From the NCBI RefSeq assembly GCF_023516455.1, contig NZ_JAMGBA010000002.1, positions 396,501 to 460,500 on the forward strand: a stretch of 64,000 nt of DNA, written 5' to 3'. The stretch is from Sphingomonas caseinilytica. Lineage in GTDB: Bacteria > Pseudomonadota > Alphaproteobacteria > Sphingomonadales > Sphingomonadaceae. Under the pieces are notes generated by a model, which was given only the letters and a program-made list of their open reading frames with translations, was not told the origin of the DNA and did no database searches. Positions within the stretch are counted from its first letter, which is position 1. The number at the start of each line of letters is the position of its first letter. Made by a program: the position numbers and the translations under genes. This document shows, piece after piece, positions 1-64,000 of this stretch.

Positions 1-880
1 CGTTCAGCGCGATTGGTTCGCGCCGATCGTCGCCGATGCCGAGGCCGGCTTCGGCGGCCCCCTCAACTGCTTCGAGATCATGAAAAGCTACATCGAGGCG
101 GGCGTCGCCGGGGTTCATTTCGAGGATCAGCTCGCATCCGAAAAGAAATGCGGCCATTTGGGCGGCAAGGTGCTGATCCCCACCCAGGCCGCGATCCGAA
201 ACCTCGACGCGGCGCGGCTGGCGGCGGATGTCTCCGGCGTTCCGACCATCCTCGTCGCGCGGACCGATGCGGAGAGCGCGCGGCTGATCACTAGCGATGT
301 CGACGAACGCGACCGACGCTTCCTGACCGGCGAGCGAACGCAAGAAGGCTTCTTCCGGCTGAAGGAAGGGTCCGGCCTCGATCATTGCATCGCGCGCGGC
401 CTCGCCTTTGCGCCGCATGCCGACCTTCTCTGGTGGGAAACCAGCCATCCCGACCTGAACGATGCCCGGATCTTCGCCGAGGCAGTGCACAAGCAATATC
501 CGGGCAAGCTGCTGGCCTATAATTGCTCGCCCAGCTTCAACTGGAAGGCCAAGCTGGACGAAGCGACGATCGCCAAGTTCCAGCGCGAACTCGGCGCGAT
601 GGGCTACAAGTTCCAGTTCGTCACCCTCGCCGGCTTCCACAGCCTCAACCATGGCATGTTCGAGCTTGCGTCCGGCTATCGCGATCGCGGCATGACCGCT
701 TACTCCGAGCTTCAGCAGGCCGAGTTCGACAGCGAAGCAGCCGGCTACACCGCGACCCGCCACCAGCGGGAAGTCGGCACTGGCTATTTCGACGCGATCG
801 CCACCGCCATTTCGGCCGGCCAGGCGTCGACCACCGCACTCGGCGATTCCACCGAGGCGGCGCAGTTCGCCCACGCTTAG
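1..880 (+). CDS. aceA: Isocitrate lyase, 3' part (5' end outside the window)
   Basis: Cleaves isocitrate to glyoxylate and succinate, the first step of the glyoxylate shunt, in the cytosol. The frame is open from base 2 to the stop at 878-880, so the N-terminal part is missing. The KKCGH active-site motif of the isocitrate lyase/PEP mutase superfamily is encoded at 143-157, preceded by a VHFEDQ stretch typical of the family. The C-terminal half (SYN-type helices, then [13 protein letters not shown]) also fits. It is followed 11 bases later by a DUF4170 gene and then malate synthase, so the shunt genes appear co-transcribed. Confidence 0.97.
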
Positions 881-891
881 GGAGACAGACG

Positions 892-1089
892 ATGACGACA
901 CGCTATTGGGTTCTCGGCGGCGAATATCGGAACTGCCGCTTCGATGAGGTCGTGCCCGGAACCGAGGAAATCTCGGGGCCCTTCCACGATCTCCATCGCG
1001 CCCGGACCGAATGGACCCGCCTCACCTTCCGCGACCGGCTTGGCGCCACTACACGCTATGTAATCACCCAGGAGGCGATGCGCGGATGA
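892..1089 (+). CDS. DUF4170 small protein between aceA and aceB
   Basis: A 65-residue protein (MTTRYWVLGGEYRNCRF...) with the features of DUF4170: an N-terminal W-V-x-GGEY motif, a central GPF-x-D-x-x-x-A-x-x-x-W segment and a C-terminal TRYVI strand. The family is widespread in alphaproteobacteria and has no known function. The gene has a GGGAGA ribosome site just upstream and overlaps the start of aceB by four bases (ATGA at 1086-1089), so it is translationally coupled to malate synthase. That suggests an accessory role in the glyoxylate shunt operon, which is inference only. Confidence 0.85.
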   Translation: MTTRYWVLGGEYRNCRFDEVVPGTEEISGPFHDLHRARTEWTRLTFRDRLGATTRYVITQEAMRG

Positions 1090-2654
1090 GCAATGTTCTC
1101 GATCGGCCGGTGGCGGTTGCTTCCCATTCCCCGCTGCCCGGTGCCGACGAAATCCTGACGGACGGTGCGCTTGGCTTTATCGCGGAGCTTCACGAACGGT
1201 TCGATGACCGGCGGAAACAGCTGCTGGCTGACCGGATCGAGCGGCAGAAGCGGTTCGATCGCGGAGAGCTTCCCGATTTCCCGCCAGAAACGGCGCACAT
1301 CCGCGAGTCAGATTGGAGAATCGGATCGATTCCGGCCGATCTTCAGGACCGCCAGGTCGAGATCACCGGGCCGACCAATGCCAAGATGGTCATCAACGCG
1401 CTCAACAGCGGCGCGAAGGTCTTCATGGCCGATTTCGAGGATGCGACCGCGCCCACCTGGGACGAGCTGATCCGGGGCCAGATCAACCTCAGGAACCGCT
1501 GGCTCGGCAGGCTCCGCTTCACCGACCCCGCCACGGGCAAAGACTATGCCATCGGCCCGAATCCGGCGGTGCTGATCGTCCGTCCGCGCGGTTGGCACCT
1601 CATCGAACGCCATGTCACGGTTCGGGGCGAACCGGTCTCGGGCGCCTTGTTCGATTTCGGGCTCTATGTCTGGAATTGCGCAAAGGCCGCGCTCGAGGCC
1701 GGTTCAGGACCCTATTTCTACCTTCCCAAACTCGAAAGCCGGTTTGAGGCCGCACTTTGGAGCGACGTATTCGAGTTCACAGAGGAGTGGCTCGGCCTCG
1801 ACCGTGGGACGATCAAGGTAACCGTGCTGATCGAAACGCTACCGGCAGCGTTCGAGATGGACGAGATCCTTTACGAACTGCGGGAAAATATCGTCGGCCT
1901 CAACTGCGGCCGATGGGATTATATCTTCTCCTATATCAAACGCCTCGGCCGCTCTCCCGACCGGATCACGCCCGACCGGTCCGCGATGACAATGGATAAG
2001 GCGTTCCTCGCGGCCTATTCGCTGCGGCTTGTTGCGACCTGTCACCGCCGTGGCGCTTTCGCGATGGGCGGCATGTCGGCATTCATCCCGGTGAAGGGCG
2101 ATGACCGCGCCAACTCGGAAGCGATCGCCAAGGTTCGCGCCGACAAATTGCGTGAAGTCGGCAACGGACATGACGGCACCTGGGTCGCTCATCCGGCACT
2201 GGTTCCCGTCGCTCTTGATGCATTCCGGGAAATGCACGGCCCCAACCAGTTGTTCTTGATTCCAGAGGAAATTCCCACGCGGCATATGATGCTCGCACTG
2301 CATCAAGGAGCACGGACCGAGGCGGGCGCCCGCGAAAATATCCGCGTCGCGGTCCAATATATCGCTGCGTGGCTTGGGGGACGCGGCGCGGTGCCGCTCT
2401 ACAATCTGATGGAAGATGCGGCGACCGCCGAGATTTGCCGGGCCCAGCTTTGGCAATGGCTGAGGTTCGAAGCGCCCTTCGATGACGGCCGTCGTTTCAG
2501 CCGCGATTTATTCGAAGACTGGCTCGCCGAGGAACTGGCGGCGTTGGGTGATGTGCCGAACCTGAAAGCCGCCGCCCGGCTGCTCCATGAACTGGTCACC
2601 GACGACGAGTTCGAGGAGTTCCTGACACTCCCCGCTTACGACTTGTTGGCCTGA
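1086..2654 (+). CDS. aceB: Malate synthase A
   Basis: Condenses glyoxylate with acetyl-CoA to give malate, the second shunt step. The 522-residue product matches the usual length of malate synthase A. It shows the NALNSGAKVFMADFEDA motif around residues 100-115, and a conserved NCGRWDYIFSYIK stretch near 275. The start chosen is the ATG at 1086, which overlaps the stop of the DUF4170 gene in an ATGA. An upstream in-frame ATG at 1011 lies inside the DUF4170 gene and is less likely. The 3' end overlaps the convergent gene at 2636 by 19 bases. Confidence 0.96.
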   Translation: MSNVLDRPVAVASHSPLPGADEILTDGALGFIAELHERFDDRRKQLLADRIERQKRFDRGELPDFPPETAHIRESDWRIGSIPADLQDRQVEITGPTNAKMVINALNSGAKVFMADFEDATAPTWDELIRGQINLRNRWLGRLRFTDPATGKDYAIGPNPAVLIVRPRGWHLIERHVTVRGEPVSGALFDFGLYVWNCAKAALEAGSGPYFYLPKLESRFEAALWSDVFEFTEEWLGLDRGTIKVTVLIETLPAAFEMDEILYELRENIVGLNCGRWDYIFSYIKRLGRSPDRITPDRSAMTMDKAFLAAYSLRLVATCHRRGAFAMGGMSAFIPVKGDDRANSEAIAKVRADKLREVGNGHDGTWVAHPALVPVALDAFREMHGPNQLFLIPEEIPTRHMMLALHQGARTEAGARENIRVAVQYIAAWLGGRGAVPLYNLMEDAATAEICRAQLWQWLRFEAPFDDGRRFSRDLFEDWLAEELAALGDVPNLKAAARLLHELVTDDEFEEFLTLPAYDLLA

Positions 2655-3301
2655 TCGGATTCCATGATTCGGCGCCCAAACATCATCAGGATGAATACGA
2701 ACCAGGCTGCCGCCGCGATGAACCCGATGACGAAAACCAATGGCCAGCGTACCCAGCCAATCGGGAGCAGCCAGGCACCATAGGTGAGGGCCGACAAGAC
2801 GAAGACCATCGCGCAGATCTTGAGCCAATCGAGCAGTGGGAATCCCGGAAATCCGGTCAGTTCTTCGATCGGATCGGTCGGCAGGAACACATCGGGCCCC
2901 TGCGGATCGTAAAGGACGAGCTCATGTTTCCTGGCCAGCGCGACGATCGCCGTAATGACCGCGTCGTCGGCACCCCAGCGGACTTCAACCGAAAGTAACC
3001 GGTCAGTCTGGTAGAATGGCATCTCGGCCCAGGGATCGCCGCCCTCGACACCGCGAATTTCGCTGAGCGCCTCCGGCTTGTAGCGGCTCCGCTCCTCCTC
3101 GGACATTCGGGCGACCGTCTCTTCGTTGGAGAGGTCGCGCCACGGGTAAAGGCGTCTCAGTTCCTCGGCAACAACGGCAATGTCACCGCTCGGCTCGAAC
3201 GCGCTGTCGTCTTCCGTTTCGTACCAGGCCTTGAGCAGTTGCTGCGCATCGTCGGGATCGTCGACGACCGGCGCCTTCCACAGGATCAGCGTCATGCTCA
3301 T
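2636..3301 (-). CDS. Unknown protein with two C-terminal membrane segments
   Basis: A 221-residue protein I do not recognise. Residues 1-145 are soluble and acidic, with a tryptophan- and aspartate-rich start (LILWKAPVVDDPDDA). Two strongly hydrophobic helices follow at about 160-180 and 185-208, then a short positive tail, so it is probably anchored in the inner membrane by its C-terminus. The ATG at 3301 and one at 3295 are both possible. It converges on aceB with a 19-base overlap, and its upstream side abuts the terminator of rplT. Confidence 0.7.
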   Translation of the reverse strand: MSMTLILWKAPVVDDPDDAQQLLKAWYETEDDSAFEPSGDIAVVAEELRRLYPWRDLSNEETVARMSEEERSRYKPEALSEIRGVEGGDPWAEMPFYQTDRLLSVEVRWGADDAVITAIVALARKHELVLYDPQGPDVFLPTDPIEELTGFPGFPLLDWLKICAMVFVLSALTYGAWLLPIGWVRWPLVFVIGFIAAAAWFVFILMMFGRRIMESDQANKS

Positions 3302-3332
3302 GGCGCGACGCTAGTCCGGAGCGGGCGCAACG

Positions 3333-3362
3333 AAAAGGGCGCCGGGATTTCTCCCGACGCCC
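3333..3362 (-). terminator. Rho-independent terminator of rpmI-rplT
   Basis: On the minus strand an 11-bp stem (arms 3352-3362 and 3337-3347, one mismatch) closes a GAAA tetraloop and is followed by four U. It lies 25 bases after the rplT stop, the correct place to end the ribosomal protein transcript and isolate it from the gene at 2636. Confidence 0.85.
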
Positions 3363-3387
3363 TCCTTTGTCTCGTAAGCCGGAGTGC

Positions 3388-3753
3388 TTACGCCGCCTTG
3401 GGCAGCGCAGCCTTGGCTTGAGCGATGATCGCGCTGAACGCTTCCGCTTCGTGCATCGCGATGTCGGCCAGGACCTTCCGGTCGAGGTCGATGTTCGCAA
3501 GCTTCAGCGCGTGCATGAACTGACCATAGGTCAGTCCTTCGGCGCGAACCGCCGCGTTGATGCGCTGGATCCACAGGGCGCGGAAGCTCCGCTTCTTCAC
3601 CTTGCGGTCGCGATAAGCGTACTGCCCGGCCTTTTCGACGGCCTGGCGGGCGATACGGATCGTGTTCTTGCGACGGCCATAATAGCCCTTCGCATTCTCG
3701 AGGATCCGCTTGTGCTTGGAGCGGGTGGTTACACCCCTCTTGACGCGTGCCAT
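3388..3753 (-). CDS. rplT: 50S ribosomal protein L20
   Basis: 121 residues, the normal L20 length, strongly basic, beginning [18 protein letters not shown] and containing the [17 protein letters not shown] segment typical of L20. L20 binds 23S rRNA early in large-subunit assembly. It follows rpmI by 14 bases on the same strand. Unlike the enterobacterial arrangement, infC is not upstream of the pair here; a VOC-family gene sits there on the opposite strand. Confidence 0.98.
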
Positions 3754-3767
3754 GTCTCGCTAGCTCC

Positions 3768-3971
3768 TTAGTTGAGGCCGTAGGGGGCCCAGAGCTTGAC
3801 GCGCTGCGTATCAGCGTCGGCAAGCACTTCGGTGCCGCGGTTCTGGCGAATATATTTGGCGTTGTGGCTGATCAGCCGGTGACGCTTGCCAGCGACGCCA
3901 TGCTTGATCTTGCCGGTTGCCGTGAGCTTGAAGCGCTTTTTGACGCCGCTCTTGGTCTTGAGCTTGGGCAT
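3768..3971 (-). CDS. rpmI: 50S ribosomal protein L35
   Basis: 67 residues, basic, starting [23 protein letters not shown], the conserved L35 N-terminus. A strong AAGGAG ribosome site lies upstream. A 5-bp perfect hairpin (3987-3999, GCCCC/GGGGC with an ACT loop) sits just before that site in the leader and could be part of a leader control structure. It is the first gene of the rpmI-rplT pair. Confidence 0.97.
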
Positions 3972-4114
3972 TTTCGTCTCCTTGTTGCCCCACTGGGGCG
4001 ACGTTATCGAACAGCCACGGCAGCCCTTACTGGCCGGGCCGTTCGTTTTTCCAACTATCTGGAAAGCCGGGCGCCTATAAGGGCAGGGCGCGAAGATGGC
4101 AAGGAGCGAGTCGA

Positions 4115-4537
4115 ATGGACACGGATCTCCAGGAGCCTGATGGCGGACTGACCCCGCATCTTGCGATTGGCGGCGGCCGAGCCGCGGAAGCGGCCGAGTT
4201 CTACAAGAAAGCCTTTGGTGCCGAGGAACTGATGCGCCATCCGGCCGACGACGGGCGGCTGATGCATGTGCATCTGAAGGTCAATGGATCCTCGTTGATG
4301 ATGCACGATCATTTTGCCGAACATCATAGCGGGGCGGACCTGCCAGCGCCTTGCGGGGTTATGCTCCACCTGCAGGTGAATGACGCCGACGCATGGTGGA
4401 ACCGCGCTATCGCTGCCGGCGGAAATGTGGTGATGGAGCTTGCCGACCAGTTCTGGGGCGACCGCTATGGACAGCTCAGGGACCCGTTCGGTCACACATG
4501 GTCGATCGGCGCACCCAGCCAGGCGCCGCAGGAATAA
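4115..4537 (+). CDS. VOC-family (PhnB/glyoxalase-like) protein
   Basis: A 140-residue single-domain member of the vicinal oxygen chelate superfamily. The start ([27 protein letters not shown]) and end ([18 protein letters not shown]) are the two conserved beta-alpha-beta ends of PhnB-like/DUF1428-type proteins. The substrate is not known; the group is often annotated as glyoxalase/bleomycin-resistance-like. It is divergent from rpmI and followed 13 bases later by the metallo-hydrolase gene, so the two are probably co-transcribed. Confidence 0.9.
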
Positions 4538-4550
4538 GGGAGCGACAGGT

Positions 4551-5444
4551 TTGGTAGGCGATCCGGAAATTCAGGCATTTTTCGACGAACCGACCAATAC
4601 CGTCACCTATCTCGTCTGGGACCCGGACAGCAGGCATGGCGTCGCGATCGATCCGGTGCTGGATTTCGATCCTGCAAGCGGCGTGGTCAACGACGATTCG
4701 GTCGCCGAATTGCTGGCGGCGGCCCAGGCGGAAGGCGTCACAATCGACTGGGTGCTCGAAACCCATATCCACGCCGACCATCTTTCGGGAGCGCCGCTCA
4801 TCAAGGCCCGCACCGGCGCGCGAATTGCGATCGGCGAGCATGTGCGGGAGGTGCAGAACATCTTCCGCCCGATCTTCGGCGCCGCCGACGTGAAGGCCGA
4901 AGGCGGGGATTTCGACCGGTTGCTCAAGGACGGCGAGCGGATCGAAGTCGGCGGGCTGTCGATCGAGGTCATCCATACGCCGGGCCACACGCCTGCCTGC
5001 GTCAGCTATCGCATCGGCAATTCAGTATTCGTCGGCGATACCTTGTTCATGCCGGACTATGGCACGGCACGGACCGATTTTCCGGGCGGCGATGCGCGTA
5101 CCCTGTACCGCTCAATCCACAGGTTGCTGGCCCTCCCGCCCGAAACCCGCTTGTTCATGTGCCACGATTACAAGGCACCAGGCCGCGACCAGTTCGCCTG
5201 GGAGACCACCGTTGCCGAAGAGCGCGCCGCTAATCGGCACGTGCATGAAGGCGTTGCGGAGGACGATTTCGTCGCCATGCGCGAGGAACGCGACCGAACC
5301 TTGTGCACGCCGCGCCTCCTGATCCCGTCTATCCAGGTCAATATGCGGGCCGGACGCTTTCCTCCGGCAGACGAGCACGGCGTTCGCTATTTGCGGGTTC
5401 CGGTAACCTTGAAGGAAGGCACGCACTCCAGGGCCATCAGCTAG
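4551..5444 (+). CDS. MBL-fold metallo-hydrolase, ETHE1/Blh-like (persulfide dioxygenase type)
   Basis: 297 residues with the metallo-beta-lactamase motif THIHADHLSG (H72, H74, D76, H77), then HTPGHTPACVSY, GDTLFMPDYGTARTDFPGG and CHDY supplying the remaining ligands. The wide spacing and DYGTARTDFPGG loop match ETHE1-like persulfide dioxygenases and the C-terminal half of Blh. The start is a TTG at 4551 with an AGGGAG ribosome site upstream; the nearest in-frame ATG lies deep inside the VOC gene. A separate DUF442 protein, the other half of a Blh-type protein, is encoded at 28040. A role in sulfide or persulfide detoxification is inferred from family membership. Confidence 0.88.
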   Translation: MVGDPEIQAFFDEPTNTVTYLVWDPDSRHGVAIDPVLDFDPASGVVNDDSVAELLAAAQAEGVTIDWVLETHIHADHLSGAPLIKARTGARIAIGEHVREVQNIFRPIFGAADVKAEGGDFDRLLKDGERIEVGGLSIEVIHTPGHTPACVSYRIGNSVFVGDTLFMPDYGTARTDFPGGDARTLYRSIHRLLALPPETRLFMCHDYKAPGRDQFAWETTVAEERAANRHVHEGVAEDDFVAMREERDRTLCTPRLLIPSIQVNMRAGRFPPADEHGVRYLRVPVTLKEGTHSRAIS

Positions 5445-5578
5445 CGCATCTGCGGCTATCCCCGATTGCTCATGTCACACCCGGCCACGAAATTGCCATG
5501 AGCCGGCACCAACGGCTGACATCTGGTGGCGACACCGTGTAAGCTGCGTGCGGCCGAATGAGGCCAACAGGGGGTTGA

Positions 5579-7213
5579 ATGCGTATCGACTGCGCGATTG
5601 ACGCGCCGGAAGCCGTTACCGCCGACGTGGCCATCGTCGGTTCGGGCGCCGCGGGGCAGGCAGCCGCACGCCGGCTCCTCGCTCTGGGGCACAGCGTCGT
5701 TCTTCTCGAAAGCGGCGGTTTCGACCATGACGAGGCTTCGGCGGACCTCAATCGCGGATCGATCACAGGTCAGGAATATCATCCGCTCGAACATAGCCGG
5801 CTGCGCTTCTTTGGCGGCACGACCGCGATCTGGGGAGGGCGCTGCGCCGAATTCGACGATATCGATTTCGAACGCCGAGATTGGGTGCAGTCCAGCGGCT
5901 GGCCGATCGGTCCCGACGATATCCGTACCTACCTTTGTGACGCGCGCGCCATCCTGGGCGTAGGCGGGGTCGATACGGCTCGCCTTGAAAAGCCGCAGCT
6001 TCTGCAGCGCCTGTCGAGCGAAGAACTGGCCGTGCGCTGGTGGAGCTTCGATCCCGTTTTCGATCGTTTCACCATCGACCGGGCCCGCGATCTCGATGAA
6101 GCGCCGCGTTGCACGCTGATGATCCACGCGACCGTTCGTGAGGTCATGGTTGCGGCCGACAAGGGCTCGATCGAACGGCTCGACGTGCGGACGCCGTCGG
6201 GACGTAAGATCGACGTTCGGGCACGCCACTATATTCTCGCGGCTGGCGGAATCGAAAATCCGCGCATCCTTCTCGCTTCCAATTCGATCATCCATCAGGG
6301 GGTTGGGAACGCCTATGACCTGGTCGGCCGATATTTCATGGAGCATCCGCACGCACGCGGCGGTCGCATCATCGGCAAGGCCGAATGGCGCTGGCTTTCG
6401 GCCTTCGCCAAGCGGCGGGTCAACGGGATCGAGATTTCGCCGTCCATCACCCCGGCTGAACTGCTGCAACGGCGCGAAGGCTTGCTCAATTCGGCGCTGA
6501 CCGTCGCCGTGCGCCAGCCCGCCGGCGGAAGCTATTCATTCGCCAAGCGCGCCTATCTTCACGTCAAGCATCGTACCGCGCCGACCCGTACCGGGCGTTC
6601 TATGTGGAAGGCGACGAAGCAATTGGTTCGCGGTTACACGGGCCTCACCGGGCCGCTGCATCCCTGGATGATGAAGCGGCTGAACAAGCTCGACCTCGCG
6701 CTCGTCATTCGTGCCGAACAGGCGCCCAATCCCGACAGCCGTGTTCTGCTGACAGGGGATAAGGACGCCCTGGGCATGCCGCGCGTGGCCCTCGACTGGA
6801 AGCTTTCGGCGATCGACGTGGACAGCGTGGCCGGCCTGGTAGCGGCGCTCGATCGGGAATCGCGCCGTCTTGGCCTGGGCGAGGTGGAATCGGCCAGCTG
6901 GCTCGCGGATTCGGAAAAGAATTGGGTCAGCGACGAGCTGGTCAGTGCCCATCCGATCGGCGGTTTCCACCACATGGGAACCACTCGCATGTCCGCTGAT
7001 CCGCGCCGGGGGGTCACGGACGGCTGGGGACGCGTCCACGGCCTGCCCAACCTGCATATCGCGGGAAGCTCATTGTTCCCGACGGGCGGCTGGGCCAATC
7101 CGACCCTCACGATACTCGCCCTTGCACTACGAACCGCGGACCGGATTTCCGGGGAGCTGCTGGCGGCCCGTCCGGGAATCGCGGCGCGGGATACCGGAAC
7201 GACGCTTGGCTGA
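5579..7213 (+). CDS. GMC-family FAD-dependent oxidoreductase
   Basis: 544 residues. An N-terminal dinucleotide fold (VAIVGSGAAGQAAARRLL, residues 18-35, then VVLLESGG) binds FAD. The C-terminal GMC signature is present: HPIGGFHHMGTTRMS, then GLPNLHIAGSSLFPTGGWANPT, which contains the catalytic His pair region. The family oxidises alcohols, sugars or sterols; the substrate cannot be told from sequence. It lacks a signal peptide and stands alone, with a 134-base spacer upstream and a convergent beta-lactamase-like gene downstream. Confidence 0.9.
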   Translation: MRIDCAIDAPEAVTADVAIVGSGAAGQAAARRLLALGHSVVLLESGGFDHDEASADLNRGSITGQEYHPLEHSRLRFFGGTTAIWGGRCAEFDDIDFERRDWVQSSGWPIGPDDIRTYLCDARAILGVGGVDTARLEKPQLLQRLSSEELAVRWWSFDPVFDRFTIDRARDLDEAPRCTLMIHATVREVMVAADKGSIERLDVRTPSGRKIDVRARHYILAAGGIENPRILLASNSIIHQGVGNAYDLVGRYFMEHPHARGGRIIGKAEWRWLSAFAKRRVNGIEISPSITPAELLQRREGLLNSALTVAVRQPAGGSYSFAKRAYLHVKHRTAPTRTGRSMWKATKQLVRGYTGLTGPLHPWMMKRLNKLDLALVIRAEQAPNPDSRVLLTGDKDALGMPRVALDWKLSAIDVDSVAGLVAALDRESRRLGLGEVESASWLADSEKNWVSDELVSAHPIGGFHHMGTTRMSADPRRGVTDGWGRVHGLPNLHIAGSSLFPTGGWANPTLTILALALRTADRISGELLAARPGIAARDTGTTLG

Positions 7214-7225
7214 AGCTCGGCTCGG

Positions 7226-8341
7226 CTAGAGCCGCCGGGCCTCATGTTCAGCGATGACCGTACGGGTCACTGCTTGCATCAGGTCCTGCGACGCTCCGTC
7301 GGATTTATTGGGGACAGTCATGATCGCCATCGCATAGCCGGTCCCGTCGGGCGCGGTCAGGATGCCGATGTCGTTGATCCCGCCGACCCGGCCCTGGAAA
7401 TTCTGCCCGGTGCCGGTCTTGTGGCTCCACTTCCAGCCCGGCTTCAGGGCCGCCCGGACCCGCATTGCGCCCGTCTTCGTCTGCGACATGGTCGACAATA
7501 GCCGCTGGGTGGACGCCGGCGATAGCAATTCGCCGCGCTTCAGTCGGGCAATGGCCTGCGCGACCGAATGCGGCGCTGCGCCGTCGTAAGGGTCGGCGAC
7601 ATAACGTTCGAACGACGCTCTTCGGACTGACGTCGGCAAGGCGCTGCGCGCCTTATAAAAGGCATCGCCGATCGAGTAGCTTTGGCTCCAGATCAGCCCC
7701 GCGATCCGCGACTGCAGCGCTCGCTCGCCTTCGTAGAAGCGGATCGATCCCAATCTCTTGGCTTCGATCATATCGCGCACCGCCTGCGGTCCGCCGACCG
7801 ACCGCATCAGCTTGTCATTGGCGGTGTTGTCGCTCTCCGTGATGGCGGAAAACAGAAGTGCGCCGAGCGTCGTCGTGTGCCCGCCCTTGCCGAGAACCTT
7901 GGCCTGGATCGGCTGGTGGAAGAGCGTCAGGTCGTCACGGCCCAAGGTTACCCGATCGTTCAGGCTGACCCGGCCCTTGTCGACGGCGTCCATTGCCGTG
8001 ATCGCCACCCAAAGCTTGGAGCAGCTTTGCTGGGGGAAGAGGGATGTACCGTTATAATCGGCCTGCCAGCCGCCGTTGATCGAGTAGACCGAGATGCCGG
8101 CCTTGCCGTTGAAGGCGCGGCCAAGGGTGCTCAGGCGATCGCGCAATTCGGCCGGGGCGATCCTCGGCGGCTGTTGCGCCGGAGCAATCCTCGCCGGCTG
8201 CTGTGCCGGCGCGGTCTGCGGCCTGGCTGTCGATTCCGGCAAGGGCGCGAGGGGATCCGCGGCCTTTGGCTGAGCCGGGGCCAGTCCCGCCGTCGCCGCA
8301 ATTCCCGCACCCAACCACAAACGGCCAAACAGCGACGTCAT
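7226..8341 (-). CDS. Secreted class A beta-lactamase-like serine hydrolase
   Basis: 371 residues from the ATG at 8341, which gives a clean signal peptide (MTSLFGRLWLGAGIAATAGLAPAQ); a GTG at 8359 would add six residues. A Pro/Gln/Ala linker with two copies of a PAQQPxRIA nonapeptide follows. The penicilloyl-serine hydrolase motifs are present: SCSK (S106, K109), SDN (170-172) and KTG (308-310). In the omega-loop region ERALQ resembles the class A E166-x-x-L-N170 motif with Gln for Asn. It may be a true beta-lactamase or a peptidoglycan-related hydrolase; resistance cannot be asserted. Confidence 0.85.
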   Translation of the reverse strand: MTSLFGRLWLGAGIAATAGLAPAQPKAADPLAPLPESTARPQTAPAQQPARIAPAQQPPRIAPAELRDRLSTLGRAFNGKAGISVYSINGGWQADYNGTSLFPQQSCSKLWVAITAMDAVDKGRVSLNDRVTLGRDDLTLFHQPIQAKVLGKGGHTTTLGALLFSAITESDNTANDKLMRSVGGPQAVRDMIEAKRLGSIRFYEGERALQSRIAGLIWSQSYSIGDAFYKARSALPTSVRRASFERYVADPYDGAAPHSVAQAIARLKRGELLSPASTQRLLSTMSQTKTGAMRVRAALKPGWKWSHKTGTGQNFQGRVGGINDIGILTAPDGTGYAMAIMTVPNKSDGASQDLMQAVTRTVIAEHEARRL

Positions 8342-8455
8342 GACTTCAACGGCCCCCACTAAAATCGAAATCTTGCCAATGCCTTAGTTCTGCGCTGCTG
8401 AACCAGGGCTTGCGGATTTTCAGACTCGCAAATCAGGGGAGTCTTGCCAACCCCT

Positions 8456-9274
8456 TCAGGCGCCGGTCGGCGAAGAAACTGCGATTGCCGGGCTGCCAAG
8501 CAAGGCGGCGGATTCGATTTCGTCGAGCGCGCGATGCGCCGCGATGTAGCGACGGGCCCGACCGATCCATGGCGCGGCGCTGGCCGATCCCGGCAAGCGC
8601 ATCGTTTCCGCCAGCGCCGTATCGACCTGACCCGTCTCGAGGCGCGCCAGCGCACGGTTGTAACGGGCTTGCGGTTGGGGTGACGGCGTATCCGCCCGAT
8701 GGATCGATACGATCGACCCAAGCTCGCGCCGGAATCCGTCCCACCATCCCTCTTCCGGCCCACCTCTCCGGAGCGTGGGGCCAAGCGCCTGATATTCGGA
8801 AATCAGGCTGTCGAGACGAACCGGATCGCGCGACGCGGTGACGATGGTGGCGATGGCCGCCTGATGCTGCCCGCCGAAGCGCTGCATGAGGAGCGGCTCC
8901 AGATAGCCGAGAGTAACTCCGCGATCGATCGCGCGCCGCGCTGCGAATGCGACCAGCAGCGCGTCCGCCCGACCGGCAGAACCGGCAGCGGCCTGTGCCT
9001 GTCCCTCGATCGCAGCAAGCCGGGATTCCAAGGTCGAAATTCTGGCCGCATCGGCCGCCGTCAGCGTTTCGGCCGGTGCCGCGGGCTGGATCGTCGAGGC
9101 CGGCTGGCGAACGACCTGCAGCGGCTTACCGGGACCAACCCCGAAAAAGCGCGCGCCGGCATCCCAGCGCGACAGGCCCCAGGTCGCGAGTGCCGCTCCA
9201 ACCAGCAGCAACAGCAAGCCCCACGCGAAGCGCGCCGTCCAGGAGCTACCTTGTCGATATTGGCCAGCCGTCAT
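8456..9274 (-). CDS. Membrane-anchored protein downstream of hemD (mitofilin/HemY-position)
   Basis: 272 residues from the ATG at 9274, which overlaps the hemD stop in an ATGA. A single membrane helix lies at about 14-32, then a Pro/Ala linker, a coiled-coil-like segment (ISTLESRLAAIEGQAQAAA) and an alanine-rich helical domain to the end. In alphaproteobacteria a membrane protein of this architecture (COG4223, mitofilin-like) commonly follows hemD. The position is shared, but similarity to the family is weak by eye. Its function is unknown; it is the last gene of the hemC-hemD operon. Confidence 0.75.
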   Translation of the reverse strand: MTAGQYRQGSSWTARFAWGLLLLLVGAALATWGLSRWDAGARFFGVGPGKPLQVVRQPASTIQPAAPAETLTAADAARISTLESRLAAIEGQAQAAAGSAGRADALLVAFAARRAIDRGVTLGYLEPLLMQRFGGQHQAAIATIVTASRDPVRLDSLISEYQALGPTLRRGGPEEGWWDGFRRELGSIVSIHRADTPSPQPQARYNRALARLETGQVDTALAETMRLPGSASAAPWIGRARRYIAAHRALDEIESAALLGSPAIAVSSPTGA

Positions 9275-9927
9275 CGGCCGGATTTGTGGCACAGGCTGGC
9301 GGCAAGGGCCAGCAGGCTCTTGTCGCTCGGCTCGGCGGCGACTGAAATCCCCGCCCAGCCGTGCCCGCACGCCGCGGCGGCCGCATCGCTGATCGCCGCA
9401 ATGACGGCCGTGCCGCGCTCATTGGCCAGTTCGGCCAGCCTCGCTCCGGCGCGTGGACTATGTACGGCGACAACCAGCCCGTCGAGCGGGGGCAGGCCGG
9501 GATCCGCGACCGCTACCGAACGGTAGACGATGCGGCGATCGATGCGCGGATCGTCATCGGGACGATGATCCTCGCCTGCCAGATGAAGAAGTCGAAGCGA
9601 GGGGTCCAAATTCGCGAGCAAATCCGTCACATTCCCGGTGCCGATCGAATTCACGCCAAGGCCGGCGTCCCGGGCGGCGGCGGCCGTTGATTGGCCCACG
9701 GCATGGACCGGTAACGCTGTCAGCCTTTCCAGCTTCGGCCCCGCATGGCGTACGGCGTTGGCGCTGGTCAGCAGCAGTGCATCATATTGCGCTGGATCGG
9801 GCACATCCCAGTCTCGTCGCTCCACTTGAAACAGCGGGCAGCGGATCACGTCGAGGCCAAGTGCATAGGCTCGCTCCGCGCTTGCCGATAGGCCCGGCTC
9901 GGGCCGTAGAAGCAGAAGCTTCCTCAC
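9271..9927 (-). CDS. hemD: Uroporphyrinogen-III synthase
   Basis: 218 residues, slightly shorter than usual. Starts MRKLLLLRPEPGLSASAERA and has the LLLTSANAVRHAG and HAVGQSTAAAARDAGL segments expected of HemD, which closes hydroxymethylbilane to uroporphyrinogen III. Sequence conservation in this family is low, so placement immediately after hemC is important support. The start codon is a GTG at 9927 that overlaps the hemC stop in GTGA, and the end overlaps the next gene in ATGA, so all three genes are translationally coupled. Confidence 0.9.
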   Translation of the reverse strand: MRKLLLLRPEPGLSASAERAYALGLDVIRCPLFQVERRDWDVPDPAQYDALLLTSANAVRHAGPKLERLTALPVHAVGQSTAAAARDAGLGVNSIGTGNVTDLLANLDPSLRLLHLAGEDHRPDDDPRIDRRIVYRSVAVADPGLPPLDGLVVAVHSPRAGARLAELANERGTAVIAAISDAAAAACGHGWAGISVAAEPSDKSLLALAASLCHKSGR

Positions 9928-10847
9928 CCGCCCTCGAACAGTCTGCGGATCGAGGCGGGCGCCTCGGCCAGCATCTGGCGGGCAAGCAATGCGGGCGCTT
10001 CCAGGTTGCCTGCCGCGAACCGGATGGCCCTCGCCAGATGCTCACCGCCGTCCTCGCTTAGAAGTTCGCAGGCAAAATCGATTTCTTTGCCATCGACCCT
10101 GGCGCTTGCCGCGATCGGTGAATGGCATGTCCCGCCCAGCGCGCGAGTGAACGCACGCTCGGCCAGCACCGCCAGATGCGTTTCGGCGTGGTCGATTGCT
10201 CGCAGGAGTTCGGCGGTGCGAAGGTCGTCCGATCGGCACTCGATCCCGATCGCGCCCTGCGCCGGTGCGGGGAGCATTTCGTCGAGCTCGATTGGAGATC
10301 CGACATCGGCCCGGCCCAACCGGTCCAGCCCCGCAGCCGCCAGCAATGTCGCGTCGACGTCGCCCGCCGCCAACTTCGCCAGCCTGGTATCGACATTGCC
10401 GCGAATCGAATGAATCTGCAGATCGGGCCTCAGCCGTTGGAGCTGGGCGGCGCGGCGCGGCGAGCTGGTGCCGACGCGCGCACCCGCGGAAAGGGCGGCG
10501 ATCGAATCTGCGCCGATCAGCCGGTCCCTGATGTCGGCCCGGGGAAGCATTGCCGCGATCGCCAGCGTTTCGGGGCGCTCGCTTTCGACATCCTTCATCG
10601 AATGGACGGAGCAGTGGGTTTCGCCCGCCAGCAGGGCAAGGTCCAGCTCCTTGGTCCACAAGGCCTTGCCGCCGACTTCGGCCAGCGGCCGATCCTGGAT
10701 CCGATCGCCGCTGGTCTTCACCGCCTTGATTTCTACGCTGCCTTCCGGCCAGCCATGCGCCTTCTCCAGCGCGGTTGCGACCATATGCGCCTGGGCCAGG
10801 GCAAGCGGCGACCCTCGGGTCCCGATCGTGAATGGAGTTTCGGTCAT
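9924..10847 (-). CDS. hemC: Porphobilinogen deaminase (hydroxymethylbilane synthase)
   Basis: 307 residues. Polymerises four porphobilinogens into hydroxymethylbilane in tetrapyrrole synthesis. Starts IGTRGSPLALAQ, has GGKALWTKELD, and carries ALGGTCHSPIAA with Cys241, the attachment point of the dipyrromethane cofactor. ATG at 10847. It is divergent from tsaD with only 49 bases between the start codons, an arrangement common in alphaproteobacteria, so the promoters of both must lie in or extend past that short gap. Confidence 0.97.
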   Translation of the reverse strand: MTETPFTIGTRGSPLALAQAHMVATALEKAHGWPEGSVEIKAVKTSGDRIQDRPLAEVGGKALWTKELDLALLAGETHCSVHSMKDVESERPETLAIAAMLPRADIRDRLIGADSIAALSAGARVGTSSPRRAAQLQRLRPDLQIHSIRGNVDTRLAKLAAGDVDATLLAAAGLDRLGRADVGSPIELDEMLPAPAQGAIGIECRSDDLRTAELLRAIDHAETHLAVLAERAFTRALGGTCHSPIAASARVDGKEIDFACELLSEDGGEHLARAIRFAAGNLEAPALLARQMLAEAPASIRRLFEGG

Positions 10848-10896
10848 TGCTCACGCGCTAGCGCAAAGGCGGGGTTTCAGGCAAAGGCTCGCTTGA

Positions 10897-11928
10897 ATGG
10901 CACTCATCCTGGCCCTTGAATCGTCCTGTGACGACAGCGCCGCCGCCCTGGTCGGAAGCGACCGGCAAATATTGGCGCAGGCGGTGGTCGGCCAGAACGA
11001 CGCGCACCGCCCGTTCGGCGGCGTGGTCCCTGAAATCGCCGCAAGAGCCCATGTCGAGATCCTCCCCGGACTGGTCCGCCAAGTGCTGCACGAAGCCGAT
11101 GTCAGCATCGGCGAGGTCGATGCTGTCGCCGCGACGGCAGGGCCCGGGCTGATCGGCGGTGTGATGGTCGGCCTGCTGGTCGGGAAGGGACTGGCGCTAT
11201 CCGCCGACAAGCCGCTGATCGCCGTCAACCATCTTGAAGGCCATGCGCTGAGCCCGCGCCTCGTCGATGTGAAGCTCGGCTTCCCCTATCTTCTCCTGCT
11301 CGCCAGTGGCGGTCATTGCCAGCTGCTCGAGGTACGCGGAGTCGGCGACTATCGGCGCCTTGCGACGACCATCGACGACGCGGCTGGGGAAGCGTTCGAC
11401 AAGGCGGCGAAGCTGCTAGAGCTCGGCTATCCCGGCGGCCCCGCGATCGAGGAGCTGGCGAAGGATGGCGACCCTACCGCTGTGCCGCTTCCTCGCCCTT
11501 TGGTCGGGACCAAGGAGCCGCATTTCAGCTTCGCGGGCCTGAAGGGCGCCGTGCAGCGTGCAGTGACGAGCGGCGAGCATCGGGCCGAGGACATTGCCGC
11601 CAGTTTCCAGCAGGCCGTCGTCGATTGTTTCGTGGACCGCACGAAGCGCGCGCTTGAGAAGTCGGACGCACCTAGCCTGGTCGTCGCCGGCGGGGTCGCC
11701 GCCAACGCGTCGGTCCGATCGGGCCTCAAGCAGCTCGCGCAGGATTTCGACCGCCGATTTTCAGTGCCGCCGGGCTGGCTCTGTACCGACAATGCGGCAA
11801 TGATCGGCTGGGCGGGTGCGGAACGGCTCGCGGCCGGCCTGGTCGACGAATTGGATGCTCCGGCGCGGGCGCGCTGGCCGCTCGATCCGACGGGCGAGAA
11901 AGTCAGGGGGGCGGGCGTCAAGGCATGA
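10897..11928 (+). CDS. tsaD: tRNA N6-adenosine threonylcarbamoyltransferase
   Basis: 343 residues, ASKHA fold. Transfers threonylcarbamoyl to A37 of ANN-decoding tRNAs as part of the TsaBDE machinery. The metal-binding HLEGH motif has H112 and H116; the N-terminus LALESSCDDSAAALV and the VAGGVAANASVR loop are diagnostic. It overlaps gpsA by four bases (ATGA at 11925-11928). Confidence 0.98.
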   Translation: MALILALESSCDDSAAALVGSDRQILAQAVVGQNDAHRPFGGVVPEIAARAHVEILPGLVRQVLHEADVSIGEVDAVAATAGPGLIGGVMVGLLVGKGLALSADKPLIAVNHLEGHALSPRLVDVKLGFPYLLLLASGGHCQLLEVRGVGDYRRLATTIDDAAGEAFDKAAKLLELGYPGGPAIEELAKDGDPTAVPLPRPLVGTKEPHFSFAGLKGAVQRAVTSGEHRAEDIAASFQQAVVDCFVDRTKRALEKSDAPSLVVAGGVAANASVRSGLKQLAQDFDRRFSVPPGWLCTDNAAMIGWAGAERLAAGLVDELDAPARARWPLDPTGEKVRGAGVKA

Positions 11929-12914
11929 CCATCGAGAAGCTGGCGGTAATTGGCGGCGGCGCCTGGGGGACGGCACTCGCGCAAGTCGCGGCCCAAGGCG
12001 GCCGCGAGACGATGCTTTGGGCGCTCGAAGATGACGTCGTGACGGCGGTCAACCGCATTCATGAAAACCCGATCTATCTAAAGGGCATCAAACTGGATCC
12101 GGCGATCCGAGCGACCAGCAATTTCTCCGACCTTGCCTCGGCGGATGCCTGGCTGGTGGTTACCCCTGCGCAGCATATGCGCGCGGTGCTGAAGCGCTCG
12201 CCTTGTCCCAACATGCCGCTCGTCCTCTGCTCCAAGGGGATTGAGGAGGGCAGCGGCAAGCTTCTCCATGAAGTGGCGCATGAAGTCTGCCCGACCTCTC
12301 CGGTCGCTGTCCTCTCCGGACCGACCTTCGCTCATGAAGTGGCGACGGGCCTGCCGACGGCGGTGACCCTCGCGTGCGAGGACAAGGAAGTTGGCGATGC
12401 CATCCGCCGGCGCATCAACCTGCCGGCGTTCCGTACCTATTTGACCGACGACGTGGCTGGCGCCGAAGTTGGCGGCGCGGTCAAGAACGTACTCGCGATC
12501 GCCTGTGGCGTCGCCGAAGGGCGGGGCCTCGGCCAGAACGCCCGGGCTGCGTTGATTGCGCGCGGCTTTGCCGAAATGATCCGGTTCGGTGTGGCCATGG
12601 GCGGTCGCCGCGAGACGTTGGCCGGCCTCTCCGGCCTCGGCGATCTTGTCCTCACCTGCTCCTCGACGAGCAGCCGCAACTTCTCGCTCGGAGTGGCCAT
12701 CGGGCAGGGCCAGAATATCGCGGACCTGATGCGTGACCGTCGCACGGTGGCGGAAGGGGCGCATACAGCCCCCGTCCTGAATCGGATCGCCATCGAACGC
12801 GGAATCGACATGCCGCTCGTTGGTGCTGTCCTCGACCTGCTCGAAGGCAGGGTGAAGATCGGCGAGCTTCTGGAAACCCTGCTCAGCCGTCCTCCGGGCG
12901 ACGAGGAAGACTAG
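11925..12914 (+). CDS. gpsA: Glycerol-3-phosphate dehydrogenase (NAD(P)+)
   Basis: 329 residues. Reduces dihydroxyacetone phosphate to sn-glycerol 3-phosphate for phospholipid synthesis. The N-terminal Rossmann motif AVIGGGAWGTALAQVAA, the SGPTFAHEV loop, the catalytic-Lys segment GGAVKNVLAIACG and the GLSGLGDLVLTCSS motif are all present. It is coupled to tsaD and converges on sdhAF4, with both stop codons inside the palindrome CTAG at 12911-12914. Confidence 0.97.
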   Translation: MTIEKLAVIGGGAWGTALAQVAAQGGRETMLWALEDDVVTAVNRIHENPIYLKGIKLDPAIRATSNFSDLASADAWLVVTPAQHMRAVLKRSPCPNMPLVLCSKGIEEGSGKLLHEVAHEVCPTSPVAVLSGPTFAHEVATGLPTAVTLACEDKEVGDAIRRRINLPAFRTYLTDDVAGAEVGGAVKNVLAIACGVAEGRGLGQNARAALIARGFAEMIRFGVAMGGRRETLAGLSGLGDLVLTCSSTSSRNFSLGVAIGQGQNIADLMRDRRTVAEGAHTAPVLNRIAIERGIDMPLVGAVLDLLEGRVKIGELLETLLSRPPGDEED

Positions 12915-13075
12915 AAGTCGATCGCGATGCCCTTCTTCTCCCAGTCGCCGTAGCGCGTGGGATCGGGCTTTTCCTCTTCACCCGCCGGGCTGGTCGCGTC
13001 CACGGCGCCAGGCTTTGGCACCGGGGGTGATTTGGTGAGATAGGCCGGGGCCTTCACATGCTTTGGCCGTTTCAT
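12911..13075 (-). CDS. DUF1674 succinate dehydrogenase assembly factor 4 homologue
   Basis: A 54-residue protein ending in DPTRYGDWEKKGIAIDF, the invariant C-terminal motif of the DUF1674/SdhAF4 family. SdhAF4 protects the flavinated SDH subunit during assembly in mitochondria; the bacterial members are assumed to act likewise. The start chosen is the ATG at 13075 (MKRPKHVKAPAYL); the frame is open further upstream but would enter rsmB. It is divergent from rsmB with 28 bases between starts. Confidence 0.9.
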   Translation of the reverse strand: MKRPKHVKAPAYLTKSPPVPKPGAVDATSPAGEEEKPDPTRYGDWEKKGIAIDF

Positions 13076-13103
13076 GCCCGTCAAATGATGCCTAAAGGGC
13101 CCA

Positions 13104-14366
13104 ATGCCAAGTCCAGCCAGAAATTCTGAAGAAGGGGTTGAAGCCCGGAAGGTCGCTCTCCGGATGCTGGACGCCGTTCTTCGCCGCGGCCAGACCATGG
13201 ACAATGCCGCACAGGCCGCTCGCGGACTTCCGCCCGCCGATGCCGCCCTGGCAAGCGCCATTGCCGGGGAAACCCTGCGCCGCTTGCCCGACCTCGACGA
13301 GTTGATCGACGGCGCGACACGGCAACCATTACCCGATGACAGCAAGTCGCGAATGGTTCTGCGACTTGCGCTTGCGCAGAAGATTGGCCTCAGCACGCCC
13401 GACCATGCGGTGGTTGCGACCGCTCTCCCGCTGGTAGACGGCGGTCCGCGACGGCTGGTTCACGGCGTACTCGGGACCTTGCTTCGCAAAGGCTTGCCGG
13501 CGATCGACGCGCCGCGCCTGCCGGAAGAGGTAGAGCGGCGCTGGCGGGATGCCTGGGGCGATGACGTCGTGACGGCGGCCAGGCGGGCGATTGCGCATCG
13601 ACCGCCATTGGATCTCAGCTTCGCCAATGGTGAGGCCTGCGCGAGCTATTCCGACGGCATTTCGCTTGCCCCGCGCCATCGGCGCCTGGACGGCGGGGGA
13701 GCGGTGACGGAATTGCCTGGCTTCGGACAGGGCCAATGGTGGATCCAGGATCTTGCAGCATCGCTTCCCGCAAGGCTCATTCCATCTGAAGCGGTCGCCG
13801 TTCTCGATGCTTGTGCCGCACCGGGCGGGAAGACCATGCAGCTTGCTGCTGCCGGGCACAGGGTGGCCGCCCTGGACCGTTCGGAAAGTCGTCTGGCCCG
13901 ACTTTCGGACAATCTAAAGCGTACCGGGCTTCATGCGGAAACGGTCGCCGCCGACGCGTTGGAATGGATACCGGAGACCTTATATGACGCCGTCCTGCTG
14001 GATGCGCCTTGCTCGGCGACCGGAACGTTTCGCCGCCATCCTGAAGTCCTTTACCGTGCCCGCCCCGAAATCATCGAACAGAGCGCCGAACTTCAGGAAC
14101 GTCTGCTGTCCCGGACAGCGGACTGGGTTCGGCCCGGCGGAAGCCTGGTCTACGCCGTCTGCAGCCTTGAACCGCAAGAGGGCGAGTTTCGAATCGAGCA
14201 ATTCCTCGCGCAGCGACCAGATTATCGGCTTGAACCTGCAACAACTGACGTAGCGGGCGTCGCTCCACATGCGCGTGGATGGGTAAGGGTGCTACCCGGA
14301 ATGTTGGAGGCTGAGGGCGGCCTCGACGGCTTCTTTACCGCGCACCTTGTCCGAAGCGCCGCATAA
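13104..14366 (+). CDS. rsmB: 16S rRNA cytosine-C5 methyltransferase, RsmB family
   Basis: 420 residues: an N-terminal NusB-like RNA-binding domain (about 15-140) and a C-terminal Rossmann methyltransferase. The SAM site is [15 protein letters not shown]. The two catalytic cysteines lie in [15 protein letters not shown] and [11 protein letters not shown]. RsmB methylates C967 of 16S rRNA in E. coli; the exact target here is inferred. First gene of a compact same-strand cluster with rpe, the heparinase gene and purH. Confidence 0.92.
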
Positions 14367-14380
14367 GGGCTAATGGCCCC

Positions 14381-15043
14381 ATGGCCCGCCCGCTCATCTC
14401 TCCGTCCATCCTGTCCGCCGATTTCGCCAAGCTTGGCGAAGAAGTCCGCGCCATCGACGCCGCCGGCGCCGACTGGATCCATATCGATGTGATGGACGGG
14501 CATTTCGTTCCGAACCTGACGATCGGACCGGGCGTCGTGAAAGCACTGCGCCCGCACAGCGCCAAGCCGTTCGATGTCCACCTGATGATTTCGCCGGTCG
14601 ACAATTTCCTCGATGCCTTTGCGGAGGCGGGCGCGGATATCATTACCGTTCACCCGGAAGCCGGGCCGCACCTCCACCGCACGATCCAGCGGATCAAGTC
14701 GCTCGGCAAGAAGGCCGGCGTTTCGCTCAATCCGGCCACGCCCGCCAAGATGCTCGACTATGTCCTCGACGAAATCGACCTTGTCCTTGTGATGAGCGTC
14801 AATCCGGGTTTCGGCGGCCAGAAATTCATCGCTTCCCAGCTGAAGAAGATCGAGGCGATCGCCAACCGCGTCGCCAAGCTGGACCTGGTCGTCGATATCG
14901 AGGTCGACGGCGGGATCGACGCAGCAACAGCGCCGCAGGCGATCGATGCCGGCGCAACGGTGCTGGTCGCCGGAACCGCGGCGTTTCGCGGCGGGCCGGA
15001 CCAATATGCCGCCAATATCGCGGCCCTTAGAGGAGGCGCATGA
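14381..15043 (+). CDS. rpe: Ribulose-phosphate 3-epimerase
   Basis: 220 residues, a TIM barrel that interconverts ribulose 5-phosphate and xylulose 5-phosphate. Starts with [14 protein letters not shown] and has the metal and catalytic segments [14 protein letters not shown] and [19 protein letters not shown] and VDGGI close the phosphate site. It overlaps the heparinase gene by four bases (ATGA at 15040), with that gene's AGGAGG ribosome site lying inside the rpe coding end. Confidence 0.98.
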
Positions 15044-16674
15044 GCGACGATCGGCTTGGCCGTCTCGCCAAAGGCTCCCTCCTTTCGCGCATGTTCGGCC
15101 AGGGCCGGCAGCCGCTTCGGCTGGTCGCCGTGCCTCGAGACCATGTCGTCGGGGATCGGACCCGGGGCGATACGCTGCTCGCCGGCCGGCTGACCTTTGG
15201 GTCGGAGGAGGTTCTCCTCGCCGACATGAACTTCGGCGAGCTGGGTGGACGCTCGAAGCTGGCGCGCGAGGTGCAGGGCTTCTCCTGGCTCCGCGACCTC
15301 GCCGCTTCGGCCAGCCGCGAAAAAGGCGCCCGGCTGGCGGAGGCCATCGCCGGACGCTGGCTGATCGCCCACGGGAGCAGGGTCGACGAGGCCTGGGCAC
15401 CCGAGCTGTGGGGCGAGCGCATACTCTATTGGACGGCCTATGCGCCCTACATCCTTTCCAGCCGAGACTCCGGCTATCGGTCGGCACTGCTCAATACCTT
15501 GGCGAGAGGAGCGCGGCATCTCGATAGCTCGGCCGACAAGGCTGCCCCAGGGCTTCCACGCATCACCGCATGGGCCGGCGCACTCGTTGCCTCGTTGACC
15601 GTGCAGGGGGCGATTTCCAGATTATCCCGTTCCGAATCCGGGCTGCTCCGCGCACTCGCCGGCGCCCAATTCGAGGATGGCGGACTGATGAGCCGCTGCC
15701 CGCAGGAACAGCAGCTGCTGGTCGACCGCCTCGGTCTGGTCCGTGCCGCCTATTTCGCCGCCAAGCAGACCCAGCCTGACGCGCTGGAAAATGCCGCCGC
15801 CGCCGCACTCGCGGCACTTCATGGCGTCACAATGGGCGATCATGGGTTCAGCAGCTGGCAGGGCGGGAATCCGGGCGATCCCACTCGACTGGCGGCCATG
15901 GTCGAAGGCTGCGGGCTTCGCGCGCGGCCGCTACGGCAGGCGCGGGGATGGGGCTATCAGCGCCTTTCAGCCTTGGGCACGATCATCGTCGTCGACGCGG
16001 CGCCCCCGCCGCCGGCGAAGGTTGCTTCGACGGGCTGTGCCTCGACCCTCGCGATGGAAATGAGCGATGGCGGGCAGCGACTGGTCGTCAATTGCGGTGG
16101 CCCGGGCCTCGCGCCCTCTTCGCTGTCGCCGGAACTGGTGCAGGCGCTGCGCTCGACCGCCGCCCATTCAACCTTGATCCTGAGCGACGCCAATTCCACC
16201 GCCATCCTTCCCGACGGCAGTCTCGGCAAGGGCGTGACGGATGTGGAGATCGCGCGCAGCGAGGATAATGACTGTTCGCGGCTGGAATCCAGCCATGACG
16301 GCTATGTCAAAGGCTTCGGCCTGGTCCACCAGCGCCGCCTGAGCCTCGGCAACGACGGCAAGGAAGTGCGCGGGGAGGATCGCCTGATCCCGCGCGGCCG
16401 CAAGAAGATCCGCGAATCCGCGCCCTTCGCCATTCGCTTCCATCTCGCTCCCGGCGTTGAGCCGACGGTCACCGCCGACGGCATGGGCGCGATTTTGAGA
16501 TCCACCGGCGCCCCGCCGTGGAATTTCCGTTGCCGTGGCGCGATGCTTCAGGTTGAGGAAAGCCTGTTCATCGACGGCCGTGGCCAAATAATCCCAACGG
16601 TTCAGCTGGTAGTGGTCGGCGAAATCTCCGCGGTCGGTGGTGAAATCGCCTGGCAGTTCCGGCGCTCAAGTTAG
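15040..16674 (+). CDS. Heparinase II/III-family protein
   Basis: 544 residues. An N-terminal all-alpha toroid region (about 60-280, with [17 protein letters not shown] and [15 protein letters not shown]) is followed by the C-terminal beta-sandwich heparinase II/III-like domain ([33 protein letters not shown]). Family members are lyases or related enzymes acting on acidic polysaccharides. No signal peptide is visible, which is odd for an extracellular lyase. Its fixed position between rpe and purH suggests a housekeeping envelope role, which is inference. Confidence 0.85.
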
Positions 16675-16690
16675 AAACAAGAGGAACAAC

Positions 16691-18280
16691 ATGACTGGTA
16701 TCGTGCCCATCAAGCGGGCGCTCATTTCGCTTTCCGACAAGGATGGGCTCGACGCGCTGGCGCAGGGCCTTGCCAAGGCCGGCGTCGAACTGGTTTCGAC
16801 CGGCGGGACGGCGGCGAAGCTGCGCGAACTCGGCCATACGGTGCGCGATATCAGCGATCTCACCGGCTTTCCGGAGATGATGGACGGCCGGGTGAAGACG
16901 CTCCACCCCAATGTCCACGGAGGGCTGCTGGCGGTCCGCGACAATCAGGATCATGTCGCAGCGATGGAGGCGCATGGGATCGGCGCGATCGATCTGGTCG
17001 TGGTCAATCTCTACCCGTTCGAAGCGACGGTCGCGAAGGGTGCACCGCGCGACGAGATCATCGAGAATATCGACATCGGCGGGCCGTCGATGGTGCGATC
17101 GGCAGCCAAGAACCATGAATTCGTCGCCATCGTCACCGACCCGGCGGACTATGAAGAGCTGCTCGGCCAGATCGACGGGCAGGGCGGCACCGATCTCGCC
17201 TTCCGTCGCAAGCTCGCGGCCAAGGCCTATGCGCGGACCGCCGCCTATGACTCGATGATCGCCAGCTGGTTCGCATTCGCAGACCAGGGCGTGGCCTATC
17301 CCGACACGCGCTTCATCGTCGGCAAGAAGTCGCAGGAGCTGCGCTACGGCGAGAATCCGCATCAGAAGGCGGCTCTGTATCTGCCGCTCGGGCCTTCGAC
17401 ACCCGGCGTCGCCCAGGCGCGCCAGGTGCAGGGCAAGGAGCTCAGCTACAATAATTTGAATGACGCCAATGCGGCACTGGAGCTTGCCGCCGAGTTCCGC
17501 GAAGGTCCGCCGACCGTGGTGATCGTGAAGCACGCCAATCCCTGCGGCGTCGCAAGCGGCGACAGCCTGCTCGACGCGTGGAAACAGGCGCTAGCGTGCG
17601 ACAGCGTGTCGGCCTTCGGCGGGATCGTGGCGGTCAATCGCAAGCTCGACGGCGCGACTGCCGAGGCGATTTGCGACATCTTCACCGAAGTGGTGGTTGC
17701 GCCCGACGCCGACGAGGCGGCCGTCGCGACCTTCGCCCGCAAAAAGAACCTCCGCCTCCTGTTGACCGGCGGCCTGCCCGACCCGGCGCGCGGCGGGCAG
17801 ACTGTGGCGGTGATCGCCGGCGGACTGCTCCTGCAGGATCGCGACAATGGCATGCTCGACGCGGCCATGTTGAAGACTGTCACCAAGCGCGCTCCGACCC
17901 AGCAGGAACTCAGGGACTGCCTGTTCGCCTGGACGGTGGCCAAGCATGTGAAGTCTAACGCCATCGTCTACGCTAAGGATGGCGCCACTGCGGGTATTGG
18001 CGCAGGCCAGATGAACCGCCGCGATTCAGCTCGCATCGCCGCCATCAAGGCGCGCGAAGCGGCCGAGACCTATGGCTGGGCCGAACCGCGCACCGTCGGC
18101 TCGGCGGTCGCGTCGGATGCCTTCTTCCCCTTCGCCGATGGGTTGCTCGCTGCCGTCGAAGCTGGCGCGACGGCTGTAATCCAACCGGGTGGCTCGATCC
18201 GCGATGACGAGGTCATCGCCGCGGCCGATGAGGCCGGCCTCGCGATGGTCTTCACCGGGATGCGGCATTTTCGTCATTGA
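16691..18280 (+). CDS. purH: Bifunctional AICAR formyltransferase/IMP cyclohydrolase
   Basis: 529 residues carrying out the last two steps of IMP synthesis. The N-terminal MGS-like cyclohydrolase domain starts [19 protein letters not shown] and contains [13 protein letters not shown]. The C-terminal formyltransferase has the KHANPCGVA motif and ends [29 protein letters not shown]. The ATG at 16691 is preceded by AGAGGAAC, and an earlier in-frame start would overlap the heparinase gene. Confidence 0.98.
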
Positions 18281-18300
18281 GCTACCGAGCGCAGCGCAGG

Positions 18301-18402
18301 GATTGCGAAGCAATCGTTAGCAGCGCGAAGAGCTAGCGAAATGCGGACGGCCTGCGCGGCTCGCCGCGACAGGACCGACGGCGCGTGATTCACTCACACG
18401 CC
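18301..18402 (+). terminator. Two hairpins in the purH-flippase convergent spacer
   Basis: The 136-base spacer between purH and the convergent flippase gene holds two stem-loops. One is a perfect 6-bp stem with a GAA loop (18301-18315). The other is an 8-bp stem with one mismatch and a 7-base loop (18380-18402). Neither has a clear U tract, so they may be bidirectional transcript ends or repeat-derived structure rather than classical terminators. Confidence 0.45.
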
Positions 18403-18416
18403 TTAACCCCGGGGAA

Positions 18417-19958
18417 TTAACTCGGCGCCTCCGGACTCGTCCCAGGCTCGGGCAGCTGGAGCTCTTCGATATCTTCCTTCTTCATCCGGAACAGCTCGCG
18501 ATCCTCGGGCCCGAAGCCCTTGAGCCAGAGCACCGCGCCAAATGCCCCGAGGATCGCCGGGATTCCGAACAACAGTTCTGCCCACTCCGGAAAGCGGATG
18601 ACGATCTGGCCGACCACCATCGCCGCTGCGGCGGCCCAGATCAGCGGCCAACGCCAGCCGCTCACCGGATGCCCGAGAATGCTTGAAAGCAGGCGCGATT
18701 TGGCGATCGATGCGAAGCCGAGCGCCAAGACCAATGCCAGTGCTGGACCCGTCGCCTGATACATGACTGGCCATCCCAGCTTGCGCATCAGCAGGATGAG
18801 GCCAATTGCGAGGCCCGCTTCCAGCACGATCATCGCCAGGCTGATCATCATGTTCCGGTGGCGCGCGCAGTAGATCAGCGCCGCTTCGCTGACCGCGGCG
18901 GTCGCTGCGACGACTTCCGCACCGAGCAGGAAGCCGAGTGCCACGGTGCCGGCGACGAATCCCGCACCGACCAGCCCCATGACCGCCTCGCCGGTAATTC
19001 CAAGCGCAAGCGCCACTGCGCCCTGCGCGCCGATCACCCAGAAGCCGACCTGGCGAACCTGCTTGGCGACCGCCGCCTTGTCGTTCTCCGCGAGGTTGCG
19101 GCTAATGACCGGGCCAAGGATCGGGTCGAAGCTGGTCTTGAGCTTGGCGGGAAGCGAGGCAACGTTCTGCGCGACATAGTAAATGCCGACGATTTCCGGC
19201 CGGAAGAACAGGCCGAGCACCGCGATGTCGATGCGACGAGAACCCCATTCCACTGCGTCGGCTGCCGCGACCGGCAGGCTGCGGCGGGCCAGGCGCCACA
19301 GGGTGCCGGGATCGGGCCGCCATTCGTGCGGCAGGCCATAGCTTTTCAGGAACGGGATGATCGAAGCGATCAGGGCCGCGATCATCGACATTGCGTAGGC
19401 GATGATCAGCCCGTCGCGCGTCGAAATGAAGGCCCAGGCAAAGGCCGCGATGGAAATCGTCCATGGCTCGACGATCGCCCGCGCCCGCACCGTTGCAGCG
19501 ACGTCATGGCGATACGCTAGCGCCGCGAGGCAGATATCGGACCATGCGAGCGCGAAGACGGTGATCGGCAGCGCCCATTCCAGCCCGTTGATCTCGCTGT
19601 TCGGGAACATGGCCTGCGGGAACAGCGCCAGGATGGTCATGGCAATGGCCGATCCGATGGCCGCTACCAGCAACGCATCCGCGACAACGCAAACGTGCGG
19701 CTTGTCGGTCTTCGCCAATTGCTGCGCCAATCCGCGCTTCAGGCCCAGCGTTGCAAGCTGCGCCGCGAACTCGACGATCAGGACGGCATAGGCGAAGCGG
19801 CCCAGCTCCTCCGCGCCATAGATTCGGCCGGCGATGAACAGGAAGGGCAGGCGCGCGAGTAGGCGCAGGATGAAGCCGAAGAAGTTGATCCGCCCGCCAC
19901 GCGCCAGCGCGGCGAGATCGGCCGAAGGGGCCGTGGCGGTCGCACTGGTGTCACTCAA
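18417..19958 (-). CDS. Oligosaccharide flippase-family membrane protein (MOP superfamily)
   Basis: A 513-residue polytopic protein with about 12-14 hydrophobic helices, fitting the Wzx/polysaccharide biosynthesis branch of the MOP exporters (INFFGFILRLLARLPFLFIAGRIYG near the start; a long soluble C-terminal tail ending EDIEELQLPEPG). It probably moves a lipid-linked glycan across the inner membrane. The start is taken as the TTG at 19958, which overlaps the polA stop in TTGA; an alternative lies at 19985 inside polA. No glycosyltransferases are adjacent. Confidence 0.82.
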   Translation of the reverse strand: MSDTSATATAPSADLAALARGGRINFFGFILRLLARLPFLFIAGRIYGAEELGRFAYAVLIVEFAAQLATLGLKRGLAQQLAKTDKPHVCVVADALLVAAIGSAIAMTILALFPQAMFPNSEINGLEWALPITVFALAWSDICLAALAYRHDVAATVRARAIVEPWTISIAAFAWAFISTRDGLIIAYAMSMIAALIASIIPFLKSYGLPHEWRPDPGTLWRLARRSLPVAAADAVEWGSRRIDIAVLGLFFRPEIVGIYYVAQNVASLPAKLKTSFDPILGPVISRNLAENDKAAVAKQVRQVGFWVIGAQGAVALALGITGEAVMGLVGAGFVAGTVALGFLLGAEVVAATAAVSEAALIYCARHRNMMISLAMIVLEAGLAIGLILLMRKLGWPVMYQATGPALALVLALGFASIAKSRLLSSILGHPVSGWRWPLIWAAAAAMVVGQIVIRFPEWAELLFGIPAILGAFGAVLWLKGFGPEDRELFRMKKEDIEELQLPEPGTSPEAPS

Positions 19959-22756
19959 TGGGCGGCGCCCCAGTTCGGGCCCCAACCCACTTCGACATCG
20001 AGCGGAACGTCGAGCTTCAGCGCCGGCTCGGCGGCATTGGCCATCACCTTGCGGACCACTGATGCCGCGGCTTCTTCCTTGCCCTCGGGCACTTCGAACA
20101 CCAGTTCGTCGTGAACCTGCAAAAGCATGCGGACATCGTCGAGGCCCGCCTCGAGGAGCGCATCGTCCATCCGGTTCATGGCCCGCTTGATCAGATCCGC
20201 GCTGGTCCCCTGGATCGGTGCATTGATCGCCGCCCGTTCTGCCCCGGCGCGGAACGACGGATTGGGGGCGCGGATGTTGGGGAAATGGGTCTTTCGGCCG
20301 AACAAGGTGCGGGTGAAGCCATTCTCCCGGACAAAGGCCAAGGTCTCGTCGATATAGGCGCGGATTCCCGGGAAACGGGTGAAATAGCGGTCAATGATCG
20401 CCTTGCCCTCATCCTTGGGCACGCCCAGCCGGCCCGCCAGACCCCAGCTCGAAATTCCGTAAAGGATGGCGAAGTTGACCGTCTTGGCCTTTCCGCGCGT
20501 ATCGCGGTCGACGGTCCCGAACAATTCCTCCGCGGTCATCGCATGGATGTCCTCGCCCTTGGCGAAGGCCTCCTTCAGTTGCGGGACATCAGCCATGTGC
20601 GCCGCCAGCCGTAGCTCGATCTGGCTATAGTCGGCACTCATCAGCACATGGCCGGGCTCGGCGACGAAGGCATCGCGGATCTGCCGGCCGATCTCGGTCC
20701 GGATCGGGATGTTCTGCAGATTGGGCTCGGTCGATGCGAGCCGCCCGGTCTGGGCGCCTGAAAGACTGTAACTGGTGTGTACCCGCTTGGTCTGGGCGTT
20801 GATCTGCGCCTGGAGAGCGTCGGTGTAAGTGGACTTGAGCTTGGTCAGCTGACGCCAGTCGAGCACCAGCCGGGCGACGTCCACGCCCTCCCCCGCGAGG
20901 CGCTCCAGCTCGTTGACGTCGGTCGAATATTGGCCGCTCTTGCCCTTGCGTCCGCCTTGCAGGCCAAGCCGGTCGAACAGCACCTGGCCAAGCTGCTGCG
21001 GAGAGCCGATCGTGAAGGGCCCATTGGCCGCCTCGTAGACGCGCTGCTCCAGCGCCGCGATCTCGGTCGCGAAGGTGCCCGACAGCTTGGCGAGATAGTC
21101 GCGGTCGACTTTGATCCCTCGCCGCTCCATCTTACCGACGGTCGCCACGAGCGGCCGATCGACCATCTGGTAGACCCGGGTCAACCCTTCCTCGGTCAGC
21201 CGCGGCTTCAGCCGAAGCCACAGGCGAAGGCAGATATCGGCATCTTCGGCGGCATACTCCGTCGCCGCGTCCAGAGGCACCTTGTCGAAGCTGATCTGCT
21301 TGGCGCCGACCCCGCACACGGATTTGAAGCTGATGCACTCATGCTCGAAATGGGCCTGCGCCAGTTCGTCGAGCCCATGGTTCGACCGCCCCGCGTCGAG
21401 GTCGAAGCTCATCACCAAGGTGTCGTCATAGGGGGCGACATCGATGCCCGCCTTGGCGAACATCACCCAATCATATTTCAGGTTGTGGGCGATTTTCAGG
21501 ACCGCCGGATCCTCGAACAACGGCTTCAGCTTGCCCAACACCAGATCGGCCGGAAGCTGCTTTGGCGCGTCGCTCAGCAAATCGCCGCCGACATGGCCGA
21601 TCGGAATATAGCAGGCCTTGTTGGGCTGGGTCGCAAGGCTGACCCCGGCCAGCTTCGCGGTGATATTGTCGAGATTGTCGGTTTCCGTGTCGATCGCGAC
21701 ATATCCCTGGGCCTTCGCCTCGGCGATCCAGCGGTCGAGCGCCTCCTCCGTTACCACCGCCTCATATTGGGTGCGGTCGACGGTGATCTTTTCCTTCTCC
21801 GCCGGCTTCGCTGAAGGCGCAGGGCGCGACGCCATGACGTCAATCGGACGGGCGCCTCCGCTCGACGCACCGCCGTCCTTGCCGACCCGGTTGAGCAGCG
21901 ACTTGAAGCCCTGGTCCTCGAGGAATTCCCTGAGCGGCTCGGGCGGAATGCCCTTCAGCGCCAGATCCTCGAGCGGCTCCGGAAGGGGGCTGTCGCATAC
22001 CAGCTCGACCAGCCGTCTCGAGAGCCGCGCCATTTCCGCATGCTCGATGAGGTTCTGCTTCAGCTTTGGCTTGGTGATCTCGTGGGTCGAGGCCAGGACC
22101 GTTTCCAGATCGCCATATTGCTGGATCAGCTGGGTCGCGGTCTTGGGACCGATGCCGGGGACGCCCGGCACATTGTCGACGCTGTCGCCCATGAGCGCGA
22201 GGACGTCGCCGACCTTCTCCGGTCCGACACCGAACTTTTCCAGCACCTCGGTGACGCCGATCCGCCGGTCGTTCATCGTGTCCAGCATGTCGACTTTGCC
22301 TTCGTCGACCAGTTGCATCAGGTCCTTGTCGCTACTGACGATCGTCACCTTCCATCCGGCGCGAACGGCGGCATAGGTGTAGCAGGCGATGATATCGTCG
22401 GCTTCCAGCCCATTTTCCTCGATGCACGGGATGGAAAATGCGCGCGTCGCGACCCGGATCAGCGGGAATTGCGGGATCAGATCCTCGGGTGGCGGCGGCC
22501 GGTTCGCCTTGTACTGGTCGTACATCTTGTTGCGATGGGTTTCCTCGGACGCGTCGAGGATTACCGCCATATGGGTCGGGCCATCCGCCTTGTTGAGCCC
22601 GTCCGCGAGCTTCCACAGCATGGCGGTGTAGCCGTAGACGGCGCCGGCGGGGGTGCCATGGCGGTTGGTCAGCGGCGGAAGCCGGTGATAGGCGCGAAAG
22701 ATGTAGCTCGACCCGTCGACGAGATAGAGGTGGTTCTGCTCTGCCATGTGGGGCAT
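19955..22756 (-). CDS. polA: DNA polymerase I
   Basis: 933 residues with three intact domains: 5'-3' exonuclease (LYLVDGSSYIFRAYH through GIGPKTATQLI), 3'-5' proofreading exonuclease (AIDTETDN, HNLKYDW, YAAEDADICL) and polymerase (SADYSQIELRLAAHMADV motif A, KAKTVNFAILYGIS motif B, LQVHDELVFE motif C). It acts in Okazaki fragment processing and repair. Start ATG 22756 or 22747. It is divergent from a small SANT-like gene and its stop overlaps the flippase start. Confidence 0.98.
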   Translation of the reverse strand: MPHMAEQNHLYLVDGSSYIFRAYHRLPPLTNRHGTPAGAVYGYTAMLWKLADGLNKADGPTHMAVILDASEETHRNKMYDQYKANRPPPPEDLIPQFPLIRVATRAFSIPCIEENGLEADDIIACYTYAAVRAGWKVTIVSSDKDLMQLVDEGKVDMLDTMNDRRIGVTEVLEKFGVGPEKVGDVLALMGDSVDNVPGVPGIGPKTATQLIQQYGDLETVLASTHEITKPKLKQNLIEHAEMARLSRRLVELVCDSPLPEPLEDLALKGIPPEPLREFLEDQGFKSLLNRVGKDGGASSGGARPIDVMASRPAPSAKPAEKEKITVDRTQYEAVVTEEALDRWIAEAKAQGYVAIDTETDNLDNITAKLAGVSLATQPNKACYIPIGHVGGDLLSDAPKQLPADLVLGKLKPLFEDPAVLKIAHNLKYDWVMFAKAGIDVAPYDDTLVMSFDLDAGRSNHGLDELAQAHFEHECISFKSVCGVGAKQISFDKVPLDAATEYAAEDADICLRLWLRLKPRLTEEGLTRVYQMVDRPLVATVGKMERRGIKVDRDYLAKLSGTFATEIAALEQRVYEAANGPFTIGSPQQLGQVLFDRLGLQGGRKGKSGQYSTDVNELERLAGEGVDVARLVLDWRQLTKLKSTYTDALQAQINAQTKRVHTSYSLSGAQTGRLASTEPNLQNIPIRTEIGRQIRDAFVAEPGHVLMSADYSQIELRLAAHMADVPQLKEAFAKGEDIHAMTAEELFGTVDRDTRGKAKTVNFAILYGISSWGLAGRLGVPKDEGKAIIDRYFTRFPGIRAYIDETLAFVRENGFTRTLFGRKTHFPNIRAPNPSFRAGAERAAINAPIQGTSADLIKRAMNRMDDALLEAGLDDVRMLLQVHDELVFEVPEGKEEAAASVVRKVMANAAEPALKLDVPLDVEVGWGPNWGAAH

Positions 22757-22806
22757 TGCTCTAGCAGGGTGAGCGCGCGATGCCAGCCTTGAGAGGGGAA
22801 CGAGAA

Positions 22807-22986
22807 ATGGCGGAAAAGTTCGAGCGGCATCGGCAGCCCTGGACCAGTGACGAGATCCAGAAGCTGCACCGGCTGGCGGCCAAGGGAATGGGACTCAAGG
22901 CAATCAGCAAGGCACTGACGCGGAGCGAGGAGTCAATCCAGGCCCGCGCGAAGCAGGACGGGCTGAAGATCAGCAAGCTGCGCTAA
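22807..22986 (+). CDS. Small SANT/Myb-like helical protein
   Basis: 59 residues from the ATG at 22807, which has a GAGAGGGGAACGAGAA leader. The sequence (HRQPWTSDEIQKLHRLAAKGMG, then LKAISKALTRSEESIQARA) has the Trp-x-x-[DE]-E-x-x-x-L spacing and a second helix ending in a recognition-like segment, as in SANT/Myb or GcrA-type small helix-turn-helix proteins. A DNA-binding role is plausible but unproven. It is divergent from polA. Confidence 0.75.
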   Translation: MAEKFERHRQPWTSDEIQKLHRLAAKGMGLKAISKALTRSEESIQARAKQDGLKISKLR

Positions 22987-23003
22987 AGGGCCTGGATTTA
23001 GCG

Positions 23004-23114
23004 CTAGGCAGCCGTGATCTCTTCGAGCCTGGCCCTGATCCGGCGATATGACGGCGAAAAGGTGAGCAGCAAACGGTGCCGCAAGCTTGCCATCAGCGAA
23101 TATGCAACGGACAT
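23004..23114 (-). CDS. Possible 36-residue basic small protein
   Basis: A short frame encoding MSVAYSLMASLRHRLLLTFS followed by PSYRRIRARLEEITAA. Its ATG at 23114 is preceded by GGGAGGGGAACCC, a strong purine-rich ribosome site. The product has a hydrophobic half and an arginine-rich amphipathic half. No family is recognised, and length alone cannot exclude chance. Confidence 0.3.
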   Translation of the reverse strand: MSVAYSLMASLRHRLLLTFSPSYRRIRARLEEITAA

Positions 23115-23200
23115 GGGTTCCCCTCCCATCCATACGCAATCCCCGATTCCAGCAGGCAAAACAGCAATCGTTACGCCAGTCAATCGATCTTTGAATCTAT

Positions 23201-23258
23201 CCCCAGAATTCTCAGCCCTGTTGCCGGACGGACTCACCGGAATCGGCAAATTCTGGGG
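23201..23258. repeat. Nested inverted repeat, possible structured RNA or small mobile repeat
   Basis: Perfect 10-bp arms (23201-23210 and 23249-23258) enclose a second perfect 6-bp pair (23221-23226 and 23244-23249, sharing one base with the outer arm). The RNA could fold into a two-tier hairpin on either strand. There is no U tract next to it. Confidence 0.5.
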
Positions 23259-23348
23259 GTAATTGCGCAGGCAGCCGTTTGATGACAAATTAAATGCTTC
23301 CGCGCCCGTCACAATTCTCAGGGAAGGACGGCATTGGGGGGGACCGCG

Positions 23349-23585
23349 TTGCAGCCAGTTCGGCTCGTGCTGTTATTGCTCGTTGGCCCACGCGAAGGCG
23401 AGAACGACTTCCTGGAGTTCCCGTCGGTCGAGGAAGCCGTTGCCTATGCGCGCGAGCTTTACGGCGAGCGGCGCTTCCAGCTTGAAGGCATAGAAGACCG
23501 GAGCGGGCGCTCGGTGGTCTGCTATGACGATCTGCACGACCGGTGCCGCGCACCCGACCGATTCCAGGAACGCCGATTCGGCTGA
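23349..23585 (+). CDS. Small conserved-looking protein of unknown function
   Basis: 78 residues from a TTG at 23349 with a run of seven G six bases upstream. After a hydrophobic start (PVRLVLLLLVG) comes an alpha-beta segment, FPSVEEAVAYARELYGERRF, then GIEDRSGRSVVCYDDLHDRC. The pattern of a phase-consistent, well-formed domain suggests a real gene. No function is known. It converges on nadB, with a hairpin at 23582-23604 between them. Confidence 0.6.
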   Translation: MQPVRLVLLLLVGPREGENDFLEFPSVEEAVAYARELYGERRFQLEGIEDRSGRSVVCYDDLHDRCRAPDRFQERRFG

Positions 23586-23604
23586 TTTTCCTTCAAGGAA
23601 TCAG
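23582..23604. terminator. Hairpin at the convergent end of the small gene and nadB
   Basis: CTGATT at 23582 pairs with AATCAG at 23599-23604, and inner bases TCCTT/AGGA extend the stem around a CA loop. It spans the nadB stop and the 7-base gap after the small gene, so it could end transcription from both sides. The U tracts are weak. Confidence 0.4.
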
Positions 23605-25176
23605 GACGGTATCCACGGCTTCACTGGCCATTTCGGGGTAATCCAGCGTGTAATGCAGTCCACGGCTTTCATGCCGGTTCAGCGCCGACCGGACGATGAG
23701 GTCGGCGACTTCCAAGAGGTTCCGGAGCTCGATGAGGTCGGGCGTCACCCGGAAGTGGCGGTAATAGTCGCCGACTTCCTGCCGAAGCATGTCGATCCGA
23801 CGCTTGGCCCGTTCCAGCCGCTTCGTGGTTCGGACGATGCCGACGAAATTCCACATGAAGCGGCGGATCTCGCCCCAGCATTGCTGGATCACCACGTCCT
23901 CGTCGCTGTCGGCAACCCGGCTTTCGTCCCAGGCGCGGATCGGCGGCGGTTCATGATGGTCGGGCCAATGGTCGAGGATATGCTTCGCGGCGCTTTCGCC
24001 GAACACCAGGCATTCCAGCAGCGAGTTGGACGCAAGGCGATTGGCGCCATGCAGGCCCGACTGAGTGACTTCGCCGGCGGCATATAGGCAGGGCGCGTCG
24101 GTCTTGCCGTCACTGTCCACTACCACGCCGCCACAAGTGTAATGCTGCGCCGGGACCACCGGGATCGGCTGTTTGGTGATGTCGATCCCGAGGCCAATCA
24201 GCTTTTCGTAGATGTTGGGGAAGTGCGCCTTCACGAACTCGGGATCGCGATGGCTGATGTCGAGATGGACATAGTCCAGGCCGTCGCGCTTGATCTCATG
24301 GTCGATCGCCCGGGCAACCACGTCGCGCGGCGCAAGCTCGGCCCGCTCGTCATAATCCGGCATGAAGCGATGGCCGGTTTCGGGATGCTTCAGCAAGCCG
24401 CCCTCGCCGCGGACCGCCTCGGTGATCAGGAAATTCTTGACCTCCAGATTATAGAGGCAGGTCGGATGGAACTGCATGAATTCCATGTTCGAAACGCGGC
24501 ACCCCGCGCGCCACGCCATGGCGATTCCGTCGCCGGTCGCGCCGCGCGGCGCGGTTGAGAAAAGATAGGTTCGACCCGCCCCGCCTGTCGCAAGCACAGT
24601 CGCTCGCGCCGTCAGCGTATCAACGGATTCCGTGGCGCGGTTGAAGGCATAGAGGCCGTGGACGGCACCGCTGGTCGAAAATTCCTCGGCATGGCGGCCG
24701 GTGATGAGGTCGATCGCCACCATGTCGGGAATAAGGGTGATGTTCGGGTTGGCGGCCGCGGCCTTTTCCAGCGCTTGCTGGATTGCCCAGCCGGTTGCAT
24801 CGGCGACATGGACGATGCGCCGATGGCTATGCCCGCCCTCCTTGGTCAGGTGGAGGGTGCCGTTCTCGGTGGCGAACGGAACGCCCAGCTCCTCCAGCCG
24901 GGCAATCGCCGCCGGCGCTTCGCTAACCACATGCTCTACGATGGCGAGATTGTTGAGCCCCGCTCCAGCGATCATCGTGTCCCGGACATGGGCCTCGAAG
25001 CTGTCCCCTTCCTCGAGGACAGCAGCGATGCCTCCCTGGGCCCAGCCGGTGGCACCGTCGCTCAAGCGGCCCTTGGCGATGACGCCGACCTTCAGCGACG
25101 TAGCAAGGTGCAGCGCAGCGGTGAGGCCGGCTGCGCCGGAGCCGACGACAAGGACATCGAAGCTCCGCGCGCTCAA
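23593..25176 (-). CDS. nadB: L-aspartate oxidase
   Basis: 527 residues. Oxidises L-aspartate to iminoaspartate in NAD synthesis, using FAD. The N-terminus DVLVVGSGAAGLTAALHL binds FAD; GGHSHRRIVHVADATG, GGAGRTYLFST and HYTCGGVVVD are family motifs. The start is a TTG at 25176 that overlaps the ABC ATPase stop in TTGA. nadA and nadC are not in the window. Confidence 0.96.
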   Translation of the reverse strand: MSARSFDVLVVGSGAAGLTAALHLATSLKVGVIAKGRLSDGATGWAQGGIAAVLEEGDSFEAHVRDTMIAGAGLNNLAIVEHVVSEAPAAIARLEELGVPFATENGTLHLTKEGGHSHRRIVHVADATGWAIQQALEKAAAANPNITLIPDMVAIDLITGRHAEEFSTSGAVHGLYAFNRATESVDTLTARATVLATGGAGRTYLFSTAPRGATGDGIAMAWRAGCRVSNMEFMQFHPTCLYNLEVKNFLITEAVRGEGGLLKHPETGHRFMPDYDERAELAPRDVVARAIDHEIKRDGLDYVHLDISHRDPEFVKAHFPNIYEKLIGLGIDITKQPIPVVPAQHYTCGGVVVDSDGKTDAPCLYAAGEVTQSGLHGANRLASNSLLECLVFGESAAKHILDHWPDHHEPPPIRAWDESRVADSDEDVVIQQCWGEIRRFMWNFVGIVRTTKRLERAKRRIDMLRQEVGDYYRHFRVTPDLIELRNLLEVADLIVRSALNRHESRGLHYTLDYPEMASEAVDTVLIP

Positions 25177-26108
25177 GCCGCAGCCTCGCGAGTGAGACTC
25201 AGGAATACATCCTCAAGGTCCGGGTCGCGGGTCGATACGTCGACGATCCCGAAGCCCCTGCTTTGCAGCGCATCGAGCACTTGCCCGGCGTTCACCTTGT
25301 CCTTGCGATAGGTGATTTCGATCGTCCTCGGCCCCGTAACGTCGATCTTTTCGAAGACAGTAGCGTCGGGAATGCCGTCAATGTCGCGATCAACTTCCAC
25401 GACCACGGCCTTGTCCTGCGCCTTCGCAACCAGCGCTCGGGTCGGCTCATTTGCGATGAGCTTGCCATGGTTGATGATCGCGATCCGGTCGCACAGCTGC
25501 TCGGCTTCTTCGAGATAGTGGGTGGTCAGCACCACCGTGACGCCCTGCTTGTTGAGGCCCCGGACATAGTCCCACAGCTGCTGGCGAAGTTCGATATCGA
25601 CGCCGGCGGTCGGTTCGTCGAGGACCAGGATGGGCGGCGAATGGACCATCGCCTTCGCTACCAGCAGCCGCCGCTTCATTCCCCCGGACAAGGTCCGTGC
25701 ATAGGCATTCGCCTTGTCGGTGAGGTGCACCGCGGCCAGCAGCGCGTCGGTGATCCGCTCCGACTTCCGGACGCCGTACAACCCGGCCTGGATCTCAAGC
25801 GCCTCGCGGGGCGTGAAGAAGGGGTCGAACAATATTTCCTGGGGGACGATCCCGATCGACCGCTTTGCATTGCGGGGATGCTCTTCGATGTCAAAGCCCC
25901 AGATTTCAGCCGTCCCGCCGCTTTTCACGACCAGGCCGGCCAGGATGTTGATCAGCGTCGATTTGCCCGCTCCATTGGGTCCGAGCAGGCCGAAAATCTG
26001 GCCGCGCGGCACGTCGAAGCTGACCCCGTCCAACGCGCGCTTCGGCTCGCTCCCCTTGGACCGGTAGGTCTTGCACAGGTCCCTGATGCGGATTGCGGGC
26101 TCGATCAT
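25173..26108 (-). CDS. ABC-2-type exporter ATP-binding protein without adjacent permease
   Basis: 311 residues from the ATG at 26108 (an ATG at 26120 would add four). Walker A is GLLGPNGAGKST, the signature is LSGGMKRRLLVAKAM and Walker B is ILVLDEPTAGVD. A C-terminal DUF4162-like extension (about 225-310) is typical of drug or polysaccharide exporter ATPases such as the YadG group. No membrane partner follows; the next gene is nadB, coupled by TTGA. The permease must be elsewhere, or the ATPase serves another function. Confidence 0.9.
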   Translation of the reverse strand: MIEPAIRIRDLCKTYRSKGSEPKRALDGVSFDVPRGQIFGLLGPNGAGKSTLINILAGLVVKSGGTAEIWGFDIEEHPRNAKRSIGIVPQEILFDPFFTPREALEIQAGLYGVRKSERITDALLAAVHLTDKANAYARTLSGGMKRRLLVAKAMVHSPPILVLDEPTAGVDIELRQQLWDYVRGLNKQGVTVVLTTHYLEEAEQLCDRIAIINHGKLIANEPTRALVAKAQDKAVVVEVDRDIDGIPDATVFEKIDVTGPRTIEITYRKDKVNAGQVLDALQSRGFGIVDVSTRDPDLEDVFLSLTREAAA

Positions 26109-26227
26109 GCCGATTCGCATAGCGGGGCGTCGGTTATTGCGAAAGCGGAAGCCGTGAATGATGCATCACCGCCAGATAAGAGCCCACTCTTGTTGAAGCG
26201 GCGGGACGTGGTTGCTAGGGGCATCCC

Positions 26228-26425
26228 ATGCAACCGCATCCTGAAGTCTTTCGGACCAAGCATCACCGGGTCCATTGCGACGGCTCCGGCCAGGTCGACG
26301 CCGCGCTCGGCCATCCCCGCGTCTATTACCAGATCGACGACGAGGTCGGCTTCGTCGACTGCGGCTATTGCGATCGCCGCTTCGTCCTTGAAGGCGGCCC
26401 CGCAGACAATATCTCAGGCTCGTGA
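26228..26425 (+). CDS. Small zinc-finger protein (NDUFS6/zf-CHCC-like)
   Basis: 65 residues with the zf-CHCC pattern of the NDUFS6-like family: a Cys in RVHCDG, a His in ALGHPRVYYQI and a C-x-x-C pair in DCGYCDRRFVL. In mitochondria this domain belongs to complex I; free-standing bacterial versions are uncharacterised. Its stop overlaps the GTG start of tldD in GTGA. Confidence 0.85.
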   Translation: MQPHPEVFRTKHHRVHCDGSGQVDAALGHPRVYYQIDDEVGFVDCGYCDRRFVLEGGPADNISGS

Positions 26426-27834
26426 ATCCCCGCGACCTACTCTACCGCAGCCTCGATCCCGCCCAGGCGGCCGCGCTCGCCGCGCGCCACTTGTCGGCGC
26501 ATGACGATGGCGAGCTTTATCTTCAGCATAAGGTCACCGAAGCGTTCGGCTTCGACGACGGCCGGCTGAAGACCGCCGACTTCAACACGGCTTCGGGATT
26601 TGGCTTGCGGGGGGTCACCGGCGAAACCACCGCCTTCGCCCACGCAAATGAAATCAGCGCGGCCGCGATCGAGCGGGCCGCCCAGACGCTGAAGCTGCTC
26701 GATGCCGCAAAGGGTCTTGCTGCCACCCCGCCGCCTCGGACCAACCGTTCAATGTACGGTTCTGAAGATCCGTTGTCGGCGCTTCCCTTCGCGAAGAAGG
26801 TCGAACTCTGCCAGGCGATCGATGCCGCCGCCCGCGCCCGCGATCCGCGTGTTGCGCAGGTCAGCGTTGCGCTGTCGGGAAGCTGGTCGGTAGTCGAGAT
26901 CGTCCGGGCCGACGGCTTCGTCGCGACTGACGTCCGGCCTTTGGTCCGTCTCAACGTTTCCATCGTCGCCAAGCAGGGCGATCGGCGCGAGACAGGAAGC
27001 TTCGGACTCGGCGGTCGCTACCTTTACGACCACCTGTTCGAACCGGCGACCTGGAACCGCGCGATCGACGAGGCGCTTCGCCAAGCGCTGGTCAATCTCG
27101 AAAGCGTGCCTGCGCCGGCGGGGGAAATGCCGGTGGTGCTGGGCCCCGGCTGGTGCGGTGTGCTGCTTCACGAAGCGGTCGGCCATGGCCTAGAAGGCGA
27201 TTTCAACCGCAAGGGCACATCCGCCTTTTCCGGCCGGATTGGGGAGCGGGTCGCGGCGCCCGGCGTGACGGTAGTCGACGAAGGCGCGATCGAGAATCGC
27301 CGTGGATCGCTAAGCATCGACGATGAGGGCACGCCCACGTCGCGCACCGTGCTGATCGAGGACGGTATCCTGAAAGGCTATCTGCAGGACCGCCTCAATG
27401 CCCGCCTCATGGGCATGGAGCCGACCGGCAACGGCCGGCGCGAAAGCTTTGCCCACGCGCCGATGCCGCGCATGACCAATACCTTCATGCTTGGCGGCCA
27501 GGATGATCCGGGTGAACTGATCACCCGCGTCAAGGACGGCATTTTCGCCAAGAGCTTCGGCGGCGGCCAGGTCGACATCACCAGCGGCAAGTTCGTCTTT
27601 TCCTGCACCGAGGCCTATCGCATCGAGGGCGGAAAGCTGGGCGCCCCGATCAAGGGCGCGACATTGATCGGCGACGGGCCGAGCGTGCTCACCCGGGTCA
27701 AGGGCATCGGCAACGATATGGCGCTCGACGAAGGCGTCGGCATTTGCGGCAAGGGTGGCCAGTCAGTGCCGGCCGGCGTTGGCCAGCCGACCTTGCTGAT
27801 CGACGGGCTGACCGTTGGCGGGACGGCTGCTTGA
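26422..27834 (+). CDS. tldD: Metalloprotease TldD
   Basis: 470 residues. Half of the TldD/TldE peptidase that degrades unfolded or modified peptides and matures microcins. The zinc motif HEAVGHGLEGDFN supplies HExxxH, and the C-terminal GGQVDITSGKFVFSCTEAY and GICGKGGQSVPAGVGQPTLLI regions are diagnostic. The start is a GTG at 26422. No tldE (pmbA) is nearby. Confidence 0.96.
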   Translation: MNPRDLLYRSLDPAQAAALAARHLSAHDDGELYLQHKVTEAFGFDDGRLKTADFNTASGFGLRGVTGETTAFAHANEISAAAIERAAQTLKLLDAAKGLAATPPPRTNRSMYGSEDPLSALPFAKKVELCQAIDAAARARDPRVAQVSVALSGSWSVVEIVRADGFVATDVRPLVRLNVSIVAKQGDRRETGSFGLGGRYLYDHLFEPATWNRAIDEALRQALVNLESVPAPAGEMPVVLGPGWCGVLLHEAVGHGLEGDFNRKGTSAFSGRIGERVAAPGVTVVDEGAIENRRGSLSIDDEGTPTSRTVLIEDGILKGYLQDRLNARLMGMEPTGNGRRESFAHAPMPRMTNTFMLGGQDDPGELITRVKDGIFAKSFGGGQVDITSGKFVFSCTEAYRIEGGKLGAPIKGATLIGDGPSVLTRVKGIGNDMALDEGVGICGKGGQSVPAGVGQPTLLIDGLTVGGTAA

Positions 27835-28043
27835 GTCTTATAGAACTGGCCGGCTACGGAACCCGGGTCGAAGCGGAGTTGGCTCGCCTTGCACTCGACG
27901 CAGAGGGAATCGAAGCGGTCATCTTCGACGCGGAAACCAACAGCTTCTTCGGCGGCGGCGGACTTATTTCGGTCAGGCTGATGGTGATCGAAGAGGATTA
28001 CGACGAGGCCGCCGAAATCCTGAAAGCGGACCGAAAGGCTTAA
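27831..28043 (+). CDS. DUF2007-family small protein
   Basis: 70 residues from a TTG at 27831 that overlaps the tldD stop in TTGA. The sequence (SLIELAGYGTRVEAELARLALDAEGI, then SVRLMVIEEDYDEAAEIL) has the beta-alpha-beta form of the DUF2007 putative signal-transducing proteins, which resemble small ACT-like domains. It converges on the DUF442 gene, overlapping it by four bases. The ligand is not known. Confidence 0.85.
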   Translation: MSLIELAGYGTRVEAELARLALDAEGIEAVIFDAETNSFFGGGGLISVRLMVIEEDYDEAAEILKADRKA

Positions 28044-28453
28044 TCCCGCAGCAGGTGAGCTACCGGGCCAAGGTCGAAACCGGCCTGGCTTGCGCAGCGG
28101 TCCAGCTCTTCACGAGAAACCCCGTCTTCGCTCCTGGCGATTGCCCACGCCAGCGTAGAGCGATTTCCAGATCGACAGAAGGCGAACAGCTTGCCGTCAC
28201 CGGCCGAATGGATTGCCTCGCGCATCGCTTCGACGTCGGACGGTCCCATGCCGCGCGCAATCGGGACGTGGCGGTAATCGATGCCGGCTGCCTTTGCCGC
28301 CGCTTCGATGTCCTCACCCTCGGGTTGGCCGACATCTTCATTGTCCGGGCGATTATTGACGATCAGCGTGACGCCCAGCTCCTTCAGGGTCTGAACCTCG
28401 TCCGGATGGATCTGCCCCGACACATAGGTCTTTTCGTCAAGCTGCCGGTGCAT
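28040..28453 (-). CDS. DUF442/TIGR01244 phosphatase-like sulfur transferase domain
   Basis: 137 residues from the ATG at 28453. The sequence YVSGQIHPDEVQTLKELGV and FCRSGNRSTLAWA is typical of DUF442, the N-terminal half of Blh. The loop C-R-S-G-N-R-S is shorter than the C-x5-R loop of true protein tyrosine phosphatases and is normal for this family. In Blh this domain is fused to an ETHE1-like domain; here that domain is encoded separately at 4551. It overlaps the recQ 3' end by 17 bases. Confidence 0.88.
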   Translation of the reverse strand: MHRQLDEKTYVSGQIHPDEVQTLKELGVTLIVNNRPDNEDVGQPEGEDIEAAAKAAGIDYRHVPIARGMGPSDVEAMREAIHSAGDGKLFAFCRSGNRSTLAWAIARSEDGVSREELDRCASQAGFDLGPVAHLLRD

Positions 28454-30218
28454 CTTCGACCTCCTTGGCCCGGGCGATCGCATCGAGCAGCGACTCACCA
28501 TGGCGTTCAAGCTTTGTATCGCCGATCCCTTCGATCGTCGAAAGCTCCGACAGGGATGCGGGTTTTCGGGCCGCGACCTCGCGCAATGTCGAGTCGTGGA
28601 AGATAACGTAAGGCGGGACGCCCTGCTCCTTCGCCCGCTCACGCCGCCAGTCGCGTAAGGCTTCGAACAGCGGGTCGTGCGGATAATCCGCCTGCCCGCG
28701 CTTCCGCCGCACCCGCTTTGGCGGGACGGCGATCACCAGGCTCTGTTCGCCCTTCAGGATCGGCTTGGCGCCGGGCCCGAAGCTCAGCCCGCCATATTCG
28801 TCGGCCCGAAGCGCGTCGCGGGCCAGCAGCGATCGCGCCACCGGCTTCACCAGTGCCAGCTCTTCCGCATCCATGATCCCGAATACGGACAGGCGGTCGT
28901 GCCCGAATTGCCGGACCTTCTCATTGTCGTTGCCGCCCAGCACCGCCTCCAGATGCGCCACGCCGAACCGCATCTCGGTTCGGAAGGCGGCGCTAAGCAG
29001 CTTCTGCGCCACGGTGGTCACATCGATCGTCGCTGGCGGCTCCAGGCAATTGTCGCAATTGCCGCAACGCTCCGGCGGCTCCTCGCCGAAATGGCGGAGC
29101 AGGATCGCGCGCCGACAGGTCGCGGCCTCGACGAAGGCGGCAAGCATGTTCAACCGCTCGCGCTCCTGCGGCCGCCGCTCCGGCTCGACTTCCGTCTCGA
29201 TCCTGCGGCGGGCTCTCGCGAAATCGTCCGCGCCCCAGAACAGCCAGGCCTCGGCCGGATCGCCGTCGCGCCCGGCACGGCCGGTTTCCTGATAGTAAGC
29301 CTCGATCGACTTGGACACGCCCGCATGGGCGACGAACCGTACGTCGGGCTTGTCGATGCCCATCCCGAAGGCGATGGTCGCGGCCATCACCATTTCCTCG
29401 CTGGCGACGAAAGCCGACTGGTTGCGGCTCCTGACCTTCGGCTCGAGCCCCGCATGATAGGGCAGCACACGGCGCCCCGGCGCATCAAGCTGCTCGGCCA
29501 GCTTCTCCGCGGCGTTGCGGCTCGGCACATAGACGATGCCCGGCCCCGGCTGGTCCTTCATCAAAGCGCCGACCTGCCGCGCCGCTCCGTCGCGCGGCCG
29601 TACGTGATACCGGATGTTGGGCCGGTCGAAGCCGGCAACGATCAGCCCGTCCGCTCCAATCCCAAGCTGAACCAAAATGTCGGCCCGCGTCCTTTTGTCG
29701 GCAGTCGCTGTCAGCGCCAGCCGAGGCACCTCGCGGTGCTGGTCGAGCAGTGGCAGGAGCAGGCGATAATCGGGCCGGAAATCATGGCCCCATTCGGAAA
29801 CGCAATGCGCCTCGTCGATCGCGAACAGGGCGATATCGGCTTCCTGCAACAAGCGAGAAAAGCCCTCGGTGGTCGCCCGCTCGGGCGCGACATAGAGCAG
29901 GTCGAGCTTCCCATCGCGAAGCGCGTCGCGGATGGCGCGCGGGTCTTCGCTGGCGCTGGTGAGGGCAGCGGCGTTGATTCCGAAGCTTTCGGCACTCCTA
30001 ACCTGGTCCTGCATCAGCGCGATCAGCGGAGAAATGACGATCGCCGTTCCATGCCGCGCAAGCGCCGGCAGCTGGTAGCAGAGCGACTTGCCCGCCCCGG
30101 TGGGCATCACCGCCAAGGTGTGGTGGCCTTCCAGGGCGCGCGCCACGACCTGCTCCTGCACGCCGCGAAAATGGGAAAAGCCGAAACGGTCGTGGAGAAG
30201 CTGATGCACACTGGTCAC
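28437..30218 (-). CDS. recQ: ATP-dependent DNA helicase RecQ
   Basis: 593 residues starting at the GTG at 30218; a second GTG lies at 30209. The frame stays open well upstream, but that part is antisense to the neighbouring ATPase gene. Motif I is MPTGAGKSLCYQLP and motif II is AIDEAHCVSEWGH. A zinc-binding segment (CRRAILLRHF...CGNCDNC) and a C-terminal HRDC domain (LFEALRDWRRERAKEQ) complete the bacterial RecQ set. It acts in recombination and replication fork repair. Divergent from the HerA-like ATPase. Confidence 0.96.
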   Translation of the reverse strand: MTSVHQLLHDRFGFSHFRGVQEQVVARALEGHHTLAVMPTGAGKSLCYQLPALARHGTAIVISPLIALMQDQVRSAESFGINAAALTSASEDPRAIRDALRDGKLDLLYVAPERATTEGFSRLLQEADIALFAIDEAHCVSEWGHDFRPDYRLLLPLLDQHREVPRLALTATADKRTRADILVQLGIGADGLIVAGFDRPNIRYHVRPRDGAARQVGALMKDQPGPGIVYVPSRNAAEKLAEQLDAPGRRVLPYHAGLEPKVRSRNQSAFVASEEMVMAATIAFGMGIDKPDVRFVAHAGVSKSIEAYYQETGRAGRDGDPAEAWLFWGADDFARARRRIETEVEPERRPQERERLNMLAAFVEAATCRRAILLRHFGEEPPERCGNCDNCLEPPATIDVTTVAQKLLSAAFRTEMRFGVAHLEAVLGGNDNEKVRQFGHDRLSVFGIMDAEELALVKPVARSLLARDALRADEYGGLSFGPGAKPILKGEQSLVIAVPPKRVRRKRGQADYPHDPLFEALRDWRRERAKEQGVPPYVIFHDSTLREVAARKPASLSELSTIEGIGDTKLERHGESLLDAIARAKEVEDAPAA

Positions 30219-30293
30219 AGCCGCACCATTGCCGCGCCTTGGGCACTGCGCAAGCTTGCGCTTTGACTCCCGGGCCTGCCATGGACGGGTGCA

Positions 30294-31739
30294 ATGACGG
30301 TGCGCGTAGACATGGGCGTCGACGGGAAGGGCGACGCCATCCCGATCGATCTTGAGGAGCTTCTGGCCACCCGTCTGCTCGTGCAGGGCAATTCGGGCAG
30401 CGGAAAATCGCACCTGCTCCGCCGCCTCCTCGAAAAAAGTGCAGGGCAGGTTCAGCAGGTCGTAATCGATCCCGAGGGCGATTTCGTCACCCTCGCCGAC
30501 CGCTACGGCCATGTGCCGGTCGAGGCCGCCGACCATAGCGAGCGCGACATCGCCCGCCTTGCCGCCCGCATCCGCGAGCACCGCGCCTCGGTAGTCCTCA
30601 GCCTCGAAGGGCTGGAGGCGGAAGGGCAGATGCGCTGCGCCGCCGCCTTCCTGTCGGCGCTGTTCGAAGCTCCGCGCGATCATTGGTATCCGGCGCTGGT
30701 GGTGGTCGACGAGGCACAGCTGTTCGCGCCGGCGGGGGGCGGCGAAGTCGCCGAGGAGGTGCGCCGCGCCTCCCTGTCGGCGATGACCAACCTGATGTGC
30801 CGCGGCCGCAAACGCGGCCTTGCCGGTGTCATCGCCACGCAACGCCTTGCCAAGCTCGCCAAGAATGTCGCCGCCGAAGCGTCCAACTTCCTCATGGGCC
30901 GGACCTTCCTCGACATCGACATGGCCCGTGCCGCCGACCTGCTCGGGATGGAGCGCCGCCAGGCTGAGGCGATCCGGGATCTTCCGCGCGGCACCTTCCT
31001 CGCGCTTGGCCCGGCCATCTCGCGCCGGCCCATTGCCGTAGCCATCGGCGAAGTCGAAACCCGCGCCCGCTCGATGAGCCCCAAGCTGGTGCCGCTCCCC
31101 GAAGCGCTGAGCGAAGGCCTGCAGGATCTCCTCTTCGCACCGGGAGACGACGCCCCAACCGTTATCCGGGCCTTGAGCCGGGATCCGCCTTCCTTACCTT
31201 CGGAAGCGTTGCTCCAGGCCATGGCGGCAAGTGTTCCGGCCCTGCCGTCCATGCCAGCCAAGACCGACGAGGAATCAGCCGAAATCATCGCCGATGTCCT
31301 TCGTGCCATCGTCGACGACCCCGATAGCGGCGCCCGCTCCGGCTCGATCCTGTTCCAGGACTTCACCGTCCGTTGCCGTATGGCCGGGATTCCTCGCCCG
31401 CCGCTCGATCTGGCCGAATTCACGCGCCGGCTGTCGATGGCGCGCGCCGGAATCTTCGACACCGCCGACGACAGCTGGGCGTCAGCGCTGGAGGCTGCGC
31501 GCAGCTTGCCAGATGATATGCTCGGTCCGTTCCTGCTCGTGGCCCGCGCCGCGCGCGAAGGTGCGCCATGCCCATCCGACGAAGCAATCGCCGCCAGCTA
31601 CGGCACCGCCTCGCTCGGACGCGCTCGGCGCCTGCTTCAATATATCGAAAGCCGGGAGCTGATCGTCAGCCGCGTCGATCTATCCGGCAAGCGCTCGATC
31701 GCCATTCCCCGCCTTGGCTGGAGCACGGCCGCAGCCTAG
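30294..31739 (+). CDS. HerA-like P-loop ATPase
   Basis: 481 residues. Walker A is VQGNSGSGKSHLL (G32-S39), Walker B is ALVVVDEAQLF, and CRGRKRGLAGVIATQRLAKLAKN is the sensor-type segment of HerA/FtsK-superfamily DNA pumps. The C-terminal third is helical with possible winged-helix character (LLQYIESRELIVSRVDLSGKRSIAI). No NurA nuclease is adjacent. A DNA-end processing role is inferred. It is divergent from recQ, which may be significant. Confidence 0.85.
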   Translation: MTVRVDMGVDGKGDAIPIDLEELLATRLLVQGNSGSGKSHLLRRLLEKSAGQVQQVVIDPEGDFVTLADRYGHVPVEAADHSERDIARLAARIREHRASVVLSLEGLEAEGQMRCAAAFLSALFEAPRDHWYPALVVVDEAQLFAPAGGGEVAEEVRRASLSAMTNLMCRGRKRGLAGVIATQRLAKLAKNVAAEASNFLMGRTFLDIDMARAADLLGMERRQAEAIRDLPRGTFLALGPAISRRPIAVAIGEVETRARSMSPKLVPLPEALSEGLQDLLFAPGDDAPTVIRALSRDPPSLPSEALLQAMAASVPALPSMPAKTDEESAEIIADVLRAIVDDPDSGARSGSILFQDFTVRCRMAGIPRPPLDLAEFTRRLSMARAGIFDTADDSWASALEAARSLPDDMLGPFLLVARAAREGAPCPSDEAIAASYGTASLGRARRLLQYIESRELIVSRVDLSGKRSIAIPRLGWSTAAA

Positions 31740-31773
31740 CATCGGCGTTTCGGTCCATTTGACGGAGGAAGCA

Positions 31774-32568
31774 GTGAAGCCGGTTCGACTGATCGGATTG
31801 CCGACGGATTCCCATTCGTCATTCCTGCGCGGACCGGCACAGGCCCCCGATGCGATCCGGGCGGCGCTCTCGTCCGACCATGGAAACATGGCGACGGAGT
31901 CAGGCGCGGAGCTCGGCCTCGACATCGCGCTCGAAGATCTGGGCAATCTGCAGCTCGAAGAGTCAGCGGGCGATTTCGATCGTATCCGTAAGGCCGCGTC
32001 GGCTGCCGCCAGCGCAGGCGCCACGCCCGTCTTTCTCGGCGGCGATCATATGGTCACCAACCCGATCGTCGCGGGCCTCGCCGAAATATATGGGCCCGTG
32101 AACATCCTTCACTTCGACGCCCATCCCGACCTCTACGACGATTTCGAAGGTGATCCCTTGAGCCATGCTTCGCCCTTCGCCAGGATCATGGAACGGGGTC
32201 AGGCAACTCGCCTCGTCCAGGTCGGCATCCGAACCCTCAACACACACTGCCGACAGCAGGCGGGGCGGTTCGGCGTCGAAATCGTCGAGATGCGCAACTT
32301 CGCGGCGGATAGCGTGCCGATCCCTTCCGCGCCACTTTACGTCAGCATCGATCTGGACGCGCTCGACCCGGCCTTTGCGCCGGGGGTTTCGCACCATGAG
32401 CCGGGCGGGCTTTCGGTTCGCGACATTCTTTCGGTACTTCACAGAATCGAGGGGCCGATCGTCGGCGCGGATGTGGTCGAATATAATCCGACCCGCGACA
32501 TCAACGGCATGACCGCCGTCGTGGCTGCGAAGTTTGCGAAGGAATTGGCTGCCATCGCCGCGCGCTGA
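31774..32568 (+). CDS. Arginase/agmatinase-family ureohydrolase
   Basis: 264 residues from the GTG at 31774, preceded by GGAGGA. The manganese ligands are visible in FLGGDHMVT, HFDAHPDLYD and SIDLDALDPAFAPG. The family hydrolyses guanidino compounds (arginine, agmatine, formimidoglutamate); the substrate is not fixed by these motifs. The gene starts 34 bases after the HerA-like ATPase. Confidence 0.92.
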   Translation: MKPVRLIGLPTDSHSSFLRGPAQAPDAIRAALSSDHGNMATESGAELGLDIALEDLGNLQLEESAGDFDRIRKAASAAASAGATPVFLGGDHMVTNPIVAGLAEIYGPVNILHFDAHPDLYDDFEGDPLSHASPFARIMERGQATRLVQVGIRTLNTHCRQQAGRFGVEIVEMRNFAADSVPIPSAPLYVSIDLDALDPAFAPGVSHHEPGGLSVRDILSVLHRIEGPIVGADVVEYNPTRDINGMTAVVAAKFAKELAAIAAR

Positions 32569-32576
32569 ACGAACCG

Positions 32577-32882
32577 TCAGAACTTGATCTTAATCCGCGC
32601 CATCAGCCTGTTCGACGTGAAGCCGCCAACGTTTGCGCTTTCGGTTTCGGCGCCCACTGCCACTCCGTCGGCGATCGCGATTTCGGCCTTTGGAACTTGC
32701 GTCGCCGGGGCAGGCGCCGGCTGCTTGAGCCGGTAAGGACTATAACTGTCCGGGCGAGCGCAGACCACGATTTCCTCGCTGGTCGATTTTTGAGCGGCGC
32801 AGGGCTGAGGGATGGTGAGGTCGATCCGCTCGGGCGGACGCGATGTAACGGCTTGAGCCAAGACAGCGAGAACAAGCGACAT
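32577..32882 (-). CDS. Small exported protein of unknown function
   Basis: 101 residues from the ATG at 32882, which has a GGAAGTGGAG site upstream. A short hydrophobic start (MSLVLAVLAQAVTS) could be a signal peptide. Two cysteines (QPCAAQKSTSEEIVVCARPDS) may form a periplasmic disulfide, and the tail ends in NRLMARIKIKF. The pattern of EIVVCARP-like motifs recurs in short sphingomonad exported proteins of unknown role. Divergent from the DEAD-box helicase. Confidence 0.65.
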   Translation of the reverse strand: MSLVLAVLAQAVTSRPPERIDLTIPQPCAAQKSTSEEIVVCARPDSYSPYRLKQPAPAPATQVPKAEIAIADGVAVGAETESANVGGFTSNRLMARIKIKF

Positions 32883-32988
32883 CGGACGCTCCACTTCCAC
32901 GCCAAAGCTGTCCCAATCATCTGGGTTTGGCAACCGCTTCGCTGCTGGCCCTATCGCTCGGCGCCGTTTGCGAGTAGGCGCCTCGGCC

Positions 32989-34674
32989 ATGCAACAATCC
33001 AATATTCACCCCGCCCTCGCGGAAGCGTTGGCCGCGCGCGGCTATGATACGCTGACCTCGGTCCAGTCGGCCGTCGTCGCGGGCGAAGCCGATGGCCGAG
33101 ACCTGATCGTGTCGGCGAAGACCGGCTCCGGAAAGACCGTCGCATTCGGCCTCGCCATCGCCGGCCAGATGCTGGAAGGCGATCGCGCACCCTGGACCCG
33201 CGAACCGCTCGGCCTTGTCGTCGCCCCGACCCGCGAACTGGCCATCCAGGTCAGCAAGGAGCTGGAATGGCTCTACGCTCCGGCCGGTGCCCGCATCGTC
33301 ACTTGCGTCGGCGGCATGGACCCGATGAAGGAACGCCGCGCGCTTCAGGGTGGCGCGCATATCGTCGTCGGAACGCCGGGCAGGCTTCGCGATCATCTGG
33401 AACGGGGCGCGCTCGACTTGTCCGCGCTTCGGGTCGTCGTCCTCGACGAAGCCGACGAGATGCTCGACATGGGTTTCCGCGAAGAACTTGAGGAAATCCT
33501 CGACGCGACTCCCGACGATCGCCGGACCTTGCTCTTCTCGGCGACCATGCCGCGGCCGATCGTCGCGCTTGCCAAGCGCTATCAGCGGGATGCGATGCGT
33601 ATCGAGACGATCGGCGATCGGGAAGCGCACGCCGACATCAGCTATCAGGCGGTCGCGGTTTCGCCGACCGATATCGAACATGCGGTGGTCAACGTCCTTC
33701 GCTTCCATGAGGCGGAAACGGCAATCCTGTTCTGCGCGACCCGTGACGCCGTGCGGCGCCTCCACGCCAGCCTCACCGAGCGCGGATTCCAGGCCGTCGC
33801 TTTGTCCGGTGAGCATAGCCAGTCGGAGCGGAACAATGCGCTTCAGGCATTGCGCGACAAGCGCGCCCGCGTCTGCGTCGCGACCGACGTCGCCGCGCGC
33901 GGCATCGACCTCCCGTCAGTCTCGCTTGTCATCCATGTCGAGCTTCCGCGCGATGCCGAGACGCTGCAGCATCGGTCGGGCCGCACGGGCCGCGCCGGGC
34001 GCAAGGGCATCGCCGTGTTGCTCGTTCCTTTCCGCCGCCGCCGAAACGTCGAAACGCTGCTTCGCAATGCGCGCATCCAGGCCGAATGGATCGACGCACC
34101 AATCCCGGAGCAGATCCGTATCCGGGACCGCGAGCGGTTGCTGGAATCCGTCACCGCGCCGATCGAATTGGACGAGGAAGATCAGCTGCTGGCGGGGCAG
34201 TTGATGGAGAAGCTGTCGCCCGAAGCCATCGCGGCCGCGCTGGTACAATCGCTCCGGACCGACCTTCCGTCGCCCGAAGATATTCTTGGGTCGGGAGCAC
34301 GCGAAGAGCGCGGCGAACCCGGGCCGCGCGCGGGCTTCGAAGGCTCGACCTGGTTCATGATCAATGCCGGCCGCCGCCACAACGCCGACCCGCGCTGGCT
34401 GCTGCCGCTGATCTGCCGCTACGGGCACGTCAATCGCAAGGAAATCGGCGCGATCCGTGTTGCCGCCAACGAAAGCTATTTCGAAGTGACAGAGCGCGCT
34501 GCGCCCGGCTTCATCAAGGCGCTCCGCCGCGCGACGATCGCGCCGGAAGATCAGGGGATGGTGATCGAGCAGGCCCAGCCGCGCGATGCTCCGCCGGCGC
34601 AGCGTCCGAAACATTCGGCCTTTATCAAGCCGCGCGGCGGGCCGATGGGACGGCGGAAGAAGGGCGCGAAGTAA
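32989..34674 (+). CDS. DEAD-box RNA helicase with DbpA-type RNA-binding tail
   Basis: 561 residues from the ATG at 32989; a TTG at 32968 would add seven. The helicase core has SAKTGSGKT (motif I), VVLDEADEMLDMGF (motif II), FSATMPRP (motif III) and HRSGRTGRAGRKG (motif VI). Residues about 440-540 (STWFMINAGRRHNADPRWLLPLICRYG...ESYFEV) form a DbpA/CsdA-like RNA-binding domain, followed by a basic tail. It likely acts in ribosome assembly or RNA turnover. Convergent with the Atm1-type exporter. Confidence 0.93.
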   Translation: MQQSNIHPALAEALAARGYDTLTSVQSAVVAGEADGRDLIVSAKTGSGKTVAFGLAIAGQMLEGDRAPWTREPLGLVVAPTRELAIQVSKELEWLYAPAGARIVTCVGGMDPMKERRALQGGAHIVVGTPGRLRDHLERGALDLSALRVVVLDEADEMLDMGFREELEEILDATPDDRRTLLFSATMPRPIVALAKRYQRDAMRIETIGDREAHADISYQAVAVSPTDIEHAVVNVLRFHEAETAILFCATRDAVRRLHASLTERGFQAVALSGEHSQSERNNALQALRDKRARVCVATDVAARGIDLPSVSLVIHVELPRDAETLQHRSGRTGRAGRKGIAVLLVPFRRRRNVETLLRNARIQAEWIDAPIPEQIRIRDRERLLESVTAPIELDEEDQLLAGQLMEKLSPEAIAAALVQSLRTDLPSPEDILGSGAREERGEPGPRAGFEGSTWFMINAGRRHNADPRWLLPLICRYGHVNRKEIGAIRVAANESYFEVTERAAPGFIKALRRATIAPEDQGMVIEQAQPRDAPPAQRPKHSAFIKPRGGPMGRRKKGAK

Positions 34675-34679
34675 GCGCC

Positions 34680-36488
34680 CTATTCAGCGATTTCTTCCAG
34701 CTCGCGTTCCGCTGCCTGCCGAGCCCAAAGCTCGGCATAGAGGCCACCCTTGGCCAGCAGCTCGGTATGAGTGCCGCGCTCGGCCACCCGGCCGGCGTCC
34801 AGCACGACGATCTGGTCGGCCCCGACCACCGTCGACAGGCGATGGGCAATGACGATGGTGGTGCGGTTTCGCGCCACGTCATTGAGCGTCGCCTGGATCG
34901 CCTCTTCGGTCCGGCTGTCGAGCGCGGACGTGGCCTCGTCCAAAATCAGAATCGGCGGGTCCTTCAACAGGGTGCGCGCAATCGCGACCCGCTGCTTCTC
35001 GCCACCGCTGAGCTTCAAGCCGCGCTCGCCGACCATCGATTCATAGCCCTGCGGCAAGGCGGCGATAAAATGGTCGATCGCAGCACCCTTGGCCGCTGAT
35101 TCGACGTCGGCTTCGGTCGCTCCTTCCCGGCCGTAGCCGATATTGTACCCAATGGTGTCGTTGAACAGCACCGTGTCCTGCGGGACGATCCCGATCGCGG
35201 TACGAAGGCTGTCCTGCTTTACCTGCGCGATATCCTGCCCATCGATCGTGATGCGACCGGCCGTCGGGTCGTAGAAGCGGTAGAGCAGCCGGGCGAGCGT
35301 CGACTTGCCGGCGCCCGACGGGCCGACCACGGCCAGGCTGGTCCCGGCCGGAACGTCCAGCGTCACGCCTTTCAGGATGATCCGCTCGGGCTCGTAACCG
35401 AACGCGACCTCCTCGAACCGTACATGGCCGTCCGCGACTGCCAGCACGGGTGCATTGGGCACGTCGACGACTTCGGCGGGCGTATCGGTCAGGTCGAACA
35501 TGGCCTCCATGTCGATCAGCCCCTGGCGGATCGAGCGGTACACCCAGCCCAGCATGTCGAGCGGCCGGAACAGCTGCATCAGAAGCGAATTGACCAGCAC
35601 GACGTCGCCCGGCGTGAAGCGGCCCTGGCTCCAGCCCCAGACGGTAAAGCCCATGGCCCCCGCCATCATCACATTGGTGATGAAGCTCTGGCCGATGTTG
35701 AGCCAGGCCAGCGAGGTCTCGTTCTTGACGGCGGCGCGCGCGAACTTCTCGACCGCTTCGTCGTAACGCCGGGCCTCGCGCTCCTCGGCCCCGAAATATT
35801 TGACCGTCTCATAGTTCAGCAGGCTGTCGACGGCTCGGCCGATCGCCTTGTTGTCGACCTCGTTCATCTCGCGCTGGAGATGCGTGCGCCAGTCGGTCAC
35901 TTTGCGCGTGAAGATGATGTAGGCCGCGACCATCACGAGCGTCGCGGCAACCAGTCCCGGACCGAACTTCAGGTAGAAGATGATGCAGATGGCGGTCAGT
36001 TCGAGGACTGTCGGGGCGATATTGAACAGCAGGAAATAGAGCATCATGTCGATGCTCTTGGTCCCGCGCTCGACAATCTTGGTGAGACTTCCGGTCCGCC
36101 GCTCGAGGTGGAAGCGGAGGCTCAGTGAATGGACATGACGGAACACCCGGGCCGACAGGCGCCGCGCTGCATTCTGTCCAACCTTTTCGAACAGGGCATT
36201 GCGAAGATTGTCGGCCAGCACCCCGCCGAACCGGGCGCCGGCATAGGCCACAACCAGCATCAGCGCGGCGGTCCAGGCCGCCGCCTCTCCGCTCATCGCA
36301 TCGACTACCGCCTTATAGGCGAATGGCATTGCAAGTGTGATCGCCTTGCCGGCGAGGACCAGCACGACCGCCAGAACGACGCGAAGCCGCAAGGCAGCAT
36401 CGTCCTTCGGCCACAGCATCGGCAGGAATCGCCATAGGACCGAGAAGCCGCCCTTCGGCTTTTCCAACTCTGGGGCGGCGCTGCTCAT
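34680..36488 (-). CDS. Atm1-type ABC exporter (fused permease and ATPase)
   Basis: 602 residues from the ATG at 36488. Six membrane helices lie in residues about 30-310, with the Atm1/ABCB7 features FHLERRTGSLTKIVERGTK and LLNYETVKYFGAEEREARRYDEA. The ATPase has VGPSGAGKST, LSGGEKQRVAIARTLL and ILILDEATSALD. Atm1 homologues export glutathione-derived sulfur or metal species in alphaproteobacteria and mitochondria. It is a half-transporter expected to homodimerise. Confidence 0.95.
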   Translation of the reverse strand: MSSAAPELEKPKGGFSVLWRFLPMLWPKDDAALRLRVVLAVVLVLAGKAITLAMPFAYKAVVDAMSGEAAAWTAALMLVVAYAGARFGGVLADNLRNALFEKVGQNAARRLSARVFRHVHSLSLRFHLERRTGSLTKIVERGTKSIDMMLYFLLFNIAPTVLELTAICIIFYLKFGPGLVAATLVMVAAYIIFTRKVTDWRTHLQREMNEVDNKAIGRAVDSLLNYETVKYFGAEEREARRYDEAVEKFARAAVKNETSLAWLNIGQSFITNVMMAGAMGFTVWGWSQGRFTPGDVVLVNSLLMQLFRPLDMLGWVYRSIRQGLIDMEAMFDLTDTPAEVVDVPNAPVLAVADGHVRFEEVAFGYEPERIILKGVTLDVPAGTSLAVVGPSGAGKSTLARLLYRFYDPTAGRITIDGQDIAQVKQDSLRTAIGIVPQDTVLFNDTIGYNIGYGREGATEADVESAAKGAAIDHFIAALPQGYESMVGERGLKLSGGEKQRVAIARTLLKDPPILILDEATSALDSRTEEAIQATLNDVARNRTTIVIAHRLSTVVGADQIVVLDAGRVAERGTHTELLAKGGLYAELWARQAAERELEEIAE

Positions 36489-36600
36489 CGCCTGATCACT
36501 TAGGAAGCCGCTGCAGTGTCCGCAACGGATGCGACGAACCGATTGGAACAACGGGCATTTTCAGGCCGTTATCAAGGCCATTCCTGACGGAGAGTTTATC

Positions 36601-36846
36601 ATGGGTCCCGGTTTCTACGTCATCGCCATTCTCGGTTGCGCCGACGGCTCTGCCGGATGCACGCCGGTGGCGACGTTGCCGACCCGCTACGAGAGCCGCG
36701 ATGCCTGCCAGGCCGGTACGGAACTGGCACTGGGCGCGAGCGGCGATTTCGATTTCCCGACCTTGCTCGCCCAATGCCGCCCGGGAAAGGCGCCGTCCGC
36801 CGAACATAGTGGCGATCGCGTTCCGGACGGCGCGCGGCGAGGCTGA
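36601..36846 (+). CDS. Small cysteine-containing protein of unknown function
   Basis: 81 residues from the ATG at 36601, preceded by ACGGAGAG. The first stretch (MGPGFYVIAILGCADGSAGCTPV) is moderately hydrophobic, and four cysteines are spread through the protein (about residues 13, 20, 36 and 59), suggesting export and disulfide bonds. No family name is recognised. It ends 3 bases before the SDR gene and is probably co-transcribed with it. Confidence 0.7.
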   Translation: MGPGFYVIAILGCADGSAGCTPVATLPTRYESRDACQAGTELALGASGDFDFPTLLAQCRPGKAPSAEHSGDRVPDGARRG

Positions 36847-36849
36847 GTC

Positions 36850-37707
36850 GTGCCCTCTACCGACACCGAACCGATGATCCATGAGGATGAACTCCCCGGG
36901 GAGGAAGGCAGCCTCAAGCCGAAGCCCGAATGGGAACCGCGATATCCAGGCTGCGGGCGGTTGGACGGCAAGGTCGCCATTGTTACCGGAGCTGACAGCG
37001 GGATTGGGCGTGCGGTCGCTGCACTCTATGCACGCGAAGGTGCGGACGTCGCAATTTTCTACCTCTGCGAGCATGAGGACGCCGAAAAGACCAAGGCCAT
37101 TGTCGAAGGCGAAGGACGCCGCGCAATCCTCGTCCCGGGCGATCTAGGCGATCCGAATTTCGCGCCGCGCGCCGTCCAGAAGGTAATCGATACGTTCGAC
37201 CGGCTGGACATCCTGGTCAACAATGCGGGCGAGCAGCATGCCGACAAGGATATTCGCGACATCACCGACGAGCAGTTGCGCCGCACCTTCCAGACCAACA
37301 TATTCTCGATGTTTTACCTGGTACAGGCCGCGCTGCCGCACCTGAAAGACGGTGCCTCGATCATCAATTGCACCTCGATCACCATGTATAAGGGAAGCCC
37401 CGAGCTCCTCGACTATTCGGCGACGAAGGGTGCCATCACGGCCTTTACCCGCTCCCTGTCGCAAAGCCTGATCGAGAAGGGCATTCGCGTGAACGGCGTG
37501 GCGCCCGGCCCGATCTGGACTCCGCTCAATCCGTCCGGCGGCCAGAAGCCCGAGGATATTCCGAAGTTTGGCAAGAACACGCCAATGGGTCGTCCGGGCT
37601 AGCCCAATGAAGTGGCGCCCAGCTTCCTGTTCCTTGCCTGCGATGATTCCAGCTACATGGCCGGCCAGGTCTTGCACCCCAATGGGGGAACGGTCGTCAA
37701 CGGCTGA
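36850..37707 (+). pseudogene. Short-chain dehydrogenase/reductase interrupted by an in-frame amber codon
   Basis: An SDR of the YghA/glucose-dehydrogenase-like group, starting at the GTG at 36850. The cofactor motif TGADSGIG (46-53), NNAG and the catalytic Y189-x-x-x-K193 are intact. At 37600-37602 a TAG ends the frame after residue 250 (MGRPG). The same frame continues for another 34 sense codons (PNEVAPSFLFLACDDSSYMA, then GQVLHPNGGTVVNG), the normal SDR C-terminus, to a TGA at 37705-37707. Relatives usually have Gln (CAG) at this place, so a single C-to-T change explains it. The product is either truncated, read through, or the base is a sequencing error. Confidence 0.88.
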
Positions 37708-37786
37708 CGGGACTTGTCCACAATCGGACAGCGTGAACAACCAATCCGGACATCGCCGCCCAAGCGGACCGATATTTCCCGGCCGA

Positions 37787-37825
37787 GGTGGTAATTTCCA
37801 CCAATGCTAGGTGGGAATTCCCGCC
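37787..37825. promoter_or_regulatory. Two 16-bp palindromes, candidate PspF enhancer sites
   Basis: GGTGGTAATTTCCACC (37787-37802) and GGTGGGAATTCCCGCC (37810-37825) are near-perfect palindromes sharing GGTGGnAATTnCC. Their centres are 23 bp apart and they sit about 80-118 bp upstream of the expected start of the sigma-54 promoter at 37878, where enhancer-binding proteins such as PspF bind. Confidence 0.7.
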
Positions 37826-37877
37826 AAATTATAATAATTTCTTATCAGCACTATTGAAAAACAACGATATTTTCCAA

Positions 37878-37894
37878 TTGGCACGCTCCCTGCA
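37878..37894 (+). promoter_or_regulatory. Sigma-54 promoter of the PspC operon
   Basis: TTGGCACGCTCCCTGCA has the -24 GG (37880-37881) and -12 GC (37892-37893) with exactly ten bases between, as sigma-54 requires, and TTGGCACG matches the -24 box fully. Transcription would start near 37905, about 38 bases before the first small gene. An A/T-rich bend-prone region separates it from the two palindromes. Confidence 0.85.
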
Positions 37895-37942
37895 ATAGGT
37901 GTGGAGAGCCCGATCAAGGGTTCGAAAAAGGGAGTATTTGAA

Positions 37943-38050
37943 ATGACCTTCTCGTTCGTTGACAGCCGGCAGATCGCTACCAGCCTCGCCGCCGCTCTGA
38001 TTACGTCGCTTCTGTTCGTTTCGGCCGCCACCTCGCTGCCGATCGCCTAA
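37943..38050 (+). CDS. 35-residue single-helix membrane protein, first gene of the psp-like operon
   Basis: MTFSFVDSRQIATSLAAALI followed by TSLLFVSAATSLPIA, with an AAGGGAG ribosome site. It is a short amphipathic N-terminus plus one membrane helix. It lies directly after the sigma-54 promoter and 30 bases before the PspC gene. I recall similar short proteins next to stress-operon genes in sphingomonads, but no family name can be given with certainty. Confidence 0.75.
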   Translation: MTFSFVDSRQIATSLAAALITSLLFVSAATSLPIA

Positions 38051-38080
38051 GACTGAACTCAATCGAAGAAAGACAAGGCC

Positions 38081-38269
38081 ATGAATGATCGCTTTGTCAT
38101 CAACCGCAACCGCGCCAAGGTCATGGGCGTGTGCGCCGGCCTCGCCGACTGGCTGAACGTAGACGTTCTCGTCGTCCGCCTCGGCGTCGTCATCGCCACG
38201 CTGATGACCGGCCCGGTTGCAATTTTGATCTATATCCTGACCGGTTGGCTGGCGAACGAGGACCGCTAA
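38081..38269 (+). CDS. pspC: PspC-domain membrane protein
   Basis: 62 residues that are almost exactly one PspC domain: RFVINRNRAKVMGVCAGLADWLNVDVLVVRLG (split over residues 3-34), then a membrane helix (VIATLMTGPVAILIYILTGWL). PspC takes part in the phage-shock envelope stress response at the inner membrane. It is shorter than enterobacterial PspC, which has an extra C-terminal region. pspA, pspB and pspF are not in the window. Confidence 0.92.
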   Translation: MNDRFVINRNRAKVMGVCAGLADWLNVDVLVVRLGVVIATLMTGPVAILIYILTGWLANEDR

Positions 38270-38362
38270 GCGGCTTTCGCCAGCCAACGCTCCATCTGTT
38301 CTTTAGGGGCCCGCTGTGGCACCATTGCCATTCGACCATGTTTCGACCTCAAGGAGTCGGCG

Positions 38363-38515
38363 ATGGAACGGCATGGAGACGAAGTACATCTCAATGAAAC
38401 CGAGGCAACCGGCGGCGTAAAAGCGCAAGGAGTGCGCTATGTGCTGGGCTTCTCGCTGCTGCTGGTCGTGATCGCCATGTCCGCAATCTGGATCCTGGGA
38501 TCCGTCCTCCGCTAA
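38363..38515 (+). CDS. 50-residue single-pass membrane protein
   Basis: MERHGDEVHLNETEATGGVK and AQGVRYVLGFSLLLVVIAMS precede AIWILGSVLR. The ATG at 38363 has CAAGGAG upstream. The N-terminal 20 residues are polar and acidic, and the rest is one membrane helix. The form is a short stress-linked membrane peptide. It lies 93 bases after pspC in the same direction and may belong to the same operon. Confidence 0.72.
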   Translation: MERHGDEVHLNETEATGGVKAQGVRYVLGFSLLLVVIAMSAIWILGSVLR

Positions 38516-38562
38516 CTCGCTCCGTCACCGCTGGACAATCAGGCATTTCGCCGGGCATCCCT

Positions 38563-39156
38563 ATGTCCATGGGGGGACATCGGCTCAACTGGCTTGAACG
38601 GCTGATTCACTGGATTCTTCTGCGATGGTTCGTCCGCAATGGATGGACGGTTAGTGGAACGCTTCCGCCCGATCTCAAGATCGTGATCATGGGCGCATCC
38701 CACACCAGCAACTGGGACTTTCTCGTTTTCCTTGGGGCAGTCCATTCGCTGAACCGCAAGGTTCATTTCATCGGCAAACACAGCCTTTTTCGATGGCCGC
38801 TGGGCGGTTTCATGCACGCCCTGGGTGGCATCCCGGTCGATCGCGGCTCACGGCAAGACCTCGTGAGCCAGGTCGTCGCGCAATTCGACGCGCATGACGA
38901 ATTCATCCTTGTCGTCGCCCCCGAAGGGACGCGTTCGAGGACGAAAGAATGGAAAACGGGATTCTACCAGATCGCACTGAAGGCGGGGGCGCCGATCGTC
39001 CCCGCCGGCCCGGATTTCCCTTCGAAACGTGCCGTATTCGGCGCCGCGATCCGGCCGACCGGCAATTACGCCGAAGACATGAAGCCGGCCTTCCACTTCT
39101 TCCGGACGATCGTGCCGCGCCACCCGGAGCGTTCCGATTTTCCGGACGGCTTCTAG
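38563..39156 (+). CDS. Lysophospholipid acyltransferase-family protein
   Basis: 197 residues. The PlsC-type motifs are present as H-T-S-N-W-D (HX4D) in MGASHTSNWDF and EGTRS in VAPEGTRSRTKEWKTGFYQIA. It probably transfers an acyl chain in phospholipid or related lipid synthesis at the inner membrane. Starts at ATG 38563 (or 38569). The stop shares CTAG (39153-39156) with the convergent zinc-finger gene. Confidence 0.9.
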   Translation: MSMGGHRLNWLERLIHWILLRWFVRNGWTVSGTLPPDLKIVIMGASHTSNWDFLVFLGAVHSLNRKVHFIGKHSLFRWPLGGFMHALGGIPVDRGSRQDLVSQVVAQFDAHDEFILVVAPEGTRSRTKEWKTGFYQIALKAGAPIVPAGPDFPSKRAVFGAAIRPTGNYAEDMKPAFHFFRTIVPRHPERSDFPDGF

Positions 39157-39446
39157 TCGAACAATTCCTCGAGGAAGCTCTTCCTGCGCTTGTGGGGCTT
39201 GCCGTGATAGTCGTGCCCATAATTCTGCTGAGGCGGCTGCGCACCCCAAGGCTGACCTTGCGGCTCGCGTGATACCGGCGCGGCCTGTTCGACTGCACCG
39301 CTCCGCTCGATGATCTTGTCGAGCTCGCCACGATCCAGCCATACGCCCCGGCAGCTCGGGCAATAGTCAATCTCGATGCCCTGACGCTCGCTCATCACCA
39401 GAGTGGCGCCGTCGATGGGGCAAGCCATGGGTCCGTTACTGGGCAT
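39153..39446 (-). CDS. zf-TFIIB-domain protein
   Basis: 97 residues from the ATG at 39446, with AGGAGAG upstream. The zinc ribbon is M-x-C-P-x-D at the start and DYCPSCRGVWLDRGELDKII, which is the zf-TFIIB domain. A Gln/Pro/Gly-rich low-complexity linker follows, then a basic tail KPHKRRKSFLEELFD. The role of these proteins is unknown. Confidence 0.9.
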   Translation of the reverse strand: MPSNGPMACPIDGATLVMSERQGIEIDYCPSCRGVWLDRGELDKIIERSGAVEQAAPVSREPQGQPWGAQPPQQNYGHDYHGKPHKRRKSFLEELFD

Positions 39447-39595
39447 CAATCTCTCCTGATCGGTACGTTCCTATCGGGTTCGCGGCGGATCCAACGGCTG
39501 GCAAGGACAATTCGACCAACCGAGCGGACCGGCCGCTGCTTGCAGGACGTGATAGGTAAGGCCTAGTGTCGCCGCGAGGCAGAGGGAGTCGATCG

Positions 39596-40120
39596 ATGAA
39601 GCGCTACATCCCATTCCTGGTTGCGGCTTTCATGTCGGCGCAACCCGCTTCGGCGGCATTGCCGGTTGGGGCCACGGCCCCCGATTTCCAGACGACGGGA
39701 GCACTCGCCGGTAAGCCGTTCAAGCTGCACCTCAAGGATCAGCTGCGCCACGGTCCGTTGGTTCTATACTTCTATCCCAAGGCCTTCACCCAAGGCTGCA
39801 CATTCGAAGCAAAGGCATTTGCCGATGCGATGCCGGAATTTCGCAAGGCAGGGGCCAGGGTCGTCGGCATGAGCGCCGATGATCTGGAAACGCTGAAGCG
39901 CTTCTCGACCGAAGCATGCCGCAGCGCCTTTCCCGTGGCGACAGCCTCGGCGCAGACCATCAAGGCCTATGATGTGGTGTTGAAGCAGAAGCCGGAACTT
40001 ACCGACCGCACCAGCTATGTCATCGATCGCAAGGGCAAGATCGTCATGGTCCATTCCGAACTCGACTGGAAGGATCATGTGGCAAAAACGCTTGCAGCCG
40101 TCAGGTCGTTAAAGCGCTAG
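39596..40120 (+). CDS. Exported BCP/PrxQ-type peroxiredoxin
   Basis: 174 residues from the ATG at 39596, with a signal peptide (MKRYIPFLVAAFMSAQPASA). The peroxidatic motif PKAFTQGCTF has Cys68 in the P-x-x-x-T-x-x-C context; Cys108 (TEACRSAFP) could be the resolving cysteine. It reduces peroxides, probably in the periplasm, using a thiol reductant. Confidence 0.92.
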   Translation: MKRYIPFLVAAFMSAQPASAALPVGATAPDFQTTGALAGKPFKLHLKDQLRHGPLVLYFYPKAFTQGCTFEAKAFADAMPEFRKAGARVVGMSADDLETLKRFSTEACRSAFPVATASAQTIKAYDVVLKQKPELTDRTSYVIDRKGKIVMVHSELDWKDHVAKTLAAVRSLKR

Positions 40121-40440
40121 ATTCTGGCGAATCGCCACTCTTGAACCTGTTGCCGCCAGTACGGCTGCTCGCCGCCAATCAATCGCTTCGTCGATAACTA
40201 CGGTTAACCGGATCGGCAAAATGGGACTCGGACCGGAACAATCTTTGTTTCGAGTCGTTTCCGCAACGAACCGCAGAAATGCGCTGGAATCCGTAGGCAG
40301 AGTTGATTTGCGTTAACCATCTAAGCACTTCAATAGCCACCATTTTCTGGGTTAATTTGACCCACCCGCCATTAACCACTTCCGTTAATGGGCAAATGGA
40401 GTCACCTTCATGACGATGATTTATCGGGGAGGGGTGCCTC
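40121..40440. promoter_or_regulatory. Intergenic regulatory region with repeated TTAAC motifs
   Basis: No gene is recognisable. The A/T-rich stretch carries GTTAACC at 40203-40209 and 40312-40318, a GTTAA at 40351, and a perfect 8-bp inverted repeat CCATTAAC-N7-GTTAATGG (40369-40391). An overlapping TGGGT-N7-ACCCA repeat lies at 40348-40364. TTAACC is the CtrA half-site in alphaproteobacteria, so this is a candidate cell-cycle-regulated promoter for the gene at 40441. Confidence 0.55.
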
Positions 40441-41208
40441 GTGGCTAAGCAATTGATTGGAGCGGCGATTGTCGGCGCCTGTTTGGCGGCCGCGACGCCT
40501 GCCTGGGCGGACAGCGTCGAAGCTGCGGCAACGCCGACGACCGCTTCCGCTTCGGATAAGTATAGCCCGGTTGTTATCAACAAGCGGGGAATGCAGCTGA
40601 GGAAGTCCAGCCGTCCCCTTTCGTTGGACGCGCCTTCCAGTCCGGATGTCTTCGGTACGGTTGCTTTGAACGCCGGCGTGACCTTCTACGACGCGCGCTT
40701 TCGCCGCGTCGCATCAACCGACAACAAGGACCCCCTTGTCTTGAGCCTCGCACAGGCCGCTGTCGGTCTCGATCCCGTTGCAAAGCTCCAGATGGTCCAG
40801 CAGGAAGTCAATCAGCGCGTGCGCTGGATGCACGATCTCGACAATATGGGCGTTGCCGATTTCTGGGCCAACGCTGGAGAAACTTTGCGCCGCGGTAGTG
40901 GAGACAGCGAAGATATCGCGATTGCCAAAATGCAGGTGTTGAAGGCTGCCGGATTCAGCCCGAAGGACCTCTACATCAGCATCGGAAAGCATAATGTGCG
41001 CGGGGCACATGTCATATTGCTGGCTCGAGCCGCAGGACGCTTCTACGTGCTCGACGACACGCTGCAGAATATAACCACGCCCGCAGAGCATGCCCGGTTC
41101 ACGCCGGTCATGACCCTGGGCCAAGGTGCCAGCTGGATTCACGGCAAGCGGGTTGCTGGCCCGCGGGTCGCAAGCACGTCCGGTACGACGAAGACTGCCG
41201 CAAAATAA
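40441..41208 (+). CDS. Transglutaminase-like cysteine peptidase family protein with Ser in place of Cys
   Basis: 255 residues from the GTG at 40441, with a signal peptide (about 1-23). The region RRGSGDSEDIAIAKMQVLKA corresponds to the G-D-C-E-D-Y-x-x-x-K active site of BTLCP/LapG periplasmic proteases. Ser156 replaces the catalytic Cys; the His (GAH190V) and Asp (VLD205D) are present. LapG cleaves surface adhesins under c-di-GMP control. This copy is probably inactive or altered, perhaps a binding protein. No LapD homologue is adjacent, though a PilZ gene lies 3.4 kb away. Confidence 0.82.
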   Translation: MAKQLIGAAIVGACLAAATPAWADSVEAAATPTTASASDKYSPVVINKRGMQLRKSSRPLSLDAPSSPDVFGTVALNAGVTFYDARFRRVASTDNKDPLVLSLAQAAVGLDPVAKLQMVQQEVNQRVRWMHDLDNMGVADFWANAGETLRRGSGDSEDIAIAKMQVLKAAGFSPKDLYISIGKHNVRGAHVILLARAAGRFYVLDDTLQNITTPAEHARFTPVMTLGQGASWIHGKRVAGPRVASTSGTTKTAAK

Positions 41209-41234
41209 TCGCTTACGCTGGCCTTCAGGCAAGC

Positions 41235-41627
41235 ATGACCGCCGATCCGTTCAAGCTGGGCCGCTTCATCGCTGCGCATTCCGGCGGCGTCTACGAACAG
41301 GCGCTTGCCGAACTGAGCGCTGGGCGCAAGACCAGCCACTGGATGTGGTTTGTCTTTCCGCAACATCGCAATCTCGGCCGTAGTTCCACCGCCCAATTCT
41401 ACGGCCTTGGCGGCGTTGAAGAAGCGGCAGCCTATTCGGATCACCCCTTGCTTGGCGAGCGCTTGCGCCAATGCTGCCGAGCTATTCTGCCGCATCTTCA
41501 TGTTCGGCCCGCCGAAGAGATCCTTGGACCGATCGACGCTTTGAAGCTCCGGTCCTCGATGGAGATTTTCGCGGCGGCAGTTCCCGCGGATGCGCTGTTC
41601 AAAGAGGTTATGGACGCGATCCGCTAG
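41235..41627 (+). CDS. DUF1810-family protein
   Basis: 130 residues with DUF1810 hallmarks: DPFKLGRFIAAHSGGVYEQALAEL at the start (residues 4-27), GRKTSHWMWFVFPQ, and LKLRSSMEIFAAAVP near the end. The family is widespread and of unknown function, although a macro-domain-associated or ADP-ribose-linked role has been suggested for relatives. It starts 27 bases after the previous gene. Confidence 0.9.
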   Translation: MTADPFKLGRFIAAHSGGVYEQALAELSAGRKTSHWMWFVFPQHRNLGRSSTAQFYGLGGVEEAAAYSDHPLLGERLRQCCRAILPHLHVRPAEEILGPIDALKLRSSMEIFAAAVPADALFKEVMDAIR

Positions 41628-41636
41628 CTCGTTGAC

Positions 41637-42125
41637 CTAGCCTTGCGGTGTCCTGCGAGCGACGACCTTGATTTCAACCAGGCCCCCATCCGGGACGAGC
41701 CTGTCGATATCAATCGCCGTCCACGCGGGAAACGGTTCTCTGATGTAGCGGTCCTTGACCTTGCGAAACCCTTCGAATTGGGCGGGCAGGTCGGTGTGGA
41801 ACGTGGTGATGTCGACCACGCCGTCGAAGCTCGATCCGGAACGTTTCAGCACATCGCCCAGCATCCTGAAGGCCTGGTCATAGGCTTTGTCCGCATCCGC
41901 CATGGACTCGCCGGGGCGTAGCCCTGCGACCACGCCTGACAGCCACACCCGGTCGCCGTCGATCACCGCTTCGGCGAAGCCCCACTCGTTGAAGAACTTC
42001 CGCACTTCGGGACGGTTCGGGACGACGACATTCTGCGGCTGCCGAGCGAAGGGGGCCGCGCCGTTGGCGGCCGCTGGCTGGGTTGCGGCCTGCGCCGCGA
42101 CGGCAAAGATACTCAGACTCAACAT
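41637..42125 (-). CDS. Exported RidA-like protein
   Basis: 162 residues from the ATG at 42125, with a signal peptide (MLSLSIFAVAAQAATQ). The Rid/YjgF fold is seen in GFAEAVIDGDRVWLSGVVAG, AFRMLGDVLKRSG and PFPAWTAIDIDRLVPDGGLVEI. RidA hydrolyses reactive enamines; exported relatives are of unknown role. The catalytic Arg of RidA is not evident, so this is likely a different subgroup. Confidence 0.85.
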   Translation of the reverse strand: MLSLSIFAVAAQAATQPAAANGAAPFARQPQNVVVPNRPEVRKFFNEWGFAEAVIDGDRVWLSGVVAGLRPGESMADADKAYDQAFRMLGDVLKRSGSSFDGVVDITTFHTDLPAQFEGFRKVKDRYIREPFPAWTAIDIDRLVPDGGLVEIKVVARRTPQG

Positions 42126-42270
42126 GCTGCGCTCCCGATGGATTTGGCGGCCGATGCACGATCGGGCTCTGATTAGCTCGCCCGGTTCGACCGAGGTTCG
42201 GGGAACGTCGACGGGTCGACAAACGGCAGCCACCGTGGACAGGCCGAGCCTGCGATGGCAGGCTTGGGCC

Positions 42271-42603
42271 ATGTCACGAGCGTTTCAAAGCTTCCAGGAA
42301 TTCTGGCCATTCTATCTTCGTGAGCATTCGAAACCCAAAACGCGGCTACTTCATTATATTGGCACCAGCATCGTGGTTGCGCTCGCCGTCTTAGCGCTCC
42401 TGTCCGGCCGGTTGCTCCTGCTGTTAGCCATACCGCTGGCGGGATACGGCTTTGCCTGGTTCGCGCATTTCCGGGTGGAGCGAAATCGGCCTGCTACCTT
42501 CACCTATCCCCTCTGGTCGCTGGCGGCGGACTTCAGAATGTGGTGGCTTTGGTTGACTGGCCAGCTGGCGGGCGAGTTGTCCAAGGCCGGCATCGAACAG
42601 TGA
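42271..42603 (+). CDS. DUF962/Mpo1-like membrane protein
   Basis: 110 residues from the ATG at 42271. Begins FQSFQEFWPFYLREHSKPKT with RLLHYIGT, the DUF962 signature, followed by two or three membrane helices. Yeast Mpo1 is an iron-dependent dioxygenase in 2-hydroxy fatty acid breakdown using conserved histidines; here His19 and His29 are in conserved places. The function in bacteria is inferred. Confidence 0.88.
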   Translation: MSRAFQSFQEFWPFYLREHSKPKTRLLHYIGTSIVVALAVLALLSGRLLLLLAIPLAGYGFAWFAHFRVERNRPATFTYPLWSLAADFRMWWLWLTGQLAGELSKAGIEQ

Positions 42604-42620
42604 GGCCAGGGAGCCGCGAC

Positions 42621-42935
42621 CTAAGAGTTTGAAGGGCGCACGGGCGTTAGCGCAAGGTCGCCGACCACCGTCGTCCACTCTCGAACATGCCAACGAGCGA
42701 CCATTCCGCTGGTCACATAGGGGTCAGCGCGCGCAAAGCCTTCTGCGACTGACTTGTCGTCGCCCACAAACATCAAAACCGCACCGTCAACGGGGTCGGC
42801 CAGGGGTCCGGCGATAACCATTTCGCCCCGTTCTTGGGCTGCCCATGCCAATGCCAGATGTTCTGCACGGAATTGGGGCCGACGTTCCACATAGTAGGGA
42901 CCAGCTTCGTAGAAGAGCAGGAAATGCTTTGCCAT
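42621..42935 (-). CDS. YciI-like protein
   Basis: 104 residues from the ATG at 42935, preceded by AAGGGATG. Starts MAKHFLLFYEAGPYYVERRP and has GEMVIAGPLADPVDGAVLMF and ADPYVTSGMVARWHVREW, the YciI/dimeric alpha-beta barrel pattern with its conserved DPY. Such proteins may be small enzymes or ligand-binding accessory proteins. Confidence 0.9.
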   Translation of the reverse strand: MAKHFLLFYEAGPYYVERRPQFRAEHLALAWAAQERGEMVIAGPLADPVDGAVLMFVGDDKSVAEGFARADPYVTSGMVARWHVREWTTVVGDLALTPVRPSNS

Positions 42936-43095
42936 GTGCCATCCCTTGGTCAGCGGCCGGTAAGTCCGGCCTTTCTCGACTATTCCCGGCGTTTCAGAAT
43001 GGGTCAAATGCAAGCGCAAACCCCCGACGAAGTTAACCTTTTCTAAGACTCCGCGGGGCAGAACCCTTGTCCAACGACAGGTTGGAGGCCGAAAA

Positions 43096-44586
43096 ATGGG
43101 AGCGCCGGGTTCGGGCATGCAAGCAGCCGCAAATTCAACGGCAGATTCGCTGCTTGACGCATTCCGGACGATCAAGGCGCCTGAGCGCCAAAAGCATGTC
43201 GCCGTGCTGGACTATTGGCTGTCCATTCGGGGCGACAAGGAATTCCCGCCGCTCCACGACCTGGACCCGCTCGAAATCTCCGATGCCGGCCCATGCTCCC
43301 TCCTCCTCGAGCTGATCGGCGGCGGCCAGGATGCCGAAATCCGCCACCTTGGCGATGCGCTCCAGGCAGAAGTGACTGTCAGCCGCATTATTGACGCGCC
43401 CAGCCCCTCGCTCTTGTCGAGCATCGCCCGCAAGCTTCCGATCGTCTCGATTTCGCGCGAGTTCCTCGCGTTCGAAGACAGTTTCAGCACGTCAGCCGGA
43501 ACCACCCGCTGCTGGGTCACGCTGCTTCCATTGAGCAGCTGCGGATCCTGGGTCGACTATGTTTACGCCTTTGTCAGCCTGGACTCGGGGGGCGCGAAAT
43601 CGGTTGCCGCTTCCGAGCCTGCGGAAGTCGCGGAAGTTGCGGCGGAAACCGCATTGGACGAGCCGGAACTTGCCGAAGACAAAGTAGAGCCCGTGGCAGA
43701 CGCCGTGGAGGCAGATGCGGTCGCAGAGACCGAAGCTAGCGAAACCGCCGAACTTGAAGCCGAACCGCTCGATCTGTCCGATGAGGTAGAGGAAGCAACC
43801 GTCGACGCCTCAAGCGACGAAGTTGTGGAAGCGCCCGCTCCAAAAAGCGCCCCCGGTTTTTCGAAGCTGCTCGACGGGATCGCCAACCTCACCGGATTCT
43901 ATGGCCAGGGAGTCAACGTCGATGCGGTTCCGACCATGGAGCTCAGCGACTCAGCGTCGGTCGAAAGCGACCTGCCGGCCGAAGTTGAGGCGGATGAGGC
44001 GATCGAAGAGCCGACAGCCGACGAAATTCCGATCGAAGCGATTGAGCCTGAAGCCGGCACGTCAGAGGAATCGCTGTTGTCCGAGCCCGATGGCCCGGCG
44101 CCGGAAATCGAACCGGCGGTCGACGAACCGGCAACCAATGAGTTGCCCGCCGAAGAACCGCAGGAAGTGACGAACGAGCAGGTTGAACCGCGCACTGCGC
44201 CAGTAATGGAGGGACCGTTGCAAGACCAACTCGCCCAAGTCCGCGCCAAGGCCGAAGAGGCCCGCCAAGCCCAGCTTCGAGTCACTCAGGCGCTGCATGA
44301 AAGCCTGAGCGCCGCCTATGACTTCGCGCTCGATGCCGAAGGAAGTCCCGAGGAATATCTGCGCCTGGTCGAGGCTCAGGGGGTCAGGATCCAGCTTCGC
44401 GCGCCCATGGCACCGGTCGCCCGAATGGCCTTCGACGATGTTTGCGACGCGGCGACGATCCGCCAGTTCGAGGCCGTTCTTGCATGGGCGCTCAAGGTCG
44501 AACTGCCGCGCGGTGCGCTGCTGGAGCGGATCGAATCGGCGGGCGGGATACCCGAACTGCTCAACGAATTTTCGAAGGCAGCTTAA
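43096..44586 (+). CDS. PAS_5-like domain protein with a long acidic linker
   Basis: 496 residues. Residues about 25-160 resemble the PAS_5 family (HVAVLDYWLSIRGDKEFPPL, then HDLDPLEI). Residues about 165-385 are a low-complexity Glu/Ala/Val/Pro region with many DEA and EPA repeats. The C-terminal 110 residues are helical, beginning with a coiled-coil-like QDQLAQVRAKAEEARQAQLR. It is probably a cytoplasmic sensor or scaffold. It ends 3 bases before the convergent PilZ gene, and both may be linked to surface or c-di-GMP signalling. Confidence 0.75.
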   Translation: MGAPGSGMQAAANSTADSLLDAFRTIKAPERQKHVAVLDYWLSIRGDKEFPPLHDLDPLEISDAGPCSLLLELIGGGQDAEIRHLGDALQAEVTVSRIIDAPSPSLLSSIARKLPIVSISREFLAFEDSFSTSAGTTRCWVTLLPLSSCGSWVDYVYAFVSLDSGGAKSVAASEPAEVAEVAAETALDEPELAEDKVEPVADAVEADAVAETEASETAELEAEPLDLSDEVEEATVDASSDEVVEAPAPKSAPGFSKLLDGIANLTGFYGQGVNVDAVPTMELSDSASVESDLPAEVEADEAIEEPTADEIPIEAIEPEAGTSEESLLSEPDGPAPEIEPAVDEPATNELPAEEPQEVTNEQVEPRTAPVMEGPLQDQLAQVRAKAEEARQAQLRVTQALHESLSAAYDFALDAEGSPEEYLRLVEAQGVRIQLRAPMAPVARMAFDDVCDAATIRQFEAVLAWALKVELPRGALLERIESAGGIPELLNEFSKAA

Positions 44587-44589
44587 AGG

Positions 44590-45063
44590 CTAGGGGCGCT
44601 TCGGCGCCTTCAGCTTCAAGCCTTCGACCACCGCATTTTCCGCGCATTGGCGCGAAATGTCCGCGAGGATGGCAATGTCCTCTTCGCCGGCGCGGCGGGC
44701 CAGGAAATGCGTACGGCTGGCGATTCCGCGAAGTTCGCGGATCGCGGACTCCGGCAACTGCTGCTGGCCTTGCAACAGCCGTTCGAACACGGCTTCCGAA
44801 AGCGGGGTTTCGAACTCCAGGCCGATGAATTCTTCGCAATGCCACGCGACGCGGCACCGCTGGCTCTGCAACCCGTCGAGCGCCAGCCAGACCCAATTGT
44901 CCTTGGATACGACGGTCGAACATTCAATTCGGCAGCCGTGAGTGGACATGTCGATGATCCGGGCCGGTGCCTTGCGGCTGCCGTCGCGCATGGTCGCGCT
45001 GAGATGCAGCGCCGCGCGATCCGCGCGCCTGCGTTCTACCGGGACTTGGTTCGGTTGAGCCAT
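44590..45063 (-). CDS. PilZ-domain protein
   Basis: 157 residues. The c-di-GMP-binding motifs are intact: RRADR (R12, R16) and DMSTHG (D38-S40-G43), followed by the PilZ beta barrel to about residue 85. The C-terminal half is helical. It is a likely c-di-GMP effector. Convergent with the PAS-like gene and divergent from the gene at 45232. Confidence 0.92.
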   Translation of the reverse strand: MAQPNQVPVERRRADRAALHLSATMRDGSRKAPARIIDMSTHGCRIECSTVVSKDNWVWLALDGLQSQRCRVAWHCEEFIGLEFETPLSEAVFERLLQGQQQLPESAIRELRGIASRTHFLARRAGEEDIAILADISRQCAENAVVEGLKLKAPKRP

Positions 45064-45231
45064 GACGAGTTACTCCCGGACCGATTTTGCGCCTCCAGTT
45101 ATGAACAAATAGTTCCGGAAAGGGCGAGGCGAGCGCCCGAAATTTTCCAATAAAAGTTCCATCCATCGCGGCTCCGTAACGGGCCATGGTAAATTCTGAG
45201 ACCAAGCGACGGGCCAATGGGTTGGCTACCC

Positions 45232-46218
45232 ATGACCTACTCAGTGAAACATGCTCGTTCCGGCCTCACTGCGATTGCCGCGGTGCTCGCCTTGTCCTCA
45301 ACCTCATTGGCCGCCCAGGAGGTAGCCGATCCCTTGGCCCCAGCGGCGGAAACTACTTCCACTCCGACGCCTGAAGCGGCTCCGCAACCGGAGGCCACGA
45401 CGTCGGAGCCCGTCGCCGACACCTCGGCACCCGAGCCCACTGCGGCGGAAACGGCAATGCCCTCTACGACGTCCCGTCAAACCGCGACGCGCAGCCGCGC
45501 GACCACCACAGCTCGTCGCGTAGCCAGCGAACCGGCCGCGGCTGCTGCCCCGATTGCGGCCCCGGCAACCGAAGCGCCGGCGGAAGGCATGCCGGTCCCA
45601 CCGCCTCCGGTCGGTGCGACAGTCGACCCTGGAGCCATGCCGGTTGATGAGACCGCAACGGCTGAAACCAGCGCGATGCCGTCGGATGAGACGCTTTCGA
45701 TTGTCGGCGCGGCGGGCCTTGGCCTTTTCGCCCTTGGCGGGATCGGCATGGCCATCGGTCGTCGCCGCAAGCGCAAGGAAGAAGAGGCCCACATGGCCGC
45801 CAACCGGGCCTACCTCGAAAGCCATCCGGTTGCCGACAAGCCGACGTCGCATAGCCCGGCCTTCGCTCGCACCGCGCCGGCGATGGCCGTTGCCGGACCG
45901 GGGCCGGTCCGCACGGACGTCCCGCGCACCAAGCTTCCGGAAGGTTTCGACCTGTCGCGCTTCGGCCCACACACTCGCGCTGCCTATCTTGGGCCGACCG
46001 AGGATAATCCGTCGCTGTCGATGAAGCACCGGCTGCGCCGCGCCGCGGCGATGGACCAGCAAGCCCGGATCCACGGTGAGGCTCCGCAGGAGACGGTCAA
46101 GGCGGCCGCCGCCCGACCCGACCGTGCCACCATGCCGATGTGGAATGTCGGGAACGACGGCTTCATGCTTCGCCGCGCACCAGGCAAGCAGGCACAGAAG
46201 CCGGCCTTCCAGCATTGA
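45232..46218 (+). CDS. Single-pass membrane protein with Thr/Pro/Ala-rich outer domain
   Basis: 328 residues from the ATG at 45232. A signal peptide (cut near AAQEVADP) is followed by about 100 residues rich in Thr, Pro, Glu and Ala. One membrane helix (LSIVGAAGLGLFALGGIGMA) ends in RRRKRK at about 190, and roughly 135 cytoplasmic residues follow. The outer region is probably disordered. No function is recognised; a terminator at 46240 ends it. Confidence 0.7.
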   Translation: MTYSVKHARSGLTAIAAVLALSSTSLAAQEVADPLAPAAETTSTPTPEAAPQPEATTSEPVADTSAPEPTAAETAMPSTTSRQTATRSRATTTARRVASEPAAAAAPIAAPATEAPAEGMPVPPPPVGATVDPGAMPVDETATAETSAMPSDETLSIVGAAGLGLFALGGIGMAIGRRRKRKEEEAHMAANRAYLESHPVADKPTSHSPAFARTAPAMAVAGPGPVRTDVPRTKLPEGFDLSRFGPHTRAAYLGPTEDNPSLSMKHRLRRAAAMDQQARIHGEAPQETVKAAAARPDRATMPMWNVGNDGFMLRRAPGKQAQKPAFQH

Positions 46219-46239
46219 GGTAGATACCCGGCCATAGAG

Positions 46240-46280
46240 CGGCCCGGACGTCCATTGCGGATGCCCGGGCCGTTTTCGTT
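46240..46280 (+). terminator. Rho-independent terminator
   Basis: CGGCCCGG (46240-46247) pairs with CCGGGCCG (46265-46272), with GTCC/GGAT extending the stem over a small asymmetric loop, followed by TTTTCGTT. It lies 21 bases after the stop of the gene at 45232. Confidence 0.85.
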
Positions 46281-46376
46281 ATGCGGCGTTCGTCGAACAG
46301 GCGGGGTTTCGTCGAACCTCAATTGCAACCCCTTGCCGCAAGGATAAAACGCGCCGGTCATAGCGGGAGGCGCAAC

Positions 46377-47072
46377 ATGATCGGCTGGATGGCAATGGCG
46401 GCGGCAATCTTGGCGCAGGCCGGACGGGCCGAGCAACAGCCGCTTCCGGAAACGGTTGTCGCGGTCTCGCCGGTTCCCATGGCCGCCGTGTCCGGGAATG
46501 TGATCACCCATCCGGTCGAGAAGATCCGAATCCGCGTGCCGGAAAAGGCGATCTATGCCGGGGCCGAGCGGTTCAACCTTTATGGCGTCGCCGATGCGGA
46601 GATCCATGTGTTCGTCGAGGCGGATGCGGCGAAGAAGATGCAGCGACTCTATTGGGTGCAGTTCGAAAGCTACCTGCCGAGCAACGACCATCGTTACAAT
46701 TATGCGGAAGGGAACACGCGCTTCGACCTGTGGGGCGGAACGCCGACCTGGCTGGTCTGGGGGCCGCGCCTGTCCAGCGCGCCGTACCGCGCGGGCGGCG
46801 ACCGGGAGAGCGTGATGCGGATCCTGTCGCGCGCCGGCTACACGATCCCTCCGGAAGTGTTGAACGTCCGAATGGTGCAGATGCTGGACGATCCAGCGGG
46901 CACCGGACGCGGCCGGCGCGAACTGATGATCATTTACAGCGAGGACCTGGCCCCAAGCGGGAAGACGGTTGCCGAGCTGGCGGTCGACGGCAAGGTCAAT
47001 GAGGCGTTTAAGCCGCTGGAAAGACCGCTGATAGATCGCGCGACGACTTCGGTCAGCGTGGAGCGGTTTTAG
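46377..47072 (+). CDS. Exported protein of unknown function
   Basis: 231 residues from the ATG at 46377, with GCGGGAGGC upstream. The start (MIGWMAMAAAILAQAGRAEQ) looks like a signal peptide. The body has many aromatic residues (RLYWVQFESYLPSNDHRYNY) and a C-terminal RRELMIIYSEDLAPSG segment. No family is recognised; a periplasmic or lipid-linked role is possible. Confidence 0.72.
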   Translation: MIGWMAMAAAILAQAGRAEQQPLPETVVAVSPVPMAAVSGNVITHPVEKIRIRVPEKAIYAGAERFNLYGVADAEIHVFVEADAAKKMQRLYWVQFESYLPSNDHRYNYAEGNTRFDLWGGTPTWLVWGPRLSSAPYRAGGDRESVMRILSRAGYTIPPEVLNVRMVQMLDDPAGTGRGRRELMIIYSEDLAPSGKTVAELAVDGKVNEAFKPLERPLIDRATTSVSVERF

Positions 47073-47097
47073 TTCGCCTTCTTTTACGGCTGAAAGG

Positions 47098-47430
47098 TCA
47101 CGATGCTGATCGGTCCGCGGGCCTGTGCCGACTGCTTCTTCCCTCCGTACCGCAGGCGGCAGTGAAGGCCCGGATGTGACGTTCATCAACTTCCTGTCCC
47201 CTGAAGGCGCGAAGGCGGATTGGCGCGAGCGCGCGTTCCCATGCGATGGCGAAGAGGCCATCGGGCTCTCGCAAGCGAAACCGATATGCGCCCTCGCGGC
47301 TCATGCCGACCGCTCGGGCGGATCGGGTCACGCTGCCCGTGCGGGCGAGCATTTCAAGGAAATCAAGCTGGCGCCCAGGCGTCCAGCCGTCATGCCGGCG
47401 GGTGGGGCGAGGGACTGTGAGTCGGCGCAT
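47098..47430 (-). CDS. Short helix-turn-helix protein, possibly truncated
   Basis: 110 residues. The segment HDGWTPGRQLDFLEMLARTG, then SVTRSARAVGMSREGAYRFR, is the LysR-type-like helix-turn-helix seen in a common sphingomonad protein family whose members are often longer. The C-terminal part after residue 75 loses recognisable similarity (AACGTEGRSSRHRPADRSAS), which suggests truncation or divergence. Confidence 0.6.
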   Translation of the reverse strand: MRRLTVPRPTRRHDGWTPGRQLDFLEMLARTGSVTRSARAVGMSREGAYRFRLREPDGLFAIAWERALAPIRLRAFRGQEVDERHIRAFTAACGTEGRSSRHRPADRSAS

Positions 47431-47448
47431 CGCCGAGCCTAAAGCATA

Positions 47449-47482
47449 GGGCGCAGGCTGTAGGACAGGCTTATTTGCGCCC
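47449..47482. promoter_or_regulatory. Two-tier hairpin in the spacer before the helix-turn-helix gene
   Basis: GGGCGCA (47449-47455) pairs perfectly with TGCGCCC (47476-47482), and an inner stem GGCTGT/ACAGGC with one mismatch and a 3-base loop is nested inside. It lies 19 bases upstream of the HTH gene start and 31 bases downstream of the gene at 47513, so it may be an operator or a transcript end. Confidence 0.4.
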
Positions 47483-47512
47483 GCCGGTACAGATCCCTCT
47501 CACGCTTCTACA

Positions 47513-47887
47513 TCAACGCCCCAGACGCCGGGCCAGCGCGCCGATCAGCAGCCCGGGCACCACCGCCATCGCCGACATGACGAACCCATAGACGAGTTCG
47601 AACGGCCAGAGATTATGGTCGGTGGGATCCTTCGCCACCTCGACCGCTACCCGGATCGCGATCGCCGCCGGAAAAGCGGAAATCATCGTCCAGAACACCC
47701 GCTTGAGGCTCGGCTGCCCCGAAGCGGCGAGGCCCGCCGTGATGACACCGAGCCCAGCCAGGCCGATGATCAACCCTGGATAGACGAACCCCTGATGATT
47801 GTAGGGAAGCTGCCAGAAGGGGATGCCCATCAGCAGCAGGCCGGCAACGAAGCCGAAAGCCAGCCATAGGGTGCCGCGCCCTGCCAT
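47513..47887 (-). CDS. Four-helix membrane protein of unknown function
   Basis: 124 residues from the ATG at 47887, with AGGGAGGGACAGG upstream. Hydrophobic segments lie at about 5-22, 32-53, 62-80 and 95-118, ending in a positive tail LARRLGR. No family is recognised. Confidence 0.7.
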   Translation of the reverse strand: MAGRGTLWLAFGFVAGLLLMGIPFWQLPYNHQGFVYPGLIIGLAGLGVITAGLAASGQPSLKRVFWTMISAFPAAIAIRVAVEVAKDPTDHNLWPFELVYGFVMSAMAVVPGLLIGALARRLGR

Positions 47888-48044
47888 CGCCTGTCCCTCC
47901 CTGGGCGCGAGTTTAGCACGAAGCGCCCGTAGGCATGAATGCTGGTGCTTTGGGCGTGCGCCGTTCGTGCCCCGTTTCGGCAATGCTTCAGAGCGGCTAT
48001 GCAATGTCCATGCGGCGCATTCGCGCCCGAAGAGGAGACCGGCA

Positions 48045-48173
48045 ATGGCCAAGGGCCAAATGAGGAAGAGCAAGGAAGCGCGCAAGCCGAAGAAGGAGAA
48101 GCCCAAGACGATCGCGGCCAATGCCTCGACGAAGGGCGGGCAGCGGGGCTTGGAAAACCTCAAGAACGACTAG
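48045..48173 (+). CDS. Small lysine-rich protein
   Basis: 42 residues, MAKGQMRKSKEARKPKKEKP followed by KTIAANASTKGGQRGLENLK and ND, with AGAGGAG upstream. The extreme Lys/Arg content suggests nucleic acid or ribosome binding. Similar lysine-rich short proteins (RSP_7527-like) are widespread in alphaproteobacteria. It ends 6 bases before the DUF188 gene. Confidence 0.75.
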   Translation: MAKGQMRKSKEARKPKKEKPKTIAANASTKGGQRGLENLKND

Positions 48174-48179
48174 CGTCCA

Positions 48180-48638
48180 ATGACCGGTTCAGTCCGAATC
48201 TTGGTGGATGCGGACGCTTGTCCGGTGAAGGAAGAGGTCTACCGCGTCGCATTCCGCCGCGAAGTGCCCGTGCGCGTGGTCAGCAACAGCTATCTGCGCG
48301 TACCGGCGCATCCGCTGATCGAGCGGGTGGTGGTGTCGGACAAGTTCGACGCGGCGGACGACTGGATCGTGGAGCAGGCGGATGCCCGAACGGTGGTGAT
48401 CACCTCCGACATATTGCTCGCCGACCGCTGCCTGAAGGCGGGTGCCACCGTGATCGGCAACAATGGCAAGCCGTTCACCGCCAGCATGATCGGATCCGCG
48501 ATCGCCACGCGGGCGATCATGGCGGACCTGCGCGCAGGCGGGGACGTGGTCGGCGGCCCGGCGCCCTTCGCCAAGGCGGACCGGTCGCGGTTCCTGCAGG
48601 CGTTGGATGAGGCGCTGGTGCGGTTGGAAAGGGCTTAG
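48180..48638 (+). CDS. DUF188 (YaiI/YqxD-family) protein
   Basis: 152 residues. VRILVDADACPVKEEVYRVA, DWIVEQADARTVVITSDILL and KPFTASMIGSAIATRAIM are the conserved blocks of DUF188, a PIN-like fold with acidic residues (D10, D12, then D-D near 60). Its role is not established; nuclease activity has been suggested for the fold. Confidence 0.93.
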   Translation: MTGSVRILVDADACPVKEEVYRVAFRREVPVRVVSNSYLRVPAHPLIERVVVSDKFDAADDWIVEQADARTVVITSDILLADRCLKAGATVIGNNGKPFTASMIGSAIATRAIMADLRAGGDVVGGPAPFAKADRSRFLQALDEALVRLERA

Positions 48639-48656
48639 TTCGGAAGGGAAGTCGAA

Positions 48657-48959
48657 GTGGCCGACGATGAATATGTCTATGACGAGGCCAGCGGCGAATG
48701 GCTGCCGGCGAGCGAGCTGGCGGCGCGGCAGGCCGCGGAAGGCGCGGTCGAGGTAAGGGACAGCGTCGGCAACCTGCTTCAGGACGGCGACCAGGTGACC
48801 CTGATCAAGGACCTCGATGTAAAAGGCGCGGGCCAGACCCTGAAACGCGGCACCCTCATCAAGTCGATCCGCCTGACCGGCGACCCGCAAGAGATCGACT
48901 GCAAATATGAAGGCATCAAGGGCCTGGTGCTAAGGGCGGAGTTTGTGCGGAAGCGGTAG
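48657..48959 (+). CDS. PhnA-domain protein
   Basis: 100 residues from the GTG at 48657. The C-terminal half (VRDSVGNLLQDGDQVTLIKD, then LDVKGAGQTLKRGTLIKSIR) is the PhnA domain (often annotated alkylphosphonate utilisation, now thought unrelated to phosphonate use). The N-terminal zinc ribbon of full PhnA/YjdM is absent; the segment YVYDEASGEWLPASEL replaces it. It is the last gene before the A/T-rich island. Confidence 0.88.
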   Translation: MADDEYVYDEASGEWLPASELAARQAAEGAVEVRDSVGNLLQDGDQVTLIKDLDVKGAGQTLKRGTLIKSIRLTGDPQEIDCKYEGIKGLVLRAEFVRKR

Positions 48960-49048
48960 CGGCGACGAGCAGAAGCAAGCGATTGCGAAGAGATCATGAG
49001 CTTGTGTTGCCAACTGAAACACAGAGCCATTTCAGGGCCATTTAGGCG

Positions 49049-49558
49049 TCAGGTAATATGAATAACCCAGTTTGTCGCGCGATCACGGGAAAGTGCCAAG
49101 TTTAGTACGGAGGCGAGTTTTCGAGACTCAGTGGGTTTTGAAACCAGCAACATAACATTGTTATCGTGCTGTTCTACCACCTCGTATCTCACGCGTGCTG
49201 GAAGCATGTCAGCATCCACCGACAAAGGCGCTGTATCGATAGAATGCCATGCTATCGGGTCGCGTGTATATAACGATTTCGTTTTCGATAGATGATTGAA
49301 GAAGTGGTCGCGACTGCTGCCGGGATTGTCGAATCTGACAACGTGCCGAAGGTCCAAAAGGTACTTTGGTTGAGTTACGTCGAGCAATTGCCTCAGATGA
49401 ACTCCGTCGATCTCATCCATTGCGACGATAACAATTTGCTTCAGTGCATTATGTTGCAGATCGAAGCTGAATTGCCCCGCATCTGACAAGCGAGGTCGTA
49501 CAGCACGCTTGCCCTTTGAGCGCTTCTTTTGCGTTAACTCTAACCCATGGTCGGTCAT
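49049..49558 (-). CDS. Unknown partner protein coupled to the AvcD-like deaminase
   Basis: 169 residues, no confident family. It starts at the ATG at 49558 inside an ATGA overlap with the deaminase stop, so the two are translationally coupled. A basic N-terminus (KKRSKGKRAVRPR) precedes a beta-alpha-beta unit (QIVIVAMDEIDGVHLRQLLD, then KYLLDLRHVVRF) and SSRDHFFNHL. A later beta-alpha segment is NNVMLLVSKPTESRKLASVL. The order and the DLR-x-x-x-RF motif are weakly reminiscent of DUF488, which is inference. Codon and base use are clearly richer in A/T than the neighbours, as in the deaminase. It is a candidate accessory, regulator or antitoxin. Confidence 0.75.
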   Translation of the reverse strand: MTDHGLELTQKKRSKGKRAVRPRLSDAGQFSFDLQHNALKQIVIVAMDEIDGVHLRQLLDVTQPKYLLDLRHVVRFDNPGSSRDHFFNHLSKTKSLYTRDPIAWHSIDTAPLSVDADMLPARVRYEVVEQHDNNVMLLVSKPTESRKLASVLNLALSRDRATNWVIHIT

Positions 49559-51222
49559 AAATTTTTTGTGAGTGCCGCTTCAATCTCAGGGTAAGCTGAG
49601 ACGAGAGGGGACCACTCGTCACCCCATTCTGGTTCGCCGATTTTCATATCACCGGTAACCTTATCCTTCAGGTCCCGGACCTTTTCAAATGCTTTGAGAT
49701 AGAGCCGTGGAGCCACTCCGACGAACGGTTTGAAAAGCACTCGTCCTCGGTCTTCTTCTGGATCGATCGCGCGCTCTTCAGAGATAGATAACGTGCTTGG
49801 CGGCACCCAATCTGCTTCTGAGACGGCTATGGCGTCGATGTGCAAACTTAACGCAAGACTCTTAGGATAGGGCTCAATGAACTGAACTTCATATACACCT
49901 GCGCTAACTATGTGGCGTGCGCAGTAGTGGCAGGGAAATGTCGTCACAAATAACCGAGTTCCGACCGTCGACGTACCCTCTCGTCCAGCTGAAAGGAGCG
50001 CGTCCATTTCTGCATGGACGGCTCTGCTGAACTCGATCAGGCCACCTAAGCGCGTCTTCCTGATCTTGGCTCGCAAGCTCTCTTTTTCACCTGCCGGAGT
50101 GACGTTGAGCTCAGGTATCTGCTCAATCAGTTCGTCAATAATGGCATTCTGCTCACGATTATTGCTGCAAAATGCTGGATTGCGAAATGCACATCGATGT
50201 TCGTGCGTGCGCTTGTTTCCCGAAAATTGCTCTCCGTAAACTCCGCCTCCTGCTCTCGGAACTTCATTGGTTCCCGTGGAGACAACCGTTCCGTAGTGAT
50301 CGACAAGCGCTGCACCAACTTGCCTCGATAGGCAGGCGCTTCTGACGCGCGCTGAGTGAGCGTGATGCATCGCAGTCTCTTCGATGGTCGGCCTAACGAG
50401 CCGGTCATGAGTTACGATGCTAACTAGTCGGGCAAGGGGCTCCTCTAGATAGCCATTTTCGCCCGTCGGATCATTGAACGTGTTGTCGACGAAAAAATCA
50501 GCCTCGTAAAAGGCATTCGTCACATGTTGTCCGTAGGCTTTTTTCTCATCGTCCGCATCACGTGCGATGAAATCTTTTACCCTACTGACAAGCGCGGGAT
50601 CCTGCTTTTCAGGGTTTGTCAGGAATTTCCCAATGATACGTTCTTCACGAACGCTCTCTTCACACACAACTCCGACAAGAGCGAACGAAGGTCCATAAGC
50701 TCGGCGAAACAGTTGAGTTTCCGCAGGATGCCTTATCGAGTCGATCAGCCATGCACGCTTAGTCTCGTCTGGCTGAACGGCCTGGCCTTGTACGAAGTCG
50801 GCACCAGTTAGACCTGCGCGGCGGCGCGCAATTGCAGCGAGGCATAGTCGTCCTACCCCGGCAGGGTCAGATTTTCTGATTTCATCGCCGAGATTCTGCA
50901 GCATAGGCACACTGTCGATGGGCCGCATGTCAGGAGGCGGAACGTCGCGACCGTGGGCCTCTGCCCAGCTCTTAATAAGCGCACTCATCTTTATAACCTG
51001 GCAGTCGTAACCGCGTGCTTCACAAGCCTTTTTAAGCGAGTCTATTGCACGGCTACCGCCCGCACCCACGGGTCCCACAACTCCAAACCAAATTTCATTG
51101 GATCGGATACCTTTGATGATGGTCTTGGCATCATCTTGTTGGTTTGCATTCGCTGCTCCAACGTGAGCAGCGGTCGACGCCTGCGCCATATCTTCATTAC
51201 CCCCAATTACGCGGACGGGCAT
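49555..51222 (-). CDS. AvcD-like anti-phage dCTP deaminase family protein
   Basis: 555 residues with the two-domain form of AvcD. Residues about 43-270 are P-loop-kinase-like; the Walker A position reads GVVGPVGAGGS (G50-S57) with Gly in place of the usual Lys. Residues about 285-465 are a cytidine/deoxycytidylate deaminase domain with the zinc motif HAE (H403, E405 catalytic) and PCHYC (C431, C434). Known AvcD proteins deplete dCTP and dCMP after phage infection, usually held inactive by the AvcI RNA. Starts are the ATG at 51222 or at 51189 (after GGGGGT). It lies 79 bases after thiC on the same strand. Confidence 0.88.
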   Translation of the reverse strand: MPVRVIGGNEDMAQASTAAHVGAANANQQDDAKTIIKGIRSNEIWFGVVGPVGAGGSRAIDSLKKACEARGYDCQVIKMSALIKSWAEAHGRDVPPPDMRPIDSVPMLQNLGDEIRKSDPAGVGRLCLAAIARRRAGLTGADFVQGQAVQPDETKRAWLIDSIRHPAETQLFRRAYGPSFALVGVVCEESVREERIIGKFLTNPEKQDPALVSRVKDFIARDADDEKKAYGQHVTNAFYEADFFVDNTFNDPTGENGYLEEPLARLVSIVTHDRLVRPTIEETAMHHAHSARVRSACLSRQVGAALVDHYGTVVSTGTNEVPRAGGGVYGEQFSGNKRTHEHRCAFRNPAFCSNNREQNAIIDELIEQIPELNVTPAGEKESLRAKIRKTRLGGLIEFSRAVHAEMDALLSAGREGTSTVGTRLFVTTFPCHYCARHIVSAGVYEVQFIEPYPKSLALSLHIDAIAVSEADWVPPSTLSISEERAIDPEEDRGRVLFKPFVGVAPRLYLKAFEKVRDLKDKVTGDMKIGEPEWGDEWSPLVSAYPEIEAALTKNL

Positions 51223-51257
51223 CTTTACCGAGCAGACAATACTTTGCCGTCAATTAG

Positions 51258-51286
51258 ATCGTTGTGAATTACGGCGAACAGGTCAA
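51258..51286 (-). promoter_or_regulatory. Weak candidate promoter of the deaminase operon
   Basis: On the minus strand TTGACC (51286-51281) and AACGAT (51263-51258) are 17 bases apart. The -35 is good and the -10 poor. A 4-bp hairpin CCGA-TAT-TCGG lies just upstream at 51288-51298, after the thiC stop. The island could instead be co-transcribed with thiC. Confidence 0.25.
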
Positions 51287-51301
51287 GCCGAATATCGGAA
51301 C

Positions 51302-53305
<2,004 letters not shown>

Positions 53306-53356
53306 GACTAGCCATTAGGCCAGGGCGCGCCTGATTGCCAGCGGCGCGACCGTCGA

Positions 53357-53875
53357 TCAGCGCTGCTGCCTGGCCAGCGCGGTCTTTTCTGCTTCGCTGA
53401 TCGTACCGTCCCTGTTGGTGTCGACTCGATCGAAGTTAGCGAGCGGTCCCGCGCGAAACTCGTCTGCAGTCACCTTGCCGTCCTTGTTCTTGTCGAGCTG
53501 GCCGAGAAGTTCAGAGGGAGGTGCAGCCTTCGGCGTCGGCGCGGCGGCCTTGAACTCGGCGAGGCTCAGTTGGCCGTCCTTATTGCCGTCGAGTTTGGTG
53601 AATTCCGCCTCGAGCTTCTGGTTGATGACGCCCTGAGCTTCAGCGACCTGGCGCTTCTGCGCGGCTTCGATCTCGGCGGTGTTCAGCGACTTGTCGCTAT
53701 TGGCGTCCAGACGCTTGAAGCTGGCGTCGATCTGGCTCGACAACGCTGCCTTGGTGACCGGCTGCGCCGCGGCGGCAGGTGCTGCACCGGTCTGGGCTGC
53801 AGCACCGGATGGGGCGAAAATTGCCAGGGATGCCGTGAGCGCGAGAGCATTTAGGGGAAGGGAGCGATTGAACAC
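53357..53875 (-). CDS. Exported EF-hand protein (first paralogue)
   Basis: 172 residues with a signal peptide (about 1-27). Four EF-hand loops are visible: DANSDKSLNTAE, DGNKDGQLSLAE, DKNKDGKVTADE and DTNRDGTISEAE. It should bind calcium in the periplasm. A second protein of the same form lies at 56996, on the other side of cysD-cysNC. Confidence 0.93.
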   Translation of the reverse strand: MFNRSLPLNALALTASLAIFAPSGAAAQTGAAPAAAAQPVTKAALSSQIDASFKRLDANSDKSLNTAEIEAAQKRQVAEAQGVINQKLEAEFTKLDGNKDGQLSLAEFKAAAPTPKAAPPSELLGQLDKNKDGKVTADEFRAGPLANFDRVDTNRDGTISEAEKTALARQQR

Positions 53876-53971
53876 TTGATTCTCCAGAAACAGGGTAAGC
53901 TGTTGCTGGATAGTGCAGGCGATAAGCTGCGTCTATCCGTTTGATTTCTGAAGATTTGTTTCCCCTCGTGA

Positions 53972-54121
53972 GTGTCGGAATATCGTAGCGCCAAACGCCC
54001 GGTGAGGACCGTTAGCGTCGACGGACTTCTCAGCTCGACCGACAAATCGACCTTAAAGCGCTGGAAAAAATATGGCGATGGCCTCAAACCGCTGGCAGAT
54101 GCGATTGCCGGCAAGAGCTGA
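53972..54121 (+). CDS. Possible 49-residue basic protein upstream of cysD
   Basis: A frame from a GTG at 53972 (a second GTG at 54002) reads MSEYRSAKRPVRTVSVDGLL, then SSTDKSTLKRWKKYGDGLKP, then LADAIAGKS. The composition is protein-like, but the ribosome site is poor. It ends 43 bases before cysD. It may be a short leader gene or a gene remnant; no family is recognised. Confidence 0.35.
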   Translation: MSEYRSAKRPVRTVSVDGLLSSTDKSTLKRWKKYGDGLKPLADAIAGKS

Positions 54122-54143
54122 TCGCGAAACTGTCGTGGGGAGA

Positions 54144-54159
54144 CACCCGAATTCGGGTG
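54144..54159. promoter_or_regulatory. Perfect 16-bp palindrome at the cysD start
   Basis: CACCCGAATTCGGGTG is an exact palindrome ending 5 bases before the cysD ATG and lying between it and GGGGAG at 54137. It could be an operator or an RNA structure at the ribosome site that controls sulfate assimilation. Confidence 0.55.
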
Positions 54160-54164
54160 ATTGA

Positions 54165-55067
54165 ATGCATAACCTGACTCATCTCGACCGCCTCGAGGCC
54201 GAGAGCATTCACATCATGCGGGAGACGGTCGCGGAAGCTTCACGGCCGGTGATGCTTTATTCGATCGGCAAGGACAGCGCGGTGATGCTGCACCTTGCCC
54301 GCAAGGCATTCTACCCGGCCTCGCTTCCGTTCCCCCTGCTGCATGTCGATACGAGCTGGAAGTTCCGCGACATGTATGCGCTTCGCGACAAGGTCGGCGG
54401 CGAGGACGGGATCGAGCTACTCATCTACAAGAATCCTGAAGCCGAGGCGCGGGGTATCAACCCGTTCGACCATGGGCCGCTCCACACTGACATGTGGAAG
54501 ACGGAAGGGCTGAAGCAGGCACTCGACATGTACGGCTTCGATGCGGCTTTCGGGGGCGCTCGCCGGGACGAGGAGAAAAGCCGGGCGAAGGAACGCATCT
54601 TTTCCTTCCGGACCGCATCTCACCGCTGGGACCCCAAGGGGCAGCGGCCCGAGCTTTGGTCGCTCTACAACGTCCGGAAAAATGCCGGGGAATCGATGCG
54701 GGTCTTTCCGCTGTCGAACTGGACCGAGCTGGACGTCTGGCAATATATCATGCGCGAGGGGATCGAGATCGTTCCCCTCTATCTCGCCGCGCCGCGATCC
54801 GTGGTGGAACGCGACGGCCTCATCATCATGGTCGACGACGACCGGTTCCGGCTGCGCGATGGCGAGCAGGTTGAAACGCGCTCGGTCCGGTTTCGGACGC
54901 TTGGCTGCTATCCGCTGTCGGGCGCGGTCGAAAGCGATGCGGATACGATCGAAAAGGTCGTCCAGGAAATGCTGCTCGCGACCACCAGCGAGCGGCAGGG
55001 CCGCATCATCGACCGCGATGCGGGCGACGGATCGATGGAGAAGAAGAAGCAGGAGGGCTACTTCTGA
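54165..55067 (+). CDS. cysD: Sulfate adenylyltransferase subunit 2
   Basis: 300 residues. The PP-loop [31 protein letters not shown] and [20 protein letters not shown] are diagnostic. With CysN it makes adenylyl sulfate from ATP and sulfate. The stop overlaps the cysNC start by one base (TGATG). Confidence 0.97.
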
Positions 55068-56992
55068 TGGCCCTGCCTCACGCAGACGAGCGCGAACTCA
55101 TCGCCAGCGATATCAGCGCTTACCTGGAACGCCAGAAATCCAAGGAGCTTCTCCGCTTCATCACCTGCGGCAGCGTCGACGACGGAAAATCGACCCTGAT
55201 CGGACGGCTGCTGTTCGAAACCCGGCAGATCTTCGACGACCAGATGGCGGCGCTGGAGGCAGACAGCAAAAAGGTCGGAACACAAGGCGGAAACATTGAT
55301 TTCGCGTTGCTGGTCGATGGACTCAGCGCCGAGCGCGAGCAGGGGATCACCATCGACGTTGCTTACCGGTTCTTCGCCACGGCGAAGCGCAAGTTCATCG
55401 TCGCTGATACGCCGGGGCACGAGCAATATACGCGCAATATGTTCACCGGCGCCTCGACGGCGGACCTTGCCGTTCTACTTGTGGACGCCCGCAAAGGGGT
55501 CCTGGAGCAGACCCGGCGGCATTCGATCCTGACTCACCTGGTCGGTATCCGCCGCCTCGTCCTTGCCGTTACGAAAATGGACCTGGTCGATTTCGACAGG
55601 GACGCGTTCGAAGCCATCGTTGCCGATTATCGGAGCTTCGCCGAGCAGATCGGGATCCTCAACTGGGTCGCCATTCCGGTTTCCGGGCTGTCTGGCGACA
55701 ATGTTGCCGGTCGAGGCGATGCGATGGGTTGGTACGATGGGCCATCGCTGCTTGAGCACCTTGAAACCGTGCCGATCGACAGCGCGGCGGATGAAGCGAA
55801 GCCGTTCCGGATGCCGGTGCAATGGGTCAATCGGCCCGATCAGCATTTCCGCGGCTTTGCCGGTCAGATCGCAGGCGGCCACGTCAAACCGGGCGACGAG
55901 GTCCGGATTCTGCCGTCCGGGCGCATCGGCAGGATCGACAAGGTCGTGACGATGGATGGCGACCTGGATGTCGCGGTTGCCGGCCAGTCAGTTACCCTGA
56001 CCCTCACCCAGGAAATCGATTGTTCGCGGGGCGATGTCATTGCCGCTGCCAAGGATCCGCCGCATGCGGCCGACCAGTTCGAAGCGACGATCATCTGGAT
56101 GGCAGACGAGCCGATGGTCCCGGGTCGCGGATATTGGCTGAAACTGGCGACGCAGAATGCCACGGCAACGGTCGCACAGCCCAAGCACCAGTTGAACGTC
56201 AACACGATGGAAGAGCTTGCGGCGAAGACGCTCGATCTCAATGCCATCGGCGTTGCGGAGATCACTACCGATCGGCCGCTCGTGTTCGAACCCTATGCCG
56301 ATGTCGCCGGAGGGCCGCCCAATCGGCAGCTCGGCGGCTTCATCCTGATCGACAAGCTGACCAATTCGACGGTTGCGGCCGGAATGCTGCACTTCGCCCT
56401 TCGGCGAGCGGAAAATGTGCATTGGCAGGCCCTAGACGTCGGCCGCGACATGCATGCCCGGCTCAAGGGACAGAAGCCTGCCGTGCTTTGGTTCACGGGG
56501 CTTAGCGGTGCCGGCAAGTCCACGATCGCCAACCTCGTCGAAAAGAAGCTCGCGGCCTTGGGCCGTCACACCTTCCTTCTCGACGGCGACAATGTCCGCC
56601 ACGGACTCAATAAGGATCTCGGCTTCACCGAAGCCGACCGCATCGAGAATATCCGAAGGGTCGGCGAGGTCGCCAAGCTGATGACGGATGCAGGCCTCAT
56701 CGTCCTTACTGCCTTCATCTCCCCGTTCCGGGCGGAACGCGAAATGGTGCGCGGCATGATGGCGGAAGGCGAGTTCGTCGAAATCTATGTCGACACGCCC
56801 CTAGCCGAAGCAGAGCGCCGGGACGTCAAAGGCCTTTATGCAAAGGCGAGGGCCGGGGACCTGCCCAATTTCACTGGCATCGACAGCCCGTACGAACCGC
56901 CCGAGCAGCCCGAACTGTGGATCGACACCACCGCGATGAGCGCCGAGGAAGCGGCGGACAAGATCGTCGAGGAGTTGCTGAAGCTTCGCTAG
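55067..56992 (+). CDS. cysNC: Bifunctional sulfate adenylyltransferase subunit 1/APS kinase
   Basis: 641 residues. The CysN part has GTPase motifs [24 protein letters not shown] and VTKMDLVD, and drives ATP sulfurylase by GTP hydrolysis. From about residue 470 an APS kinase follows, with [20 protein letters not shown] and [16 protein letters not shown], which makes PAPS. The fusion is common in alphaproteobacteria. The downstream genes of sulfate reduction (cysH, cysI) are not in the window. Confidence 0.97.
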
Positions 56993-56995
56993 GAA

Positions 56996-57487
56996 TCAGC
57001 GCGGCTTGATCCCGCCGGCCTTCAACTCGTCGGCGGTCACGATTCCATTCTTGTCGCTGTCGACCCGGTCGAAATTGGCCAGGGTCGCAGTGCGATGTTC
57101 CGCCATGCTGACCTGGCTGTCCCGATTGCCGTCCATCCGCGCAATCATCGGCTGCGCATTAGCCACGGGCGCGGGCGTTGCGACTTTGGCAAACTCCGGC
57201 TGGCTCAACTGACCATTCTTGTCCTTGTCCAGTTGAGTGAACAGCGCCTTGTTGCGGGCTCTGGCCTGGGATGCCAGCTGCTGCGTCTGGAACTGCTCGA
57301 TTTCAGCCTTTGTCAGCTGGCCATTTTTGTCCGCGTCCATCTTGCGGAACTCACTATCCATCCCGGCAATGAACTGGGCCCTTGGCAGGGGCGCGTCACT
57401 GGTGGCGGCGACCTTGGCCTGGCCCAGCACGGGCGATGCGATCAGCAGCGCGGCAACAGACGCTGCGGCGAGTAGCCTTGTCGACAA
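56996..57487 (-). CDS. Exported EF-hand protein (second paralogue)
   Basis: 163 residues with a signal peptide (about 1-22). EF-hand loops are DADKNGQLTKAE, DKDKNGQLSQPE, DGNRDSQVSMAE and DSDKNGIVTADE. The third loop is the least standard. It is a clear relative of the protein at 53357 and converges on cysNC with 3 bases between. Confidence 0.93.
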   Translation of the reverse strand: MSTRLLAAASVAALLIASPVLGQAKVAATSDAPLPRAQFIAGMDSEFRKMDADKNGQLTKAEIEQFQTQQLASQARARNKALFTQLDKDKNGQLSQPEFAKVATPAPVANAQPMIARMDGNRDSQVSMAEHRTATLANFDRVDSDKNGIVTADELKAGGIKPR

Positions 57488-57560
57488 TCCGTCCTCCCGG
57501 AAAGCTGCAGCAGGCTAGCCGCTTTCGGTTGGAATTCAAGACGTTGGCCATTGCCCCCGA

Positions 57561-58397
57561 TCAGAAGGTGTAGGCGACTCCAAGAGCGCCAAACCATTGG
57601 CTGGAACTGCCTGCCTCATCGACGATCGGCGAATCCGCAAAGTCGCCGGACAATTTGGTGTAGAGCCCGGTCCCGAAAATGGACCAACCGTGGGTCAGGT
57701 CGCCGCTGATCGACTGGTTGGCGAACAGGCCGATGCGCCAATGCTTGAAGCCGCCGTCGGCGTCGAACTGGGGCAGAGTGCTCGCCAGCGAGTCACTTGC
57801 GTCGATCGAATAGTAATAATCGGCATATCCGTCGCCGGCCCACTCTGCGCTCGCCGAAATGCCGACATAGGTCGTCATGGACAGCGGTGTCCCGAAATCG
57901 ATGGTCGGGGTAATGAGCGTTGAGCCATGCGCGTCGCTGACATCCGTCGTCACGTCGATGTGAAAGCTCAAGGCATCATAGGGATTGGTCAGGCCATGAT
58001 AGGTGACGCCAGCGAAGCCGCCGACTTCGAACGCCGTGTCGCGTTCTTCCATGGCGTCCACCCGGTCATCTTCGACCTTGCCGGTGCGATTGAGCCGCGC
58101 TCCGACAATCGGGCCAAAATCGAATTCTACCGGGCTGTCACCGCGACGAATGAAGTCGACATACAGAAAGGTCCCGCGGCTGTAGAAGTTGAAGCCGTTA
58201 TACCGGCCGCGAATTCCGACCACCGGAATGAACTCATAATCGTCAGACCCCTCATAATCGGGGATCATGCCGGCGCCGGCGCCGATGCTGAACGTATCGC
58301 TCTGGTCGTTGGGATCGGGCAGCTGCCCGGTTCGGGTCTGGCCCAGCGCCGGCGTGGCGGCAAGCAAAGCTGCGATGGCGATAGCGGTTCTGTACAT
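57561..58397 (-). CDS. MipA/OmpV-family outer membrane protein
   Basis: 278 residues from the ATG at 58397, with a signal peptide (MYRTAIAIAALLAATPALGQ). The start of the mature protein (FSIGAGAGMIPDYEGSDDYE) and the alternating beta-strand pattern to the final AYTF are typical of MipA/OmpV. The family includes a scaffold for murein enzymes and stress-linked outer membrane proteins; the specific role is unknown. Confidence 0.92.
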   Translation of the reverse strand: MYRTAIAIAALLAATPALGQTRTGQLPDPNDQSDTFSIGAGAGMIPDYEGSDDYEFIPVVGIRGRYNGFNFYSRGTFLYVDFIRRGDSPVEFDFGPIVGARLNRTGKVEDDRVDAMEERDTAFEVGGFAGVTYHGLTNPYDALSFHIDVTTDVSDAHGSTLITPTIDFGTPLSMTTYVGISASAEWAGDGYADYYYSIDASDSLASTLPQFDADGGFKHWRIGLFANQSISGDLTHGWSIFGTGLYTKLSGDFADSPIVDEAGSSSQWFGALGVAYTF

Positions 58398-58503
58398 GTC
58401 GGCCCCCAGTTTTACGCAGCCCAAAGGCCGCCCTGCAGGCATATCTTTAACCGCAATCAAGAAATTTCAAAACGGTGGCGAAAATATTTCGCCTACCTGT
58501 GGC

Positions 58504-58845
58504 TCAGTCGCCTTTCCCGGGCTCCGGCGAGAAATATTTGTCGTACTTGCCTTCCTCACCCTTATGCTCGTCGGCATCGTCGGGGGTCTGGTTATTCTTC
58601 CGAGTGACGTTGGGCCATTGGGTCGAAAAGGTGGAGTTCAGCTCCAGCCATTTCTCAAGCCCGCTTTCCGTATCGGGGAGGATTGCTTCGGCCGGGCATT
58701 CCGGCTCGCAAACGCCGCAGTCGATGCATTCATTGGGGTTGATGGCGAGCATATTTTCGCCCTCATAGAAGCAATCCACCGGACAGACCTCGACGCAATC
58801 CATATATTTGCAGCGGATGCAGGCGTCGGTGACGACATAAGTCAT
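58504..58845 (-). CDS. fdxA: 7Fe ferredoxin FdxA
   Basis: 113 residues. The N-terminus [18 protein letters not shown] binds the 3Fe-4S cluster and [15 protein letters not shown] the 4Fe-4S cluster, with the long C-terminal extension normal for this type. It carries electrons in the cytosol. Confidence 0.97.
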
Positions 58846-58897
58846 GGCAAAAATGCTCCCTCTCTTGGGGCGTGGCTAGGTCGGTCGGGACGCGCCG

Positions 58898-59191
58898 TCA
58901 ATCGGCTCCGCCTTGCTGCGAGACGTTCTCAGTTGAAGCGGCCTCGTCCAGATCTTCATAACATCGCCGAGCCTCGCTCGCAGGACCCCGCCTTGCCGGC
59001 AAGGCAAGAACGCGCAGGACTCGCACATTTCCGCGCATCGGAAATGCAATTACCGAACCGACCAGCACCTCCTCGGCAGGCTTGGCGACCCGCTTTCCGT
59101 CGAGGCGCACATTGCCGCCTTCGATCAACCCCTGAGCCAATGTCCGACTTTTCAGCAGTCGGATGAAGAACAGGAAACGGTCGAGCCGCAT
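58898..59191 (-). CDS. S4-domain RNA-binding protein (Hsp15-like)
   Basis: 97 residues. MRLDRFLFFIRLLKSRTLAQ and GLIEGGNVRLDGKRVAKPAEEV form the S4 domain. Hsp15 rescues stalled 50S subunits carrying peptidyl-tRNA in E. coli. It starts 6 bases after the helicase gene, so the two are probably one transcript. Confidence 0.92.
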   Translation of the reverse strand: MRLDRFLFFIRLLKSRTLAQGLIEGGNVRLDGKRVAKPAEEVLVGSVIAFPMRGNVRVLRVLALPARRGPASEARRCYEDLDEAASTENVSQQGGAD

Positions 59192-59197
59192 GAGGCC

Positions 59198-61726
59198 CTA
59201 ACGCTTGAGGCCAGCCAGCGCCGCGAAGGCGTTGCCAGGCCGCGGCCCCTGGGGCTCGCGGCGGCGCGGGCGGCGATGGCCGCGCCAGGCCCAGCTTTCG
59301 CCTGCAGGGACGAATCCAACCTCGGCCATCAGGTGGCGGACGGTTGGCTCGTCGAGGCCCAGGCTGGTTGCGAGCGGACGGTCGACGGGATCTTCGCCAC
59401 CATGCTGGCGAACATGGTGGGCATGGGTTGCCAACCGATCGGCCAGGTCGATCCTGAGCCAGTCGGTCCCGAGCCGGCGAAAGGCGAGTGCCGCTCCTCG
59501 CGCATCGGCGCTGCCATCGAGCATCGCCGCCGATGGCTCGGGCAACCGCGGCATGGGCTGACCGGCGCGGACTGATAGCAGCGCCGCGCGCCACTGCTGC
59601 GCGGCGGGCTTCAGCAGCGACTGGACATAAACGTCGAGCGCGCCGAGACGTACGCGGAGGCGGTGAAGGGCATGCCGATCGGCCTTGTCGAGCGCCGACA
59701 GCTGGGCCGCGATCGAGCGGCGGGGCAATTGCCCGCCGGCATCGACCAGCATTGCCGCCAGCGCCCGGACGCCGGGTGTCGACTTGGGATCAGCGGCGGC
59801 GTTGGACAGCATTCTTAAGGCGGGGACGTGGCGCGAGATCTGGGCTTCCACCCATTTTTCCAAACGGCTGCGAAGTCTGGTTCGTCGCTCCGCCGACAGC
59901 CGGTCGAGGGCGCGGGCGGTACGGACTGCGGGCTCCAGCAAAGAGCGGCCCGGCGCCAGCCGCGCGAGTACATGCCCGTCCCAGCCGATCGCCAGTCCTC
60001 CGGCCTCCTCAACCAGCCGAAACTCGGTGTCAGGCGCGGCGCACAGCGCTGCGGCGCGCCGGTCCAGCTCGTCGCCAAGCCGCCGTTCCGCCGCCGCCAG
60101 CAGCAGGCGCTTGTCGGCCAACCGGGCCAAGGGGTCGACCCGAAACTCAAATCCGGAGAGGTGGCCGATCGGCTCCGGCCCGACGCTGACTTCGCCATCC
60201 GCGGCGACCGTGACCGGAAGCGCGTCGGACCCGCGCGCACCAATGTCGCGGACCAGCACGGCAGTTCGCCGGTCGACGAAACGCTGCGTCAATCGCTCGT
60301 GAAGCGCATCAGAAAGCCGCGCCTCGACCGCTCTTGTCCGTTCGGCCCATTTGGGCGGATCGGCGAGCCAATCCGAACGCTGGGAGATGTAGGCCCAGCT
60401 GCGAATGCCTGCGAGGCGATCGGCCAAGGCTTCAATATCGCCCGCGACATTGTCGAGCCGCGTAACTTCCGCGGCAAACCACTCGTGCGGGATGTGGCCG
60501 CCCTCGCCAATATAGCTGAAGAGGCGCCGGATCATCCGTGCATGATGCATCGGCCCGACCTTCCGGAAGTCCGGAAGTCCGCATACCGCCCACAGCTTTC
60601 GCGCCCTTGAGGCCTTGGTGGCGGCAATCGCAGGATCTTCGGCGAGGAGTTTCAGCACCGCCAGGTCGATCGCCAGCGGCGCAGGTTTCAATAGCGGATC
60701 ATCGCTCTTCGCTTCGAGGCTCGCGATAAGGTCCGTGACGCTGGTGAAGTCGAGGTCGGCGCTCCGCCAATAGAGATGATCGAGAGGGCGGAAGCGATGG
60801 TCTTCGATCGCATTCGCTTCTTCCTCGCTCATCTCAGGCGCATTTTCGCCGCCCAGGCCCAACGTACCGAAGCTTCCGTCGCGTTGGTGACGGCCGGCGC
60901 GACCCGCGATCTGCGCCATTTCGGAGATGGTCAGCCGGCGGTCGCGGCGCCCGTCGAACTTTTCGAGGCCCGCGAAAGCAACATGGGTCACGTCCATGTT
61001 GAGGCCCATTCCGATGGCGTCGGTGGCGACAAGATAATCCACCTCGCCGCGCTGGAACATGGCGACCTGGGCATTGCGGGTGGCGGGCGACAGGGCGCCC
61101 ATCACCACTGCGGCGCCGCCCTTGAAGCGGCGCAGCATCTCGGCCAGCGCGTAGACTTGCTCGGCCGAGAAGGCGACGACTGCGGAACGAGGCGGCAGGC
61201 GGCTGAGCTTGGCCGAACCGGCGTAGCGCAGGGTCGAAAAGCGCGGGCGGCTGACGATCTCCGCTTCGGGCAGCAATTGCCGAACGAGCGGGCGCAATGT
61301 GTCCGAACCGAGGATCAGCGTCTCTTCACGGCCGCGTGCGCGCAGCATCCGATCGGTGAAGACGTGGCCGCGCTCGGGGTCGTTGCCCAGCTGCGCTTCG
61401 TCAATTGCCGCGAAAGCGAAATCAGCGGGTAGCGGCCCCTCATTGGGCCGGTCGTCGCGGCCCGTCCGAACCGGCATGGATTCAGCGGTGCACAGCACGT
61501 AGCGAGCGCCGGGCGGAACAATCCGCTCCTCGCCGGTAATCAGTGCGACCTGCTTTTCGCCTTTCAGCTTGACGACCTTGTCATAGACCTCGCGCGCCAG
61601 AAGACGCAGCGGGAATCCGATGACGCCGGACGAATGGGCGCACATCCGTTCGATCGCCAAGTGGGTCTTGCCGGTATTGGTGGGCCCAAGAATGGCCCGC
61701 ACAAGGCCGTCACGCGTGGCGGACAT
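59198..61726 (-). CDS. Suv3-like RNA/DNA helicase
   Basis: 842 residues. Motif I is GPTNTGKTHLAIERM, motif II is IDEAQLGNDPERG, and AGRAGRHQRDGSFGTL matches motif VI of Suv3-type helicases. The C-terminal half is arginine- and alanine-rich and less conserved. Mitochondrial Suv3 works in RNA degradation; the bacterial homologues are little studied. Pairing with an S4 protein supports an RNA role. Confidence 0.93.
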   Translation of the reverse strand: MSATRDGLVRAILGPTNTGKTHLAIERMCAHSSGVIGFPLRLLAREVYDKVVKLKGEKQVALITGEERIVPPGARYVLCTAESMPVRTGRDDRPNEGPLPADFAFAAIDEAQLGNDPERGHVFTDRMLRARGREETLILGSDTLRPLVRQLLPEAEIVSRPRFSTLRYAGSAKLSRLPPRSAVVAFSAEQVYALAEMLRRFKGGAAVVMGALSPATRNAQVAMFQRGEVDYLVATDAIGMGLNMDVTHVAFAGLEKFDGRRDRRLTISEMAQIAGRAGRHQRDGSFGTLGLGGENAPEMSEEEANAIEDHRFRPLDHLYWRSADLDFTSVTDLIASLEAKSDDPLLKPAPLAIDLAVLKLLAEDPAIAATKASRARKLWAVCGLPDFRKVGPMHHARMIRRLFSYIGEGGHIPHEWFAAEVTRLDNVAGDIEALADRLAGIRSWAYISQRSDWLADPPKWAERTRAVEARLSDALHERLTQRFVDRRTAVLVRDIGARGSDALPVTVAADGEVSVGPEPIGHLSGFEFRVDPLARLADKRLLLAAAERRLGDELDRRAAALCAAPDTEFRLVEEAGGLAIGWDGHVLARLAPGRSLLEPAVRTARALDRLSAERRTRLRSRLEKWVEAQISRHVPALRMLSNAAADPKSTPGVRALAAMLVDAGGQLPRRSIAAQLSALDKADRHALHRLRVRLGALDVYVQSLLKPAAQQWRAALLSVRAGQPMPRLPEPSAAMLDGSADARGAALAFRRLGTDWLRIDLADRLATHAHHVRQHGGEDPVDRPLATSLGLDEPTVRHLMAEVGFVPAGESWAWRGHRRPRRREPQGPRPGNAFAALAGLKR

Positions 61727-61803
61727 GATCCTGATCTTGGCATAGCCGTGGCTAAGCGCAAGCGGCTTTGCGGCCAGTTGAGGCTTGCCATGTTTATTGG
61801 AAC

Positions 61804-61819
61804 TTAACTTCTTTTAACC
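61804..61819 (+). promoter_or_regulatory. TTAAC repeat just before the M23 peptidase start
   Basis: TTAAC-N5-TTTAACC forms two CtrA-like half-sites six bases apart, ending at the ATG. CtrA full sites usually have seven bases between TTAA boxes, so this is only a candidate. Confidence 0.3.
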
Positions 61820-63307
61820 ATGACTGGTCCCTCGATCGAAAACGGGGACAAAACGTTGCTGCACATGCGCGAAGAATGGCGGACCGAGGCGGCCTTTGCC
61901 GTCTCTCCTCCGGTCGCGCCCAGCTTCGGCCGGCGCAAGAGGCGGCTCCGGGACATCGACCTCGTCGTCGATCTCGCCGAGGAGCCTCTATCACTGCGCT
62001 GGTGGCGCGGCGTTGCGACACTGTCGGCCCTGTTTGCGATGATTGCCATTGTCGCTCCTACGCCCTTTGAACCGCTTCCGGCGGTACCGATCGATCGGAT
62101 CGGGTCGGCCGAAGCGGAGCAATATCGCGACATTGCCATCGCGCCCCTCTCATCGGGGTCTGAAACCGGCGTCCGGATGGCCGCCAGCGCGCTGGTGCAG
62201 CCGCTTAGCGAGGCGCCGGACCGGCCGTTCGTGGAACTGTTCGCCCGGCTTGGTGCAGGCGACACACTGGGCCGGATGCTCAGCCGCAGCGGGGTCTCCT
62301 ATGCCGAGGCCGACGCCGCCCAGCGCCTGGTCGCGGCCGCCGCACCAGGCGGCGTGACGCCCGGGACGAGCTTCTCGATCAAGCTTGGCCGGTCCAGCCC
62401 CAGTGGGCTTCGGCCGATCGAGCGGATCATGTTCCGCGCCGGCCTCGATACAACGGTGACGCTGACCCGCAGCGCGGAAGGGCTGAAGGTCGGCATCTCC
62501 AAAGTCGCGGTCGACAACCGGCCGCTCCGGATCCGCGGCCGCGTCGGCGACGGTCTATACTGGGCGCTTCGGGCGTCCGGCGTGTCACCGCAGGCCGCAG
62601 GCGAATATCTTCGCGCTATCGGCGGGCAGATCGATGTCGGTGATGCCATCGGGCCCAACGATCGCTTCGATCTGATCGTCGCCAATCGCCGAACGGCTAA
62701 TGGAGAGAGCCAGGAAGGGCCGCTTCTTTACGCCGCGATCGAGCGGATGGGGGGGCACAATGTCCGTCTGATGAAATGGACGCTCAATGGCCGGACCGAC
62801 TGGGTCGACGCCAATGGCGCGGGCCGGCAAGTCGCTGCCACTGTCTGGCCGGTAGCCGGGCGCATAACATCCGGCTTTGGCCTGCGCGTCCACCCGATCC
62901 TGCGCTTCGCCCGCATGCATCGAGGGATCGATTTCGGTGCCGGCTATGGTGCGCCGATCGTCGCGGCAGCCGACGGCCAGGTGACTGCGTCGGGCTGGTC
63001 GGGCGGCTATGGACGACAGGTACGGATCGCCCATGGCGGCGGCATCGCGACGACCTATAGCCATATGAGCCGGTTGGTCGCCGAACCGGGCAGCTTCGTC
63101 CGGCAAGGCCAGTTGATCGGCTATGTCGGCTCGTCCGGCCTGTCGACCGGCCCGCACCTTCACTACGAAGTTCTTCGCAACGGTACCGCGGTCAACCCGC
63201 TCAGCGTTCGCTTGGGCAGCCGGGCACTTCTGGAAGGGCCCGAGCTGGAGCGGTTCAAGGCCCATCTGGCAAAGCTGATGGCGGTCAGGTCGCCGAGCGG
63301 AGCCTAA
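61820..63307 (+). CDS. M23-family peptidoglycan metallopeptidase
   Basis: 495 residues. A cytoplasmic N-terminus of about 60 residues is followed by a membrane helix (VATLSALFAMIAIVAPTPF). A LysM/OapA-like region follows (about 140-330), and the M23 domain is at 345-470 with HRGIDFG, GYGRQVRIAHGGG and HLHYE zinc-site segments. It probably cuts peptide cross-links at cell division or remodelling. The gene is divergent from the helicase. Confidence 0.95.
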   Translation: MTGPSIENGDKTLLHMREEWRTEAAFAVSPPVAPSFGRRKRRLRDIDLVVDLAEEPLSLRWWRGVATLSALFAMIAIVAPTPFEPLPAVPIDRIGSAEAEQYRDIAIAPLSSGSETGVRMAASALVQPLSEAPDRPFVELFARLGAGDTLGRMLSRSGVSYAEADAAQRLVAAAAPGGVTPGTSFSIKLGRSSPSGLRPIERIMFRAGLDTTVTLTRSAEGLKVGISKVAVDNRPLRIRGRVGDGLYWALRASGVSPQAAGEYLRAIGGQIDVGDAIGPNDRFDLIVANRRTANGESQEGPLLYAAIERMGGHNVRLMKWTLNGRTDWVDANGAGRQVAATVWPVAGRITSGFGLRVHPILRFARMHRGIDFGAGYGAPIVAAADGQVTASGWSGGYGRQVRIAHGGGIATTYSHMSRLVAEPGSFVRQGQLIGYVGSSGLSTGPHLHYEVLRNGTAVNPLSVRLGSRALLEGPELERFKAHLAKLMAVRSPSGA

Positions 63308-63317
63308 CGAAGGCGAG

Positions 63318-64000
63318 TCAGCCTCGGCGTCTGTTCCGTGTGGCGTAGCGCCAGCTATCTACGCACATCTCCTCGATACGCCGTTTTGCAGTCCAGTTGA
63401 GCTTGGCCCGGGCCTCGTCCGCCGAAGCATAGAGGGTCGCGACGTCTCCCGGTCGCCGCGCGGCGACAGCATGGTTTACCTTCGCGCCAGTAGCGTGCTC
63501 GAAGGTACGAAGCAGTTCGAGGACGCTGGTCCCGTGCCCGGTTCCGAGATTGTAAGCTTGGGCCCCTACAATGCTGCCAAGCGCATCGAGCGCCGCGACA
63601 TGGCCATCCGCCAGGTCGACGACGTGGATATAATCCCTGACGGCTGTGCCGTCCGGCGTCGGGTAGTCGTTCCCGAACACTTGAAGGCAATCACGCTCGC
63701 CAAGCGCGGTGCGGAGGACAAGTGGCATCAGATTGTTAGGGATGCCCGTTGGATCCTCCCCGATCAGCCCTGAATCATGGGCTCCAATGGGATTGAAGTA
63801 GCGAAGGAACGAGACCTGCCACCGTGTATCGGCAGCTGCGAGGTCCGACATCATCTGCTCGCAAATCAATTTGGTCTGGCCGTACGGGTTCACTGCCTGC
63901 TTGGGATGCTTCTCGTCGATCGGAAGATACTGCGGCTCTCCGTAAACGGTTGCGCTGCTACTGAACACGATCTTGCGAACCCCGGTTGCTTCCATCGCGC
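63318..64000 (-). CDS. galE: UDP-glucose 4-epimerase, 3' part (5' end outside the window)
   Basis: The frame is open to the window edge; the visible 225 or more residues are the C-terminal two-thirds. The catalytic SSSATVYGEP and NPYGQTK (Y-x-x-x-K) are present, along with RYFNPIGAHDSGLIGEDP and AVRDYIHVVDLADGH. The N-terminal NAD-binding glycine motif is missing from the window. It interconverts UDP-glucose and UDP-galactose for envelope glycans. Confidence 0.95.
   Translation of the reverse strand, partial: AMEATGVRKIVFSSSATVYGEPQYLPIDEKHPKQAVNPYGQTKLICEQMMSDLAAADTRWQVSFLRYFNPIGAHDSGLIGEDPTGIPNNLMPLVLRTALGERDCLQVFGNDYPTPDGTAVRDYIHVVDLADGHVAALDALGSIVGAQAYNLGTGHGTSVLELLRTFEHATGAKVNHAVAARRPGDVATLYASADEARAKLNWTAKRRIEEMCVDSWRYATRNRRRG

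What the first reader, a model, noticed from the sequence alone, without database searches (positions are those of the whole stretch)
49049..51222. Two-gene AvcD-like island: dCTP deaminase plus an unknown coupled partner
The window's only clearly A/T-richer protein-coding stretch holds a 555-residue AvcD-type protein (variant P-loop, HAE and PCHYC deaminase motifs) and a 169-residue partner in an ATGA overlap. Established knowledge: AvcD proteins deplete dCTP during phage infection and are normally held in check by an upstream AvcI RNA. Here a translationally coupled protein is present, which is not part of the standard AvcID pair as I know it. The arrangement may be a variant defence system with a protein partner.
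Basis: partly seen in the sequence, partly recalled or inferred. Interest (0 to 1): 0.88.

Follow-up and report, generated by a model that had tools for sequence, protein, structure and literature searches.

The report
Clamp-linked partner of a dCTP-destroying defence enzyme
A bacterial anti-phage enzyme that destroys the DNA building block dCTP travels with an undescribed second protein whose floppy tail carries the kind of short signal that attaches proteins to the sliding ring of the DNA-copying machine, which suggests that this defence may be aimed at sites of DNA replication.

Summary
The 555-aa protein is an AvcD-type anti-phage dCTP deaminase (NF041025, just above its cut-off). Its 169-aa ATGA-coupled partner matches no family. 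The pairing is conserved: 46 of 48 loci of this AvcD clade carry it; the two misses have a cut-short avcD. In a 61-row tree the 41 partner-bearing AvcDs form one group (99/97). Strong partner-profile hits lie only beside avcD. One viral contig, L206, is an exception. The partner is a DUF488-like core with a disordered tail. In the tail, 37 of 42 non-redundant partners have a sliding-clamp-binding-type motif (QLSLF, QLSLPF, QLELDL), against a mean of 3.2 in shuffled tails. Four relatives fuse the partner to a short-Argonaute TIR-APAZ subunit. Other AvcD branches carry short downstream proteins sharing only this motif. Best reading: a protein adaptor couples AvcD to replication clamps. Clamp binding, AvcD binding and defence are inferred. 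Whether an AvcI RNA is also present is unsettled.

The parts
48961..51314 (.). inserted cassette: DNA similarity to relative G014 stops at 51315 (end of thiC) and resumes at 48960 (end of the PhnA-like gene; name recalled)
   Evidence: blastn of window against L164 and the genus thiC loci; low GC
49555..51222 (-). avcD-type anti-phage dCTP deaminase, 555 aa (start may be Met12, 51189)
   Evidence: NF041025 405.9 bits over cut-off 400; PADLOC dCTPase
51052..51075 (-). variant P-loop GPVGAGGS (no lysine), residues 50-57
   Evidence: sequence; G50, P51, G53, G55 invariant in A2
50008..50016 (-). HAE deaminase motif, residues 403-405
49921..49935 (-). PCHYC deaminase motif, residues 430-434
49555..49558 (-). 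ATGA overlap of the avcD stop and the partner start (translational coupling, inferred)
   Evidence: the same or a -8 overlap is possible in most relatives examined
49049..49558 (-). partner gene, 169 aa: disordered tail plus DUF488-like core
49532..49543 (-). LELT, residues 6-9: place of the conserved LxLV short motif of the tail (putative AvcD-docking strand, inferred)
   Evidence: alignment A4 columns 33-36
49457..49474 (-). QFSFDL, residues 29-34: sliding-clamp-binding-type hexapeptide (a weaker match than in relatives: QLEFDL, QLELDL, QLSLPF, QLSLF)
   Evidence: Q is 92% conserved in an otherwise variable tail; 37 of 42 partners have the motif
49052..49444 (-). folded alpha/beta core, residues 39-169, with the DxR motif (D69, R71) and Y97
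   Evidence: AlphaFold2, 95 of 169 residues at pLDDT 90 or more, mostly in the core; hhalign to DUF488 94%

Best explanation
A two-gene variant of the AvcD anti-phage system. AvcD deaminates dCTP/dCMP (established for the family). The partner is an adaptor: a DUF488-derived core plus a disordered N-terminal tail with two short motifs, an LxLV-type strand (proposed to dock AvcD) and a bacterial sliding-clamp-binding motif. Made together with AvcD by translational coupling, it tethers AvcD to DNA-loaded beta clamps. dCTP would then be destroyed, and dUTP produced, where DNA polymerase uses the pool, so replicating phage DNA is starved with less cost to the rest of the cell. Shown here by computation: conserved pairing, overlapping genes, motif conservation, predicted disorder of the tail, fold kinship, fusions. 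Inferred: coupling of translation, clamp binding, AvcD binding, replisome targeting, defence.
For: Pairing: 46 of 48 clade loci; 41 of 41 in one supported group of the tree (99/97); strong partner-profile hits all beside avcD (5 of 5 in the class; 4 of 4 outside the window in the phylum; some of these contigs are also among the 48). Motif: 37 of 42 partner tails against shuffled mean 3.2, maximum 10 in 5000; cores 7 of 42 though three times longer; the Q-to-core-Arg distance is held at 40-45 residues while the Q position varies from 21 to 60; ordinary DUF488 tails 1 of 19. Pentapeptide rows fit QL[S/D]LF (Q 20/20, L 15/20, S or D 14/20, L 20/20, F 20/20). Both forms are known clamp binders: QL[S/D]LF and QLSLPL (PMC12309361, passages; PMC9690074, passages). 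The host's own Hda-like ORF has QIALPL. The tail is predicted disordered. Independent support: small ORFs at the avcD stop in other AvcD branches carry the motif in 14 of 31 cases, against 7 of 172 farther downstream and 37 of 813 on the opposite strand; a profile comparison of these with the partner aligns only the motif (12 columns, 2.2%). Fusion of the partner to TIR-APAZ fits an adaptor module.
Against: No binding or phage data. The window's own motif, QFSFDL, departs from the consensus at position 4, and 5 of 42 partners lack the motif (L037, L051, L043, L056, L057). All motif patterns were written after the motif had been noticed. Canonical E. coli/Vibrio-type AvcD has no such downstream partner. 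One viral-contig AvcD inside the clade (L206) has none. In the fused locus L020 avcD is broken. Tethering is not separated from clamp-gated inhibition.
Confidence: 0.5

Rival explanations
1. Clamp-gated antitoxin: the partner holds AvcD inactive (in place of the AvcI RNA) and releases it when the replisome is disturbed, much as Hda senses DNA-loaded clamps.
For: Overlapping genes; AvcD is restrained by AvcI in the studied systems (PMC10511110, passages); the window has 79 nt between the thiC stop and the first avcD start, and no Rfam RNA; the clamp-type motif.
Against: The partner lies downstream of avcD, unlike most antitoxins (general knowledge); the partner fused to a TIR-APAZ subunit is easier to read as an adaptor; absence of AvcI was not shown (searches had no working positive control).
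Confidence: 0.27
2. The Q-containing tail binds AvcD itself (strand addition) and only resembles a clamp motif.
For: The tail also has the LxLV strand; AvcD is the constant companion.
Against: Tails switch between two forms that both match known clamp-binding peptides (PMC12309361, passages); small downstream ORFs of other AvcD branches share only this motif with the partner.
Confidence: 0.13
3. Second toxin: the partner jams the clamp and blocks replication, as SocB does, beside AvcD's nucleotide depletion.
For: SocB is a clamp-binding toxin (PMC9690074, passages); clamp-type motif.
Against: In the window no further gene of the cassette follows the partner; no strong partner hit lies away from AvcD.
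Confidence: 0.07
4. Hitchhiking: two neighbouring genes without a functional link.
For: Both lie in one inserted cassette.
Against: One group in the tree with 41 of 41 rows, spanning Alpha- and Gammaproteobacteria, Magnetococcales and Acidobacteriota; purifying selection.
Confidence: 0.03

Closest known systems
AvcID (AvcD dCTP/dCMP deaminase with AvcI; PMC10511110 and PMC12409362, passages)
   Same: Same enzyme family, over the NF041025 cut-off; HAE and PCxxC motifs and a degenerate P-loop.
   Different: An overlapping downstream protein partner is present; an upstream AvcI RNA was not detected, but its absence is not shown.
DUF488 (PF04343)
   Same: Related core; hhalign probability 94% (E 1.2e-7 for the single comparison) against 19 DUF488 proteins of the order, control 0.1%.
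   Different: Below Pfam's cut-off (best E 0.016, 3 of 37 members); has the extra clamp-motif tail; lacks the C...CHR stretch that the DUF488 sequences show near the C-terminus (read by eye).
Hda and other beta-clamp clients
   Same: N-terminal QxxLxL-type peptide; the host Hda-like ORF has QIALPL.
   Different: No AAA+ domain; here the client would be a defence adaptor.
SPARTA-type short prokaryotic Argonaute (name recalled; PADLOC: Aga_TIR-PNTD1-PNTD2 and pAgo_I)
   Same: In L020, L037, L051 and L068 the partner is fused to the TIR-APAZ subunit; in L020, L037 and L051 a pAgo_I gene follows.
   Different: Not present beside the window's pair; avcD stands upstream and the extra N-terminal domain is the partner.
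Clover (CloA dGTPase with CloB; PMC12265719, abstract and opening text)
   Same: Nucleotide-depleting effector with a second, regulatory gene.
   Different: Unrelated enzymes; CloB makes a nucleotide signal.
SocAB (PMC9690074, passages)
   Same: A toxin protein that uses the clamp-binding motif.
   Different: SocB is the toxin itself, paired with its own antitoxin.

Membership tests
Anti-phage dCTP deaminase (AvcD, NF041025) | score over the curated cut-off | tested here: met
   405.9 bits against 400, a narrow pass; PADLOC dCTPase E 9.3e-151
Anti-phage dCTP deaminase (AvcD, NF041025) | HAE and PCxxC zinc/catalytic motifs, conserved | tested here: met
   invariant in A2 and A5
Anti-phage dCTP deaminase (AvcD, NF041025) | dCTP/dCMP deamination and phage protection | not testable with these tools
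   needs biochemistry and plaque assays
AvcID type III toxin-antitoxin | AvcI RNA encoded upstream | tested here: inconclusive
   no Rfam match; no shared upstream element found, but the same test also fails on most canonical loci
DUF488 (PF04343) | Pfam gathering score | tested here: not met
   window partner has no match; best of 37 members E 0.016
DUF488 (PF04343) | profile-profile kinship of the core | tested here: met
   hhalign 94.2%, E 1.2e-7; control 0.1%
Beta sliding-clamp client | QL[S/D]LF or QLxLPL-type motif in a flexible segment | tested here: met
   family level 37 of 42; the window copy is the divergent QFSFDL; tail predicted disordered
Beta sliding-clamp client | binding to DnaN | not testable with these tools
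   needs a peptide-binding assay
SPARTA | TIR-APAZ plus short pAgo in the locus | tested here: not met
   the window partner is 169 aa without a TIR or APAZ match; both parts are present in L020, L037, L051
Clover | HD-domain dNTPase plus nucleotidyltransferase | tested here: not met
   window proteins are a deaminase and a DUF488-like protein

The most novel reading that the evidence does not exclude
AvcD-type enzymes are broadly a replisome-directed defence: at least two partner types that share no detectable kinship except the motif (the DUF488-like protein and 55-94-aa mini-partners) have acquired or kept the same clamp-binding motif next to avcD, one of them has been built into a short-Argonaute (SPARTA) system, and the AvcI locus of canonical systems itself encodes a short protein of similar design (VVxF strand plus helix) rather than only an RNA.
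Probability: 0.35. Interest if true: 0.9.

Novelty: new variant of a known kind. Interest (0 to 1): 0.77.

Why it matters
Nucleotide-depletion defences lower a pool that the whole cell needs, and how they are aimed or restrained is open. A conserved clamp-binding partner would mean that such an enzyme can be placed at replication forks, and it makes a direct test possible: one glutamine should decide. It would also extend AvcD regulation from an RNA antitoxin to proteins and link dCTP depletion to short-Argonaute TIR systems.

Tried and rejected

AvcI: upstream regions showed no shared element beyond near-copies, and canonical loci gave only one similar pair. The alignment of canonical upstream DNA was poor, and single-sequence folding was unremarkable (z 0.02 for L107, -1.30 for the window). 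I therefore do not claim that AvcI is absent.

Clamp motif inside AvcD itself: looked for and set aside. 12 of 75 AvcDs have a match (3 of 37, 7 of 15 and 2 of 23 by group), half of them an internal QADFF of the folded domain.

A similarity between the canonical upstream ORFs and the mini-partners is weak (hhalign 16%, E 0.0015) and is kept only as a lead.

Full report
What is there. On the - strand lie avcD (51222..49555, 555 aa) and a second gene (49558..49049, 169 aa) that overlap by ATGA. They form an inserted, GC-poor cassette: DNA similarity to a same-genus relative (G014) stops at the end of thiC (51315) and resumes at the PhnA-like gene (48960), and in G014 other genes stand after thiC. 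None of the 29 other thiC loci fetched from the genus (L125-L153, some of them fragments) shows an avcD in the fetched stretch. The 555-aa protein narrowly passes the curated cut-off of the anti-phage dCTP deaminase model (405.9 against 400 bits) and matches PADLOC's dCTPase. HAE, PCHYC and a lysine-less P-loop are present. The partner has no match in Pfam, PADLOC, NCBIfam or PHROGs at E up to 1.

Does the pair belong together? A single-sequence search missed the partner in 99 of 99 other relatives, so I sampled AvcD itself, without selecting for the partner. A genome-collection scan with four clade AvcDs gave 44 loci; others came from plasmids and whole genomes (those were found by the partner). 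Counting distinct loci whose AvcD scores 380 bits or more against the clade model (pieces summed for the broken L020, L058 and L061), 46 of 48 have the partner next to avcD. The two misses are L055 (contig ends inside avcD) and L060 (avcD cut short). The 21 other loci, at 340 bits or less, have none. In an IQ-TREE of 61 AvcDs at least 450 aa long, the 41 with the partner are one side of a branch (99/97; 98% of bootstrap trees), and the 20 others lie outside. Rows left out of that tree were duplicates (L001, L003, L065, L040, L032, L067, L018), the L064 fragment, and AvcDs or AvcD pieces under 450 aa. The group spans Alpha- and Gammaproteobacteria, Magnetococcales and Acidobacteriota.

The reverse test: a partner profile searched in 385 genomes of the class found 5 genomes with a match (the window's own included), all beside avcD. 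In 398 genomes of the phylum, the 4 strong hits outside the window (three genomes, E 4.5e-21 or better) overlap avcD; one is the same contig as L046 by its length. The 11 weak hits (E 1.7e-5 or worse) had no avcD in the fetched stretch; four of them are the DUF488 ORFs, including one in the window's own genome. The exception found later is L206, a viral contig whose AvcD falls in the clade (at an open fork, on a long branch) and has no partner. Where avcD has an intact end, the partner can start from -23 to +2 nt of the avcD stop; this depends partly on my choice of start codon. In L058, with a broken avcD, it starts about 50 nt after. dN/dS between partner pairs was 0.03-0.28 in six pairs and could not be computed in two with saturated synonymous sites.

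What the partner is. AlphaFold2 on 37 aligned partners gives a confident alpha/beta core (residues 39-169) and a low-confidence tail (1-38, pLDDT about 60-67). The core is DUF488-like: three of 37 members match Pfam DUF488 weakly (best E 0.016, below the cut-off), and hhalign against 19 DUF488 proteins of the order gives 94.2% (E 1.2e-7 for one comparison), while a control against AvcD gives 0.1%. The DxR and Y of the core are the most conserved core residues.

The tail carries a motif of the bacterial sliding-clamp-binding type. Its Q is 92% conserved in an otherwise variable tail, near an LxLV strand. With generic patterns (Q..[LMI][FL] or Q..[LFM].[LFYM], written after I noticed the motif), 37 of 42 non-redundant tails match (44 sequences, 2 dropped as at least 80% alike). 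Shuffled tails match 3.2 times on average and at most 10 times in 5000 shuffles. Cores match in 7 of 42, and 45-aa AvcD windows in 32 of 759. Ordinary DUF488 tails match in 1 of 19. The distance from Q to the invariant Arg is 40-45 residues in the 34 of 37 aligned rows that have the motif, while the Q position varies from 21 to 60. Twenty rows have the pentapeptide (Q 20, L 15, S or D 14, L 20, F 20 of 20) and 14 the hexapeptide. Both kinds are established clamp binders: QL[S/D]LF (PMC9690074, passages; PMC12309361, passages) and the tight-binding QLSLPL (PMC12309361); QLxLF also in PMC4549789 (passages). The host's Hda-like ORF (a TIGR03420 hit below its cut-off) has QIALPL near its N-terminus. 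The window's copy, QFSFDL, is one of the weaker matches, and five partners lack the motif.

Two independent lines support an adaptor. First, in L020, L037, L051 and L068 the partner forms about the first 185-193 residues of a protein that continues as PADLOC's class I Aga TIR subunit (TIR-APAZ), with avcD upstream (in L020 avcD is broken into two ORFs). In L020, L037 and L051 the next gene is pAgo_I; L068 ends before it. Second, AvcDs outside the clade, from viral contigs, a Pantoea plasmid, a Sediminibacterium, another species of the window's genus and genome G1116, carry 55-94-aa ORFs at the avcD stop with QLELDF, QLSLDF, QLDLF, QLELPI and similar, followed in most by a VVxF-like strand and a helix-like end (by eye). 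Over the 56 loci, 14 of 31 small ORFs (50-110 aa) at the avcD stop have the motif in the first 50 residues, against 7 of 172 farther downstream and 37 of 813 on the other strand (Fisher p 1e-8 against the downstream set, and 1e-6 without the three loci that gave the idea; the pattern was written after seeing them). In L192 the motif lies before the first ATG and is not counted. A profile comparison of these mini-partners with the partner aligns only the 12 columns of the motif (2.2%), and no mini-partner reaches the partner model's inclusion threshold. In a 75-row quick tree (the clade thinned to 23 rows, duplicates and remote rows dropped) the mini-partner AvcDs fall into two groups (SH-aLRT 99 each) and the 18 E. 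coli/Vibrio-type AvcDs into a third with neither partner.

How it most likely works. AvcD removes dCTP and dCMP (PMC10511110, passages). In the studied system AvcI RNA restrains it and transcription shut-off frees it (same paper). Here I propose that the partner holds AvcD and the sliding clamp together, so that dCTP is destroyed at replication sites. Shown: pairing, gene overlap, fold kinship, motif conservation, predicted disorder, fusions. Inferred: both interactions and the purpose. The main rival is a clamp-gated antitoxin. The downstream position and the TIR-APAZ fusions lean toward an adaptor, but neither is decisive. Whether an AvcI RNA also exists is unsettled: in the window only 79 nt separate the thiC stop from the first avcD start, no Rfam family matches, and my comparative test had no working positive control.

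Novelty. Ten library searches (listings and starts of abstracts, with passages from the papers named above) showed no description of an AvcD protein partner, of a clamp-binding protein in an AvcD system, or of a deaminase-linked TIR-APAZ fusion. The library holds only open-licence PMC papers and I opened few of those listed, so this is not proof. I rate it a new variant of a known kind.

Noticed in passing
L100, L101, L105, L107, L199, L201, L207, L211, L216, L222, L223, just upstream of avcD: Of 13 E. coli/Vibrio-type AvcD loci whose upstream is held, 11 have a 50-78-aa ORF in the AvcI position (not L204, L214; upstream not held in 5). Most share, by eye, a VVxF-like strand, a basic helix and an end like A.KIxW. 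L207/L211 keep the frame over 61 codons with dN/dS 0.40. The L105 ORF is 171 nt, the reported minimum of AvcI. AvcI may be a coding RNA.
   Followed up: partly
L005, L063, L103, L187-L196, L205, L221, at the avcD stop: 55-94-aa mini-partners with a clamp-type motif in other AvcD branches; the seven scanned have no Pfam hit over its cut-off.
   Followed up: partly
L020:6552-8369, L037:7565-9514, L051:3978-5933, L068:1411-3402: Partner fused to the TIR-APAZ subunit, downstream of avcD and, where the locus reaches, before a pAgo_I gene: a composite dCTP-deaminase/short-Argonaute locus.
   Followed up: partly
L164 (G014:C2:191500-200500): Where the window has avcD and its partner, G014 has, by eye, a nucleotidyltransferase, a DUF262-like gene and another gene after thiC: a possible insertion hotspot for defence cassettes.
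   Followed up: no
L004, L006, L008: Different avcD loci of the family seem to lie near the end of a uvrA-like gene (by eye): perhaps a second hotspot.
   Followed up: no
L002, L019: The avcD-partner pair stands close to multiubiquitin and ThiF genes on two plasmids of different orders.
   Followed up: no
L061:8128-9072: An ORF that looks like part of a type I restriction HsdR (by eye) starts in overlap with the partner; the avcD there is broken into several frames.
   Followed up: no
L206:706-4542: Viral contig with a clade AvcD but no partner, preceded by two genes that look by eye like a phage Gp37/Gp68-type and a three-Cys-motif-partner protein.
   Followed up: no
L104:4130-4390: A Rhodococcus AvcD has an 86-aa downstream ORF ending QTQLPLLGTLSDH, recalling the ImuB-type clamp motif QLPLWG (recalled).
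   Followed up: no
L006-L009: Another AvcD branch of the window's family has short ORFs (48-71 aa) near the avcD stop that resemble each other by eye (RFxxLS...) and lack the clamp motif.
   Followed up: no
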